From NCBI RefSeq assembly GCF_013402915.1, contig NC_050719.1, positions 1-64,000 of the forward strand: a stretch of DNA of 64,000 bases. The letters are read 5' to 3'. Both the position numbers and the translations under genes were made by a program. The notes under the pieces are model-generated. The model ran no database searches and had not been told where the DNA came from. It worked only from the letters and a program-made list of their open reading frames with translations. Below, in pieces: positions 1-64,000 of the stretch. The stretch comes from Zygotorulaspora mrakii. Taxonomy: Eukaryota; Ascomycota; Saccharomycetes; Saccharomycetales; Saccharomycetaceae. How positions within the stretch are numbered: position 1 is the first letter of the stretch; each line of letters opens with the position of its first letter.

Positions 1-112
1 CCTACACCGCTCCCCTACACCGCTCCCCCCCCCCCCTACACCGCTCCCCTACACCGCTCCCCTACACCGCTCCCCTACACCGCTCCCCTACACCGCTCCC
101 CTACACCGCTCC
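1..112. repeat. Telomeric repeat array (C-rich strand)
   Basis: Eight copies of the 13-bp unit CCTACACCGCTCC, interrupted once by eight extra C residues at about 27-34. The complementary G-rich strand reads GGAGCGGTGTAGG, so the 3' end of the G strand would point out of the window at base 1, as at a left chromosome end. Uniform short G/T-rich repeats with a fixed period are what a telomerase RNA template produces. The unit differs from the irregular TG1-3 repeat of S. cerevisiae. After base 112 the repeat stops abruptly and the sequence becomes a G-poor pyrimidine-rich tract. What remains may be only the inner end of a longer array cut off by the assembly. Confidence 0.85.
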
Positions 113-1944
113 CCTCCCTCTTCCATTTTTCATCTTCTATTTCTTTTCTATTTCATACACCCCTACACTCTCACATCTCTCATTCATTTCACATTCTTTT
201 TTTCGCTCTTTTCTTTTTTTACTTTACACACCCTACTCTCACATCTTCCTCCACCCTTCCATTTTTTCTTCACTTCCATTTCTCATTTCACACGACTCCA
301 CATTCCTTCATTTCCACTTCACTCTCTCCTTTCACTCCACCACCACTACCACCTCACTTTCACACCTTTCCCCCTCTCTTTTCTTTTTTCATCACATCAC
401 TCATTCCCATTTCCCATTTCCTCACCATCTTCAACCATACATCACATTTCATTCACTCTTTTTCTCGACTTCCCTTTCCACTTTTCTTTTTTTCCATCAT
501 TCACTCCTCTACACCATTCTCCAACCATACTACTCCCATACTCCACACCCCTACCACTTTCTCCTTCACTTCCCATTTCCTCAACACTCTTTTTCACATT
601 TCCACTCTCACTTCCCCACTCCCCAACTACAACACACTCTCAGACTCCTTTTCTTCACCCTTTACTACTACACTACTACACAACTACACAACGACATTTC
701 ACTTTCTCATCTTCTCTTTCTTTCTTCTTTCTACTTCCCCTCCTACTTTCATCACCACTTCACCATCCCTCTCCCCTCACTCCACTTACACATCACTTCT
801 TTCACCTCTTCATCCCACTTCCATCCCTCATTCATACACTTTCACATCCTCTTCATTCATCTCACATTCACCGCCAAACACTTCTTCATCTCTTCACCTC
901 ATTCTACCTCTACCATACACCACGCTTCTTTTTTCTTTTTCCCTTTTCCCTTCTCTTTCTTCCATCCGCTCCTCTACTTCAACATTCCCCACCATCTCCA
1001 TTCATACACTCATACATTCATACATTTCCTTTCTTCACTTCACTTCCCTCCCATCCCCTCATTCCACTCAAACCACATTTCCATTCTCCATCACTTTCTC
1101 TCAACCACTCACTCAACCCTCAACTCCTTTCTCTCTCTACTCACCACTTCATTCCTCTTTTCTTTTTCTTCTTTCTTTCCCACTTCTCACTCTCATTCAC
1201 TCTTCACTTCCACAACTCATCCTACCTTCATCTCATTCTTTTCATCACACTCACATCTCCTCACTCCCTCCTTTCACTCTCATCTTCTCTACTCTTCAAC
1301 CACCACACATCTTTTTCATCTTTTCATCTTTTCTTTTTTCTCTTTCATTTCTACTCTCACTTCATTCCTCACTCCACTCAACCACTCTCTCTTCCCACCT
1401 TCCCTCATTCCCACACCAACATCCAAACTTTTCATCTCTTCCACGCTACCAACCATCCATTTCCATTCACACATCTACTCAACTTCTCTACCCTACTTCA
1501 CTACACACTCTTTTTATTTACTCTCTTCATCTCTTTCATTCGAACTTCCTTTTACCTCTCTACTCCTATTTCACTACACACTCATTCATTCTACTCTCTC
1601 TTTTCACTCTCACTTTTCGTTTTCACATCTACATACACCATTCATACCACACTTCTCATACATTCATCTTTTCTATTCCATCTTTTCATCACCTCATTTT
1701 ACACATCTACTCCTTTTTTACTACTCAACTCCCGACATTTACTCTTTCTCCTCACTCCCTTTTCACTTTCAACTACATCTTTTTTCTTCACTCTCTCATT
1801 CTTTCATCCTTTCTTTTCTACTCTACTCCACTACACTCCTCATCTTTCATACATTTTCACTTTTACATTTCATTTTTTCTTTCTTTTTACATACACCCTA
1901 CTCTACTACATACTTCCATCCATTTCACTCCACTCCATTACACT

Positions 1945-2240
1945 CCCCTACACCTTTCCCCTACCGAACTCATTTCATCCTCACTTTTCTATCATACTAC
2001 TCTCTTTTTCTTTATTTCATTTTTTCCTCATTCTACTCTTACACCTCTCCTACCAACTTCATTCCCCTACACCTTTCCCCTATCGAACTCATTTCATCTT
2101 CACTTTTCTACCATACTACTCTCTCCCATTTCCCTTCATTCATTCCCCTACACCTTTCCCCTACCACTCTCATTTCATCTCCACTCTTTTCATCTCCGCA
2201 CTTTCCTCCCCTCCATCACACACTTTCATCTTCACCTTTT
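1945..2240. repeat. Degenerate telomere-like subtelomeric repeat units
   Basis: The motif CCCCTACACCTTTCCCCTA occurs at about 1945, 2064 and 2145, with a further copy at about 4283. Each carries CTACACC followed by six bases and then CTAC, the same 13-bp spacing as the terminal repeat but with TTTCCC in place of GCTCCC. A second shared block, CTTTTCTACCATACTACTC or close variants, accompanies the copies at about 1985, 2102 and 2240. This looks like a decayed tandem repeat derived from, or co-evolving with, telomere sequence. Confidence 0.6.
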
Positions 2241-5200
2241 CACTTTTCTACCATACTACTCTCATTCTTTTCCTTCTTTTCCATTTCTTTCCTTTCGCTT
2301 TCTACTACTCTTCGCTTCTTCACTACACTCCCCACCAAACTCTTTTCCTCTTTCATTCACTTCAACTTCTTTCTCCTTCCATTCACTTCAACTCTCATTC
2401 ACTCTCCATCTTTTCATCTCTATTCATACATACTCACATTTCTTTTCTTTTCACTCCAACCAAACTTTCATCACCCTCTTCATCTCCCTCTTCATCTCCC
2501 TCTTCATCTCCCTCTTCATCACCACTCTTTTCTCAACCATTCACTCTACTCTCACACTCCCTCTCTTCTTTTCTTCTTTCTCACATTCACTCTTTTCAAC
2601 TACTTTTCATACTTTCAACTCTACTTTCATTTCTACTCCCGCTTCTCTCTTTTCTCTACTCTACTCCCCTACCATCTCTTTCCTTTTTTCTCTATTTCTA
2701 CTACTCTTTCTTACTTTCTACTCCCATCCACTCCATTTCACTCTTCACATCAACTTCCAACCCTTTTCATCTTCTCATACACTTCTTTTTCTCTTTTACT
2801 ACTTTTCTTCCACTCTACTCCACTACTCATTCCCTTTCCTATTTCTTTTCCACTTTTTTCTCCTACCTCACCACAAACTCAACTGGATTCTTTTCCATTT
2901 CACATACACTCCTTTTCCCTCTATCAACCACTCACTCATACTCCTTTTCCCTTCTCTACCATTCCCTAACTCTTTCCTATTCCTCTCCTACACTTCCTTT
3001 TTTCCACTCAACTACTCATCTCTTCCCTCATCATTCATTTCACACCTACATCACGCTCTACCCACTTCTCTCCTCTTCTCCTTCTTTCCTTTCTCCTCTT
3101 CTCCTCAAATCTTCTTCTCTACTCGAACACACATTCTCGTTTCACCTCTTTCTATTCATTCCATTCCATTCTACCTCTTATTCACACTCCATTTTCTTTT
3201 TCTCTTCACTTCGACCTTCCTTTTTTCTCTTACACTTCTTTCCTTCTACTCAACTACTCATCACATCTTTCACATATCTCTTTCCACTTCACTCTTTTCA
3301 TCATTCCATTCACCCCTACTCTACTTCTTCACTCACTCCCTTTTCCTACTTCTTCTCTCCTTTTTCTCTCCTACTCTTTTCATCTTTTCACCCAACCATT
3401 CCCTTCACGTTCTCTTTTTCCCTTCCACTCCACACTCTTTCATCTTTCAACTTTACATCTTCACTTTTCATCATTTCTACCACTTCTCATCACTTCTTCT
3501 TTCTACTCCATCTTTTCATCACCTCGCTCTACTCAACTACTCATCCTCATTCCCTTTTCCATTCCTCTTCTCCTACTTCACTACCCACTTCCCACTTCCT
3601 TTCCTTTTCTCTACTCTACTCCACTACTAACTCATCCATTTCTCTCTACTTTCATTCTCTTTTACAACTCCAAAACTCTCTCATCCTAACCATCTTTTCA
3701 TATTTTCCGTTTTTTACACTCTCAACTTCCCATTTCTTCCCACTCTTCTCATTACTCTTTTACTTCATTCATTCTCATCTCTTCTGTTACTTCCCTTTCT
3801 ACGTTACTCTACTACTCTCCTCCCCATACTTTCATTTAACTTCCTTCTTTTTCACTTCCACTATTACCCAAACATCAACTTCATTCCATCTTCCTCTCTT
3901 CTTCAAACTACACATTCCTCTACCTTTCACTTTTCCTCTTTCTTCCACTTTTCCTCTTTCTTCCACTTTTCTACTTCCTTCACACTACTCCCCATCTCTC
4001 ATCTTCTACGCACCTACACTCAACCGCTTTTCCTTCATACTTCCTTCATACTACTCCCGACGCTTTTCTTCTACTCTATACCACCCCTTCTCTTCATACC
4101 CCCCTCCTCTTTTTTTTTCCTTCATACTACACATCACTCCTTCCTTTCACTCCCGTTCTACTTCACATTCTACTTCTATTTTCTACATCATTTTTTTCTC
4201 ATCACTACGCTCTACCATCCCACTTCCTCTTTATTTTCCTTTTTCTTTTCTCCATTTCACATTTACATCCCATATCTCCTTTCCCCTACACCTTTCCCCT
4301 ACCGCCTATTTTCATTCTACTCTCAACTCTTTTCATCTCTTTTACTCCATAACCCTTTATGATTCCACTTCCTCTTCCTCTTTTCCACATCTTTCATACC
4401 ACTCCCTCACCGCTCTCATTTCGATTTCATCCGCCATTCAACTTCCATTCACCCCCTACCTTCTTCATCTATTACACTTCTCCCCTCATCTTTCATATTT
4501 CCCGCTTCTCACTCATTCTTTTTCTTCTTTTTTACTTTCAACCACCGTCTACACTCTTCATCTACTCCACTTCTTTTTTTTCCTCTTCACTTCTACTTCT
4601 CAACTTTTACATAACACATTCCCAACTTCTTTTCATTCATACTTTTACTTCTTTCTTCATTCCTCTCTCTCTAACTCTTTTACTTTACTACTCTACATCC
4701 CTCCCTCCTTCTTCCCCCACTTATTCTTCCACTTTACTACTATATTTTACTCCATACTTCTATTTCCGCCACTCTACTCTTCTACACCTTTTCTTTCATT
4801 GAAACCTCTTTACTATTCCCTTCTCCTTCACTCTACTTTTTCATTTCTTCTTACTTCACTCTTTCTTCACCATTCTTTTTCTTCTCTCTAACATATTTAC
4901 ACTTATTTTCATCACTCATCACTCATCACTCATCACTCTTTTACTAACCATTTTCACGATTCTTTTCTTCTATCCCTTTTTTACTTCTTTAATCTACAAT
5001 GATTCTTTTACCTCAAAACTGACTTCTTCTTTTACCAACTATCTATTCTAAGCCAACTACTAAACTATCCACAACGCTTTTCATCACTACTCTCTCACGT
5101 ATATCCAATAGATTATTTAAATTATCTTTTCGCTTTCCACTTTTACCTCCTTCCTCTTCCATTCCTTAATTTACCATCGAGATCCATAAACAACTTCTTC

Positions 5201-5507
5201 TTTTCCCATCAAAAAACAACAACAAACAATCGAAAACAAACAATCGAAAACAAACGAAAACAAACAACAACAACGATAACGATAACAGCCATATATTTCT
5301 TTCAAACTACTTTATATTGGACACATCACTTTTATTCTCCCTTCTTTCATCTACTCACTCCTGCTAACTTTTTCCTTTTACTTCTCACATTCCTTTACAA
5401 ACATACATTATCTTTTTTACAATTTATTATTACATTCCTTCACTTTACCACAATTTCATATTTATTTATTTTTTAATTACATTATCTTATTTACAACTTA
5501 TTATTAA

Positions 5508-5617
5508 ATTCCTTTATTTACTTTCTTCATTCACATTCCTTTATTTACATTCCTTTATTTACTTTCTTCATTCACATTCCTTTATTTACATTCCTTTATT
5601 TACATTCCTTTATTTAC
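5508..5617. repeat. 14-bp tandem repeat with 42-bp higher order
   Basis: About eight copies of a 14-bp unit close to CATTCCTTTATTTA run head to tail. Some units are replaced by a CTTTCTTCATTCA variant, so that blocks of three units recur as a longer period of roughly 42 bp. It lies at the inner margin of the G-depleted tract. No coding capacity. It looks like replication slippage or unequal exchange in subtelomeric DNA. Confidence 0.65.
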
Positions 5618-6813
5618 ACTTCTGAATTCATGCCCTTTACCATCCACTTACCCTACCTTCCTTACCTCACCACTTTTACCCCGTCGCATTTCGACGAATA
5701 ATTCCTCTTTTTTCATTTTTTAAAATCTATATCACTTCCGAACTCACTCGATAACCCCATTTCACCTCTACTTCCACCAAATCAGCCTTCATTCCCTTTT
5801 CTCTATCCTCTTTTTCCCCCCACTATCCCCCCACTTAACCCATCGCATTTCGACAATGAACTTGTCTTTTGACTAACTTTAAAATCATTTCTTATTTCTT
5901 TCTCTATTGCCATCACATTTTCATTATTTCCCTTCCCTCTCCCTGCCTCTTCACTTCCCTTGCCCTGCTTCTTCCATCATCCTCCTCGTTTACCATTCCC
6001 TCCACATTCCATCAATCCATACCACTTTGCCGGTATGTAAACACTCTCAAAACATTCCTTGATTTACATCTGCACACCCATCTTCACCATCCTACACAAC
6101 GCCACAGAATATTCCTAGTGCCCATTCCCATCCTTACATCTACCTCTATACCCCATTCCACCATCTCTACACCATCGCCCATACATTCGTCCCACAAACC
6201 CATACAAACAGACGTTAGACCCACACATCTTCTCTCTTTACTCGTCTATATATCCCCCAATATCAACTTCACATCAAAAAACTCAAAGCTATACTTCTTT
6301 TTTTAACGTTTTCTCTCTATTTTACTACTTCCTTTTCATTTTCGACATTTTTCACCTTTCCAAATTTTTAAAATTTCTTACCCAACATGAAATGATCGCG
6401 TGTCAGCAAACTTTTTTTTTGAATTTATTTTTTTTGCTATGTCGCCAACCACGTATTTTCAGAGTGTGGCACGAGAACCAAAGAATAACGTGAGTTTTTC
6501 CATGTAGATTCATAATATTCCATCACCAAAAGGCAAACCATTCGCCAGAAATACATCATTATATCAAAAGAAAGCGAAAACCAAACTCCCTGAGATCACT
6601 CGTTTTCGTTACAAATTATATACCGTTATATGCGCATCCATCTCTACCCTACGATTGTGCCTTTGTATTCTACCACCAGCCCCACAGCATATTCTGCGAG
6701 ACGTTGTACACTCACCTTTGCCCAGATCACACACTACGATTACATGATATCTCAGAACACTACACCCTCAAGCCTACTCAACTGCAAACTCTCACGGCTT
6801 CTATAAATCTATA

Positions 6814-7974
6814 CTACATATCACTCGCCTCACCTTCTATCAACACCTTGTTCAATCCACACTCCTCCACATACGTGCCCAGTATAAACCTGTACACAGG
6901 TACCCGTTGGGCATACCCACACTTCCGCATACACATCACACTGCCCAACCATTGCCCAAATACTTCAAACTTGCGGTACCCTGGTAACACCCTACTCACC
7001 ATATTGTGAATATCCCCTTTCTCGTACACACAGTACAACAGGAGCACCAACAGCCGGAACTCATCCAAATCAAAACAGTCCCCCCGACCATGCCCGTCCT
7101 CCCAAAGTGTACCTGAAACAACTTCCAGCATGCGTCGGTGCGACCGCAGAAATATCTCCTTGTCTAACATTCTTGAATACCTGCTATACGGCTCTCTGTT
7201 CCCCCACTCCATATCAATTCCGAATGGTTTCGATAGTCGACCTTCAAACACTAACGTCGCCACGTTTGCTTTCGACCGGACCACTGCATGCCAAAAGTGT
7301 CCCCAATGCAACAATACTCTTGACGTCACGTCGTCATTGCATGTAATCCCCTCAATCGTCTCCGTGTATTCGGATTCCATCGCTTCCTCATATAGTCTGC
7401 TCCACACCGCCTTCTGCCGCAGCACATGTTGCACGATGTTATGTCCTCGCCCCAGCTGCGCAAAATTAAAGAGATGTCTCATATTTTGCCGTGCCGGGAC
7501 AAGTCGAAGAAGTGCAAGTGCCTCCAGGATGATTTTTCCCATGTGCTTCCCAAACGTCTCACATTGGCAATACTCGTTCGACATGAAACAGGTGCGACAA
7601 ACACTCTCCGGTAGGTTCATTTCCGCAGCTGTGAGTATGTGGTCAGCCGGCACCCCGTATATCAGATCCTTAATTCTGGGCAGATCTGCCGATGTGCTAT
7701 CGAACAATAACGTACGCAACTCGCTCGCATACAGCCCTGTGGTTTTGTTTTGAATGTTGTCGAGAATAAAATGAAACATTCTCGAATGTCCCTGGTCCTC
7801 CTCCTCATCTCCCTCCTCTTCCGAAAGCACGTCTACCCTTACACTGTGTACAGCTCTGCGCACCTCGCCAATCTCCCTCGGACAACTTTGCTCCTCCCAC
7901 GAGTTGCAACACAGCTGGTGATCTGGTCTGGTGCTGGCACCGAGTAGAACGACGCCACTGTTTCCGTTATACAC
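6814..7974 (-). CDS. C-terminal part of the same helicase, in the -1 frame
   Basis: A 386-residue frame overlapping the end of the main helicase ORF by 136 bases and shifted by -1 (or +2). The first codon at 7974 is GTG and the frame is open further upstream to at least 8040, so it is a continuation, not an independent gene. It contains an acidic stretch (SEEEGDEEEDQG) and a cysteine cluster CRTCF...EYCQC about 130 residues in, which could bind zinc, followed by a mostly helical tail. Read with the upstream ORF it makes a protein of roughly 1450 residues. The break could be a real inactivating indel, an assembly error (an A5 run lies at about 8029-8033), or a programmed frameshift. I do not see a canonical slippery heptamer. 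Confidence 0.65.
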   Translation of the reverse strand: MYNGNSGVVLLGASTRPDHQLCCNSWEEQSCPREIGEVRRAVHSVRVDVLSEEEGDEEEDQGHSRMFHFILDNIQNKTTGLYASELRTLLFDSTSADLPRIKDLIYGVPADHILTAAEMNLPESVCRTCFMSNEYCQCETFGKHMGKIILEALALLRLVPARQNMRHLFNFAQLGRGHNIVQHVLRQKAVWSRLYEEAMESEYTETIEGITCNDDVTSRVLLHWGHFWHAVVRSKANVATLVFEGRLSKPFGIDMEWGNREPYSRYSRMLDKEIFLRSHRRMLEVVSGTLWEDGHGRGDCFDLDEFRLLVLLLYCVYEKGDIHNMVSRVLPGYRKFEVFGQWLGSVMCMRKCGYAQRVPVYRFILGTYVEECGLNKVLIEGEASDM

Positions 7975-10900
7975 TTGCTCCAGTTCACATTCCGCAAGTC
8001 CTCGTGTGCAACTGCATCCCTGAACTCCTTTTTCTTTCCAGCTATCCGAACCACCTCGAGGTACCCACTGCCCCTGATCCGTCCAACCATCTGTAAAAAG
8101 TCTATCATATCCACATCACAGTCTGCCAGACACACATAGTCCACCGCATTGCAGTCAAGACCGTTCGATATCAGCTTGGTCCCTATGATCACGCGCACCG
8201 GACTTGCTGCCGACTCGAATTCGCGAAATACCGAGAGCTTCACGCGGTCCGGCATCTCCGAATCAACCGCGGCCACAGCCACTACCTTCTTCCACCGCGC
8301 GTAGCAGTGACGCATCCGCGCCTTGTTGCTGAAGAAAAAGATAGCCTTGCCTGTAGCAGTACCCAGCAGATAACTGTTCACACGCTGCTCGATTGCTCCT
8401 CCAAACTCCTTCTGCGGAACAAGTGTCACCTCTTTCAGCACTTTCTGGTTGGGCACCTGGTGTACAGCGTTCGTCCATCCCGCATTCCTCACCATGTATC
8501 GTGATAGATTCAATTGCTTGCACAACTCGTCCATCAGCCATGCCGGAAGCGTAGCACTTATAAAGACTATCTTTAGAAACTCCCTCCATCGCAGTGAGTG
8601 TATCTCTTTTAATTCCTCCCTGAAATCCTGCTCTAGCCACAGTGCGTGTGCTTCATCGAGAATAAAGTACCCCTTCTGCCGTACGCACATCAGTTCTTCC
8701 TGCCACCCGTTGATGAAGGAAAATGTCGCGTGCGTCCCAAACATATCAAATGTACCTACTAGCACATCTGTATTTTTCAGCTTACTTTTCCACTCCGCTG
8801 AACCTAGTAATTTCAGATCTGCAACCGCGAGTCCCACTTCTTCTAGTCTTTGCATGGTTGCTATTTTGAGTGACACATATGGTACAGCTACAAAGTGCAC
8901 GTATTTTCCGGGTCGTGTGCGCTTTAAAACGAGCATTGGTAACACAAAAGTCATGGTTTTGCCAAAAGCTGTTGGTGCCTGAAGCGCCAGCACATTTCTG
9001 TCGCCTGTCAATATCATATTCGTAAACCTCTCCTGCTCCACCGACCTGAACTTGAATCCGCTGATAATACCTGACCCTGCCTCGCATAGATTGGTGTAGT
9101 CACCAATCGTCCCTTCATCCGGTTCAGATGCAGCGCTAGTTGTGCAAGCCTTGTCAGTGATGAGAGGGCCTTTCTGTGTTAATTTCTGGAAAATTTGACA
9201 CAACTTTTTTGCTGAGACAAACGGGACCTCCCTTGGACCAACGGTACGTGAGTTATCAAACCCGTACACTGCAGCATCCACCGACACTGAATGTCCAAAC
9301 CCACGAGCAACCGCCTGTCCCAGTTCCAGGGTCTGATCGTACAGCTGCCCCGCAATGAAGTGCTTCCACAGAGCCGACAAACCATGTCGCATCGACCGTA
9401 TCCTATGGCTCTCTCTCATTGCCGTCGCTGTCGGATACTTGAGAAGCATGTTCGAAAACGTTGACCGATGCACCAACACCAACTTCCTTACGTCCAGAAA
9501 GACCATACTCTTGAAAATAGCATTGCCAATCGTCTGTGGCGATGCATTATTCAGGCGGTTTCGTAGCTCCATTTGGTGATAATACAGCTCGGCGTTAAAG
9601 TTTATGTCCTCCACTTCTTCTTCAGTGTCATGCGTATCTGTAAGCGGCTCCTGAGGTGTGAGGGCACCCATGATGGCAGATATATTGATTTTAGAGATGT
9701 CGTCACCCAAAAGTACTATCGTGAACGGCCGCAGGATATAAATAAACCAGAATAGCTGTGCAGACACTCTTGCATCCAGAAATAGCAAGCGGGTGTCGTA
9801 CTTTGTGTTTTTGTTATACCTTGACCGAATGATGAACACACGATCGTCGGAATCAAAGTACAGGTTTCGGTGCGAACCGCCAAAACTAATGATGCTCAGT
9901 TCCGGAAATCTAAGCGCCAGACCGGGATTGATCCAGACTGCCAACATCAAGAGTTTTGTTATAGTGTTGACGAGCTTTAGTATACTGGCGCGGACCTGCT
10001 CATTCTGCGCACTTTCCTGCTCTCGAAATCTCATGGTATACCCACTGACAGCCTCCGCACCTATTACATTGAACACGGAGTCCTGTCCAGAAAGGTTTTC
10101 TACCACACATATACTCCTATTCGCCATCACAGTCATGTATACGTCGGACACACTTCCGAACTCCAGCCACCGGCGCAGTTCCTCCACATGTGCCTCGAGG
10201 TCCCTGTTCAAGTCACTTTTCATCTGAGCCACATATTCGAATGAGATCAATTTACCCTCCACACGTACAGCCCGTTCATCAGGATTCACCGTCACTCGCA
10301 CCGTGGCCTCAATTCCTTCTTTAGCAACCGTATGGTACAAACGTCTGAACCACCCCCAATAGTTAATCACAGAGAGATAGTTGCGACTTGCAAGCCAGTA
10401 GGCGGTCTCAGACACATTTTCTGTAGTGGCAAAGCATGTGAAAACTATCAGGCACCTTATCGTATCCATGATCCGTCGCGCCTTAGTCACTGTGTTCTCC
10501 GGACACGGGACATCTGTACGGTCCCACGCTGGAAAGTTGAACGCGCACATTCTTACCCAGCGAGCCAAATATTCACGGTAAATGTTCTCCCGAAGACAGT
10601 TATCGAAACATCTTCCGAGGGCTTTCATCTTGTAAACAATGGTATCCTGTCTTTCAGGATCATGTGTTAGCATTTCGATAACCCTATGAGGAAGAAAAGC
10701 ATGCTCTGCGAAACAAGACAGGCGCCAGGCGTTGAACAGAAGAAACAAATACGGCGCGAGTGTCACCCCATACTGGTTTATCGTGCTCGGAGCAAACTTC
10801 TTTACCATCGACGTAATACCATCCTTCATGTCTATGTTCAAATAGTTAGAGGCACTGTGCTCCGCCTTAAGGTATGCGAAGTTTAGATAATTCTGTCCAA

Positions 10901-11138
10901 AAACAACGTACGCGGTCTTCATTTCACGGAACTCTCGCAATACCTCGTAATCTTCCTCAGAAAAGTTGAAGTCACGCACCTTAATACTCTGGGGAGGCAG
11001 ACTGTTATCTACACTTGCGTCAAGCATGCCTACAGGCAGTTCTAGTATTGAAGAATGTAAGTACTTGTAATTTAGAGGACTGTATTTCCAAAATTTCTTC
11101 CTACACTCCCAGGATTCCGCCTTTAAGCCCCTTTTCAT
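7839..11138 (-). CDS. Subtelomeric (Y'-like) SF2 helicase, main ORF
   Basis: A 1099-residue open frame starting at an ATG. The C-terminal third carries SF2 helicase motifs: Walker A APTAFGKT near residue 720, DEAH (FILDEAH) near 826, SAT near 859, and a motif V/VI segment with GLDCNAVDYV and QMVGRIRG near 990-1020. Proteins of this kind are encoded in subtelomeres of many fungi (Y' elements, telomere-linked RecQ-like helicases). The N-terminal 700 residues are not helicase; around residues 400-620 they show an Arg, HRIR (H-x-x-R), GHS and a following Tyr in the order seen in tyrosine recombinases. Transcription runs toward the telomere. The frame ends soon after motif VI, where family members normally continue; the rest is found in another frame at 7974-6814. 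It may be a decaying copy. Confidence 0.8.
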   Translation of the reverse strand: MKRGLKAESWECRKKFWKYSPLNYKYLHSSILELPVGMLDASVDNSLPPQSIKVRDFNFSEEDYEVLREFREMKTAYVVFGQNYLNFAYLKAEHSASNYLNIDMKDGITSMVKKFAPSTINQYGVTLAPYLFLLFNAWRLSCFAEHAFLPHRVIEMLTHDPERQDTIVYKMKALGRCFDNCLRENIYREYLARWVRMCAFNFPAWDRTDVPCPENTVTKARRIMDTIRCLIVFTCFATTENVSETAYWLASRNYLSVINYWGWFRRLYHTVAKEGIEATVRVTVNPDERAVRVEGKLISFEYVAQMKSDLNRDLEAHVEELRRWLEFGSVSDVYMTVMANRSICVVENLSGQDSVFNVIGAEAVSGYTMRFREQESAQNEQVRASILKLVNTITKLLMLAVWINPGLALRFPELSIISFGGSHRNLYFDSDDRVFIIRSRYNKNTKYDTRLLFLDARVSAQLFWFIYILRPFTIVLLGDDISKINISAIMGALTPQEPLTDTHDTEEEVEDINFNAELYYHQMELRNRLNNASPQTIGNAIFKSMVFLDVRKLVLVHRSTFSNMLLKYPTATAMRESHRIRSMRHGLSALWKHFIAGQLYDQTLELGQAVARGFGHSVSVDAAVYGFDNSRTVGPREVPFVSAKKLCQIFQKLTQKGPLITDKACTTSAASEPDEGTIGDYTNLCEAGSGIISGFKFRSVEQERFTNMILTGDRNVLALQAPTAFGKTMTFVLPMLVLKRTRPGKYVHFVAVPYVSLKIATMQRLEEVGLAVADLKLLGSAEWKSKLKNTDVLVGTFDMFGTHATFSFINGWQEELMCVRQKGYFILDEAHALWLEQDFREELKEIHSLRWREFLKIVFISATLPAWLMDELCKQLNLSRYMVRNAGWTNAVHQVPNQKVLKEVTLVPQKEFGGAIEQRVNSYLLGTATGKAIFFFSNKARMRHCYARWKKVVAVAAVDSEMPDRVKLSVFREFESAASPVRVIIGTKLISNGLDCNAVDYVCLADCDVDMIDFLQMVGRIRGSGYLEVVRIAGKKKEFRDAVAHEDLRNVNWSKCITETVASFYSVPAPDQITSCVATRGRSKVVRGRLARCAELYTV

Positions 11139-14100
11139 TGCGCAACGGTCTTTCTGTCTTCCACTGTCGCATCATCATATGGCTTCACCTGTATAAAAAT
11201 GAATATATAAGACTCCCGCTAACGGCAAAAAAAAGGCATTCTGTAGTTTCAGAGATGCAATCCCTGGCTAGGAATTATATATTAGAGCTTCATCTCTAAA
11301 CATCCTATTATCTCTCATGGGCATCAACCATTTGCTCCAAACGGACTATCCCCAGTTTACATCTACTATGTTATTCAGTCACTTTTTACTCGTTAGTTAC
11401 TCTACCTTCAGCTCCTCGATGCTGACAGTTTCTTCTTCAAAAGTTGATTCTCCTTTTATAACCCTCCCAGCTGTCTTCGAACTTGAGAGCAAATTCGAAA
11501 AATCATATGTACAGTATGTTAAAGCCCCAATTTACTTTGAGCAGCCATGCTCCGTGCAATACACGAGCTAATGGCATCATTTCTTGAGTTCAAACTCTTC
11601 GGAACGTTCAAGCAGTAAGGGAGATGAGATTGCAATGTCATAGCACTGTGTTGATCTGTTAATATATACCCCCTCTTTAGCTTTCAGGGTCATTAAAATT
11701 TTCAGATGGAATACCAAAATATTTGCAAGCATTCCTCATAAATGAATGGAATTGATATTTCTAGTTCTTAATTGCCCCATTTTAAACACAAGAAAGCAAA
11801 GATCACTTCCGATACGAAATTTATAATTGCCGTATCACGTCCTCCTAGATCATAGAAAATGTTGGAAAGAGTTCAGGCTATTGCAGGAACAAATTAGAAT
11901 TAAGGTCACCTATGGGGGAATGCTTCTGGATTTGAGTTCTCAGGTGACCACGAATCAATCCGAGAGGGGGTACACAAAAGCACTATCCGTAATATCTTCG
12001 CGAGTAATTTTGAGAATTCTTTTTGGACAATCTTGTATTTCTCTAAAATCTCAACTATAAATTTGAATCTTCTTTTACCACTGTAAGATTGACTTTGGCA
12101 TTTGAATTTCTTGTCTTAATAGTTTGAGTGCAAATGTGAGTATTCAATGACGTGGAGGTTCTCACTACTTTCATACAAATAAATATCTGTCTCTAGTTTT
12201 ATGATGAAAGCACTTTCTATGAAGTCCTAGAGAACAATGTAAAATCTGTGATATTTAATGAATTGTTTTTGCTGTATTCGTGTGGGAAGCAAACTGGGGC
12301 TTTTTTTAAGATCTACTTTATCTGTCTACTAAAATGCCAATTTGAACAGTCAAGAAAGGAGAAACTCTTTAGTTGACAGAAGGAACATCAAAACCACCTC
12401 CTGATTATGTTGTCATTTGCAAAAAAAAAAATTCTTTATGTAATCCACTGAACCAGAGTAACTCCAGAATTTGCGTTCACCTTCCTAGGGGTGGCAATGC
12501 TCTGGATTGAAAGAAAGGACTCTCGCGTATTTTCTATTAGTCATCGTTTTTTTTTGATGCTATTCACTTCAGAATGAGCGCCGATATCAACTCCCGTTTC
12601 CTTTCTTTACAAGGTGCGAAATTAGGTAAGACATTGATACTGAGCAACCCATTTCGGATTGCCCACTTTTATATCGCTAGTAGACAAAGGATGTGTTTCG
12701 CTCTAGGCTTCTGGAAGATGATAATGGCCTTCTGGAACTGTGTCTGCGCCTATTTTTCTTTGACTAGTATTTTTTTTATTTCGGTCTCTTAAAAGATAAA
12801 ATTATGGAATCTTGAAGTACCTATTCATATAAGCGCAGAGTCATACTTTGTTATCATTAATTCACCACATTATTTTTGCTCTTGAACGTTATTACGAGAA
12901 GTAGTGACTGTGGAGTAGAACGTTTAATGTCAAACAGATCCTGCGTAAAACTCAACTCCAATAACTTTGATAGTTACTATTGATTAACATCCTTTTGTGT
13001 TCCAAATCATTTGGACTTGATTTAAATTTCAGAAATACTGCTTGCCAGTATTTGAATAGTCTGCATAATGCAAAAAGACCCTCAACTTATGTCAAAAAGA
13101 TGATGGTAATAAAACAATAGGACTCAGTTGTTAATGCTACCATGATGCACGAAGGCTGAAGAAATAGCTGTAATGCAAAAAAGATATTTGTCGGTTTAAT
13201 TCTCTATCTCGCCAGTTACGCCTAATTTCAATTGAATTAACCATTTCGGGAAGGCCTTTGAAAATTTTTGTACCTCAATTTAACAGGAATTTTTTATTTA
13301 TCTGTTTCAATTATTTATTTTTTAAAATGTTTGGAGTGGGCTGCTTTACTGACATTCCTATTGCTCCATGACCGACCCAAAACTTGCTACAATCTCAGTA
13401 AGGCCTTGTGATAGCTAATAGTTTTTTCATCCAGAAGACTTCAGATACCATGAGTGCAGGTAGTACATTTTAGTAAATGCTGCCACCCAAAACTCTCTTT
13501 GAACATGGGAAGATTGCAGACTGACTTGGTTAGCTCTGCCGGACCGCAGATGAAAAATTCAAAGCTTTAGACCTATAGTGCCTATCTGGATACTGCGAAA
13601 GGATCTCGATGCCCTAATATTTCTTTAGCATCTACCTTCTTTATGACATTAGGGATAATGTGAGGGTCAAGGCGTCTCAACCAGAAAGACAATAAATACA
13701 CTTTGATAATTGTTAAAACTCACATATTCGCAAAATTTGATTCCAAAATTATAGTATCTTGACGGAGCCTTCTTAGGTTGATCTTGAGTGGCAATAACAT
13801 CGCATGCTCTATCTCGCTTCACCAGAACAAACAAGTAACGATATTTACAATGTTTCGAGTAGTATTGCTAAAGCATCTAAAAAAAAGACATTTTTCAGAT
13901 TTAATGATACAAGACCTCATTGAAATAGTGATCTTATTATTTTGCATCACTGATTATATCAGAAAAAGCCTTTTTTCGACTAATATTAGAACCCTCTAGA
14001 ATTCGAAAACGCGTTTTGGGACTATTGCTGCCGCAACCAATAGAAGTCGACGCATAGATTAGAACAGTTTTTAGGATTCAATTATTATACACCTTGCAAC

Positions 14101-14912
14101 CTTGCATGTAAATAAACAATACCTAATACTATACTAAACAGTCATTGAAAACACAGCATGTGGATCTCGATCTTATCATATTATACCTCAGCACCCCCCA
14201 CGATTTAAAGAAAATCTTTCCTTACAGCTAGTTGGAAACCTTTTGTGGTTTTTTTGCTTTTTCCCTAATGCTAGATAGCTTGTAAAATGAACACATTGAT
14301 CTCTTATTGACATCTCTATTTACCCGAGCCATATACAGCATGGGCTTTCCCACTTCTTAAGTTTTCGAGAAAGATTAAAACGTGGCATGCACTTCCACTT
14401 TCGGAAGTGTTGTTAAGGGAAATCAAAAACGGTTACCAGTATTCTCCCTTTTTAGACGCATGTCTTGCTGCCTGTCCATAAAGAGAAAAACTAAACTTCC
14501 AGGTCACTGAAGAACGTGTATCGGAAAGGAGAACTTTCCGGATTTGAAACAAAATACGGTATCGAAAAAAAAACTACTGTACCGGAAGTAAAAAAGTTTT
14601 TGCACAATCGAGAAATGGTAGTTCCATTTTTTAAAAGACGAGCTTGGCGTACTTATCGTGCATGGCGTAGATATCGTACTTGGCAATCCAAAGTGTGTTC
14701 GACGAGCAGATGCACCTTGGGCGATGTCCGATTGTGAAGTGCAACTGGACAGAAAAGACACCTCAAACATTACATCTTCATATATATATATATATTGTGC
14801 ATTGTTAATTTTTTGCGTTGGACCGGCACGACCTTTATCAAAGCTGTTTTGTCTCTTATTCTAACTATTCAAGAAATAATAATAAGTCGATTTTTGAAAT
14901 AATATTCTACCA
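11139..14912. other. Geneless interval between helicase and wall-protein gene
   Basis: AT-rich sequence of ordinary strand composition. Only short frames of under 95 codons occur, none with a recognisable domain, and they do not overlap in a way that suggests a broken gene. Just upstream of the wall-protein gene there is a TA dinucleotide run at about 14777-14794 that could serve as a TATA region. An 18-bp tandem repeat at 14645 is listed separately. I see nothing else. Confidence 0.6.
14645..14690. repeat. 18-bp imperfect tandem repeat
   Basis: TGGCGTA starts at 14645 and again at 14663, and TGGCAAT at 14681, an 18-bp period. The two full units share TGGCGTA, TATCGT and similar ends. The array lies about 230-270 bp before the start of the wall-protein gene and may be a regulatory repeat; no function can be assigned. 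Confidence 0.4.
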
Positions 14913-16052
14913 ATGTCTTTACCACAGCTACTTCCAATTGCCGTCCAATTCAATTATAACACATTGGCCAATGGTGAATGGATACCAGATTTTTTCCAAG
15001 ATCTTGGCGTTTTCGGTAGGGGAATTGCATGTCAAAGTGAATCTGGCTCGGTGATTTCTTATTATCCTGATCAACATGCTGATGCATTAAGAACTTTGGA
15101 AGAGTTTGCAGTAGGCTTCCATATGTCATATCAAGTTTTTGCAGAGCAAGGAGTCCCAACTAGAGAGACTGATATGGTCATTTATGACGTTCCTCAAAGT
15201 ATTAGCGAAGCCTGCCAAGGGATCGCAGCTGGGAGTAGAATGCAGTGTTCCTTAACAGATTATTGCGGACCTAATGCACCTAATGATGCTGGATTGAATC
15301 CACCTTCTGCTTCTGCTTCGGCTTCGGCTCCTGCCTCTGCTCCTGCTTCTGCTCCTGCCTCTGCTCCTGCTCCTGCTTCGGCTTCGGCTTCTGCTCCTGC
15401 CTCTGCTCCTGCTTCTGCTTCTGCTCCTGCTTCTGCTTCTGCTTCTGCTCCTGCTTCTGCTCCTGCTTCTGCTCCTGCTTCTGCTCCTGCTTCTGCTCCT
15501 GCTTCTGCTCCTGCTTCTGCTCCTGCTTCTGCTCCTGCTTCTGCTCCTGCCTCGGCTCCTGCTTCTGCTCCTGCCTCGGCTCCTGCTTCTGCTTCTGCTC
15601 CTGCTCCTGCTCCTGCTTCGGAAACATGGGCTGGTTACAGTAAAAATAGTACTATTATTACTGAAACAAAAACATCACCTTTGTCAACAAAACTTATCAC
15701 AGTGACCTCATGCTCTGATAACTTATGCTCAGAAAGTGTTTACACCACTGGTGTTACAACTGTGACAAATGAGTTTACAACTTATACAACGTACTGTCCT
15801 CTAACAAGCTCCAAGGTGGAGATAGCATCGAACTTGGAAGGATCGATTTCAAGTACCCTGGTCCCTGCAACTGTTTTCCCTACAGAAAGTGCAAACTCGA
15901 GTACATCTCCTTCCATTCAACCTCAGGTATCATCTGTCAGCTCGCTTGCCACATCCTCAGCTTCTCTAACTGCTCAAACCGCAAACGCTGGTGGTAAACT
16001 AGATTATGCATTCGGTTCAGTTATTATTGGTGCTGCTGCTCTACTGCTATAA
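14913..16052 (+). CDS. Ala/Ser/Pro-repeat GPI-type cell-wall protein
   Basis: A 379-residue protein. Residues 1-128 form a non-repetitive head with Cys residues (GIACQ, EACQG, MQCSL, DYCGP). Residues about 130-238 are a near-perfect AS/AP dipeptide array. A Thr-rich stalk follows, with the LITVTSC, YTTGVTTVT and FTTYTTYCP pattern common in yeast adhesins and wall mannoproteins. The end (NAGGKLDYAFGSVIIGAAAL) is a small residue-rich cleavage region plus hydrophobic tail, as in GPI-anchored proteins. The weak point is the N-terminus: the first 20 residues are not a convincing signal peptide, so the true start could lie in an upstream exon. CCACAG at about 14923-14928 could be a 3' splice site, but I found no matching 5' site. 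The head domain is not one I recognise. Confidence 0.7.
   Translation: MSLPQLLPIAVQFNYNTLANGEWIPDFFQDLGVFGRGIACQSESGSVISYYPDQHADALRTLEEFAVGFHMSYQVFAEQGVPTRETDMVIYDVPQSISEACQGIAAGSRMQCSLTDYCGPNAPNDAGLNPPSASASASAPASAPASAPASAPAPASASASAPASAPASASAPASASASAPASAPASAPASAPASAPASAPASAPASAPASAPASAPASAPASAPASASAPAPAPASETWAGYSKNSTIITETKTSPLSTKLITVTSCSDNLCSESVYTTGVTTVTNEFTTYTTYCPLTSSKVEIASNLEGSISSTLVPATVFPTESANSSTSPSIQPQVSSVSSLATSSASLTAQTANAGGKLDYAFGSVIIGAAALLL
15301..15618. repeat. Coding minisatellite, GCTTCTGCTCCT-type units
   Basis: An array of 6-bp and 12-bp units (GCTTCT, GCTCCT, with synonymous GCTTCG and GCCTCT variants) encodes the Ala-Ser-Ala-Pro stalk of the wall protein. Codon variants are unevenly spread: a pure GCTTCTGCTCCT core sits at about 15440-15550, with degenerate edges. 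This pattern is expected of slippage-driven expansion from the centre. Length is likely to differ between strains. Confidence 0.85.
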
Positions 16053-18532
16053 CTGAGGGAAACAAGTGTCGCTTCTCTTTATATTTTTATGTAACACATA
16101 TTTTAGGACGTTGAGAAAAAAATGCAGCTGTAACTATGTACAGCAGATTCCTTCCTTACTACAGTAATAGTTCAAAAGTAGTTGAATTCAAAGAGGGAAG
16201 GCACAGAAAAGACGCTTCTCAGTCTTTCAATTAATGCCGAAGTCTCAGAATATAACAAATGATTCAAGCACTACTATTTTTCTGACGAAATTGGTAGAGA
16301 CAAATTGGGTATGCGATCGCAGTAAAGCATAGACTCAACGCAAAAAACACACAGGCACTAAACCTCTGATTTCGAGACATCATTCGTAAGGAAATCAATT
16401 CCTAAAACCCCACTCCTATACCTGTCCTTTGAAGCATTGATACAAAACAACAACAGAATACAGGGTTGTGAGCGCATGATCAAATTGCACACTCTTTGCA
16501 GACTCAGAGGTAGGGAATTTTCAAGCCCTCTTTTGAAAAAGGCTTACTGCGGAATACATTCAGCTTTGGAGTCAGATACTTTCAAAAGTTTTTAAGTTTG
16601 CGTTCTCCATTATTCATGTTTAGCTATAGTGCTGAATTTGCTTAATATCTGCATCGTTTTTATTGCGAATAGCAATGATTCCAGTTCCATGGTCATTCTA
16701 GTCAACAAAATTTTACTGTCCACTTTTTTTAACAATATTTGCTACTAATGAAACTAACCTTTAGCTCTGAATTAAGTAAGTTAAGTGACTATAAAGAAAT
16801 GAATGAAAAAAGTTGCTGGGTACAGCACCACAAACGTAGTGCAGCTAACGAACCTTTCCATTCATATGTAGAAACAAGTACCATGTGAATCACGGTATAT
16901 TTTCAAAGCGCATCGGGTCCACTATAGAATGGCGAATCTTTCTCAATCTTCTAATATACGTTGCATTATAACAATTTCCATGGACTGAAAATTCAGCACT
17001 ACTTAAATCAATCACTTTAGTAATGTTAGCGGTTTGCTTTCTAAATTCATTTCCCCATTAAGCCTCCCCCAAATTTTCATGACAAAGGACCTATCTTACT
17101 TTTCCGTTTTTTGGATAGGTGATGGATACAGGTCGTTTTCAGTTCGGAGGTTCTCTTTTACCAAAAGGTAGGGACGACGATGAATTCTTTCACGTGGCTC
17201 TCAACTTTTTTCTTTAATAAGTGTATCATAGTCCAGAGTTCAGGATTTAAGATCATGAAAGCATCTACAGATGAGAACCCAGAAAGGAATATTTAGCTCC
17301 ATTTTAGACTCTGAGATTCAATAAGCAAGCTGTTTGATAACTCACGTAATGATGAAGACTGCAAAATTCAATCTTCCTCCGAGAATACGCAACCGTTGGA
17401 GCTTGGGAACCTTTGTGAAGATAGAGCGATAAACTTTCATTTTGAAAACCTGTTTTGATCTGAGGATGGAAGAACAAGCAAACGATATTTAAAACTTCCT
17501 CAAGCGAAGAAATGTTATTCGCTTTCTCAACAAGCACCCCACTTTTATCAGCAAAAAAATATTTGTTTTTACAGCCGACGAGTTTATTAAAGAAAGAAGT
17601 GTCCTCTTGTCTGGTCGGATTACAAAAAGGATTGCCGTGAGTATTCATATAAGTATATTAAATGTGAAGGTCAATTAGTACCAAAGGAAGCAACAAACAT
17701 CAATAAGCTCAACAAAGATAATTAAAAATGCCTTGCTTCCTCAAGTCTTTAGAAAAATGAGTCTTATCAGAACTTTTTGCAAATAATTTTATTGTCAGAA
17801 ATATTAATTTTAATCATTATATCAATTACATTTTGATATGTACCTTTCCTAAATGGGGCTATGGGTGATCTAAAATGTTCGTTTCAGATCTCACTCAAAG
17901 ACAACAGATGCATTGCTTCTTAACTACATTTGATATCTCGCAGTTTTCTACGTTTAACAATTCTCAGTGAGACTCCCTTGGTAGTTTCGATCATGCTCGA
18001 ATTTCTTCATACATTATCTTTGAGAGACTGATAGTAAGATTGCGATGTTCAGTTCTAGAGAGGTATGAGTTTTCGAACACTAATTCACAAAATGAAATTG
18101 AAACTATCTATCTTTAGATGAAGATCTCTAAACGAACCTTATATAATTAATCACAAAGCAGACCGACGAGTTGATAATTTATCTGATCACCAAAACATGT
18201 ATTCAATATTGTTCAATCTCGTAGAGCATGTAACCCACACGTACTTTTAAATTGTGTTACCTTAGTCTTTGGGCCTTGATCAAACTTTATCTCCAGAAAA
18301 AATGATATTTAATACATTAAGAAATCTCGCGCTATATAAACAAGTTTTTCTTTACGCTGTGGGTAGGCATTTGAGAAAAGCTGTGCATCTATAATGCTGT
18401 CCTTCATGTCAAAGATCCTGGTCCTGAAGGTGTATGTTTACTCGTATTATTACTTGACTTGTTTAAAGGACCATCCTAAAGATGAAATTGAAGATGGAAT
18501 TATCCCTGATTCATATCCGTGTGGCGCATTCA
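16053..18532. other. Geneless interval
   Basis: About 2.5 kb of AT-rich sequence. The longest open frame with an ATG (17648-17304, minus strand, 114 codons) has no motif I recognise and no codon or composition signal separating it from its surroundings. I treat it as chance or as a relic beyond recognition. Nothing else is visible. Confidence 0.5.
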
Positions 18533-19882
18533 TCAAAAGCCTCGGTCAAGTCTCATGTTATCATAGTTTATAATGGAACCTAGAAGTACTTTAAAGCCAT
18601 CCTCGATTTGTTCCGGAGAAGAATATTCCCGGTAGTTATGAGATAATCCATTCTTTGAAGGAATGAATATCATTGAAGTTGGAACCCGAAAATTTATTTG
18701 ACATGAATCATGCCCTGCTCCTGACCAAATTTCCCTAATATCGGTATCGGGGAATTGATCTCTCGCTGACTTAGAAACGCACTTGATACATTTTTCGTCA
18801 AATTCTACAACGGGCGTATTGACAAGTAATTCTGAAGTCCATGACAATTCGCCACTTTCATTTTCCTTGATCATTTCATCATACGCTGATTTCGTTTCTC
18901 TGAGCATGCTACTCAGTATTTCATCAGATTCATGTCGGAAATCCAGCGTAAAGGACACCTTACCGGGAACAATATTAACCGATGAGGGCTTAGCTTCTAT
19001 GACACCACAAGTAAATAAGCCGCCCCACCTGATAGCAATCTCCTCAGCTTTCAGTATCATTCTTGCAGACATCAATAAGGCATCCTTTCTTAACCTCCTT
19101 GGTGTGGTTCCGGCATGACTTCCGGTATCTGTGACGGTGAACAATTCCCAATAGCATGCCTGTACCCCAGTAACTACTCCTATTTTCTTTTTTTCATCCT
19201 CGAGGACTGGCCCCTGCTCAATATGCAACTCAAAGTGTGCATCTATCTCATTTTCTCGGTATGATGCTGGCGTTTCCCCTAGATATCCAATCTTTTTCAA
19301 TGAGTCGTACACGGTTTCGGAGGTGCTTTCAGTAACAGATTTCATTCCATATGCATCTTCGATATCATACCTATTCGCCCACACGCTGGAACCCATACAA
19401 TATCTCGGAAAGCGGGCACCTTCTTCATTAAACCAGCAAACTACACACACGTCAAAGTTAGGAACATAGCCATTCTCCTTAAAAGTTCTCAAAACCTCCA
19501 GACCGGCTAAAACTCCTAATATTCCATCATATTTTCCAGCCTCAGGTTGAGTATCCAAGTGCGACCCAATTGCTGTGGGCTTACCTCTTTTTTTCCCTGA
19601 AAAGACAGCAAATATGTTACCGATTCTGTCGATGATAATACTGCATCCAAGCAGTTTGCATTCCATAATGAACCAGTCTTTGATTTCTCCATCCACAGAG
19701 GTCCCTGCTAATCTTCGCATTCCAAACTCATGATGTTCATCGCCCCACTTTGAAGCACAGCCAAAATGTAAGCCGGTCTTGATTATTGTCTCGTTTAATC
19801 TCCCTGGCACAATAGATAGTGAGCCCGCCATACTAGCTTTCAATATATTTTGACTGGCAGTACGCAACTTTACTTCTGTCAT
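18533..19882 (-). CDS. PYD3: Beta-ureidopropionase (N-carbamoyl-beta-alanine amidohydrolase)
   Basis: A 449-residue member of the M20-like hydantoinase/carbamoylase family. It hydrolyses N-carbamoyl-beta-alanine to beta-alanine, CO2 and ammonia, the last step of reductive pyrimidine catabolism, and lets the cell use uracil as a nitrogen source. It matches the Lachancea kluyveri Pyd3 family throughout: GRLNETI near the N-terminus, EFGMRRLAGT, GSHLDTQPEAGKYDG with the His and Asp metal ligands, FNEEGAR with the catalytic/metal Glu, HIEQGP, and WSGAGHDSCQ with the late His ligand. Dimerisation-domain landmarks SHAGTTP and SLDF-like TLDFRH are present. All expected active-site positions are intact and length is normal for the family. 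S. cerevisiae lacks this gene. The ATG at 19882 gives the standard N-terminus. Confidence 0.93.
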   Translation of the reverse strand: MTEVKLRTASQNILKASMAGSLSIVPGRLNETIIKTGLHFGCASKWGDEHHEFGMRRLAGTSVDGEIKDWFIMECKLLGCSIIIDRIGNIFAVFSGKKRGKPTAIGSHLDTQPEAGKYDGILGVLAGLEVLRTFKENGYVPNFDVCVVCWFNEEGARFPRYCMGSSVWANRYDIEDAYGMKSVTESTSETVYDSLKKIGYLGETPASYRENEIDAHFELHIEQGPVLEDEKKKIGVVTGVQACYWELFTVTDTGSHAGTTPRRLRKDALLMSARMILKAEEIAIRWGGLFTCGVIEAKPSSVNIVPGKVSFTLDFRHESDEILSSMLRETKSAYDEMIKENESGELSWTSELLVNTPVVEFDEKCIKCVSKSARDQFPDTDIREIWSGAGHDSCQINFRVPTSMIFIPSKNGLSHNYREYSSPEQIEDGFKVLLGSIINYDNMRLDRGF

Positions 19883-21099
19883 GTTTTTTCTTAAAAGAAC
19901 GGCTTATATATGTGCTTCGCTGATTCTGAACGATTCGATATTTACTGACTTGCAACTTGTCGCCAATCAGCTACGCATCTCTTGTAAAATTCCAATGCCT
20001 CATATGGCCTTACTATTGCAATATGAAGCAATTTATTTATACCTTTTGACATTTCAGCACATAGCAACTGCTGCTAATCATTGTTGCCTATCATAAATTC
20101 TCTGTATTTGATAAAGCGCGGTAAGAAAATTAATTTGAATATCAAGGCTGAGTAACGTACTTTACCGCGGCTATCAGAAATCTTGCCGCGGTGCGCAATG
20201 CCGAGGTTCACATCGCCAATATATAATTCCGAAGAAGTAGACTGTTATCAAATGACTGCACATATTACATTTCTTACAATAAAGATAATTTATCATGAGG
20301 CTACAAATTTACTGCAATTAGCACTCTAGGTTGAAATTTTCTGGTACACGTAGTTTTCTTCGAAGGCGCTTTCACCTTTTGCAGTGGAAGTATTACAACT
20401 AGTTTTCATTGTATATCAATATCGCGCACTCTCAAATAATCCATCAATTTGCAGCACTCACCATAAGCTCCAGACAATGAACAAATCTTAAGACATGCAA
20501 ATGACAGTATGTTTAGCCGAGAATACTCTTCTCTCTAGAGATTTTTACAATAAGTGCGACAGCTGTCATGGCATATCTTTTCCTAATTTCTGAACGGCTA
20601 AGACGATTTTGCGAGATCAACCGACCACGACTATTGAAGGAATTCTTCCCGCTCTCACAACACTTAGTCTTTCGTAGAGTTGCCAACTTTTACTTCAGTT
20701 AGCATTAAGGTACTTAGCTACAAACCCTTCGCGTCATCAACTATAGACCTCCATGTTTGTGCAGAGGAGGAGAATGAAGAATTTTTGGTTGGACGTTCTT
20801 ACCGTTTCCGATACTGTGATACACAATCTTTCTTTACCTTAATTAAAAATATGCCCATTCGATGACAAAATATGATGTAGATCCACAATCCAAATCAAAG
20901 AAAGTCTTCGGTGCCACCATATTTTTTATCAGCTTTTATGGCATTCGACATTGCGTCTGCTGGCACGTAACATAAGATACTTATAGTCGTAAATAGTCCA
21001 TTCACATAGCAGGATAGATCAAAGAGATGATTCGAGTCTGAAATAAATAATCAGATATGATGCATTTAGGAACATTGGCCATTCCACACCTCGGTATTC
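19883..21099. other. PYD3 promoter and interval before the ferric reductase
   Basis: About 1.2 kb. The first 300 bases form the PYD3 promoter, with two CCGCGG palindromes (listed separately). The remainder, lying downstream of the ferric reductase 3' end, holds no open frame that I would defend; a 61-codon frame at 20680-20865 lacks any motif. Confidence 0.5.
20165..20191. promoter_or_regulatory. Paired CCGCGG palindromes upstream of PYD3
   Basis: CCGCGG occurs at 20165-20170 and again at 20186-20191, 21 bp centre to centre (two helical turns), about 285 bp upstream of the PYD3 start. CTATCAG (a GATA core on the other strand) lies between them, and GCGCGG at about 20117. In AT-rich intergenic DNA such a pair is unlikely by chance. 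CGG-containing palindromes are typical targets of fungal Zn2Cys6 activators, which fits induction of pyrimidine catabolism. The binding protein is unknown. Confidence 0.4.
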
Positions 21100-23151
21100 T
21101 CACCAAGTGAAGCTCTCTTCCTTGTAATCAACTGCAATAGATAAACTGTTACAGGTTTTCTGAGAGATTGCTGCTCTTAATTCTCTGTTAAAAGAAGAGG
21201 GTCCACATGCTATAAAAGTCAGATCATTGCGTTCTTCACATGCGGCTGTTATTTCATTTGAAATTATCTGCACCAGGTCCGGCCTTTTGCCCAGATCTCG
21301 AAAACAAAATTCTTCCGTGGATTCTTTGTCATTAAATGTAATGAACGAGTCTTCAATTGAAATCTGTGAAGTAGTAACTATTGCTATCTCGCAATCTTTT
21401 GACTTCAACCATTCTAACTCTTTCCTGAACCATGAAATATGATCTCTGTTCCTTATAATCCAGATAAACTTATTTACTATTGTGGATTGTTTGTTTTTTG
21501 CGATTTTGGAAAAGTAAGCGTACACAGCTGTAACCCCAAGACCTGCAGCTATACCAACAACCTTATTATTAGGATGCGCCACAGACACATTATTGCCGTA
21601 GGGGCCCTCGATGATAATTCTGTGACTTATGGTGCATTCTCCCGATGAAAAGATTTTCTTCAATAGGTGATTTGTCATTCCTTTTTTTGCCCTGAAGTAC
21701 ACAATCAGCTTCTCGTCAACACTCTCAGGAGTTGAAAGAAGTGTAAATGGATGCGATTGCCATGGATAATACCAAGGGTCATGAAAATCAACAAAATATA
21801 TAAACGAGAATGAACCACATCCATATTTGAAGAATTTCGGCTTTCTAATCGTCATTTTTAGGACAGAATCTCCGCAATATGTCAACTCGGCTTTTTGGAA
21901 CCCTCCACTTAACATAATTCTTATAATTCGCATCATGTATTCGAAACCTAAAATGCCAGCCATCGACCATATCCAGCCGAGCCAACCTAGGCTGATGCAG
22001 TGATAGTACATGCAAATGATAAAGAAGATATTCATAAATCTATGGAGAAAGAGGAAAACTTCGTACGCAATGTCTCTAATTAGCTTAGCAGCATGAAAAA
22101 CTAGCAGACCCAGGAGGGTCATAGCTGCAATTCCCCATTTCCAATACGCATCATTCCACCACATTTTATACCCGCCTTCTTTGATAGAGTATGTTGTCCA
22201 AATTATTGAGTGGATGAAAGCTAAGATAGCACATACATATGCGCACCATTTATGAAAGTAGTTAAATGTAGAATAGCTGAGCCCAGAAATTTTGATAAAA
22301 GGATTATTACGAATCCCAAAGAAATAAATGACAGGAAACAATGACATCGACATTAAATCCACTCTGTAACTAACCAAGACCAGATTCATGAACCAGCGAT
22401 TAGTCAGATATGGATGAGGGGTTTGAAGTTCGTAACCAACACCAACAGAGATGATTGATAGGCAAACAAACACACCAACTATCAATACCTCAAGACGTGT
22501 TCGAAAGGCGTCAGGCAGGAGTAGGTCGGCATATCTGCTGGTCGTATTGCCTATACGAACCAAAGGAGGAATCGCCAAGTGTTTCCGAAAGCTTTTAGAA
22601 AATAATTTGAAGCCAATATACCTGTTACTAATATTAAACAATGAAGCTATGGCAATGATTGAAGCCCAATAAAACACCAGGCCCCAACCGAACCATTGAC
22701 TTCTTTCAACTTCAAAGGTAAATCCTTTGAATTTACTATAGTACCAATCAAAATCGGTTTGATTCACCAGAAGCGTAGTAAATACTTCGGATTCTTCATC
22801 ATTCTTAGTGGGATTTCTCAGATACCGAGTTCCATTTTCATAAAATTTCCACATATCATCCAATGAGTAATGGAAATTTCCTCTTGAGAGGCATCTTCCT
22901 GCTATATGTTTGAAAGCGTGGTCCACAACGTGCCTGCTTTTCGAGTTACTGTTTATACAGTTGGTTATAGTACCCAGCCAATTTACATTTCCACATCGAC
23001 ATGTGTAAGCTTTCATTCCATTGGAGTGCGTACCACAACCCCAGTCGAACCCTTTCTCATAATAGACACAAGCTGATGCCAATGTCGAGTCCACCAATAC
23101 TAGAGCACTTGATGACGCTATAGCAAAATATAACAGACAAAGGAACTTCAT
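21100..23151 (-). CDS. Ferric/cupric reductase, FRE family
   Basis: A 683-residue plasma-membrane metalloreductase that would pass electrons from NADPH through FAD and two hemes to extracellular ferric iron. A signal peptide (LLYFAIASSSALVLV) is followed by a Cys-containing extracellular domain, then the transmembrane ferric-reductase domain. Heme-ligand histidine pairs are visible as HKWCAYVCAILAFIH and HAAKLIRDIAYEVFLFLH. The cytosolic side has the FAD-binding HPFTLLS, the pyridine-nucleotide GIAAGLGVTAVYAY, and the C-terminal ACGPSSFN. Length is normal for the family (about 690-710). I see the family clearly but cannot assign it to a particular S. cerevisiae paralogue (FRE2-FRE6 group). 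Subtelomeric location is common for FRE genes. I found no clear Aft1 site (TGCACCC) in the upstream 300 bases. Confidence 0.92.
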   Translation of the reverse strand: MKFLCLLYFAIASSSALVLVDSTLASACVYYEKGFDWGCGTHSNGMKAYTCRCGNVNWLGTITNCINSNSKSRHVVDHAFKHIAGRCLSRGNFHYSLDDMWKFYENGTRYLRNPTKNDEESEVFTTLLVNQTDFDWYYSKFKGFTFEVERSQWFGWGLVFYWASIIAIASLFNISNRYIGFKLFSKSFRKHLAIPPLVRIGNTTSRYADLLLPDAFRTRLEVLIVGVFVCLSIISVGVGYELQTPHPYLTNRWFMNLVLVSYRVDLMSMSLFPVIYFFGIRNNPFIKISGLSYSTFNYFHKWCAYVCAILAFIHSIIWTTYSIKEGGYKMWWNDAYWKWGIAAMTLLGLLVFHAAKLIRDIAYEVFLFLHRFMNIFFIICMYYHCISLGWLGWIWSMAGILGFEYMMRIIRIMLSGGFQKAELTYCGDSVLKMTIRKPKFFKYGCGSFSFIYFVDFHDPWYYPWQSHPFTLLSTPESVDEKLIVYFRAKKGMTNHLLKKIFSSGECTISHRIIIEGPYGNNVSVAHPNNKVVGIAAGLGVTAVYAYFSKIAKNKQSTIVNKFIWIIRNRDHISWFRKELEWLKSKDCEIAIVTTSQISIEDSFITFNDKESTEEFCFRDLGKRPDLVQIISNEITAACEERNDLTFIACGPSSFNRELRAAISQKTCNSLSIAVDYKEESFTW

Positions 23152-24930
23152 TTTGAAGTAGCCTTCGTCGCTAGTATATTCCAGACTAGTGGAGCCATCT
23201 TTTAGTAGTTCTTGTACCTCATTAAATACAACGAAATTTTTCCTAGACGAAAGCGATTCTGAGCAAATAACAATTGTGTGTAAATTTACTATTATGCGCT
23301 ACCTGAGCACTCTAGCTTTTTGGAAATTTCGGATGCTCACTCACTCAACTCAAGTAGATAAAATCTGCAGCACTCAGTCGATGACGCGAGAACAAAAAGA
23401 ATATTGAAAAAACCCTGCTCAAATGAGACTTTGTACGAAAACAAATATTTCGATTTTTAACATCTATGTTTGATATACTCGTCTAACTGTATTATCAATC
23501 AGTTTGAAATTCTGAATTTGTTTCGTCTTAAAGTTTCGGCAGTGCAAAATAAACAGGACCTTGAAGGTGCGTCAACGTTTCATCAAATGCCTACCGACCT
23601 ACAATCCAACGCGGTTGAATAATCGTAAAGAACCCCATCGCCTACGGATAACGATAGCGAAGACTCAAATGTGGAGTTCAAAACTCTGAGGTCAGATTTC
23701 TGTTTTTTCTCGATTTGTTAAAAATCTCAAACTTGACATTTTAGGTCTCTTGAAGGTAGAAAAAGCAACCTCTTTACAATCGGGTAGTGCCTGATACTCA
23801 AACTGAAAATGGTATGATTCGACATTTTTAATTCTTGTTCAATGAGTGCTTAAAAAACATGGGCCATTTCAAGAGAAGTGCATTAGTTCAGCCTGAAAGG
23901 TTATAGTACAGCGCATTAGGTTGTCAAAAGTACGATGTAGCCGCAATTGGAGAATCACATTAGGATAAAGTGGAGATCGCAATTGTTGTACCCTCACTCC
24001 GAGGATACAAATCCTTTCGTCGCTCCAAAACCAACATTTTGAGCGTTCGAATAGGTATTAAGAAAAAGAATTGCTTTTGTCTTCAAGCAGAACCCTAGTC
24101 AAAGTTAGATCTTTTGGTATTTTGTATTGTATCTGAGTAAATATATTTCGAACTCATTGTGAGCTAATCCTGATGATTGTGATTTGCAAGCAGGGTTGAC
24201 CAAGCGCAGGGCTTACAACAGCCCGCATCTCAAAATAAACAAAAGCAGGGAATATATTATGTGAATAGGGTTTCGCGTGTGTTTCAGAGCACTTTATTTT
24301 TGCTGTAATTTGATGTTGGTAGCAATGACATTGATCGAATGGAGGTCAATTCGTACTACAGATGTTTGATTTTTGGAGGTAAGTTTGAAGCCGAAGTATT
24401 ATAGTCTAATTAATAATAGGTAGCCAACTACAAATTCACCAATGTCTCCCTATGTAAAGCAGCAAGCCGCCAAATCGCGGAAAACCGTTATGCTTAACAA
24501 TAAGGCTGAAGAGGTAGCTCATAATATTTGTCATTTGTCGTAAAGCTCTCCCATTTTTGAAGAATGTTTCATCGAATATTATAATGTTTGGTGGAACATG
24601 TTTTTTTGTGCTACACTTCCAAGTAGTGAGAATTAGTACGTTTGAATCCGTATCCTATTTAGGATAATGCGGAGAGCCCTTACTATTTCCAGTGACTATC
24701 ATAGGGCTTATGAGATGAAAGATTTTGCTGTGATATGATCAATTGGGTGTAATGTATTTAGGACGGCGAGTTTTCCACTCGCTGTAAAAACGCATACCAT
24801 CTTGATTAAATAGAATGGGATGGATCACAGCACTTTTTGTACAAAATGAGCGGAAAACCTCGTGTCTCGAAAAATTTCAATGATAATAACCATGAAAAGA
24901 TAAGGAATATACATGTATTGATGACAACTT
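23152..24930. other. Divergent promoter region, FRE-like gene and HOL1
   Basis: A 1.8-kb interval between divergently transcribed ferric reductase and HOL1 genes. Frames inside it are short and without motifs. The last 90 bases before HOL1 are crowded with upstream AUGs (separate entry). Nothing else is recognised. Confidence 0.55.
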
Positions 24931-24938
24931 ATGGATAA
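24846..24938 (+). promoter_or_regulatory. Upstream AUG cluster / overlapping uORF before HOL1
   Basis: If the transcript starts upstream of 24846, translation would meet several AUGs before the HOL1 start at 24931. One opens a 30-codon frame from 24846 that ends at TAA 24936-24938, overlapping the main start codon in a different frame. A second (24880-24903) encodes MIITMKR and a third (24913-24921) encodes MY. S. cerevisiae HOL1 is known to be controlled by polyamines through a short uORF encoding MLLPS. That peptide is absent here, but the uORF arrangement suggests translational control of another form. Transcript start is unknown. Confidence 0.4.
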
Positions 24939-26727
24939 ATATACCGATAGAAGCCATCCAGAATATATACCTGGTACTTTCAATATCTATGCCTCCGGGG
25001 TCCCTGGAACGCCGGTCAATGATGCTTTTAAAGTCCTAAAAAAAGATAAAAATGATGTTGTACTGATACCGCAGCCATCTGACTCGCCTAACGATCCATT
25101 AAACTGGCCAAAATGGAGAAAACTCATTCACTTTGGTTTGTTGTCTTTTGTCACTGCCTTCACTGCTGCTACCAGCAATGACGCTGGAGCAACGCAAGAT
25201 TCACTAAATGAAATCTATGGTATTTCTTATGATTCCATGAACACGGGGGCAGGTGTTTTATTTCTGGGTGTGGGTTGCGCTACGTTGCTTCTTGCCCCGC
25301 TTTCTTCCCTGTATGGCAGGAAAATAACTTACTTGATTTGCACAACACTTGGTCTTTTCGGTGCCATGTGGTTTGCTCTCGCAAGAAGGACTGCTGACAC
25401 AATTTGGTCGCAATTGTTCGTCGGCATAAGTGAATCATGCGCAGAGGCCCAGGTTCAATTGTCTCTGAATGATATTTACTTTCAACATCAAATAGGTTCA
25501 GTGCTGACCGTTTACATTTTATGCACAAGTATTGGTACTTTTTTAGGACCGCTAATTGCTGGTTATATTGCTTCTTTGGCAACTTTTAGATGGGTGGGCT
25601 GGGTTGCTACAATAATTTCAGGAGGGTTGCTTATAGCACTTATATTCGGTCTCGAGGAAACTTACTTTGATAGAAATAGGTACGTGACTCCATTAAATCC
25701 CAAACTGCGCTCATTGAATGATGATCCGAATACATCTGATAACAGATCAGCCTATTCTGTGTCCGAAAAAATGAAAGGATTAGCTGCAATGCAAACTAGG
25801 GAAAGGAATATAACTGAAGAAGATATTGTTAATGACAATGAGATGCATGATAACACAAGTGAGGGTCAGATCGATGACAAAGCGAATGATGTAGAAGGTA
25901 AATTTGAAGATGATTTAATAGACAATTTGAGAGATGGTAAATCGGAAGGCCTCCTGCCTTATCACAAAAGAATTGCCATCATCACGAAGGCCACCAATTT
26001 GAAGGGTTGGGGGTTAAAGCAGTACTTCAAATATTTATTCTTCAACCTAAGAATGTTATTGTTTCCTCCAGTCTGGTTGTCAGGATTGTTTTGGGGCATT
26101 CAAGATGTCTTCCTATCATTTTATTTGACTACAGAGGACACTTACTTCTATGATCCTCCTTGGAATTACAGTGACTACGGTGTCGCAATTATGAATGTCC
26201 CAACACTAATAGGAGCCGTAATTGGTTGTGTATATGCAGGAATTTTCAGTGATTATTTTGTCCTTTGGATGGCTAGAAGAAACAATGGTATTTTAGAGGC
26301 CGAGTATAGATTGTATTTCTCATTAGCTGCAGCTTTAATTGGACCTGCTGGACTGCTAATGTTTGGCATTGGATCAGACCGCAGCTTGCCTTGGCAAGTT
26401 ATTTATGTCGGCCTGGGTTTTATAGGTTTTAGTTGGGGCTGTTCAGGTGATATTGCGATGGCATATTTAATGGATTGCTATCCAGATATGGTATTGGAAG
26501 GGATGGTTTGCACAGCTATTATCAACAATTCTATTTCGTGTATTTTTACGTTTGTATGCTCCGACTGGTTGGATGCCTCTGGAACTGAAAATACGTACAT
26601 AGCGTTGGCTGTGATTAACTTTGGCATCGCGCTCTTAGCTCTTCCGAGCTTCTACTACGGAAAAAGAATAAGAAAGTGGACGAAAGAGTGGTATAATCAG
26701 TCGGTTGATCTGAGAGATGTTTTATAG
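24931..26727 (+). CDS. HOL1: Plasma-membrane polyamine transporter Hol1 (MFS DHA1)
   Basis: A 598-residue 12-TM major facilitator of the drug:H+ antiporter-1 type; Hol1 is the high-affinity polyamine importer of S. cerevisiae. The whole protein follows the Hol1 pattern: N-terminal YIPGTFNIY, PQPSDSPNDPLNW, then ATSNDAGATQDSLNEIYGIS in the first TM region, the LYGRKITYL loop between TM2 and TM3, SESCAEAQVQLSL, and in the C-terminal half SGDIAMAYLMDCYPDM and ASGTENTYIALAVINFG. A long hydrophilic central loop (about residues 255-350, acidic and Asn-rich) separates the two six-helix bundles and is the least conserved part. Length is close to the S. cerevisiae protein (586). No disruption is seen. 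The start is an ATG with the expected N-terminus MDKYTDRSHPEY. Confidence 0.95.
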   Translation: MDKYTDRSHPEYIPGTFNIYASGVPGTPVNDAFKVLKKDKNDVVLIPQPSDSPNDPLNWPKWRKLIHFGLLSFVTAFTAATSNDAGATQDSLNEIYGISYDSMNTGAGVLFLGVGCATLLLAPLSSLYGRKITYLICTTLGLFGAMWFALARRTADTIWSQLFVGISESCAEAQVQLSLNDIYFQHQIGSVLTVYILCTSIGTFLGPLIAGYIASLATFRWVGWVATIISGGLLIALIFGLEETYFDRNRYVTPLNPKLRSLNDDPNTSDNRSAYSVSEKMKGLAAMQTRERNITEEDIVNDNEMHDNTSEGQIDDKANDVEGKFEDDLIDNLRDGKSEGLLPYHKRIAIITKATNLKGWGLKQYFKYLFFNLRMLLFPPVWLSGLFWGIQDVFLSFYLTTEDTYFYDPPWNYSDYGVAIMNVPTLIGAVIGCVYAGIFSDYFVLWMARRNNGILEAEYRLYFSLAAALIGPAGLLMFGIGSDRSLPWQVIYVGLGFIGFSWGCSGDIAMAYLMDCYPDMVLEGMVCTAIINNSISCIFTFVCSDWLDASGTENTYIALAVINFGIALLALPSFYYGKRIRKWTKEWYNQSVDLRDVL

Positions 26728-28058
26728 TTTGAACCTTTTGGCAACCGTCTGTGGAACATTACTATTCAGGAATCCAACAGCAGTTTTTGAAGGCGTTTTC
26801 AACGAAGTGTTCTCATGTCGGAGTCTTAAGTAGATTGTGAGCTTTTCGTTGATTGTTTTTTCCCTTATAGATGTTTGAGTCACAGTCTCTCCTCTTGTAA
26901 TTTGGGAACAACGCTAATGATGAATTATAAGTGTATCAGATAGTAATGGTGCTTACACTTTTTCCTCCGCACCTAATACCGAGCACGCTTTCTTTTTTTA
27001 CTAGTTTTTGATAAATGCGTTTGTAACTTCAACCTCCAAATGACTCTTTGTACTTAACGCAATCTTTTGGAGAAAGTTTAGCTATCTCTTTGCTTTATTA
27101 AGCATGTAGCCTTTTTTCAGAAATGTCTGACATTTGAGGAATAACATATAGATATGAGCATCCTTAGTTCCTGTCCTAAAAAAAGGTGCATATCTTTGAA
27201 TACTTGGTTCTTCAAGCTGCCTTCAAAAATCGTTGCAGTGGTGGGGGTTGTTTCAAAGTGTGCAATGAAGTTAATCCTCTATATTTACTGTCACAGCCAC
27301 TTTGAATCACCTTACAAATGAACTTGACCAGAGATGCTTCGTGGAAAGGATGAGTGAAGTGCCTGAGAGTCAGCTTCAGCCTGCCGCAGCTAATCACCTT
27401 GAATAACGTTTTTCAAGGTGTAGCGCTTCAAGCGGATGGTGCTGTGTGACTTCACAGTATTAGACAATGCAGTGAGTAATTCACTCCTTAGAGCCACCAT
27501 CAGCTATGGCTATACGTCAGGTGCAGCAATATCTACGTGCTTACATCATTTTCAGGCGGCCGCTGCCTGCCATAAAGAGATAAATAGGTTCCATATTATT
27601 TGCCGTCCATCCCAATTGGAATATTAGAATTGTTCGATGCCCGACACATTTTCTTTTCCACGCTAAATGTTAGCATCTTCAATGCATTTCAAGCTGAAGT
27701 CTTTTTTTCACAGGGTAGCGAAAAAGAAATTCAAGTTACTTTTTCTAGTAATAGAAATGTTTATTCTGCCTTGTAAGGGCGCGCAAGTGATATTGAAAAT
27801 AAAAATTTTCATATTGTTCTTTTAAGGCAGCCGCACCAAGCGAAATATGATAAGCATCAGTTTTTGACGCCATCTCATGAAAATGTTTATGAATATATAT
27901 TGGTCCTGTAAGGTAGAGCGGTACAGAATATAACGATAAAAATTTGGAAACGAAAGGTTTTTGCTCTTCTAGACTGGCTGTAGTGGTATTTGCTTGACCC
28001 TTCGGTGGTATTTGCTTCTCTCTTTCCTATATTTTCGACTTGGTGGTAAATCTACGTA
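26728..28058. other. Intergenic region, HOL1 to SAM3-like permease
   Basis: About 1.3 kb. Only short motif-free frames occur (for example a 63-codon frame at 27436-27627). The last 80 bases before the permease hold a direct repeat listed separately. No RNA gene recognised. Confidence 0.5.
27983..28017 (+). promoter_or_regulatory. Direct repeat in the permease promoter
   Basis: GTGGTATTTGCTT occurs at 27983-27995 and, identically, at 28005-28017: a 22-bp period, two turns of the helix, ending about 40 bp before the permease ATG. A related GGTGGTAAA follows at about 28042. Two identical 13-mers so close to the start suggest an activator or repressor site, possibly within the 5' leader. The protein that binds is unknown. 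Confidence 0.4.
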
Positions 28059-29813
28059 ATGAATATGGAAACAGAGTCTGACAAGTTCACTAAAACAGAG
28101 ACTACCTCAACAGCAGTAGAAGCACGTTCAGATCATTCAGGTTCGTTAATAAATAGGATAAAAGATTCATTCAGGCCAAATGAACTTTGCACGGTACCGG
28201 AAGATGCGGAAATCAGTGAGCTCACTGATCAAGAAAAGATTCAATTGAATCTGGCATCTCAACCCTACCAAAAAGTGCTAAGCCAGAGGCACTTAACTAT
28301 GATTGCGATAGGAGGAACTTTAGGGACAGGCCTATTTATAGGTTTAGGCTACTCGTTGGCTTCTGGACCAGCATCTCTGTTGATAGGTTTTCTTCTCGTC
28401 GGTACGTCAATGTTTTGCGTAGTTCAGAGCGCAGCAGAGTTGTCGTGTCAATTTCCTGTTTCTGGCTCGTATGCAACTCATGTTAGCAGATTTATAGACC
28501 AGTCAATAGGTTTTACTGTCGCTACAAACTATGCCCTCTCTTGGTTAATATCATTCCCAAGTGAATTAATTGGTTGCTCACTCACAATAAGCTATTGGAA
28601 CAGTAGTGTTAACCCTGCTGTTTGGGTGGCCATTTTTTATGTTTTTATCATGGGCTTAAATCTCTTCGGTGTCAAAGGGTTTGCGGAGACTGAATTTGTT
28701 TTGTCAATTTTCAAAATCTTAGCAATTATAATTTTCATCGTTATTGGTATAGTCTTGATTGCAGGAGGTGGACCAGGCACCACTGGGTATATTGGTACCC
28801 GTTATTGGCATAACCCTGGTTCTTTTGCTGAACCAGTTTTCAAGAACTTATGTAATACCTTCGTTTCAGCAGCATTCTCATTCGGGGGAAGTGAATTAGT
28901 GCTTTTAACAAGTACTGAGTCAAAAAACATTTCAGCCATATCTCGGGCTGCGAAAGGAACATTTTGGAGGATCGCCATTTTTTACATTACCACAGTTGTA
29001 ATTATTGGGTGTTTAGTCCCTTATACTGATCCAAGACTGCTTAGTGGTTCAACTAGCGAAGATATCACAGCCTCTCCTTTTGTCATTGCGCTAAGTAATA
29101 CAGGTTCTATGGGAGGGAAAGTATCGAATTTCATGAATGTTGTCATTTTAGTCGCAGTTGTTTCAGTATGCAACTCCTGTGTTTATGCATCTTCAAGGCT
29201 AATTCAAGCCTTAGGTGCATCCGGCCAACTTCCTAGCATTTTTGCATATATGGACAAAAAAGGCAGGCCTCTGGTCGGTATTGGCGTCAGTGGTATATTT
29301 GGCCTTTTAGGTTTCTTAGTAGCTTCAAATAAGCAAGATGAAGTTTTTACTTGGTTATTTGCTCTGTGTTCTATCTCGTCTTTTTTCACCTGGTTTTGCA
29401 TTTGTTTGTCACAAGTTAGGTTCAGAATGGCACTAAGAGCGCAAAGAAGATCTAAAGACGAAATAGCATATAAGTCAATGCTTGGTATTTATGGGGGGCT
29501 TTTGGGATGTATTTTAAATGTACTGTTGATCGCTGGTGAAATTTACGTGTCAGCTGCTCCAATAGGGGAATCGAGTTCAGCCGAAGGTTTTTTTCAATAT
29601 TGTTTGAGTATTCCAATTATGATAGTCGTTTACTTTTGTCACAGATTTTACCGTAGGGATTGGAAAAACTGGTACATAAAAACCAGAAATATTGATCTCG
29701 ACACAGCTTGCTCAGTCGAAAATAAGGAACTTTTCAATGCCCAGAGAGATGCAGAGAAAGATCTCATCTCTTCGAAGCCTTTCTATTATCGTTTCTACAG
29801 ATTTTGGTGCTAG
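28059..29813 (+). CDS. SAM3: S-methylmethionine / SAM permease, YAT family
   Basis: A 584-residue 12-TM amino-acid permease of the yeast AAT family. After a hydrophilic N-terminus the first helix region reads IAIGGTLGTGLFIGLGYSLA, the family signature. Other landmarks are ELSCQFPVSGSYATHVSRFI, YALSWLISFPSELIG, NPAVWVA, AFSFGGSELV, and the typical C-terminal aromatic/Cys end FYRFWC. The length equals Sam3/Mmp1 (about 583-587), and the gene lies directly before a homocysteine methyltransferase in the same direction, as in the S. cerevisiae SAM3-SAM4 pair. The permease would import S-adenosylmethionine or S-methylmethionine and the enzyme would use them to methylate homocysteine. Family is certain; substrate is inferred from context. 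MMP1 is the alternative name. Confidence 0.83.
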   Translation: MNMETESDKFTKTETTSTAVEARSDHSGSLINRIKDSFRPNELCTVPEDAEISELTDQEKIQLNLASQPYQKVLSQRHLTMIAIGGTLGTGLFIGLGYSLASGPASLLIGFLLVGTSMFCVVQSAAELSCQFPVSGSYATHVSRFIDQSIGFTVATNYALSWLISFPSELIGCSLTISYWNSSVNPAVWVAIFYVFIMGLNLFGVKGFAETEFVLSIFKILAIIIFIVIGIVLIAGGGPGTTGYIGTRYWHNPGSFAEPVFKNLCNTFVSAAFSFGGSELVLLTSTESKNISAISRAAKGTFWRIAIFYITTVVIIGCLVPYTDPRLLSGSTSEDITASPFVIALSNTGSMGGKVSNFMNVVILVAVVSVCNSCVYASSRLIQALGASGQLPSIFAYMDKKGRPLVGIGVSGIFGLLGFLVASNKQDEVFTWLFALCSISSFFTWFCICLSQVRFRMALRAQRRSKDEIAYKSMLGIYGGLLGCILNVLLIAGEIYVSAAPIGESSSAEGFFQYCLSIPIMIVVYFCHRFYRRDWKNWYIKTRNIDLDTACSVENKELFNAQRDAEKDLISSKPFYYRFYRFWC

Positions 29814-30240
29814 AACACTACAAATGTATATTTGATTGATACAGTTAATATGAGTAGTGCTTTCTATATAATATATGCATATAGGTAATCAATTCTTAAA
29901 GTTCACTAGGCAGGGTACATGCAGGGCCAGACGCCGCGCGAGACCGCTCGCGAGCTGCAATAGATGCAGGAAAAACAGGCATATGGTGATAGACCGCGCT
30001 CAAAAATCATTCTCGTTCTGGTGAAAATGAAAACGCAGTGTGTGTCATAACTTCGGTGCCTCTTTACTTTCTGATGAAAAAAAAATTGTCAGCCTGAAAA
30101 GTGGTACTTTTGTTAAAATGTTTAACTCTGTTATATAGAAACCAAATATCATCTGAAATATAAGCCTCGTTCAACCAGGCCTCGATAGACCTTTATTCAA
30201 CTAAATCGGTAATCATTCAGAAAGCAGCTTGAGTGAAAAC
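29814..30240. other. Short intergenic region with a GC-rich palindromic patch
   Basis: 427 bases between the permease and the methyltransferase. At about 29931-29957 there is an unusually GC-rich block with GCCGCGCGAG and the palindrome CTCGCGAG, followed by a second GACCGCGC at about 29990. I find neither CACGTG (Cbf1) nor the Met31/32 core in it. The GC-rich block is a likely promoter element of the methyltransferase gene. Confidence 0.4.
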
Positions 30241-31218
30241 ATGGTACGTATTCCATTGAAACAATTGTTAGTGGAGAACCCTCAAAAGGTATTGGTCCTT
30301 GATGGTGGTCAGGGCACAGAGCTGGAAAACAGGGGTATCAAAGTCGCCAATCCTGTTTGGTCAACAATTCCATTCATCAACGAATCGTTTTGGTCGGATG
30401 AGTCATCGGATCACAGAAGGATTGTCAAAGAAATGTACAATGACTTCATGAGGTCGGGAGCAGAAATCCTGATGACCATTACTTATCAAACAAGCTTCAA
30501 ATCTGTTTCTGAGAATACACCTATCAAAACAATGGAAGCGTATGATAGACTTCTCTCCCGAATTGTTGATTTCTCCCGGCAATGCATTGGGGATAGAAAC
30601 TATTTGATCGGCTGTATTGGTCCCTGGGGTGCGCACGTTTGTTGCGAATTTACCGGAAATTATGGTCCACGTCCGGAGAATATTGACTATTATCAATATT
30701 TCAAGCCGCAATTGGATAATTTCAACACAAACGACAATTTAGACTTGATTGGATTCGAAACTATTCCCAACATACACGAAATAAAGGCTATTCTTTCTTG
30801 GGATGAAGCTGTACTTTCAAAGCCCTTTTATATTGGTTTATCTGTTCACGAACATGGTACTTTAAGAGATGGCACAACAATGAAAGAAGTTGCACAAATG
30901 ATTGAAGATTTGGGCGATAAAATTAATCCCAACTTTTTGCTTCTAGGTATCAACTGCGTCAGCTTTAACTCCTCACCAGATATTTTGAGCACATTGCATG
31001 AACATTTGCCAGATTTTCCCCTGCTAGCATATCCAAACAGTGGTGAGATTTATGATACTGAGAAAAAGATTTGGTTGTCAAACACAGATAAGCTGAATAG
31101 CTGGGATACAGTAGTTAGAAGATACATCAATAGTGGAGCTCGTATCATTGGTGGTTGTTGTAGAACAACACCTAAAGACATTGAAGAGGTCGCCGCAGCT
31201 GTTAGGAGGTACACTTAA
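30241..31218 (+). CDS. SAM4: S-methylmethionine/SAM:homocysteine S-methyltransferase
   Basis: A 325-residue zinc-dependent methyltransferase that makes methionine from homocysteine using S-adenosylmethionine or S-methylmethionine. The frame opens four codons upstream at a TTG; the first ATG at 30241 gives exactly the usual length of Sam4 (325). Visible motifs: LDGGQGTELE near the N-terminus (substrate-binding loop), TYQTSF, GCIGPWGAH, the single-Cys zinc ligand in GINCVS around residue 240, and the paired zinc cysteines GGCCRTTP near residue 310. All three zinc-ligand cysteines are intact. It follows the matching permease on the same strand at 427 bp, forming a SAM/SMM salvage pair. MHT1 is the paralogue in S. 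cerevisiae and cannot be excluded as the closer name. Confidence 0.92.
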   Translation: MVRIPLKQLLVENPQKVLVLDGGQGTELENRGIKVANPVWSTIPFINESFWSDESSDHRRIVKEMYNDFMRSGAEILMTITYQTSFKSVSENTPIKTMEAYDRLLSRIVDFSRQCIGDRNYLIGCIGPWGAHVCCEFTGNYGPRPENIDYYQYFKPQLDNFNTNDNLDLIGFETIPNIHEIKAILSWDEAVLSKPFYIGLSVHEHGTLRDGTTMKEVAQMIEDLGDKINPNFLLLGINCVSFNSSPDILSTLHEHLPDFPLLAYPNSGEIYDTEKKIWLSNTDKLNSWDTVVRRYINSGARIIGGCCRTTPKDIEEVAAAVRRYT

Positions 31219-32063
31219 CCCATTTAATTCTCTTCGTGTAACAGTGATATATAAACGTATTTCTGCCATGTATGAAGTTAATAAGAGGCCGATATTTTCT
31301 GACTCGCGAAGAGACCTACGGTTTTGTACCTGACTTTATTATCAAGGAAAAAACTTTGGATTGAAATTCTTTCTGCACTATTGACACTAATTTATTTGAA
31401 GAGCTAGGGCGATTTCACTTGGCTCTGGGGCTGTCTTTTTCCACTATGAACCATCAGGTAACTCACGCGTTTCCCTTCTCTACGTTCATGGATGTTTACA
31501 CTTTCAATCTCCAATGGCTAGGTCTTTAATGCGTGCAGTTCGAATGCAGTAACATATTAAATAGCAGCACTTCTATTAATGGTCTCAGGAACTTTTTTTT
31601 TGAACAATAATTCTATATGTAGCAACCCCTACCTCAAAATATTTGAAGTCCAAAATGATAATGCAGAAAGTTATAATTTCGAAATAATGAAGGTTGTCCA
31701 AAATAGATCTGCTGCTTGATGAATAGAAAGTAACTTATTGTGCATAAAATGATATTATTTAACATACAATCATGAACAAGGATACAACAACACCTTCGTT
31801 GTTATTGCAGCGGAATGCGAGAGTGGAAAATGATATAATAACTTATAATTCCGAAAATTAGTTTACATTTCTTGCATAGATGTCATCATATCCTTCTAGT
31901 TGCGATAATTTTATATCAATTTCATCATGATGGATTGATTTGCCATTCGCTACTTATATGTTATGAATTATGGCAGCCTCTGTAAAGTGAATGCTGCCAA
32001 CGCTAAAAACTCAAGCAGGATATAGAACTGTAAATTTGAGAACATTATGTAGGGCTTTCTTAC
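31219..32063. other. Intergenic region, convergent 3' ends
   Basis: 845 bases between the 3' ends of SAM4 (+) and GTT1 (-). AT-rich, no open frame over 70 codons with a motif, no RNA gene recognised. Transcription terminators for both genes must lie here but I cannot place them. Confidence 0.5.
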
Positions 32064-32768
32064 TTAAAATTTGCCGCCGACTGCACTAGCCTTTCCTTTC
32101 GCAGTTTTGTGAGACTCTAAGGATTTCATATTTTTTGTAAACTTCCGAATATTAGGATAATCCTCCTCCTTCGCAAAATTCCTAATAAAGGCCATCTCTA
32201 AAGGAAAGCTGATTAATATATCTGCTGCACTTAATTGACCACCCACCAAATAGCCATCATTCTTCAACAGCTCCTGTTCAATGAAGTTTAATTGATTTGC
32301 GAGTTCACCACGAGAATAGCCTTCACTTATCTTTGCAGTAATTTTTCTTGCAAGGTAAGAAAGCGGAAATGGGATTGGTGCCTGTTCTACCTTCGAAAGG
32401 ATAAATTCAATCATTAGAGGAGGTTGTAAGGAGCCTTCGACGTAGTGCAAGTAATATTGAATTTCCTCGGCTTTGTCAGGATCCGCATTATTCAACTTAT
32501 GGTCTTTATCGAAATGTTGTAGTATATATTGGAATATATATCCCGATTCCGCAAGGATCTTTTGTTTGCCACTTTCTCTGTCCACTATTTCAATCAACGG
32601 AGACCTTCCTAACGGATGAATGTTTTTCAATTCGTCAGGTGCACGAAATCCTTTATCTCTTTTGTAGGGAATAATTTCATAGTCAATGTTTAGTTCATCC
32701 AATAGCCATAAAACCCTGAAAGCTCTTGATTCATTTAGCCAATGAACTTTGATGATTGGAAGTGACAT
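32064..32768 (-). CDS. GTT1: Glutathione S-transferase Gtt1
   Basis: A 234-residue glutathione transferase, the same length as S. cerevisiae Gtt1, an ER-associated enzyme of stationary phase. The frame is open 12 codons further up, but the ATG at 32768 gives the family N-terminus MSLPIIKVHWLNES. The thioredoxin-fold half contains RAFRVLWLLDELN, the cis-Pro segment HPLGRSPL and the glutathione-contacting LAESGYIFQYILQHF. The helical half contains EGSLQPPLMIEFILSKV and NDGYLVGGQLSAADILISFP (the N-capping-box motif of GSTs). No disruption. It is the last gene before the long AT-rich stretch and the mating cassette. Confidence 0.95.
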   Translation of the reverse strand: MSLPIIKVHWLNESRAFRVLWLLDELNIDYEIIPYKRDKGFRAPDELKNIHPLGRSPLIEIVDRESGKQKILAESGYIFQYILQHFDKDHKLNNADPDKAEEIQYYLHYVEGSLQPPLMIEFILSKVEQAPIPFPLSYLARKITAKISEGYSRGELANQLNFIEQELLKNDGYLVGGQLSAADILISFPLEMAFIRNFAKEEDYPNIRKFTKNMKSLESHKTAKGKASAVGGKF

Positions 32769-35700
32769 TTTGATAACCTTCTGATTTAACTGCCGTAAGT
32801 ACAATTTTCCAGATGTATTTGTCTTTTCTGCTTAAGATAGACACCCTTCAATTCTGGCAGTTTTCTTTTAAACGTGCAGGCGTTTAATACTTTTTTAAAA
32901 TGTCGTAGCAAAAACTTCTTCGGAAGAAAGCAATACTAAGGGCGCGCGAAGTTCTATACAAGGCTTGGAGAGCCCTTAGCCTCATTTTATTATGGGGTCG
33001 TGCCCATTTACCTCGTACATGCAGTACCATTGTCTACTAGACCTTATTTAGATTTCGGCGTTTGCATTAAAATCGCTCAGGGCAAGGATCCGAATATGTT
33101 GAAGCTAGCCTGGTTGGATACTGAGAATTGAAACGCTTTATTAATGGTTTACTGATTAGGAACAAAATAAATTTAACTAGTGTCATACTTTGTTAAACAA
33201 ACCAGAATGCGATGATATATCCGGTAAAGATCCATACGTATTCATTAAAAAAATCGGCGGCAGAAGTTTTTTCATTCTTCGAACGCCATGCCTCCTCATG
33301 CCTCCTAATGCTGTTACAACACATTTTTCAGCTGCACAGAGTTTAAAATTATAAAATGCCTTTAACTTTGTGGCATAGATTCCTTTGCAGTCGGGCTTCT
33401 CAATTTCCAAGCGGTAATCTTCTTTGATTGTATAGCTTTGAGGATACATTTATATGTAATTCTACAGATACATTACGAATGATAAGGAAAATTTCCGTAT
33501 ATTACACTGGGCACCGCATTACAAAAGTAATATCGCGCGTCTTCCGTCTTTTCGTATTGTAGTTTCCATCCTTGTCTCTTTGACAAGCGCTCGGATTCTC
33601 CATTAAGCCTCCAAGGATAGAAATTGGTGACCTTTATGAAACTCTTCTTCATCATGAACTCTTATTGTAAAGATTTCCAGCATATTTTTTTATCGATTTT
33701 TTGTCGAAATCTATTTTTCTTCATGATTGTCTATTATGGAAGAGTCTTAAGTGCTCCTAGTAAAAATTTCATTGAACTAAAAGGCCCGCAGAGCGCTTTC
33801 ATCCATTTCAGGTCTCAAGCAGTTCCATCCCAAATTTCTAATAAAATAAGGTAGTATTGTAGCCGTAGCGATATATATGCTATCTGTTTGCATTGAACAT
33901 TGAAACTTTTAGACTTTCTCGATGTTTGTAACCTTTTCATAACCTATTGAAACACCTGGGAGGGCCTTCAGTATTTGTTTGAAATATAGAGTAAAAATTA
34001 ACTATCAAGCGCTTAGTTATGGGTGAGAGCTTCCCATCAACTACACCAAAGGCGGGTGCTGTAACAGATTTACCGAATAATGTTTGCAACATAAATCGAG
34101 CAAAGAAATCCTAGTCTTTTGTAGAAAAGTTTGTCATTTAATTGCAGTATAATGCCTGTTACTATAAAAGATTGTGGCAGTTTATTTTCTGCATGATCAC
34201 CTACATACATTTGATACTTTGAAGATACTATTTTCTATTTTATCAAGCAAGAAAACAAGTGTCTCCGGTCTCTTCAACTGATAAGTGTCATTCTATTGAT
34301 TATATCATCGCAATAAATAAAGAACTAATGAGAAATACTTACCTCTCTGTATAAACTTGAATAAAATGCCACAGTTTTCTCATTTTTATTAGACATTTAA
34401 TATATCTCATATCTTCTTTAGTTATCAGGCATACTAACATAGTTCAAAAATCCTTATAGATCTAATTATATATAGATAATCATTTATATTTTCTCAATAA
34501 AATTTGATCAGTCCGCACGTTAAATTATCTTCAACTTCTTAATGAATATTTATCAAAATATATTCTCGATTTAGAAAAGTTTCTGATCCAGTAAAAAATA
34601 CTGGTTATCTTAGTAGAACCAAAATAGTATCTGAAATTAGTTTGTCAGCAAAGTTTTTTTGATCAAAATATGAATAGCAGCTATAAAAAGAATTAGTTTT
34701 ACCACTACTATGAAGCATTCAATATAAAAATTGCTGAAATGATATTAATAATAACAGAAATAAAAAAAATTAGCGGCGTGTTTAATCTGAGTTCTTTGCC
34801 TATTACTCTATTAAAGTGCTGACATAATTTTACAAAAGTTGCAGCACGGAACCTTGTAGGTTCAGTGAGATATTTACTCATTAGGCCATGGAGAGGTGAT
34901 GTTAATCCAGATGTCTCCTGTTTCAATGAAATATGCAGCTTTTTGAAAACATCTGTACTGCATACAAATTATTTTGATAGTTAAAGTTTTCTGTGTCCTA
35001 AGTTCAACTAATAGCATTGAATGATAGATTGAACAGGCTTGGAAAAAAAAATAGGACATTTGACTACTTCTCAAGAGATCTAAATATAATCAAAAACTCT
35101 TCTCAAAAAGCACTTGGGCTCATTGGAAACTTTATTTACCGGGACTGGGAATAGCCGGTGATGACAGAAAAACTCTTGTTCAGAATATAGCCCTGCCGCT
35201 AAATATAAAGTTAGAGAGAACCAAGCACATACCTTGCAAATCATGCAGTCAAAGTCCAAGAATTTATGGCAAGCAGCTGAAAAAGCAGAGAAATAAGCAT
35301 CCTCATATATTAGAAGCCAGGACGAGATTCGTCTGAGTATTTTGCCCGGTGGTTTTACTCAAGGCGTTCTTTTGTAATCACCTTTCGTATAAAAATCAAC
35401 CATTTCTTGCATACTTCCACCTAGCTCTGCACTTAATTTCTATTGCACAGAAATGTATGAAAAATATGCATTACTTTCAGAATTTCGTGGACTAGTTAGT
35501 TGTTTCATAGAATCACATGTTCTTATATACCTGTTTTGACGCTATGCAAATAAACCAAAGCACCTAGGATATTTTTTACAAAGTAAGAGACTTTTTTTAA
35601 TGATTCTCAAATTGGGGTTCCGTGAAAGTGCCTTGCCTTTCCTTAATATTATTCTTTGCAATAGTATATTTTGAGATAGTATCCTGCACCCTTATGATTA

Positions 35701-38700
35701 GGTGCATATAAAAAACTGAAAAGTCGAAGTTCAACCCTGCTGGAAGATCCTTTTAAACAGGGTTACTATTGAAATATTCCAGAAAAATTTAGTAATTCAG
35801 GCTGGGAACGAATGGCAAAGGTGAGCATACCTTATCTGCCACCGTACAACTCATTCTTGTCAAAAGTCTCAACGAAATAATGGAAAATTTCGTGATTTAG
35901 TGCTTTTGTATAGGGTTCATAGAAAGAAAACGACAGCTTTTAATATCCCAGCTTGCAAATCCGAGAATATCAAAAAAAGAGACACCGTAAAGGTATCTCA
36001 ATGTTGCGAGTAATAATGATACTTTTCTTCAGTAAGCCCCATGCTGTTTTGTATTGTTTAGTTGAATTATTAAGAAGGAAAAATAAAAATGTAGTTATCT
36101 CAACTATTGTTCCCTATGCTGAATTGATACTTTCAAAGAAAGTCCTTCACCATTTAGAAGTTCTCGTACTAAGAGCAGCTGCAATATTTCAAGTATTCAA
36201 ACTTCCGAAAGTAAAAAGAAAAAAAAAGGACGAGTTAGATATGAGATGGAGGAAATAATACTAAAACATACTTTTGACCTTTTTTTGGCTTTGCCTGGTT
36301 ACTGAATTGTGATCATATAGAGAGGTTGAACTTGTGATTGAATCAGATTTCCTCGGAACTTATGACTGTCTAAAATATTGCAAGCAGCCAAACTGAAAGG
36401 TTTTAGCGTGGTAATTTTCTCTTATATCACTTGAAGATAATTATTTGTAGTCTATAGATAGAGATCTACATTATTTCTGTTGGAGACAGAGAAACGGTGC
36501 AGATTACTTTTCTAAAAACAGCCACGAACGTGAAGAGCCTTTTTCCATGCCAACTGAAAGTCTACAGCTCTTCAGGAGTATATTATCTGGAAAGAATGGT
36601 TTCTTCGGAGTTATCGATAGTAACTTGGTTGAAATTTGGTGATCATATTATGATATTCAATTGTAGAGACATTTAAGCTCTTGATTTTCCATATCATGAA
36701 TTGAGATAAAACAAATTGAGCTTGGATTAACATCTAGCAAATATGTCAGTATTTATACCTAACATCTTGCACCTATTTGTCTCTTAAGAGAGGCCGACGC
36801 GTTAAGAATTTTCATCGTCATCACACCATTTCTAGTCCCACAGAATACACAGCACAACTGTTATTTCATGTTCCATGACATAGACTTATTAGTAGTCAGA
36901 TTCCTGAATTGTAAACGTCTCGCGATTGATCATCATCAGGTGTCTTTCCAGTCTGGATTGATATTCTGTTAGGGCTTCATCTGGCTTCGTTTATTTTGTT
37001 GTACAAATCACTTATCTTGTTTCTGATTATTATAAGTCATCTCTTTCATATACCTTAGAGAGAGAGAATATCGATCTATATTTCAATATATATCGCCCGT
37101 TTCGATTTACTTGTTCAAAGTGCGATTCCGTATAGAATTTTCTAGTTTTCTTTTAAATCATTATCCACATCATCCACACACCCTATTTCCTTATTCAGTC
37201 ACACCTAGAAGAAAGTGAAAGCGGTCATCTTAATTTTTTTCAGACAAGCCCCTAGATATGGTAAATTGTATAAGAAATTTCTCATTCTAAGATTTCAATT
37301 AAATCCAATTATTGGAAACTCGCAGAAGGATCCCACGAAGCTAAGAAATGAAGCAAACCTAAACATTTTATTATTTTTTTTGCCTAATCTGCCAAAAAAA
37401 ATAATAAGCCATTTGGAAAGGGTTTCTTTGGAAAAGTTGAAGAAAAATAAGACTATACAATTCGGAGTTCCCTATCTAATACCGTTGATAAATATTGCCT
37501 GGAACACAATATATTTACCCGCTAATACAGGAAACTCCATTAAAAAAAGTCATATCAGGAAACATACAATTCTCTATGTAGAAAGCAGAAAGATAACAAC
37601 CTATTAACGTCCAAATCAAGCAGTCCATTAATATAAGAATATACAACCATTGTGAAATCTGTACTTCGTTAGCTATATACGTGAACCAGCTTTATACAGA
37701 TAGGCAAACTTACCTAAGCAAGAATTTAGTTTTCTATTAGTACCTTAATTCAAGTTAATATAGTATACTAAGGCGTGCAATCATGTTAGACTTGGAGTAC
37801 TCTTTATCTTTATTTCGCTCGGCTCCCTAATGGAGGATGTTTTCCGAGTATCAAGATGGTTGGTAGCGGGACTTACAACAGCTATTCAACAGCACCTCAA
37901 GTACACGTGTAAGGAGTAGTTCTGATGGGGTATAGTGTAGCATTACTTCCAGGATGTGATTTTTTCACACTTCAGACAAAGCTTCTTTTTAGTTTAGAAG
38001 GCTTACAGTAGCTGTTCTTTTGATTTTTAGTCTATTTACGATTCATGGGTGTTAACTGTAATTTTTGACCAACAAGACCTCACAAATAAAGGTTTTTGAA
38101 AAACATTTCTAACAGAAGTTTAGGTTAATTTACACATTTTTTATCTGAAACAGTTCAACAAGCAATAGAAACTAATGAATAAAATAAATGTCATGATCAT
38201 TTTTTTGAAAAATTTCGCTTTGAATCTGTTTAAACTTTAATAACGTCGACAAAACAAAAAAGGGAGTAATAACTCAAGTGATATGTACACTAACAAATAA
38301 TACATAGTAATAAAACCCAATATGAGGAACCTTTTGTGTGTTCCGGAGAAAGGGTACGGGTGCACAAATGTCAGAAAAGGCCGTAGTACACCCATGCACC
38401 GCATACATTTCCTTTTAAGGAGATCGGGAGGTATTGGAAAGGATTAGCACGCTTGAACTAAGGAATTGATTACTCTAGTACATTATTTTGGCCAATCTAG
38501 TATAGTTTCATTTGAATTGTTTGGAAATTTTGTAGAGAGTCCCTAATTCAAATTCTGATTTAACTGTTATAATTCCGAAAACCTCATTATATAATAAATT
38601 TTGATGGATTTACGTATGTTATTTATTAATAGGAAAGAAGTCTTTATTGGTAACTATTTGATATTTCTGAGTAATCGCATTTTTAAAGTTCTGTACAAGT

Positions 38701-38781
38701 GTCTTTCTTGCGGAACTTAACAGGCTTAAGTCCAAACAGTATATGAAAAGCAGAAGATAAAATACCTTAAGAGTATTTTAA
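32769..38781. other. 6-kb AT-rich geneless stretch telomere-side of the cassette
   Basis: No gene that I can support. Several frames (33449-33183 minus, 35953-36258 plus, 37215-37607 plus) reach 88-130 codons, but the latter two begin at TTG or GTG; the last contains no Met at all, and none shows a domain. They may be relics of decayed genes. In S. cerevisiae this side of HML carries VBA3. A cluster of Rap1-like sites near 38350-38410 is listed separately. No LTR-like ends or tRNA genes were recognised. Confidence 0.5.
38351..38409. promoter_or_regulatory. Cluster of Rap1-like sites, candidate silencer
   Basis: Three matches to the Rap1 consensus (ACACCCRYACAYM) fall within 59 bp: GCACCCGTACCCT on the minus strand (38351-38363), ACACCCATGCACC on plus (38388-38400), and ACCGCATACATT on plus (38398-38409), which fits less well. 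They sit about 370 bp outside the telomere-side edge of the alpha cassette, the position where HML silencers lie in S. cerevisiae. I could not identify a convincing Abf1 or ORC site beside them, and ORC sites differ between yeasts. Read as a candidate silencer only. Confidence 0.35.
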
Positions 38782-39258
38782 TTCTTAACGGATTACTCAT
38801 CAATCAAGCATTTGATATCCCTAATAAATTTACCAAAACTTCCCTCACAACCACCCATATTCGTAACAGGTACAGTAGTGGATAGAAAGCCGTTACAGTC
38901 AGCAAAACCAAGGGAAATACCATCGCCAGATATCCACTTGACGATTCATCTTGCTCTACAGACCATCAAACACTTCCAAGACCCCGTCTCTGCCGTCTCC
39001 ATAACTCAACTAGCAAACGAGGTAGCTACACAACCACGCATCCCAAGCATCATCCAGTTGACCCACCAAATCACAACACTACTTCAACGCAATCCATCCC
39101 CACTCCTCGCCCAAGCTTCTCAACTCTACTTCCAAGCACTACTTTCCCCAAACCAACAAGACATCATCAATGCAAATACAAATCTACAAAATCTTTTAAT
39201 TAACTCTCCCGCTCATATCTTTGATCCACCCACTCCACAAACCCACACTTCGGCTTGA
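38782..39258 (+). pseudogene. 5'-truncated ORF at the Z side of the cassette
   Basis: An open frame from just after a stop at 38779 to TGA at 39258. It contains no Met codon, so it cannot be a complete gene, yet it is clearly protein-like: mostly helical, rich in Gln, Pro, Ile and Leu, with C-ending codons (for example ITQLANEVATQP, QASQLYFQALLSP). The likely explanation is that it is the 3' end of the gene that flanks the active MAT locus on the alpha1 side, copied with the Z homology region. Its stop overlaps the 3' end of alpha1 by 59 bases, tail to tail. It does not resemble the C-terminus of Sla2, the usual neighbour, and I do not recognise it. A spliced gene with an upstream exon is the alternative. 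Confidence 0.5.
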
Positions 39259-39820
39259 CAAAATTAAACTGCTGCGCAAATGTGTCCCATATGTTCTGCT
39301 GTTCCGGGTGCGAGTGCCACGCGGACGCAAGTAGCGATGATAAAATATTTTGTCTGAGGCCGTACCCAAATTGCGCATTATATACTCTAAAGGCCATGAA
39401 GGAATTCAGTGGTCGGGTGGATACAGCTCTACTCACAGGCTTCTTATATAAGTTATTTAGTAAATCATTAGTAAGTGAGATTAAAAACTCATCATTATCC
39501 CACAGAAAAGGAAAGCTCCAATGAGTAGCACCAATATCTATGCCGTACCCTGCCAGCTTGATTTTTTCTTCTTTGATTTCTTCTAACAAACTTTTTGGTG
39601 GGGAAGGAATCTTTATGTCAGATTTCTTAGCTAAAAAATTGGTTATGCCATCACTCTGTGGTTCCCGTCTGTTTTTTGACCTCAGCACCTCAGCACTTGA
39701 ATTGGTACATTTTTTTTTAAATTTGGATGCCGCCAACTTCTTTCTTTTAGAAATTTTAACCTTGAAAGCTGGTTGACTGTATATATTTTTTCCATTCCTG
39801 TTAGATTTCATTGTATTCAT
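39200..39820 (-). CDS. MATALPHA1: Mating-type protein alpha1 (silent cassette copy)
   Basis: A 206-residue alpha-box transcription activator which, with Mcm1, turns on alpha-specific genes. The frame is open to a TTG at 39853; the first ATGs are 39820 and 39811. The conserved alpha-domain is at about residues 140-195: NSFMAFRVYNAQFG, QNILSSLLASAWH, IWDTFAQQFNF and GFVEW. A short upstream match (QPAFKVKI) corresponds to the start of the S. cerevisiae protein, so this copy has an N-terminal extension. The C-terminus ends at QRYERES, about 14 residues earlier than S. cerevisiae alpha1. Divergent from alpha2 across a 358-bp promoter. Since truncated flanking genes mark this as a donor cassette, it is probably silenced. 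Confidence 0.93.
   Translation of the reverse strand: MNTMKSNRNGKNIYSQPAFKVKISKRKKLAASKFKKKCTNSSAEVLRSKNRREPQSDGITNFLAKKSDIKIPSPPKSLLEEIKEEKIKLAGYGIDIGATHWSFPFLWDNDEFLISLTNDLLNNLYKKPVSRAVSTRPLNSFMAFRVYNAQFGYGLRQNILSSLLASAWHSHPEQQNIWDTFAQQFNFVKPKCGFVEWVDQRYERES
39261..39283 (-). other. HO-site-like Y/Z junction within alpha1
   Basis: On the minus strand the alpha1 codons for FAQQFNF read TTTGCGCAGCAGTTTAATTT. The S. cerevisiae HO endonuclease site lies at this same place in alpha1 (FAQQYNF), where the core reads GCGCAACAGTATAA. The match is GCGCA[G/A]CAGT[T/A]TAA. Everything to the left would be Z (shared by a and alpha cassettes) and everything to the right Y-alpha. Cutting here is inferred from position and similarity only; a silenced copy would be protected. 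Confidence 0.5.
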
Positions 39821-40178
39821 TCGATCTGTTAGATATTTCTTTTCAGATGTCAAGAAAATAAGTTAACAATTTTAGAAGAAGATGAACTACTATATATATA
39901 TATGTCTCTGATACTGGCACTCTCTCTCTTGTACCCCATGTTAGAAGCTCTTTAACCGAAATGTTTCACATTAGTTTACTCTTAGAGGGTATATGACACT
40001 TCATTGCTTCTTAACCTCAAAATTGCTGCCCGTACACCCTAGCTTAAGAAACTCATGAAACAAGTTTTGATGTATCAAGGTTTCAATATTAAGCGCCCAG
40101 GTGTAAAGCAATGGATATTTAATTGGAACAAAGTCCCAATAATCTCAATTCAAAAAATTCTTTACAATTAAGTCAGTA
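39821..40178. promoter_or_regulatory. Divergent alpha1/alpha2 promoter
   Basis: 358 bases between the divergent start codons. A TATA run (39891-39904) lies 71-84 bp before the alpha1 ATG. CGTACACCC at about 40031-40039 resembles a Rap1 half site; S. cerevisiae uses a Rap1 site for this bidirectional promoter. TGATGTATCA at about 40069 could be part of an a1-alpha2 operator, but the second half is not clear. Confidence 0.4.
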
Positions 40179-40946
40179 ATGAATAAAATACCAATAAATA
40201 TACTACTAAACCCTGTCCAATATGATGATAAAAAGGAAAAGTATGGTGAAAGAACTATATTCATTCAAATTGTATTATACTGACATGTTAAAATAACTAG
40301 GTTAAGAAAAATAAATGATCGCCTTTTGCATATTTGTTCTGAGTTTCCATGTGATGTCAAAAAAGTCAGTATTGGAATATTTATTGAGTTGCATGGAATT
40401 TTTACAGTAAGTTGAGCTGCTTTTCAATATTAATACTTCCTTGATAATCAATACTAACAGAATAAATAGACACTCTCTTCATTTAGGGATGATGGTAGTT
40501 TCGACAGCGACGAAAAGTGTTTGCTAAAAGTTACTGCCCAGTTATCAAAAGTTATAAAGTTACTCATCCAGGAAGAAATAAGACTAGGCTCCTTAAGAGA
40601 AGAATTTAACGCATCAAAGCACATTGAAACAGGTATTGGTAGTAATACGAAAGAGGATTTGAAAAAACCAGTATTTTTTGATTTAAATACACCACAGACT
40701 GTACAGCATAAGATGTCAGGTAAACATCCATGTAGGGGACGTAGGTTAGAAAAACCCCAAATTAATATGCTTGAGAAATGGTTCACAAATAATATCGAGA
40801 AACCCTACTTGAATAAGAAAAGCCTTCAACTGTTAACAAAAGAGACCGGACTCTCCAATATTCAGATCAAGAACTGGGTCTCTAACCGCAGGAGGAAGGA
40901 AAAAGTTGTTACTATAAGTCCTCCCCTTCTTGATCTATTGGCATAA
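40179..40946 (+). CDS. MATALPHA2: Mating-type homeodomain repressor alpha2, three exons
   Basis: I join exons 40179-40240, 40301-40406 and 40470-40946 into a 214-residue protein (S. cerevisiae alpha2 has 210). Exon 1 begins [12 protein letters not shown], nearly identical to the start of S. cerevisiae alpha2. Exon 2 gives [17 protein letters not shown], matching the dimerisation region. Exon 3 has [16 protein letters not shown], the Mcm1-contacting PVFFDLNT linker, and a TALE-class homeodomain at about residues 148-207 with the three-residue insert (NIEKPYL) and recognition helix [15 protein letters not shown]. The third exon alone is open only from a TTG. Alpha2 represses a-specific genes with Mcm1 and haploid genes with a1. 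The join rests on splice-site consensus, reading phase and protein similarity agreeing. Confidence 0.9.
40241..40300 (+). other. alpha2 intron 1 (60 bp)
   Basis: Starts GTATGG, has a branch-point-like TACTGAC at 40278-40284 and ends CTAG at 40300. It splits a Lys codon after two bases (AA|G) and removes in-frame stops that would block exon 1 from exon 2. Both sites are slightly off the yeast consensus (GTATGT, TACTAAC), so this is the less certain of the two introns, but removal restores alignment with known alpha2 proteins. Confidence 0.75.
40407..40469 (+). other. alpha2 intron 2 (63 bp)
   Basis: Starts GTAAGT, has a perfect TACTAAC branch point at 40452-40458 and ends ATAG at 40469, 11 bases after the branch point. 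It falls between codons (phase 0: ACA | ACA). The other nearby AG at 40486 would break the frame. The perfect branch point makes this intron highly likely. Confidence 0.88.
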
Positions 40947-41155
40947 TTATTACATGTATATATGGGTATTGCATATTACAATAACTTGTAATCACTTCAC
41001 AACTATGGGGGAAGAATGATGGAATATTTCAGCTATACTTTGAGCTTCTTTCACAATTTGAAGAGCACTGGCATCTAAACATTTATCCTGAGTATCGTTA
41101 CCATAAGGTAAATAAAATAAGTCGGCAACTGGAAAATAAGCTCGTGTATCAGAAT

Positions 41156-41962
41156 ATGTTGAATCGAATGCGCTATTTTACAGCTTCTTCGCTGTTATCC
41201 AAATTGGAGGATATTGTAACACTCCCCGCTGCTTCTGCTACGGATGCAGCTGGTACTGCTCCCACTGCTGCAGAACCTTTTAGTTCCACCTATACATACT
41301 CCTCTTTCCATTCCTCTCAGATACGTGCCAACCATCTACACCACTACCACTACCAAAACCGCCAGAAGAGGCAAAGTACAACTACAAGAAGCAATTCTCA
41401 ACAGCCAAACCTTCCATCCTTGCAAAACCCGCATTCTTCAGAGACTCTCCAGAACTGTCATTGGAAAATCAAAAAATCCTCGTCCTGCAAAAGAACTCGA
41501 AATCACAACTTTGCGCTCCCGAAACAAGATCACAGATGTGATCGCATCAAATTCGACTTTCCCAAGAAGAAGCTTCTTCCTCCAGATCTCAACACTGTTT
41601 CCAACAACACCAACCCCTCTCGATTCCCATCCACTTCCTCCATGAAAAAGCCTCTGCAATATTCAACCCTTCCTAGCCCCCACTATTCCCCCTTACTCCC
41701 CCGCATACCCACTGCTAGCCGCCTAGCAAGCTCCAAAGCTGACCACTGCCATCGTACTGCAGGGGCTTCACATTCATACAACATCTCTTCCAGCTCTTTC
41801 CCCTCCCTTGCTTACTTCACTAAGCCTACAGAGATAGATTTCACTCTTCAAACCAGGCTTTCAACCTTGCCCTATGTTCCAGAACCAAAATCGCTCTCTA
41901 ATGTGGAAGATCTCTTTATCGAAAGTGACAGAATTGTGCTGTTCTCTTCCAGAAATCCTTAA
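41156..41962 (+). CDS. Hypothetical Ser/Pro-rich protein in the cassette X region
   Basis: A 268-residue frame from the ATG at 41156 (an ATG at 41168 is also possible). It is rich in Ser, Pro, Thr, His and Lys, has no membrane helix or known domain, and ends with an acidic segment LSNVEDLFIESDRIVL. The + strand is C-rich and G-poor from about 41230 to 41950, and another frame (41244-41645) is also open across part of it, so part of the length may be a composition effect. It lies between alpha2 and the DIC1 fragment, so the gene should also be next to the active MAT locus. I do not recognise it; it could be real, a frame-shifted gene, or chance. Confidence 0.4.
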   Translation: MLNRMRYFTASSLLSKLEDIVTLPAASATDAAGTAPTAAEPFSSTYTYSSFHSSQIRANHLHHYHYQNRQKRQSTTTRSNSQQPNLPSLQNPHSSETLQNCHWKIKKSSSCKRTRNHNFALPKQDHRCDRIKFDFPKKKLLPPDLNTVSNNTNPSRFPSTSSMKKPLQYSTLPSPHYSPLLPRIPTASRLASSKADHCHRTAGASHSYNISSSSFPSLAYFTKPTEIDFTLQTRLSTLPYVPEPKSLSNVEDLFIESDRIVLFSSRNP

Positions 41963-42299
41963 AAGCGTGAGACCCCCTCCCCCTATGAAGTAAATTTCAT
42001 ATGAATCTATCTAGCTTACACCTTATTTAAAAACCAATTACTGCTTGCAGTCGCCTTTGCGCATTTCCAGCATCATGCTAACTTCCTTTCCATCACTTTC
42101 GCGATGTCATAAACCTATTCTTGTCATCGCGACCAGCTGAGAAAAAGCAGTCGATCCCCGCGCAACCCCATTGTGGACAAAAGCCATGAACTGTTTCTAG
42201 TTAATGGAATCCATCCATACACATGCGTATATATATATATATATATATATAAACTCATAATCAGCAAGAATAGTGAACCCTAGTCCCCCAGTCACAACT
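41963..42299. other. Spacer with TA microsatellite before the DIC1 fragment
   Basis: 337 bases. A TA dinucleotide run (42228-42251) sits about 50 bp before the DIC1 ATG, where a TATA element would be; it was presumably part of the original DIC1 promoter. Nothing else seen. Confidence 0.55.
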
Positions 42300-42647
42300 A
42301 TGCAACCAAACACCCCTCAGCAATCTGCCCCCATCTACCCTTGGTGGTATGGTGGAGCTGGCGGCGTATTCGCCTGCATCATAACTCACCCATTGGATCT
42401 TGCAAAAGTACGCTTACAAACTGCTTCTCTACCAAAACCCTCGCTCCTCCTTATGCTTAAAAATATTCTACAAACAGAGGGTATTTTTGGGCTTTACTCT
42501 GGATTGAGCGCATCAATTCTTCGACAATGTACTTATACTACGGCAAGATTTGGCTGCTACGACTATATCAAAGAAGCATGGATTCCAAAAAGTGAAATCA
42601 ACAATACATTCTATTTACTACCTATTTCAAAATTAATTGTACATTAA
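42300..42647 (+). pseudogene. DIC1: Truncated DIC1 (mitochondrial dicarboxylate carrier)
   Basis: The first 110 or so residues of the mitochondrial dicarboxylate carrier, starting at the ATG at 42300. The first carrier repeat is intact: YPWWYGGAGGVFAC, the signature HPLDLAKVRLQ (P-x-D-x-x-K-x-R), GLYSGLSASILRQCTYTT and RFGCYDYIKE. Similarity stops after NTFYLLPIS at about 42630, and the frame ends a few codons later. Roughly two-thirds of the carrier (repeats 2 and 3) are missing, so it is non-functional. DIC1 is a neighbour of MAT in yeasts that did not undergo the whole-genome duplication. A partial copy is best explained as the outer edge of the homology carried by a donor cassette. Confidence 0.88.
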
Positions 42648-44610
42648 ACACGGAAGCACGGTGTCTAGGTTTTTCAAAGACAGTAGTGTTACGCCTTTTT
42701 CATGTGTATGATTTCGGATAAAAATGTGTGAAAGCATGTATTTCATTTTATTATAATCAAATTAAATTGAACAGAGACTATTAGAACCACAATCAATCAT
42801 TGTTCCACCAAGCTAGGCTAAGTATTTCTTCAAGGAAAAAAAGAAAAAGCAAAACTGAATGTTTTGACTATTTTTCTCCTCTTTGCTCTATTCTATTGAG
42901 CAGGTGCTGTTTCCTCAACAAATACTATCCTCATTCCCTTTATGTATACTTTTTTTCAATTTTATTTGATATAAAGTAAGCTGCCTCTTAGTTCAATCTC
43001 CCCTTTTGGCATTCGAAGCTTTTGATCTTTCAATTTTGTTCAGTTTTATCTTTCGGCTTTTTCTATCAGCACTCTCGTGCAAAGACGAAGAAAAATGGAA
43101 AAACGAATTCGAAACATAAAAAGGATAGACCGGATCTACATATAGTTCATACTTTGATCAATACTTCTGGCTTCGGGTGCCAAGAGGACAATTTCAAGAT
43201 GATTTCGTATCAACACTTATATTGGCTCACCTCGCAAAAATAAATCATGTGTAAGTCAAATGAAGTCTGCCAAAAGATATTAATGTCCCTGCGTCTAACA
43301 AAAAAGTCCCTGAGAAAAAGGTTCTATAAACAGTCTACGTAACTCAAAGTTCTACTTTTCGCATTCAACATATTCTAGATAGGGATAGAAGATGAGTTTA
43401 TCGCATAGCAAAAGAATCAATAAGCGTTGACACGATTCTCTTGAATCTGGTAACAACTAGATAGCCGTCATTTCTTGAGGGACGAATTCTTCTTAGAATT
43501 ATTTGTTAAGTCCGGTTTCATCTCATTGATGTGGACCTTCCTCTTTTCGATACCGCAATATATCTGCTCTTTAAGCATCAATTGTTGAAGACGCATATGT
43601 GGTCTAAAAAGCTTTGCCAGCTTCATCATCAACGGCTTGTCCGATTTCGAACGCCTTACATATTGCATTTTAAGGAAGGGCTGAGACCATCAACTCTTTT
43701 CCTTCCTTTTTCCTTGAAGATGGGCAAATGGGCACCTAAAGACGTGATTCAATAAGGATGCAGAACCTTGACATATCTGGCGCTAGGCTTCAAAATAATT
43801 TAAATTTTGACTTACTCAAGAGGAAAAAATGTAATACTAGTGTCTTTTTGTTTCTCACCAGAAGATTGAACCTGTCTCGATGAAAAAAAATCAGGCCGTA
43901 CCACTTAATTTCTTTGAAGCTGCTAAAGACGGTCCTAGATAGAACAGCAACTTACGAAGTTTTGATAACACTGCTAATGTTAAAACAAGGTTCTATACAT
44001 TGCCTTCCTTGAAATCTCTGGTTCCTGTGGAGGACTAGTTTCAGTGTAACTCAACCCACCCACTTAATGTTCCCAGGTATACTCACATACTCAAATATCA
44101 GCGCTTAATGCCATTAAAAAATATAACCCTTTGGAATGAACATTTGGGAAACTGGGCTCACCAGTTATTGCCTCATTGAATCCCCAATTGGATTGTCAGT
44201 AATATTCCATGATGCTTCGCTCAAACAGCCAAAAGCAGTTGCAATCTTCGCATTATACAGTACTTCGGATGGAGTCAAATTTAGAGACTCCTTTCCGGTT
44301 CTTTTCTAATCTGAACGTCTTATAGTTGACAATAAGGGAGATGAAACTTCTGTCTATCAAGATTCTTCTGCTTTCGTCAATGCTTGTCAAGGTTAAGTAA
44401 GATAGTTCTATACGGTTTGATAACGCTCCAAAAACCCTGAGAACGGGTCGTCTATTCTGATACTTTATCTCGAGCGGGAAAAAGCTACGAAAACTTTGTT
44501 TACTGTTGCACGAAAATGATTGTTCACCCAGAGTCATCACACATATAAGCAACAGTCGAAGATAATATATAACAGCAAGACCTTGGGCTAGTGTTAGTGC
44601 ACATATTTGT
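42648..44610. other. Interval between cassette and VAC17
   Basis: About 2 kb without a supportable gene. In S. cerevisiae CHA1 lies between HML and VAC17; there is no trace of it here. Small frames (43022-43243 plus, 43668-43468 minus, 44657-44253 minus) lack motifs. AACCCACCCACTT at about 44053 is weakly Rap1-like and could belong to the second cassette silencer, but that is only a suggestion. Confidence 0.5.
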
Positions 44611-45879
44611 ATGGTCCGAATGACTACGCTAGAAAATATTACTGAGCATTTACTCAATAGAGCACAGGAAGCTGTTTTGCAATTGGAATTATGGATATCA
44701 CAAGAACAAAACTTACAACAACCAGAGTGTTATAACAGAAAAGAAGATCTTAAGGACACATACAGCATATACGTCGCGCAGTTGAATTCCTTATGCGTAC
44801 GATCCGAATATGTGATGAGTAAGCTCAATCAAGAACGTACTCAGCGACCCTCTAATTACACCAATCGTAGATATATTGAGGATCTTGTGTACGAATTTCA
44901 GGATGTGACGACCAGGCTCAATGATTTGGCGCTGCTTCAAAAAAAGGATGGAACTCCTTCCTCAAAATCGTCGAAATGTAGCTGGGATTCATTTCAACCG
45001 AAACCATTGAAGATCACAGAGCGTCATCGCTCACACATGGAGGCTACTCAATTATCGCCCATTAGAAAAGATAATAAAAAGAAAGTGGTCATATTTTCCG
45101 AGCTTCAGGATAGTCCAATGAATTGTTCGAAATGTGTCTCCTTACCAGGCTCTCCCTTGAAGGAAGCGAACAAGAATACGGTTCGTCTGGCGAAATCTTA
45201 CGATACAGGTCTGAACGGAAACTCGACTTCTCGATCTGCACATTCTAACAAAAATGATGTCAAATCTTTCTTCAAAGGTAAGCAACGTATATCTATTTCA
45301 CTTTTTGAAGATTGTGAAATGGACGAAGATTCCATGTCCGACCAAGACACAGTCATATCAATTAATTTTCGCGACGACGGCAAGTCAGTGCCGTTGAGAA
45401 GATACAATTCACATGAAAGTATCTTGTCAGTAAAAAAACAGCCAAGCGTATCAAGCAGATTTCAGCCCTCCCCCTTTCCCAGCCGAATCAATGGTCCTTC
45501 CATGAAAAGTGTTCGCATAAGCAGTGAACCTGTATTTTCAAGAGCCAGCAAATCGGTATGCTCTAGACAGTTGCTTTCAGAATTCGTAAAAAGATCGCAG
45601 GGGATTACGGAAGTAAAAGAAATTACTGAAAACAGCTCTTTTTTCACTCGATGGAATCCATTTAGCACAAAGCCTGCAATTTCAAAAGAAGTTAAAACGT
45701 CGCATGATGCAGGGCAAAAAATAACTGCCTCTCAAGCATTGAAAAAGACTACCTTATGCGATCTCCGAAGCGAATTGAAATTTGTTTCGCAAAGAAGAGA
45801 GCCCGCTGGCCCTGTTTTGGATAGTACCATTGCTTATGATGACTTACGAGAAGCGCTGAACACAGATTTGATTTTGTAG
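44611..45879 (+). CDS. VAC17: Vac17, myosin V receptor for vacuole inheritance
   Basis: A 422-residue protein (423 in S. cerevisiae). Vac17 links the vacuolar protein Vac8 to the myosin Myo2 and is destroyed once the vacuole reaches the bud. Conserved blocks: the N-terminal coiled-coil/Myo2-binding region (ITEHLLNRAQEAVLQLELWI, YIEDLVYEFQDVTTRLNDL), SFQPKPLKITERHR, the LAKSYDTGL segment, the acidic SMSDQDTVI, LRRYNSHESIL, and the C-terminal DDLREALNTDLIL. A second ATG three codons on (44620) is equally plausible as start. Its presence beside the alpha cassette identifies the cassette as HML. The 3' end is 63 bp from the convergent MRC1. Confidence 0.94.
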   Translation: MVRMTTLENITEHLLNRAQEAVLQLELWISQEQNLQQPECYNRKEDLKDTYSIYVAQLNSLCVRSEYVMSKLNQERTQRPSNYTNRRYIEDLVYEFQDVTTRLNDLALLQKKDGTPSSKSSKCSWDSFQPKPLKITERHRSHMEATQLSPIRKDNKKKVVIFSELQDSPMNCSKCVSLPGSPLKEANKNTVRLAKSYDTGLNGNSTSRSAHSNKNDVKSFFKGKQRISISLFEDCEMDEDSMSDQDTVISINFRDDGKSVPLRRYNSHESILSVKKQPSVSSRFQPSPFPSRINGPSMKSVRISSEPVFSRASKSVCSRQLLSEFVKRSQGITEVKEITENSSFFTRWNPFSTKPAISKEVKTSHDAGQKITASQALKKTTLCDLRSELKFVSQRREPAGPVLDSTIAYDDLREALNTDLIL

Positions 45880-45942
45880 AGTATTCACTATAAAAAAAGT
45901 CTGCTGATACACATACACATTGGAGATATAATAAGTTCTCCA

Positions 45943-48840
45943 TTAAACTTCGAAACTGGTATCATCGTTGTCGAAAATAGTATTTACATTCAATTTTCGT
46001 GTACGGAAACTGCTGGGCATTCTGCTTACGTTTTGTCTCTTTGGAGCGACAAGTTTTCTCATTTTTCCCATATAAGTGATTGCTGCACGGTTCCCACCAA
46101 CTGTCTTATAAGTTCGCGATACTGTGACTGTCTTTTTACCATTTTTCAACTTGTTGTCAATTCCGACATGCGACCCAAATTTTTCTGAGACCGACGAGGC
46201 AGTTTGTTCACTCGTCAGCATACAATGTAGCTCATCCTCGTGGTTTTCTACCTGGTGGCAGACGGAAGAAATTGGAGCATGGAGCCTCTTTATATGGCTA
46301 TGTTGTTTTAGACTGAGGAGGTCGGAATTCTCTTTACCGGGGTAGTTATCATTGAATATGGCGCTGGTTTGCTTATCGTCATTATATCTTAGGAAAGAAA
46401 GACTCTGCTGAACAAATTCTTCTGAAAGCGTCATTTTTTGTTTGCTGGTCAGAGCAGCTTCATTTTGTGAGGATTCGCCTTCCTCTTTTTCGTCGGGCTG
46501 GAAAGCATTCTTTTCATCAACGATGTCCTCCACCATGCTTTCGAAAAACGCTTGGACTTTTCCATTCTTCATTAAATTTATGTCTCCTTCCTTGGTGAGC
46601 TCTAATCGTTTCTGTTTCATCAGTTCTCTTCTTTTGGATCTATAGTTTTCTAAATCTTCATCATCTTCGTCACTAATCTCAAGCACCATTCCTGCACCTC
46701 GTCTTTTGCGAAATCCACCATTCTTAACATCGTGCAAAATCTTGTTTACCATTTGCAAATCGAGCTCCTTGTTCTCTTTTGCAAGTAAATTACGTATCTC
46801 ATCAGGATTCACGATATCTTGCGAATAATCATCAATCATTTTCTCAAGTTCGGAGTCGTATTCTTCAGATAACTCACCATCTACACCTCCTAACCCATGC
46901 CATTCATCCTCGGATTCTTCTGCTTCCACTTCGAGGATGCTACGAACGCCGCTTTCTTCCATTTTCAGCCTCCTTGCCCTGTTTTTCTTCTCCTTTAGAT
47001 CTTCTTTAACTTGCAGCGAAGCAGCAGTGCGGTGTTGTCCATCCTTCTCGAGTCGTTCATTAGCATAGTTTTCAACTATGTTCTCTCTGCGGGTATGAAC
47101 ATGCATAGTACCTTCAGCCAAATTTTTACCATAGTTTCCAAGATCAATGGGATTACCGTTATTAACTCTTTCATCATCTGAGTTTGAGTCTGAGTCCATA
47201 ATTACCGGTACAGCTTTTGCTTTTAACCGACCGAGGATTATTCCCTCGTCGTCATCAATCATATGAGGTTTTTCAATGCTAGTCTCTTTGGTCTTCTTTT
47301 CAGACTGCTCGATGTCACTATGGGAATTTTCTTCAGTGAGTGGTCCGGTTATAAGGTTACTATTCGGTTGTGGTCCATGAGGATCTTCTCCATCCGATTT
47401 TTCATCATGATAGATTGACTCGTTTGAACTTTCATCGCCGCTATAATTCATGTCTTCTTCGCGAAATTCCGCAGTTATTGAGCAGTCTTGTTCTTGTTCT
47501 TGTTCTTGTTCTTGTTCTTGTTCTTGTTCTTGTTCTTGTTCTTGTTCTTGTTCTTGTTCTTGTTCTTGTTTTTCTCTAGCTCTAATCCTCTTATTCCTTG
47601 CAATTTCCTGTTCTAAAAGATCCTCAACTATTTGTTTTTGAACTTCTATTTCTTTTATGTTAAGTCCCTTTTTCTCCATCAATTTTTTCTGATGTTCCAC
47701 TATTTGCTTTTTGGAAGCTTCTCTGAGACCAGTGTATAACTTTTTGAGAGATGTTCCATTTATGGCATTCTTTAACGAGGGATTTTTCTTAGAGAGACGA
47801 GCTTTTATGTCTAGAAGACTGGCTTTACTTAAGTGAGACCTGAAAACTTGCAAATGTTGTTCATCGTCTGTATCATCATCAGAACTCAATATTATGCATT
47901 CCTGAATATTTGATTCTCGCTTGAGTTCGTGCTTGTAGTTCTTAAGTATTCCATAACTATTGGAAAAAGCAGCAATCTGAATTTTTTTTTGTTCAGCTGA
48001 AATGGCTACTCTCGAGGCCGTAGCTTGTATAAGCTCTGTTTCCATCGCTTTTTCTTGGTCACTCTCACTAGAATTATCCAAGTCTTCAAGGAACTCTTCT
48101 TTGGACACCTTTATGCAAGGCCCGTTGTTTATGGCCTTCTTCGAGTCCTTCGAAACAGTCGCTCGATCTAAAGATTTCTCATTGTTTTCTAGCAACTTCG
48201 CCTGAATAATATGAATCTTAAGCGGGGAACACTGAAGTGACTCTTCCGCGCTAAAACCATGACCGTCTTTATAGGTTGAAGACGTATCCTTGTTCCGTTC
48301 AGAATCCTTTGCTGCAGGCGCTGATGAATCTGCATTGGTTTCAGGTGACAAGATCTTTTGCGTTGCCAATACATCTTTATTAGCGTCTTTTACATGCTGT
48401 GTTTTCAGCTCACTATAAGGGTCCTTCTGAGTGGCCAAGTTATGATCTGAATAAATAGGCTGTGTTTTAAGACCACTTAAACTTTTCACTTGAGTTGCCA
48501 AATCCCGATGGGAATTAATACGCTGTGTACTGCTTAAATGGGCGCTAGTCCTTTCCGCTGTATGATTATTTTTATCAAATTCCAAGTCTTTTCCACCACT
48601 GTAGAAATTGCTTATTACTTGTGTTTGACTGAGTTCTGTGACAAAATCATTTGAGCTTGTATCTTCTTGACGTTGTAATCTATTCTTAACCCTATTTAGA
48701 GTATCATTTTCGAATAGAAATCCGTTGCCTGATACCAACGGAGCAAATGCTGGCGGATCATCGCTAAAACTCTCCGTTCTTTTCTTATAGGTTTTCCTTT
48801 TGCCGTTCAACAGGCTCAATTCACTTAAGATTTCATCCAT
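45943..48840 (-). CDS. MRC1: Mrc1, replication-fork checkpoint mediator (Claspin-like)
   Basis: A 965-residue acidic/charged protein (1096 in S. cerevisiae). Mrc1 travels with the fork with Tof1/Csm3 and, when phosphorylated by Mec1, activates Rad53. The N-terminal 200 residues are dense in SQ/TQ target sites (LSQTQ, SSTQR, LATQV, LKTQP, LATQK, LKTQH), as needed for Mec1 phosphorylation. The central part has coiled-coil and a long EQ run encoded by a hexanucleotide repeat. The conserved Mrc1-like domain includes ESEDEWHGLGGVDGELSEEY and EEYDSELEKMIDDYSQDIVN at about residues 640-670. The C-terminus has a KTVGGNRAAITYMGKMRKLV block. No disruption seen. Confidence 0.94.
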   Translation of the reverse strand: MDEILSELSLLNGKRKTYKKRTESFSDDPPAFAPLVSGNGFLFENDTLNRVKNRLQRQEDTSSNDFVTELSQTQVISNFYSGGKDLEFDKNNHTAERTSAHLSSTQRINSHRDLATQVKSLSGLKTQPIYSDHNLATQKDPYSELKTQHVKDANKDVLATQKILSPETNADSSAPAAKDSERNKDTSSTYKDGHGFSAEESLQCSPLKIHIIQAKLLENNEKSLDRATVSKDSKKAINNGPCIKVSKEEFLEDLDNSSESDQEKAMETELIQATASRVAISAEQKKIQIAAFSNSYGILKNYKHELKRESNIQECIILSSDDDTDDEQHLQVFRSHLSKASLLDIKARLSKKNPSLKNAINGTSLKKLYTGLREASKKQIVEHQKKLMEKKGLNIKEIEVQKQIVEDLLEQEIARNKRIRAREKQEQEQEQEQEQEQEQEQEQEQEQEQEQDCSITAEFREEDMNYSGDESSNESIYHDEKSDGEDPHGPQPNSNLITGPLTEENSHSDIEQSEKKTKETSIEKPHMIDDDEGIILGRLKAKAVPVIMDSDSNSDDERVNNGNPIDLGNYGKNLAEGTMHVHTRRENIVENYANERLEKDGQHRTAASLQVKEDLKEKKNRARRLKMEESGVRSILEVEAEESEDEWHGLGGVDGELSEEYDSELEKMIDDYSQDIVNPDEIRNLLAKENKELDLQMVNKILHDVKNGGFRKRRGAGMVLEISDEDDEDLENYRSKRRELMKQKRLELTKEGDINLMKNGKVQAFFESMVEDIVDEKNAFQPDEKEEGESSQNEAALTSKQKMTLSEEFVQQSLSFLRYNDDKQTSAIFNDNYPGKENSDLLSLKQHSHIKRLHAPISSVCHQVENHEDELHCMLTSEQTASSVSEKFGSHVGIDNKLKNGKKTVTVSRTYKTVGGNRAAITYMGKMRKLVAPKRQNVSRMPSSFRTRKLNVNTIFDNDDTSFEV
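47487..47570. repeat. TTGTTC hexanucleotide microsatellite in MRC1
   Basis: About 14 nearly perfect TTGTTC units on the + strand (GAACAA in the coding sense), encoding alternating Glu-Gln in Mrc1 between a charged coiled-coil and an acidic region. Units are identical at the DNA level, so expansion is recent and copy number should vary between isolates. Being a multiple of six, it never breaks the frame. Confidence 0.9.
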
Positions 48841-48927
48841 TCTTACTCTCTTTTTTGAGCAACATTGAACACTTAACTCTGCTAGTTCTTACCAGATATT
48901 TTTTATTTAAGTAGGCCTAAATTTTTT

Positions 48928-48948
48928 ACGCGTCCTGAAAAAACGCGA
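48928..48948. promoter_or_regulatory. MluI cell-cycle box pair upstream of MRC1
   Basis: ACGCGT at 48928-48933 and ACGCGA at 48943-48948 lie about 90-105 bp upstream of the MRC1 ATG. ACGCGT is the binding site of MBF, which drives G1/S transcription of DNA-replication genes, including MRC1 in S. cerevisiae. The two sites are 15 bp apart. Confidence 0.7.
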
Positions 48949-49073
48949 GAACTCTGCCTATTCGATATTTTTTGAAGGTGCTGAAAGAAAACGACATAAT
49001 AGAATGACTTACTCCTACCTACAAAATGTGACGAGATACTTGTTATAATACTTAATTATGACCGATGAGCATA

Positions 49074-50039
<966 letters not shown>

Positions 50040-50120
50040 CTACAATGTGTATTATCAACCTGCTTTCTTTAATGTAGAAGCCCTTTGTTTTCCCTTGGTC
50101 TCTTTGTGATTAGATGGGAT

Positions 50121-50167
50121 GCGATGAGATGAGATGAGGTCAATTGTTTGTGACAAAAAAATTTTTT
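50121..50167. promoter_or_regulatory. PAC and RRPE elements, KRR1/ADF1 promoter
   Basis: GCGATGAGAT, a perfect PAC element, is at 50121-50130 and is followed by two more GATGAG copies. A RRPE-type AAAAAAATTTTTT lies at 50155-50167. The PAC-RRPE pair is the hallmark of yeast ribosome-biogenesis promoters (Dot6/Tod6 and Stb3 sites), which fits KRR1. Confidence 0.8.
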
Positions 50168-50299
50168 CACTAGCTCTTCTTCGCCTACAATCTAAAAAAA
50201 AAACTGAAAAGACAAGGTAGTGAGTCTTGCTACTTAGACACTGGTAAGAAGGCAGTACATTATTCACCAGTGCCATTAGAGTACTTTTAATGGTAAAAT

Positions 50300-50632
50300 A
50301 TGGGTAGAAAATCAGAGAAACGGATTGCAAAGAGCAAAGACTACAGAAAGAAGAACAAAAAGGCACTATCGCCGAAGGATGTCAAAAAAACAAAAATACA
50401 AATACATAAGATGAATCGAGATGATTCGCTAACTTCAGACATATTCAATGTTGACAAATATAACACGAGGGTGCGAGAGACACCATCCAATATCAAAGCG
50501 CTGAACGCAAAGGTGCTGCAGAAGGATCAACAAAAGGACAAGGAAGTTCAGGATAGAATCATAGCTCAGAGAAAAGATATGAGTGACAACTTAACGAAAC
50601 AAATTGAGGAATTGTCGGTATTTTCGCTATGA
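50300..50632 (+). CDS. ADF1: Adf1-like small basic nuclear protein
   Basis: A 110-residue, very Lys-rich protein divergent from KRR1, in the position of S. cerevisiae ADF1 (YCL058W-A, 113 residues), which was reported as a transcriptional repressor encoded antisense to FYV5. Shared features are the basic N-terminus (MGRKSEKRIAKSKDYRKK), the central KDQQKDKEVQDRI segment and the C-terminal KQIEELSVFSL. The middle is poorly conserved, so the assignment rests on synteny plus the two ends. Many fungal homologues fall in a family of small ribosome-biogenesis factors, which would also fit sharing a promoter with KRR1. Confidence 0.85.
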   Translation: MGRKSEKRIAKSKDYRKKNKKALSPKDVKKTKIQIHKMNRDDSLTSDIFNVDKYNTRVRETPSNIKALNAKVLQKDQQKDKEVQDRIIAQRKDMSDNLTKQIEELSVFSL

Positions 50633-50789
50633 ATATGGGTGTCGTTTAGGCTCATCATAGAATAAGATAATACGAAAGGGAAATGATTTCTTGGGGGAGT
50701 TTTTACTTACGGAAATATATGTAGACATGTACAGATTAGTTAACTTCAAAAGAATAAATGATTTAGACGTAGGGCTATTAATGACCAGA

Positions 50790-51044
50790 TCAGGCTTTTA
50801 CGGTTCTTAGTCCTGCTGCAGAACGGAAAATGGCATCACCCTCAGCATATCCTCTTCCCAAACCGAAGCCAATTCCCAACCAAACTGGGAACGCACGACG
50901 TTTAAAGAATAATACCGAACCTACGACACCCACACCAAGTCCCAATCCAGTCTTGACCAACATGTTGGAAAGTACTACGTCCCATTTATCATTCAGAATT
51001 GATTTGTTTGGCATCAACGTTTGCACTTTGGATTTTTCAGACAT
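50790..51044 (-). CDS. MIC10: Mic10, MICOS crista-junction subunit
   Basis: An 84-residue inner-membrane protein (97 in S. cerevisiae, YCL057C-A) that oligomerises to bend the membrane at crista junctions. The two transmembrane segments each carry the glycine-rich motif essential for oligomerisation: [15 protein letters not shown] and [17 protein letters not shown] short basic loop (KRRAFP) separates them, giving the hairpin topology. N-terminal [14 protein letters not shown] is typical. Too small to be judged by codon statistics, but family and synteny agree. Confidence 0.95.
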
Positions 51045-51685
51045 CCCAACAAAATTTATATAACGAAACGTGAATGTTCAAAAGTACTTATTCACTATTC
51101 AATGGACAGTCTTTTCCACTTGGTATTTCAATGCCCTAGACAAATGTAGTGGATGCTAGAATACAGGGCCTCCTGCCTTATTGAATAGTCGAAAATCTCC
51201 TTTTGCTAAAGCCAGTATCTGGTGACCAGGGCTGGGTAACAGCAAAGCTCAAATTCATAGACCCTGATTGGTTTGTAGTGGGCCATAAACCGTTAGTACA
51301 GTAAATGACAAACTTCGTCAGGCGCATAATTCAAAAGAATATGACCAGCCTAGAATTTAGCATAATTGATAGCTGCAATTATTTCATGATGCTGGGGGGT
51401 GAATTATCCCTGTGTCCCGCGTTACTAGAGAGACTCACGTACTCACGTAAATGCAAAAACTTAACCTGCGGAAAAATCTGGGACACAAAAATACAAAAAT
51501 ACTATACACTTATACAGGATGGCTCTTGATCTTTATATCCATATTGTATATCCTGTCCGTTCTTTTTAGATCTCAACTAGTTACAACCTTTATAGACCGC
51601 ATTGATTTTTTTACTGAAAAAAAGGATTAAATCACAGTGCAGGAATTACCACCGTTACTTCAAACTTCTACAGAATAATATTACC
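51045..51685. other. Divergent promoter region, MIC10 and PRD1
   Basis: 641 bases between MIC10 and the PRD1 start. The PRD1 frame is open from a TTG at 51602, but the first ATG is 51686. No other coding frame is credible; a 74-codon frame at 51305-51529 has no motif. Confidence 0.55.
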
Positions 51686-53899
51686 ATGCTGGGCAATATG
51701 AACTTGACTCGGATATTTTCCAAGGGTTACGTCACCAATTGGTTCACCGCGGACACTATTATACCGGTTGTAGGACTTCCCATCTTAGCCTATGGCATTT
51801 ACAGAATCGTAGTTAGGAGGACTATGGGTTCAGTGAGATTTGTTTCCCCTAATTCACCGCCATCATGGAATTGGTCTTCTAAAGATATTATCGAGAGAGC
51901 AAACAAAATAGTTGAGGATGCCGTCAAGTTTTATGATTCACTTGCAGAATTGGAAGACCCTTCCATTAACAATCTCGTGAGACCGTTCATGCAACACGAA
52001 AATAGAATGCAGTTAGAGACTGGTCAGCTTACCTTCTTTCAACATGTCTCCGAAGATGAGGGTGTGAGAGCTGCATCAGTAGAAGTTACAGAAGTACTGC
52101 AGAATCTACAAATTGATCTTTTTCTGAGACATGATTTGTATGTTAAATTTGATACAGTATGGAAACAAATAAAGGATAACAAATATGAAAAAGGTACTGA
52201 AGGCTTTGAAGTCTTTAGGTACGTGGAAAAATGTATCAAGGACTTCCTGCGAGCAGGTCTAGATTTATCAAAGGAAAAACGAGAGGAGGTGAAGAAGTTA
52301 CGGAAATTGATATCTTTCAAATCACTTAAATTTTCCGAAAACATGGGTAAACAAAATGAGTATATTGCATTTAGTAAAGAAGAATTAGAAGGTGTCTCTC
52401 AATCGGTTCTAGAACAGTTTGAAACTTTTTGGGATGAGAGAACCAAGACAGAAAAGTATAAGGTCACCTTCAAGTATCCTGATATTTTTCCTGTTATGAA
52501 AACAGCTAAGAGAACGGAGACCAGGCGAAAGGCTTTCGTTGCAGATCAGAATAAGACTCCTGAAAATGAGGAAATTCTTTTGGAGACTTTGACGCTCAGA
52601 GAAAAGTTAGCGGAGTTATTAGGATATGCTACTTACGCCGGCTATAATTTAGATAACAAGATGGCCAAGAAAGAAGAGGTAGTTTTTGACTTTTTGAAGG
52701 ACCTTAAAGATAGATTGTTGCCCTTAGCAAAAAAGGAGCTCAAACATCTAAAAGCAATGAAAAAAAAAGAATGTGAAGAATTATCAATTCCTTTTGATGG
52801 CGAATATTACTCCTGGGATCACCGCTATTACGATAACACGTTAATGAAAGAGAAATACAACGTAGACTTTGAGAAAATATCAGAGTATTTCCCCATTGAA
52901 TCATCTATTAGTGGAATGTTAAACATTTATGAAAAACTTTTCAACTTAAAGTTCATTGAGCAGACTAAAACGATTGTGAAAAACATTTGGAATGACGATG
53001 TAAAACTGCTGGCAGTTTATGAAATGGAAGATTCAGCATCGTCAAAATTTCTTGGTTGGATTTATTTTGATCTACATCCTAGAGAAGGTAAATTTGGACA
53101 CGCAGCAAATTTCTCTCTGGCACCTTCGTTCATTGATGAGGAGGGCAGAAGGTCGTATCCTGTAACAGCCCTCGTTTGTAATTTTTCAAAACCGTCTTCT
53201 AAAAAACCATCATTACTTAAACATGATGAATTGAACACCTTCTTTCACGAATTGGGTCATGGAATTCATCACTTAGTCGGTAAGAATATGGCTGCTCGAA
53301 TGAACGGTCCTAGTTCCGTGCCATGGGATTTTGTTTAAGCACCGTCTCAGATGTTTGAATTCTGGACGTGGAATAAAGAAGATCTTCTGGCAATCTCCCA
53401 TCATTACGAAACAGGTAAAAAAATTCCAGAAAGTCTCCTTGATGCATTGATTGCTACAAAACACATTAATGGTGCAATGTCAATTTTACGACAAATTCGT
53501 TTTGGTCTTTTTGATATGAAAATTCACACAACTAAGCATTTGGGCAAATTGGATCTTTTGAATCTGTGGAACGATTCTATGGAAGAGGTATCCTTGTTGA
53601 GGAATGGCAACGAGTTGACAAAGGGCTACGATTCGTTTGGACATATAATGTCATCCTCATATTCAGCAGGTTACTATGGCTACTTGTGGGCACAGGTTTT
53701 TGCGACAGATATGTATTACACAAGGTTTGCTGCCAATCCACTTGATAGCAAGGTTGGAGTTGATTATAGAGACATCGTGCTAGCCAGAGGAAGTCTTTAC
53801 GAAATCAAAGATGATGTGCATGAGTTCTTGGGTAGAGACTCGGCAAATGAAGCTTTCTTCATTGAGTTGGGGCTGGACAATATTGAAATCAAGAAGTGA
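51686..53899 (+). pseudogene. PRD1: PRD1-type M3 metallopeptidase with an in-frame TAA
   Basis: A saccharolysin/thimet oligopeptidase (family M3), 737 codons if read through one stop. It degrades short peptides in mitochondria and cytosol. N-terminal landmarks include a hydrophobic segment (IIPVVGLPILAYGIYRIVV) after a basic leader, and similarity to Prd1 is continuous: KVTFKYPDIFPVM, LVCNFSKP, and the zinc motif HELGHGIHH. The stop TAA at 53336-53338 replaces the Glu codon in the conserved DFV(E)APSQ block, which is the third zinc ligand. The frame then continues intact for 187 codons (FEFWTWNKED, KGYDSFGHIMSSSYSAGYYGY, DIVLARG). One G-to-T change explains it. The product would lack a ligand and the C-terminal helical wall, so this copy should be inactive, unless the base is a sequencing error. 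Confidence 0.9.
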
Positions 53900-53994
53900 A
53901 AGAAATCCAAGAAAAAAGTATACCTTTTGGGCTTATACGTGAGTTGAATAACTTATTTAGCTTGCATTTTTCGGGCTTGTGAAATTTCAAAAAA

Positions 53995-54606
53995 TCATCT
54001 GACTACTGTGAAGAATCTCATCAAAGTGACAAAATTTGACAAAGGTTCCAGCACCCTCTTCCATTTTCTTGGAACCGCTATTTTGAATAGACTGATTGAT
54101 GCTATGATAAAGTAAATGAAGGTTTGAAAAAGATCGAACAACTTGTCCCGTATCAAAGCGCTGCATTTGTCCAAGCTTTCTCTCAGCTTTTCCGTTAGAA
54201 CGTCATTTATTAAACTTTTAGAATTCAACTGTGTAATTTTAATCTCACTCTTTAACGCCGATCTTGCCTTCATTGTTTTGAAAAGTTGCCTCAGTAATTT
54301 TCTAGCTGAAAGAATTAAAGTGATGAGCCATAATTTTGAGCCCCACTCGCCGTTGTTTAAATGACGATACAAAAAGTTTTTGTCTGATATGATTCCTAAG
54401 CTCTTCGCAAAATATATATTGTCAAAAACATTACAGGCAGACTCCAGTATATTGATGACAGTGTCTTCGAACGTCGCAGGCTCGCTGCTACCTTTATTCT
54501 CGTCAGCAGAATCATTTCTGCAATCCGGATCTGTATTTGAAACGATGACAGAGTTCTGCATGTTCGTAGTCTGATTGACCGCAGTCTCAAGGTTTGCTCG
54601 CTCCAT
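53995..54606 (-). CDS. PEX34: Pex34, peroxisome-membrane protein
   Basis: A 203-residue protein in the position of S. cerevisiae PEX34 (YCL056C, 144 residues), which works with Pex11-family proteins in peroxisome number control. The N-terminal 45 residues are an extra, hydrophilic extension (Asn/Asp/Glu/Ser-rich). The conserved part begins near ATFEDTVINILESA and includes LGIISDKNFLYR, a hydrophobic segment LWLITLILSARKLL, another FIYFIIASISLFKIAV, and the terminal LEPLSNFVTLMRFF. Converges with PRD1 at 95 bp. Function is from synteny and end-to-end similarity of the conserved region. Confidence 0.85.
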   Translation of the reverse strand: MERANLETAVNQTTNMQNSVIVSNTDPDCRNDSADENKGSSEPATFEDTVINILESACNVFDNIYFAKSLGIISDKNFLYRHLNNGEWGSKLWLITLILSARKLLRQLFKTMKARSALKSEIKITQLNSKSLINDVLTEKLRESLDKCSALIRDKLFDLFQTFIYFIIASISLFKIAVPRKWKRVLEPLSNFVTLMRFFTVVR

Positions 54607-55842
54607 TTGCTTCGGAAAAGCACATCAGTTTCTCTCTGAGTTCAGCTTGAAACGGATCATCGCCAGTTTTCTTTTTTATAAGTCTAACAAGACGCGACTG
54701 CAATTATATTTTGCCAGCTTTTTATGATAGTTTAGTAGAACAAGATAAGTATTAAGAGCATGTTGCACAACCGAAAAAAGGTGGCATCTATTTGCAAAGC
54801 GCTTAATATCACTTAACGCAAATCACCGACCTTTTCAGGTCATTTGGGGGTATCACCGAGACGCTTTAATGTAGCGAAAGAGGGCCCCACTGTACATCTA
54901 TATTTCCACGAAAATCTAAATCCACTAAAATAAAGTACCACAAAGCAAACGAATGCAAGCAGAAGAGCATAATGAGTGTGCGACATGCTCCCTGCCTGCC
55001 TGTCATACCAACGAGAGCACCTGTCCGGTTTCTGAATGAGAAACCAGGGTAAGCTGAAAGTGTCCGGTTTTGAAGCTTGTCCGACGTTTGCCCGTGGGGC
55101 ACAAAAACTCCCAGCTCTCCCTGTGGAAAGGAAAACGCCACCCGCAAGGACGTTAAGGCTAGGCATACTAAAGCCAGTCTTCTGAAGGCAATAGAAATGC
55201 CTGAGGTTTGACTTGAAACGATTCTTTGTCTGTATGGTAGTAGCAGTCCTGTAGTGCCAGCTTGAGTGCTTAACGGCCCGTTCATTTACTCAACCATCTA
55301 ATACACTGTCCGGCTACATCCTGGGGTCGAACGGGAATATTCATGTTACCCTGTTCAAAAAATACAGATCGGCCAATCAGAAAATTAATTCCGTGCACCC
55401 GTGTCGCGCGCAAGATATATTTTTTTTCTCAGTTGTCCGACTTTCTCTCCTTTCTTTACCACTTTTCACAGGATTTTTGAACAACGACAAGGCGTTTTTC
55501 ACTGAAATTTCGTTGTCAGAAAGAACACGTCTCTTAATACGACGGAGGTTTTACAGCGACACTAAAAGGAATTTCAAAAGATAGGCGACAGTAGGCAGAA
55601 AGTATACTTAAATTGCTATTGTATTCGTTTGCAGTTATTCGTCAAACAAGTTTATTTCCGGAGTCAGTAAGTAAGAGTTACAGGTGCTTACTAAATTGTT
55701 GTTTGTTGTAGTTTTACCCGTTGATCGCTATCTCGCTTATTATTTTTGACGCCTTAATTGAGCAGCTCAAATATTGAAATTTGTCTATTGTATTTTCGTT
55801 GTTTGCTGAATCTACTTGGTTATTTCGTAAGTGTGAACCCAA
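54607..55842. other. Long promoter region upstream of the unknown acidic protein
   Basis: 1.2 kb between PEX34 and the gene at 55843, more GC-rich than most intergenic DNA here. It contains TGTCCGG at 55022-55028, 55061-55067 and 55307-55313, and GTGCACCC at about 55395. Two minus-strand frames overlap each other (55285-54866 and 55166-54840); one contains a possible 48-residue membrane peptide (next entry). Neither has a family I recognise. Confidence 0.45.
54840..54986 (-). CDS. Possible 48-residue single-TM peptide
   Basis: Begins MSHTHYALLLAFVCFVVLYF and ends RLGDTPK. It has one strong transmembrane helix followed by a basic segment (RFSWKYRC), consistent with an N-out/C-in or tail-anchored micropeptide. 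It is the 3' part of a longer frame open from 55166. There is no homologue I recognise and it may be chance; listed because the hydrophobicity pattern is cleanly bounded by an ATG and a stop. Confidence 0.2.
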   Translation of the reverse strand: MSHTHYALLLAFVCFVVLYFSGFRFSWKYRCTVGPSFATLKRLGDTPK

Positions 55843-56913
55843 ATGGAGATTTCAAGTAAACGCGCTTACGCAGCGTTAGGTAATTCAGACATTCATGAGG
55901 GAGGCTTAAAGAGAAGAGCCTTAATTTTGGACAATTCAGTTCCGCTTCAGAATTTCGATGCTCCGCGTGGGCCTTTCTCAGGAGTTTCCTTTCAGCTGAA
56001 AGATGGAAGATCATTAAATTCCTTTGATAGCAAAAACCGGTCAGATTCTGATCTGGATGCAAAATCAGGTTTCAGTTCTCAAGAAGATCACTCTTACGCC
56101 CACGGTTTCAGTTCAGGTCTGTTAAATCCTAAACTCGTGGAGGCCGTTTCCCGTTATAGTGATTCTGAAGTCGATAAAAATAATAATTACTGTAACTCAT
56201 CAATCAGACTTGGCCAGGATAGATGTCTCGAAGACAACAATCAAAGAAGAAAATCTTCGGCAAGGCCAGACTCATTCTCATCTTCATATTCACGGAGGTC
56301 CCAAGTTACAAAGATGGATCTTTGTGCAAGGGAGAGATGTTTTGATTATATTGTTCAATCTATTGATGAAGTCTGGGCAAGGTATTGCGACACGACATCT
56401 TGCGCAGAGGCTAAGGTATATGGCAATTTGCCATCACAGAGAGCCGCAAAGTTGCAAAAGTGTAATCAAAATAATCCTACCGTTGCTCATTTCCCTCAGT
56501 CCCACAAACCCTTAAACATTACAGATAGGGATACAGAAAGTGATTCTGATTCAGAAATCAGTATTGATGGTTTAAATCAAAATTGTGAGGATGATGAGGA
56601 AGAGAATAGCGGTTATAAATCAGAGGCTACTAATATTACAGAATATGAGACTGACAATGGCGAATCTAGAACAGTTTCCAATTTACCTGATTCTGTTAAA
56701 CTGCAATCTTTGAAGTTTAGGCTAAAAAATGCAAAAAATGATATGGAGCAAGTTTATGATTCAACAGAAATGCAGGATTCATGCTCGTTTTGGAGACGCT
56801 GGGATATGATCAAGTATGGTGCTGTTGAAATGATGGAAGAAGATGATGATGACGAAATAATAGAAAATGTTATCGAAGAGTTAGAGCAGGGCAGATGTTA
56901 TTTTACAAATTAA
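55843..56913 (+). CDS. Conserved-looking acidic protein of unknown function
   Basis: A 356-residue hydrophilic protein, no membrane helix or signal. The first 165 residues are Ser/Asn-rich and probably disordered. A central block CARERCFDYIVQSIDEVWA (about 167-185) and a C-terminal block SFWRRWDMIKYGAVEMMEE followed by an Asp run and EELEQGRCYF look conserved and structured. A stretch resembling GYKSEATNITEYETD lies between them. S. cerevisiae has no gene at this position between PEX34 and KAR4. From memory, the paired blocks recall the glucose-regulated YKR075C/YOR062C pair; this is a guess I cannot verify. The 1.2-kb upstream region suggests elaborate regulation. Confidence 0.75.
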   Translation: MEISSKRAYAALGNSDIHEGGLKRRALILDNSVPLQNFDAPRGPFSGVSFQLKDGRSLNSFDSKNRSDSDLDAKSGFSSQEDHSYAHGFSSGLLNPKLVEAVSRYSDSEVDKNNNYCNSSIRLGQDRCLEDNNQRRKSSARPDSFSSSYSRRSQVTKMDLCARERCFDYIVQSIDEVWARYCDTTSCAEAKVYGNLPSQRAAKLQKCNQNNPTVAHFPQSHKPLNITDRDTESDSDSEISIDGLNQNCEDDEEENSGYKSEATNITEYETDNGESRTVSNLPDSVKLQSLKFRLKNAKNDMEQVYDSTEMQDSCSFWRRWDMIKYGAVEMMEEDDDDEIIENVIEELEQGRCYFTN

Positions 56914-57567
56914 GCAATCAGGCGATTGCCTCGCCACTTTATATTGTTTTTCTACTTTTCCTTCTGATTCATTGTAAATACATGCTTTCAATTCATCTGG
57001 ATATGAAAAGATTGCTTTGAAAAGAAAGAAATTCAGTATTGTATAATTCTTAGGTGGTGTTATTATAGGCTTGGAGTATATTATTTTTTTCGGTACATTT
57101 GATTCTTAATTGCTGGTTGTATAATAAATGTTGTGAGACATGTTAGTTCATAAGAATCATAACACCGTAGAGTGAAGTATGTAGGTACTTCGTACGTTGT
57201 CATATATTTTCAATAGATGAAGGCTTTTGTTATCTTGAAAGCACCCCTTTCCTTTCAAATAAGAGGATTATACCTAAACCTCGAACTTAAATTCAGTACT
57301 TTAATTCACTCGAAACGAGTGTGAATCATTTGAAGCATAATATCACCAACAGATCTTTTCTTTCGCTCATGGCCAATAATTCACCTTTTTTCTGCACTTT
57401 GAAACTGAGTCTCGGGCGGGGCAAGTTTCATATTGCAACTCTGACGCGCGGCTAATTCAATAAGATACACATATAAAAACAAGGCATGGATGGTATCAAA
57501 ACACCTCTCAAGTAGAATTCCTAGCAAACTTGTATAGAATAGAAATAAGAAACGTTTATTCTTCCCA
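56914..57567. other. KAR4 promoter region
   Basis: 654 bases. TGAAACT at 57400-57406 is one base off the pheromone response element TGAAACA; KAR4 is pheromone-induced in S. cerevisiae. GACGCGCGG and GGGCGGGG lie at about 57442 and 57415. No coding frame. The 3' half of the interval also contains the terminator of the preceding gene, which I cannot place. Confidence 0.4.
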
Positions 57568-58533
57568 ATGGCAGTCTCAGGGCAACAAGATCAGGATATC
57601 GTACAAATAAATGAGAATAAAAGAGTTAAGCATGTCCGCTTCAAACCAACTAAGGAAATTCAGCAGAATGATTATTCAAACCATTATATTCATACAGGGG
57701 TGTTACCTCACCAGCATATAACAAATACAGAAAGCCCTGTTGTTGGCTACCCAAAGTTGCAGAAACTTCTTGCACTAAAGGAGGACCAGATCAAACAATA
57801 CGCTACAAATCCATTTGGATGCAAAGTAGAGATAGATCAAATGGTTCCAACCATTAACCATTGGATTAGGGATGAGCAGTTGACCTTTGACGTAGTTATG
57901 ATTGGTTGCTTGACTGATAACCAGTTCATATATCCATTGCTGACACAACTAGCGTTAGATAGGTTGGTCTCAAAGCCAGGATTTCTATTCATCTGGGCAA
58001 GTGCGCAAAAAATTAATGAATTGAATAGGTTGTTAAATAATGAGACTTGGGCAAAAAAATTTCGAAGAAGTGAAGAGCTTGTTTTTGTCCCTATAGATAA
58101 AAATTCACCCTTTTATCCAGGTTTAGAGCAGGACGACAACTCAATAGTAGATAAAATGCAATGGCACTGTTGGATGTGTATAACTGGGACGGTTAGAAGA
58201 TCTACCGATGGTCATTTAATACACTGCAATATAGACACTGATTTGGGGTTTGAAAAAAAAGACACTAGAGTTGGAGCTGTGCCATCACATCTATACAGAG
58301 TAGTTGAGAATTTTTCCACCTCCACAAAAAGATTGCATATAATACCGGCAAGAACAGGATTTGAAAAGCCTGTCAGACCGAGACCTGGGTGGGTTGTAAT
58401 GAGTCCTGATATATTACTGAATAATTTTAGCCCAAAAAGATATAAGCAAGAAATTTCAGTAATAGGTTGTAACGTTCCGTTAAAAAATGAGATAGAGAAC
58501 TTAAGACCTAAAAGTCCAATTCAAAAAGTATAA
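57568..58533 (+). CDS. KAR4: Kar4, MT-A70-like regulator of mating and meiosis
   Basis: A 321-residue protein (335 in S. cerevisiae). Kar4 is a METTL14-like, catalytically inactive MT-A70 protein that works with Ste12 in karyogamy gene induction and with the Ime4 mRNA methylation complex in meiosis. The MT-A70 fold is visible in TFDVVMIGCLTDNQFIYPLL, the strand/loop KPGFLFIWASAQKINELN, EELVFVPIDKNSP, MQWHCWMCITGTVRRSTDGH (the WCWMGIKGTVRR-type block) and the late RLHIIPARTGFEKPVRPRPGW. The catalytic DPPW tetrad of active MT-A70 enzymes is absent, as expected. Ends at IQKV. Confidence 0.94.
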   Translation: MAVSGQQDQDIVQINENKRVKHVRFKPTKEIQQNDYSNHYIHTGVLPHQHITNTESPVVGYPKLQKLLALKEDQIKQYATNPFGCKVEIDQMVPTINHWIRDEQLTFDVVMIGCLTDNQFIYPLLTQLALDRLVSKPGFLFIWASAQKINELNRLLNNETWAKKFRRSEELVFVPIDKNSPFYPGLEQDDNSIVDKMQWHCWMCITGTVRRSTDGHLIHCNIDTDLGFEKKDTRVGAVPSHLYRVVENFSTSTKRLHIIPARTGFEKPVRPRPGWVVMSPDILLNNFSPKRYKQEISVIGCNVPLKNEIENLRPKSPIQKV

Positions 58534-59659
58534 TTCCTTGGTTCACATAACCTAATCGTGCCCTTGGAATCTCTCAAGCAAAGAAAAAGGGATACAATTG
58601 ATAAATTAGTTTAGAATCTTGATCTCATTCTCTTTTATATATTTAGCAGTTTGCTTTTAATCGTTTAGCTTTTTTAACACTTGAGCATCCTAAATTTTTT
58701 GATTTTTAGTCAAGTACTTACTGCTTGTGTAATCTCTATCAATTCTAGGCAATTCAAGGCTCGAAAAAGCAGGAAACATTAAAGGGAAGTGACGTTTTTA
58801 AAAAGCCTAACGATGAATCAATACGCTTAAATTATGTGAATACTTTGAACTCCCGTATATTGAATGGCATTGGCAGCTTAACATTGAGACTTTCAAAATT
58901 GACATGGTTTTTTCTTTCGCCCATCAATTATTTTTTTTTGATCTAAAGGTGAAAAAGGCATGTCTTAAGCGTAAACCTTCGTATGAAAACTAAACATTAA
59001 TACCTATCCATAACTTCAATTAATCAAGCCCAAAAAAACAGCCTTAACCCTAACAATAGACAAGAACATGGTTATATACTAGAATAAAAAATAGTGCCCA
59101 TCAAATCGTAGTATGCAGGAAAATATAACAAGCTGTTTTCATCTCATTATTATAGCTTCCAACAACGAAGCAATAATTCTCCGTGAGGTACGAGTGCTTC
59201 TTGAACTTTACTAAAAGCTATGTATCTGAGCATGGTTGCAGTTGTCTGACCACATTTTTTTTGACTACTTTGCAATACATTGCTAAAATCGCGAATTTGG
59301 CTAAGATAGATTTTTCACTGACGCCAGCTTCCTAATTAGTAATTTACAATGTCATCTAACTAAATATACATAGTAACATAGAAAGAGGATTAGATTTTGA
59401 TAACGCGTTCAACAGACCGAAGGTGCTGATTTATCTTAAGTAAATTGTTTTGAGTCGGTTTCGGCTTGAGCTTTTCGTGACTCCAGGGAAGTCCTCCGTC
59501 CAGCTGTGATCGCAAGTAGTCTATGCTATGTCAGAAAACAATGGCCTTTGAGTAAAGCAATTGAGAGATAAATCTCAGCCATTTTTTTTGGACCAAATTG
59601 TGGAAAAAATGCTGAACGATTTCGAGTAGGAGCTGCATGAGATGCTGCCTTCGTTTCAC

Positions 59660-59697
59660 ATCACTCTACACCATCACTCTACACCATCGCCCTACAG
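59660..59697 (+). repeat. Interstitial telomere-like 13-bp repeat
   Basis: ATCACTCTACACC twice in tandem (59660-59672, 59673-59685), then ATCGCCCTACAG. CTACACC (CTACA in the last) therefore recurs every 13 bases, exactly the period and core of the telomeric repeat at base 1 (CTACACC plus GCTCCC), with different spacer hexamers (ATCACT, ATCGCC). Confidence 0.7.
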
Positions 59698-60395
59698 AAT
59701 GCGTACGCCAGAGGAGACAAAGACTGCTTAAGACAGCCAATGCTTCAGAAAAACGACATTTATTGCTATGTAGCTGCAATTATTGAAAATAGTACATTTG
59801 GCGTATCTCAATAAACGCATGTTTGCTCTTGTGGTGTTACACCGCGAACACGGATAATCAGTGTCTTACCTGATACAGTTCTGGGGACACGCAAACTGCA
59901 TAAATAATAGCATGATATCTGAGGCTCTAAAACTCAGCTGTATATGAATTGAAACCGCTACACATGGATATTTGCAGAAAGGTGGAATAACTCATAGAAT
60001 TCTTTTGTATTGAATATCCATATATCGGCATTTTACACACAAATATCATCTCCTTTGGGGAGTCAGCTTATTTGTGCCCGAAGGACCGTTTTCCAACTTG
60101 GGTGGCTGAAGGAAAATTGCATGTATCCGTTAATGAATGCTTAATTATCTGCAATAATTGTAATGAAAAACTATATAAATCTCTTCTATTTCCCTTCCTT
60201 TTCCATCATTTTGGCAAATTGATGGTACAAATCCATAATAGTTGCTTTTGTCTCAGCTCTTAAGATTTTTTACTGCATGCAGAAGGTGTATTACATTGAC
60301 TTATTTTATATTGTCATCCTTTTATTTATTCAATTGATGTCGTCTTCTACTTTGTACTGCCATGTGATCTGATAGAAGTATTTTTTTTTCATGCA

Positions 60396-60446
60396 GAAAA
60401 TTTTTTTGGTCTTAATAGCGATGATGAGCTCTATCTAGCTCATCGC
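60396..60446. promoter_or_regulatory. RRPE and PAC elements of the SPB1 promoter
   Basis: GAAAATTTTTTT at 60396-60407 is RRPE-like. CTCATCGC (60439-60446), the reverse complement of the PAC core GCGATGAG, forms an inverted repeat with GCGATGATGAGCT at 60418-60430. The elements lie 85-135 bp before the SPB1 ATG, normal for ribosome-biogenesis genes. Confidence 0.7.
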
Positions 60447-60530
60447 TGAAAAGTATCTGGCATACTTATTAAAAAACAATTCAGCTCCTGAGAATAGAGA
60501 CCAGAAAACGGGCATTAAGACTTAGGAACA

Positions 60531-63032
60531 ATGGGTAAAACTCAGAAGAAGAATAGTAAAGGTCGTTTGGATAGGTACTATTATCTTGCTAAGGAAAAAG
60601 GTTACCGTGCTCGTTCTTCTTTCAAAATCATCCAAATAAATGAAAAGTTTGGACATTTCTTGGAGAAATCCAAGGTAGTGATTGATTTATGTGCTGCACC
60701 AGGTTCGTGGTGCCAGGTAGCTTCAAAACTCTGCCCAATCAACTCTTTGATTGTAGGTGTTGATATTGTTCCCATGAAGCCAATTCCAAATGTAACTCTT
60801 TTTCAAAGTGATATTACCACTGAGGATTGTCGTTCCAAGCTAAGGGGATATATGAAAACATGGAAAGCTGATACAGTTCTACACGATGGTGCTCCTAACG
60901 TGGGTCTTGGCTGGGTCCAAGATGCTTTTACACAATCACAGTTGACTTTACAAGCCCTGAAATTAGCCGTTGAAAATTTGGTAGTGAATGGTACTTTCGT
61001 TACTAAAATTTTCAGATCTAAAGACTATAATAAATTGATGTGGGTTTTTCAACAGCTTTTTGATAAAGTTGAAGCTACGAAACCACCAGCGTCTAGAAAT
61101 GTGTCTGCTGAAATATTCGTTGTCTGCAAGGGTTTCAAGGCACCAAAAAGGTTAGATCCAAGACTGTTAGATCCTAAGGAGGTGTTTGAAGAACTACCAG
61201 ATGGTCCTCAGAATATGGAATCAAAGGTTTTTAATCCGGAGAAAAAAGTTAGAAAAAGACAAGGTTACGAAGAAGGCGATACCTTATTATATCATGAAAT
61301 GCCAATTATGGATTTTGTCAAAACTGATGATCCAATTACTATGTTGGGTAAAATGAACAGGCTAACTGTGGATGAAGGTGACCATGAGTGGAAGATTGTG
61401 AAAAAACTGAAACAAACTACCTCAGAATTTCTGGAGTGTATCAAAGATTTAAAAGTACTAGGCAGATCTGATTTCAAAATGCTTTTAAAGTGGAAAAAAG
61501 CTGCTGCTGAAATTTTAGACTACGGTAAGGAAGAAGTGAAGACAGAGATTGAGACTACTCCTTTAACAGAAGATGAGCAGATAGAGAAGGAGTTACAGGA
61601 GCTACAAGCTAAACAACGTCTAAACCAGAAGAGAGAAAAGAGGAAGAAGAACGAGGTTAAACAGAAGGAGCTAACCAGAATGCAAATGAATATGCTTACC
61701 CCTGCTGACATTGGTATTGAAGCTGCTGATATTGGTAGAGATTCTATTTTCAATTTGAAAACAGCCGAAAAGACAGGCATTCTTGACAAATTAGCAAAGG
61801 GTAAGAAAAGAATGATTTTCAATGAAGATGCAACACAAAATGATGATATTCACATCGACGAGGATGCTCCTCCACAGGATAGAGATGATGCTGCTGAAGC
61901 TAATGACTTAGAAGCTGAACTAGACGCAATGTACGAAAACTACAAGACGAATAAGGCTGAGAGAAATGCTAGGTTCAGAGCCAAAATGGCTCGTGGAGGA
62001 GATCAAGAAGATGAGTGGACAGGTTTCGCTGAAAAAGTCGATGTGCAAGATCAAGACGAAGGAAACGTGCATACCTATGACGACGAAGATTCCGAACAGG
62101 AATCGGATGGCGATGAAGCTATAACCAGTTTGATAAGCAAACTCAAGGGCAAGTCAGGCGACAGCAAACTAAGCAATAAAGCTAGAATGCTCTTCAATGA
62201 TCCTATCTTTGAAAATGTTGAACCTGATTTATTAAAAGTAAGACCAAGCGCACCAGCGGCCTCAGACGAATCCAGTGTACCAGCCAAAAGAAAACATGTT
62301 GATTTGGAAGAGAAAGAGGAGGAAAGCAGTGACGACGAAGATAACAGTTCAGATAGCTCTGATTTTGAACTTGTAGCGAATGAGGAATCCGAACAGGAGG
62401 GATTCTCTTCGGATTATGACTCTGAAGAAGAAAAATCCCACATTAGTAAGCAAAAGCATTCGAAAGAGGTAGATATTGCAACTGTGGAGGCCATGACTCT
62501 TGCGCATCAGTTAGCGTTAGGTCAAAAGACCAAACACGATTTGGTCGATGAAGGTTTTAATAGATACTCTTTCCGCGATTCTGAGAATTTACCTGCATGG
62601 TTTACAGAAGAAGAAAGGAATCATTCGAAGATCAACAAGCCAATCACGAAGGAGGCTGCAATGGCTCTAAAGGAAAAGATGAAGACTTTAAATGCAAGAC
62701 CTATCAAAAAGGTTGCTGAAGCAAAAGCCAGAAAAAAGATGCGTTCTTTGGCCCGTCTGGAAAAGATCAAAAAGAAAGCAGGATTAATTGTCGATGATAA
62801 TGATAAATCAGAGAAGGATAAGTCCGAAGAGATTGCAAAATTGATGCGTAAAGTTACCAAAAAGCCGAAGACTAAGCCTAAAGTTACTCTTGTTTACGCA
62901 AGTGGCAAAAATAAGGGATTGTCAGGTAGGCCCAAGGGTATAAAGGGTAAATATAAAATGGTGGACGGTGTCATGAAGAATGAACAGAGGGCATTGAGAA
63001 GGATAGCTAAAAAACACCACAAAAAGAAATAA
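60531..63032 (+). CDS. SPB1: Spb1, 27S pre-rRNA 2'-O-methyltransferase
   Basis: An 833-residue nucleolar AdoMet-dependent methyltransferase (841 in S. cerevisiae) that methylates a conserved G of the 25S rRNA A-loop and is required for 60S assembly. The N-terminal 200 residues are an FtsJ/RrmJ domain: GYRARSSFKIIQINEKF (catalytic Lys), VIDLCAAPGSWCQVAS (motif I), VLHDGAPNVG (catalytic Asp), and VTKIFRSKDY (second catalytic Lys), so the K-D-K part of the tetrad is intact. The middle has the DUF3381-type helical region and the C-terminus the Spb1-type block with long acidic runs and the basic end (RPKGIKGKYKMVDGVMKNE then RRIAKKHHKKK). Normal length, no disruption. Confidence 0.97.
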   Translation: MGKTQKKNSKGRLDRYYYLAKEKGYRARSSFKIIQINEKFGHFLEKSKVVIDLCAAPGSWCQVASKLCPINSLIVGVDIVPMKPIPNVTLFQSDITTEDCRSKLRGYMKTWKADTVLHDGAPNVGLGWVQDAFTQSQLTLQALKLAVENLVVNGTFVTKIFRSKDYNKLMWVFQQLFDKVEATKPPASRNVSAEIFVVCKGFKAPKRLDPRLLDPKEVFEELPDGPQNMESKVFNPEKKVRKRQGYEEGDTLLYHEMPIMDFVKTDDPITMLGKMNRLTVDEGDHEWKIVKKLKQTTSEFLECIKDLKVLGRSDFKMLLKWKKAAAEILDYGKEEVKTEIETTPLTEDEQIEKELQELQAKQRLNQKREKRKKNEVKQKELTRMQMNMLTPADIGIEAADIGRDSIFNLKTAEKTGILDKLAKGKKRMIFNEDATQNDDIHIDEDAPPQDRDDAAEANDLEAELDAMYENYKTNKAERNARFRAKMARGGDQEDEWTGFAEKVDVQDQDEGNVHTYDDEDSEQESDGDEAITSLISKLKGKSGDSKLSNKARMLFNDPIFENVEPDLLKVRPSAPAASDESSVPAKRKHVDLEEKEEESSDDEDNSSDSSDFELVANEESEQEGFSSDYDSEEEKSHISKQKHSKEVDIATVEAMTLAHQLALGQKTKHDLVDEGFNRYSFRDSENLPAWFTEEERNHSKINKPITKEAAMALKEKMKTLNARPIKKVAEAKARKKMRSLARLEKIKKKAGLIVDDNDKSEKDKSEEIAKLMRKVTKKPKTKPKVTLVYASGKNKGLSGRPKGIKGKYKMVDGVMKNEQRALRRIAKKHHKKK

Positions 63033-63107
63033 AAAGATCAAAGGCTTAATCATTGATCGTGTACATTACTAAATTACGGTTTATAAGTATTTTCTTAGTC
63101 TACAAAG

Positions 63108-64000
63108 TTAACGCTTAGTGAACACTCTTAAAAATAGGTATATCATAGAAAATATGATACACCCTAGTGTTGCAAAGCGTGTCGTGTTGTAGTGAGATGT
63201 ATCTACAACTGGAATATCTACACCAATAGATGTTGATCGCATATGATTGAAGACAGTGTCAGGAGTAAAAAATGCTTCATACCCTAAGCCTTTGGAATAA
63301 AACGGGTTTCTCACGACTTCTTCCGTGTTAGAGTCACAAGCTTTAAAAATCATTGCATTAAACGCGACTGACTTATAACTGGAATTAGGTGCCGGCGACA
63401 CATATCTTGAGTGCAAATTAATCTCGTTAATTTTTCCAGCTTCCAGAATAAATAAGGATTCTGATCCCCACGAATTATTCTGTAGTCTATATTCCGGTTG
63501 CTCTAAATCTTGTTGACCAAAGATAGATACAGGTCCCGACTGAAACCTATCGATAAATAAATCTACAGGTAGTTGTAAATAGGCAAAATAATCGCACTGG
63601 ATTTCACATGATGTATAGTTTTCCAAATTTATAACGAGATTCGGATGCAATCCCACAGGTTTCTCCAAATGGATCGACATTGGAGTTGTTGCAACAACGT
63701 GAGCTGGCATGTACATCAACATTGTCTTTTGACAGTTTTCAATGACGCCAACAGAATCCCAGGTGCATCGAAGACCACCTAGATTGATATCTTTATCGTC
63801 ATGAAAATCGACATAAAAAAGACCGACCTCCGATTGGTTGACATAGATTGGTTTAGTAAATTCAATAACCTTTTCATTCTCAATCGGGCACCATTCATTA
63901 ATTTCAAGGGTTTTATTAAGTATAGTAATATCATAATCACAATTTACTTCATCCCATTTGATGAACGAGGTATCGTACTCGCTCGGCAGCCAATCTGCCA
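63108..64000 (-). CDS. PBN1: Pbn1, GPI-mannosyltransferase I subunit (C-terminal part)
   Basis: The frame is open from the window edge at 64000 down to a stop at 63108: about 297 residues, the C-terminal part of a protein of about 416 in S. cerevisiae. Pbn1 (PIG-X family) pairs with Gpi14 to add the first mannose of GPI anchors in the ER. The lumenal part shows NPFYSKGLGYEAFFTPD; the single C-terminal transmembrane helix is FATLGCIIFSMIYLFLRVF followed by TKR. There is an ATG at 63722, but coding similarity and the open frame continue upstream of it (for example VYIPKTFEIVKENEIPC), so it is internal. Convergent with SPB1 at 75 bp. The start lies outside the window. Confidence 0.9.
   Translation of the reverse strand, partial: ADWLPSEYDTSFIKWDEVNCDYDITILNKTLEINEWCPIENEKVIEFTKPIYVNQSEVGLFYVDFHDDKDINLGGLRCTWDSVGVIENCQKTMLMYMPAHVVATTPMSIHLEKPVGLHPNLVINLENYTSCEIQCDYFAYLQLPVDLFIDRFQSGPVSIFGQQDLEQPEYRLQNNSWGSESLFILEAGKINEINLHSRYVSPAPNSSYKSVAFNAMIFKACDSNTEEVVRNPFYSKGLGYEAFFTPDTVFNHMRSTSIGVDIPVVDTSHYNTTRFATLGCIIFSMIYLFLRVFTKR

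Follow-up and report, generated by a model that had tools for sequence, protein, structure and literature searches.

Architecture of the chromosome end

The window analysed here, a stretch of 64,000 nucleotides, comes from Zygotorulaspora mrakii, a yeast whose genome of 10.45 Mb is assembled in 9 contigs; it forms the left end (1L) of contig C1, which has 1,813,878 bases. The accessible text of the genome paper describes PacBio RSII and Illumina sequencing of strain NRRL Y-6702, with HGAP3 assembly of the PacBio data (PMC7282813). From the terminus inward, the order is telomeric repeats, a core tract of extreme composition, a transition zone, an ORF and a helicase gene. Table 1 gives the position of each of these features, together with a flocculin type 3 repeat protein that contains a 12-base tandem array and, much farther inside, a perfect array of a TCTTGT hexamer.

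Table 1. Features of the window, with positions counted from its first base
Feature	Position	Strand	Basis
Telomeric repeats, C-strand, 13-base unit CCCCTACACCGCT	1..113	+	Tandem Repeats Finder
Core G-poor tract (A 18%, C 38%, G 1%, T 42%)	114..5090	+	200-base counts; homologous copies at 10 of 10 telomere-bearing ends
Telomere-like site, candidate Rap1-type site	1943..1964	+	12-mers within 2 mismatches of a telomeric 12-mer
Further telomere-like sites in the tract	158, 2062, 2143, 4281	+	Same 12-mer criterion (at most 2 mismatches)
Transition to ordinary composition, with 0-6% G per 200 bases as far as 6400	5091..6500	+	Windowed counts
ORF, 321 aa, reads toward the telomere	6814..7779	-	ORF list; Pfam search
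DEAD/Helicase_C protein gene, 1099 aa, reads toward the telomere	7839..11138	-	ORF list; domain search
Flocculin type 3 repeat protein	14913..16052	+	
12-base tandem array, about 26 copies	15307..15617		
TCTTGT hexamer array, perfect, 14 copies	47486..47570		

The 321-aa ORF has two relatives, a Z. mrakii copy on contig C6 (95%) and another protein (57%), and a Pfam search gave no domain match for it. The DEAD helicase gene, which we take to be Y'-helicase-like, occurs in full or broken copies at several chromosome ends; remnants of it lie farther inside (on C3 near 16 and 41-43 kb), and a relative is encoded on C4 as well. A Sir1 ORC-binding domain occurs in two of the relatives, P0002 and P0003; in P0003 it precedes the helicase, and a relative with this arrangement is 45% identical. 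The presence of this domain suggests that in these relatives a Y'-type helicase has been joined to a silencing domain. When viral contigs were scanned with the helicase, no relatives were found.

A tract nearly free of G on one strand

A preliminary description had reported that about 5-6 kb next to the telomere is almost devoid of G on one strand, grades into normal composition at about 5-6.4 kb, resembles nothing else in the window and is not made of simple repeats. Base counts and a repeat search bear out these statements. Between positions 114 and 5000, only 45 of the 4887 bases of the + strand are G. Counted per 200 bases, G amounts to 0-5 from 201 to 5000, to 0-12 from 5001 to 6400 and to 20-46 from 6401 to 9000, and GC skew per kb lies between -0.92 and -0.97 across the first 5 kb but at -0.24 at 7-8 kb. 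With a limit of at most 10 G per 200 bases, the core ends at about 5.09 kb and is followed by a G-poor transition that extends to about 6.5 kb. From there on, in 1-kb stretches taken every 100 bases, the count of G or of C never falls below 129. Within the tract, G-free runs reach 476 bases; in bases 12-60 kb they reach 52, and C-free runs 54. Between 113 and 5000, Tandem Repeats Finder returned 10 rows of 25-107 bases each, which are too few and too short for simple repeats to explain the tract.

The G depletion of the tract is thus confirmed. In the core, the + strand is 81% pyrimidine; its complement, hereafter the G-strand, is correspondingly 81% purine (A+G) with 1% C, and its T+G content is about 57%. 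Protein coding on the + strand was considered and rejected: stop-free frames reach 1592 codons, but the three frames contain a single ATG, and the frames are explained by the shortage of G.

Copies at the other chromosome ends

The comparison took in the outermost 10 kb at each of the 16 chromosome ends. Telomeric repeats and the tract occur together at 10 ends, namely 1L, 1R, 2R, 3L, 4L, 4R, 5L, 5R, 6R, and 8R, so that the same tract is found at every end with telomeric repeats. Its copies measure 4.33-6.34 kb, contain 0.8-1.3% G and have the same orientation, the G-free strand being continuous with the telomeric C-strand in all ten cases. The remaining six ends terminate in ordinary DNA short of telomeric repeats and are therefore uninformative on the tract. 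The telomere-bearing ends besides 1L are capped by CCCCTACACCGCT or by the closely related unit CCCCTACACCGCA. At several ends the unit switches from an outer CCCCTACACCGCA to an inner CCCCTACACCGCT adjoining the tract; telomeric mismatches between ends are A/T in 122 of 138 cases.

An assembly or sequencing artefact might be suspected, since subtelomeres are hard to assemble and six of the ends stop short. However, ten ends carry diverged and mosaic copies of the tract; at nine of these the copy adjoins about 0.1-0.5 kb of telomeric repeats, and at 3L it adjoins just a few bases of them. Moreover, the genome is PacBio-based according to the accessible text of the genome paper (PMC7282813). 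This explanation deserves hardly any credence.

The copies are mosaics of one another, in which homologous blocks span hundreds to thousands of bases. Identity between ends is 94.5-100% in the distal 2.4 kb (gaps left out), and deeper blocks matching 1L are mostly 81-93% identical. Certain pairs are nevertheless similar deep inside, with values of 97.5% for 2R and 5L and 97.3% for 5L and 5R, and 1R and 3L are 99.9% identical across 9.7 kb. The deep likeness of 2R to 5L and of 5L to 5R indicates that homogenization is not only terminal. In the copy at 8R, a break falls about 4.9 kb into the tract, and DNA of ordinary composition takes over within about 100 bases. Such a cut in mid-tract implies that the bias belongs to the sequence and not to the distance from the end. 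Judged from these alignments, the tract is a telomere-adjacent repeat family that has been copied between ends.

Substitutions among the copies

Whether the bias is kept up or is fading was assessed in an alignment of nine ends, from which 3L was dropped as a near-duplicate of 1R. Badly aligned stretches were masked, leaving 5455 columns with at least four copies. Changes were polarized by majority; 74 tied columns, 5 of which contained G, were set aside, as were 16 in which three or more bases occurred. Among A, C, and T, the changes are balanced: C>T 137 and T>C 131, A>C 33 and C>A 33, A>T 42 and T>A 43. The equilibrium composition expected from all changes (A.17, C.38, G.02, T.43) is close to the observed one (A.18, C.38, G.01, T.42). 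In a control consisting of more ordinary subtelomere common to four ends, the corresponding equilibrium is A.26, C.28, G.12, T.35. Taken together, the substitutions suggest that the bias is being kept up rather than fading, and active maintenance fits the data better than a decaying telomere.

G enters the tract rarely. A>G was observed 15 times, whereas 56 cases were expected from the T>C rate, and T>G 12 times against 77 expected from the A>C rate; both changes are 4-6 times rarer than their complements. Per base of the + strand, A changes to C or T 2-6 times as often as the complementary changes occur; for G the factor is 9-18, from few cases. The bias is already present among single-copy variants. 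Columns with a G majority are variable in 16 of 43 cases.

These asymmetries are what would be expected from strand-specific mutation at the chromosome end, for example if resection exposed the G-strand to damage and its filling-in were error-prone, with selection playing no part. This is the main rival to the reading that we prefer below, and we regard it as nearly as likely. It accounts for the excess of purine-to-pyrimidine changes over their complements, single-copy variants included, and for a composition near the equilibrium of the tract's own substitution pattern. It also has a precedent in Saccharomyces cerevisiae, in which, according to the accessible part of the report, uncapped telomeres lead to long single-stranded subtelomeric DNA with strand-biased mutation (PMC2577886). 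The preliminary description had likewise proposed strand-specific mutation. The asymmetry of the changes upholds that proposal in part, but simple deamination of cytosines in a strand that is exposed or transcribed is a poor fit. Its products would be G>A changes and a G-strand rich in G+T, but the G-strand is A+G-rich, and the G losses in the core comprise 12 transversions and 4 transitions (15:17 in the control, p 0.075).

The balance of G gains and losses points in another direction. At neutral reversible equilibrium, by our own argument, gains and losses should be equal. In the core, by contrast, gains outnumber losses 43:16 (p 0.0006), and they do so under all 8 mask settings and whichever of the 9 ends is left out (p 0.011 to <0.0001). 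An excess of this kind is not expected from mutation at such an equilibrium and means that G is either purged after arising or beginning to return. The balance of A, C, and T speaks for purging. Nevertheless, G may be returning instead, though A, C, and T are without drift. The larger control, of ordinary composition, shows no excess of gains (23 gains, 32 losses). A second, short control (311 columns), itself G-poor, gave 19 gains and 10 losses, and the transition zone 37 and 17; the excess thus goes with G-poor DNA generally. An earlier impression, that G almost never spreads when it follows T or A, was abandoned: it came from a count on the unmasked alignment, with cases mostly from 8R, where ordinary DNA had apparently been forced into the alignment. 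After masking, the contrast shrank to 11:6 versus 24:2 (p 0.04) and is not relied on.

A mutational gradient might also be looked for in the adjoining gene. Compared with two internal copies, the helicase gene near the telomere has slightly fewer G on the C-strand (238 versus 255 of 1240 sites, and 58 versus 66 of 272). The difference lies in the direction that a gradient predicts, but it is too small to show that a gradient reaches 7.7 kb, and lends little support to one.

Local sequence and telomere-like sites

Dinucleotides were counted in six of the ten ends pooled, which are homologous copies and not independent. Purines of the + strand stand mainly beside C, with CA at 1.56, AC at 1.46 and CG at 2.22 of expectation (CG is 0.75 in the control), whereas TG (0.18), AG (0.26), and TA (0.60) are depleted. 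Most of the residual G lies in CpG, in 223 of 260 cases in the six pooled ends and in 25 of 27 fixed G columns. Within this context, CGT is rarer than CGA and CGC in the same six ends. The words CTAC and TTCAT are about twofold enriched in 1L. Two causes were rejected on these counts. The mark of repeat-induced point mutation is the opposite of the CA enrichment and TA depletion seen in the tract, and avoidance of stop codons disagrees with a pooled count in which 11 of 19 TpG are TGA.

Scattered through the tract are sites resembling the telomeric repeat (Table 1). The tract of 1L contains 10 telomere-like 12-mers, compared with 2.5 in Markov-simulated sequence. Across five of the ten ends, all that were tested, 6-11 per end were found against 2.2-3.3 expected, an enrichment of 2.7-4 times. 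The telomeric unit presumably resembles a Rap1 site.

This enrichment bears on the proposal, also made in the preliminary description, that the tract is old telomeric repeat decayed by point mutation. The proposal has in its favour the shared strand polarity, the telomere-like 12-mers as a weak signal of kinship, the concentration of residual G in CpG, as in the CCGC of the telomeric unit, and an A fraction near that of the unit. Against it, no clear 13-base period is left in 1L, the end in which this was computed: the value at lag 13 (0.375) barely exceeds the mean (0.361) and lies below those at lags 5 and 8. A makes up about 42% of the G-strand, in contrast to 1-2 of 13 bases in the telomeric unit. 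Moreover, the changes among A, C, and T are balanced and not directed, so that composition shows no drift away from the telomeric, and blocks of hundreds to thousands of bases are homologous between ends. Decay of telomeric repeat is thus not supported; it is largely refuted, and we consider it very improbable, although the weak signal of kinship remains.

Folding and quadruplex motifs

DNA folding was computed over 4.4 kb in 200-base windows, with energies summed, for three of the ten ends and for three control stretches (the latter on the + strand only). Either strand of the tract gave -1.7 to -5.7 kcal/mol at the three ends, compared with -352 to -397 in the controls, and both strands are thus predicted to be practically unfoldable and free of hairpins. 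Measured against base shuffles, folding is only slightly reduced in the tract (z 0.8-2.2) and is increased in the controls (z -1.5 to -3.2). Given such small z values, the near-absence of folding follows mostly from composition.

The G-strand had also been expected to be rich in potential quadruplex sequence, and this expectation is contradicted: motifs are rarer than composition predicts at all ten ends. Motifs of the G2 type cover 11-15% of the G-strand against 22-28% in shuffles, and at none of the ten ends was any of 200 shuffles as low. Motifs of the G3 type also lie below the shuffle mean at every one of these ends; between 0 and 51 of the 200 shuffles were as low. For mutation without selection, this avoidance of G-runs, like the retention of CpG, needs further assumptions.

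R-loop potential, the other property that had been suggested, is plausible given the purine content of the G-strand. The tract could then serve a TERRA-like transcript, in which a purine-rich RNA on the pyrimidine strand would form stable RNA:DNA hybrids promoting recombination of short ends. The two nearest inner ORFs do read toward the telomere, and a G-strand with 81% purine and 1% C would suit such hybrids. Clustered G-runs, however, are the zones in which R-loops start, and in the tract they are rarer than shuffled composition predicts. We consider it unlikely that the tract serves such a transcript.

Comparable elements in other yeasts

The R element of Kluyveromyces lactis, which Nickles and McEachern are said to have described in Yeast in 2004, reportedly adjoins the telomere at most ends and has a strong purine/pyrimidine strand bias. 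A subtelomeric sequence common to 11 of 12 telomeres of that species appears in the accessible text of another paper (PMC3486848). Like the R element, the Z. mrakii tract lies directly inside the telomeric repeats at all ten telomere-bearing ends, is strongly strand-biased, with a + strand core of 81% pyrimidine and 1% G, and is present at most ends (10 of 16 as assembled, the other six falling short of telomeric repeats). By contrast, it measures 4.3-6.3 kb, is found at 10 of 10 capped ends and nearly lacks one base; the telomeric unit is 13 bases in Z. mrakii and 25 in K. lactis. On these features the tract resembles the R element, its nearest known counterpart, and we file it as R-element-like and not as a homologue.

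A second point of comparison is TelKO of Naumovozyma castellii. In the accessible text of its description, TelKO adjoins the telomere, is strand-biased in the telomeric sense and contains scattered telomere-like sites; it is homogenized between ends by recombination in telomerase-negative cells and bound by Rap1 in vitro (PMC12408736). The same text gives it a length of 220-445 bases, absence from 7 of 18 ends and a T+G-rich strand (75-82%) (PMC12408736). The Z. mrakii tract shares the interspersed telomere-like 12-mers (at the five of ten ends tested), which by analogy could permit binding of Rap1, as reported for TelKO. Unlike TelKO, it is large, and its G-strand is rich in A+G (81%) and not in T+G (about 57%).

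Finally, the helicase gene that neighbours the tract in the subtelomere (7839-11138) and is read toward the telomere recalls the Y' elements of S. cerevisiae. In Z. mrakii, however, the G-poor tract sits between the helicase gene and the telomere, and we know of no G-free strand in Y' elements. A search of titles and the openings of abstracts, with most subscription papers outside its scope, turned up no account of a subtelomere free of G for either Zygotorulaspora or Torulaspora. In the accessible text of the Z. mrakii genome paper, no word begins with "telomer" (PMC7282813).

Interpretation and significance

The reading that we tentatively prefer, at a probability of roughly 0.4, is that the tract is a telomere-adjacent repeat element, R-element-like in form but large and extreme, whose bias is kept because a single strand of it must stay linear. 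Its copies would have been spread and homogenized between ends by terminal recombination, either through break-induced replication or through gene conversion. Resection of the C-strand, or transcription of the end, would expose the purine-rich strand (or RNA of that sequence), and remaining linear would matter in that situation. The exposed strand could be coated and could invade another end before being filled in again, and the tract would thereby form a structure-free back-up zone behind the telomere. Since the two nearest inner ORFs face the end, read-through from them would yield a C-poor, purine-rich telomeric RNA.

Several observations count against this reading. The unfoldability is mostly compositional, the excess of G gains extends beyond the core, and the retention of CpG is unaccounted for by freedom from structure. 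The biased single-copy variants must be added, because a mutational cause would also give them. In addition, the second control and the helicase comparison shifted the odds slightly from this reading toward strand-specific mutation. A bolder form of selection, about which we are doubtful, and slightly more so after these two comparisons, would make the tract a kilobase-scale module selected not to fold, with a three-letter alphabet on one strand, G-runs avoided on the other, new G purged, and the whole spread between ends. If true, it would point to a physical requirement on single-stranded DNA behind telomeres.

Subtelomeric elements with a strand bias are on record from single yeasts, and their explanation is at best partial, such as the binding of Rap1 for TelKO in the accessible text of its description (PMC12408736). 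With ten copies in one genome, the bias of the Z. mrakii tract can be measured as a process, in which composition is near equilibrium, entry of G is suppressed and the strands are predicted not to fold. An oddity is thereby turned into a testable question, namely whether selection or mutation acts on single-stranded chromosome ends. Were the bias selected, it would show which abilities are required of the DNA behind a telomere; were it mutational, it would count, for a nuclear genome, as a very strong signature of strand-specific mutation.
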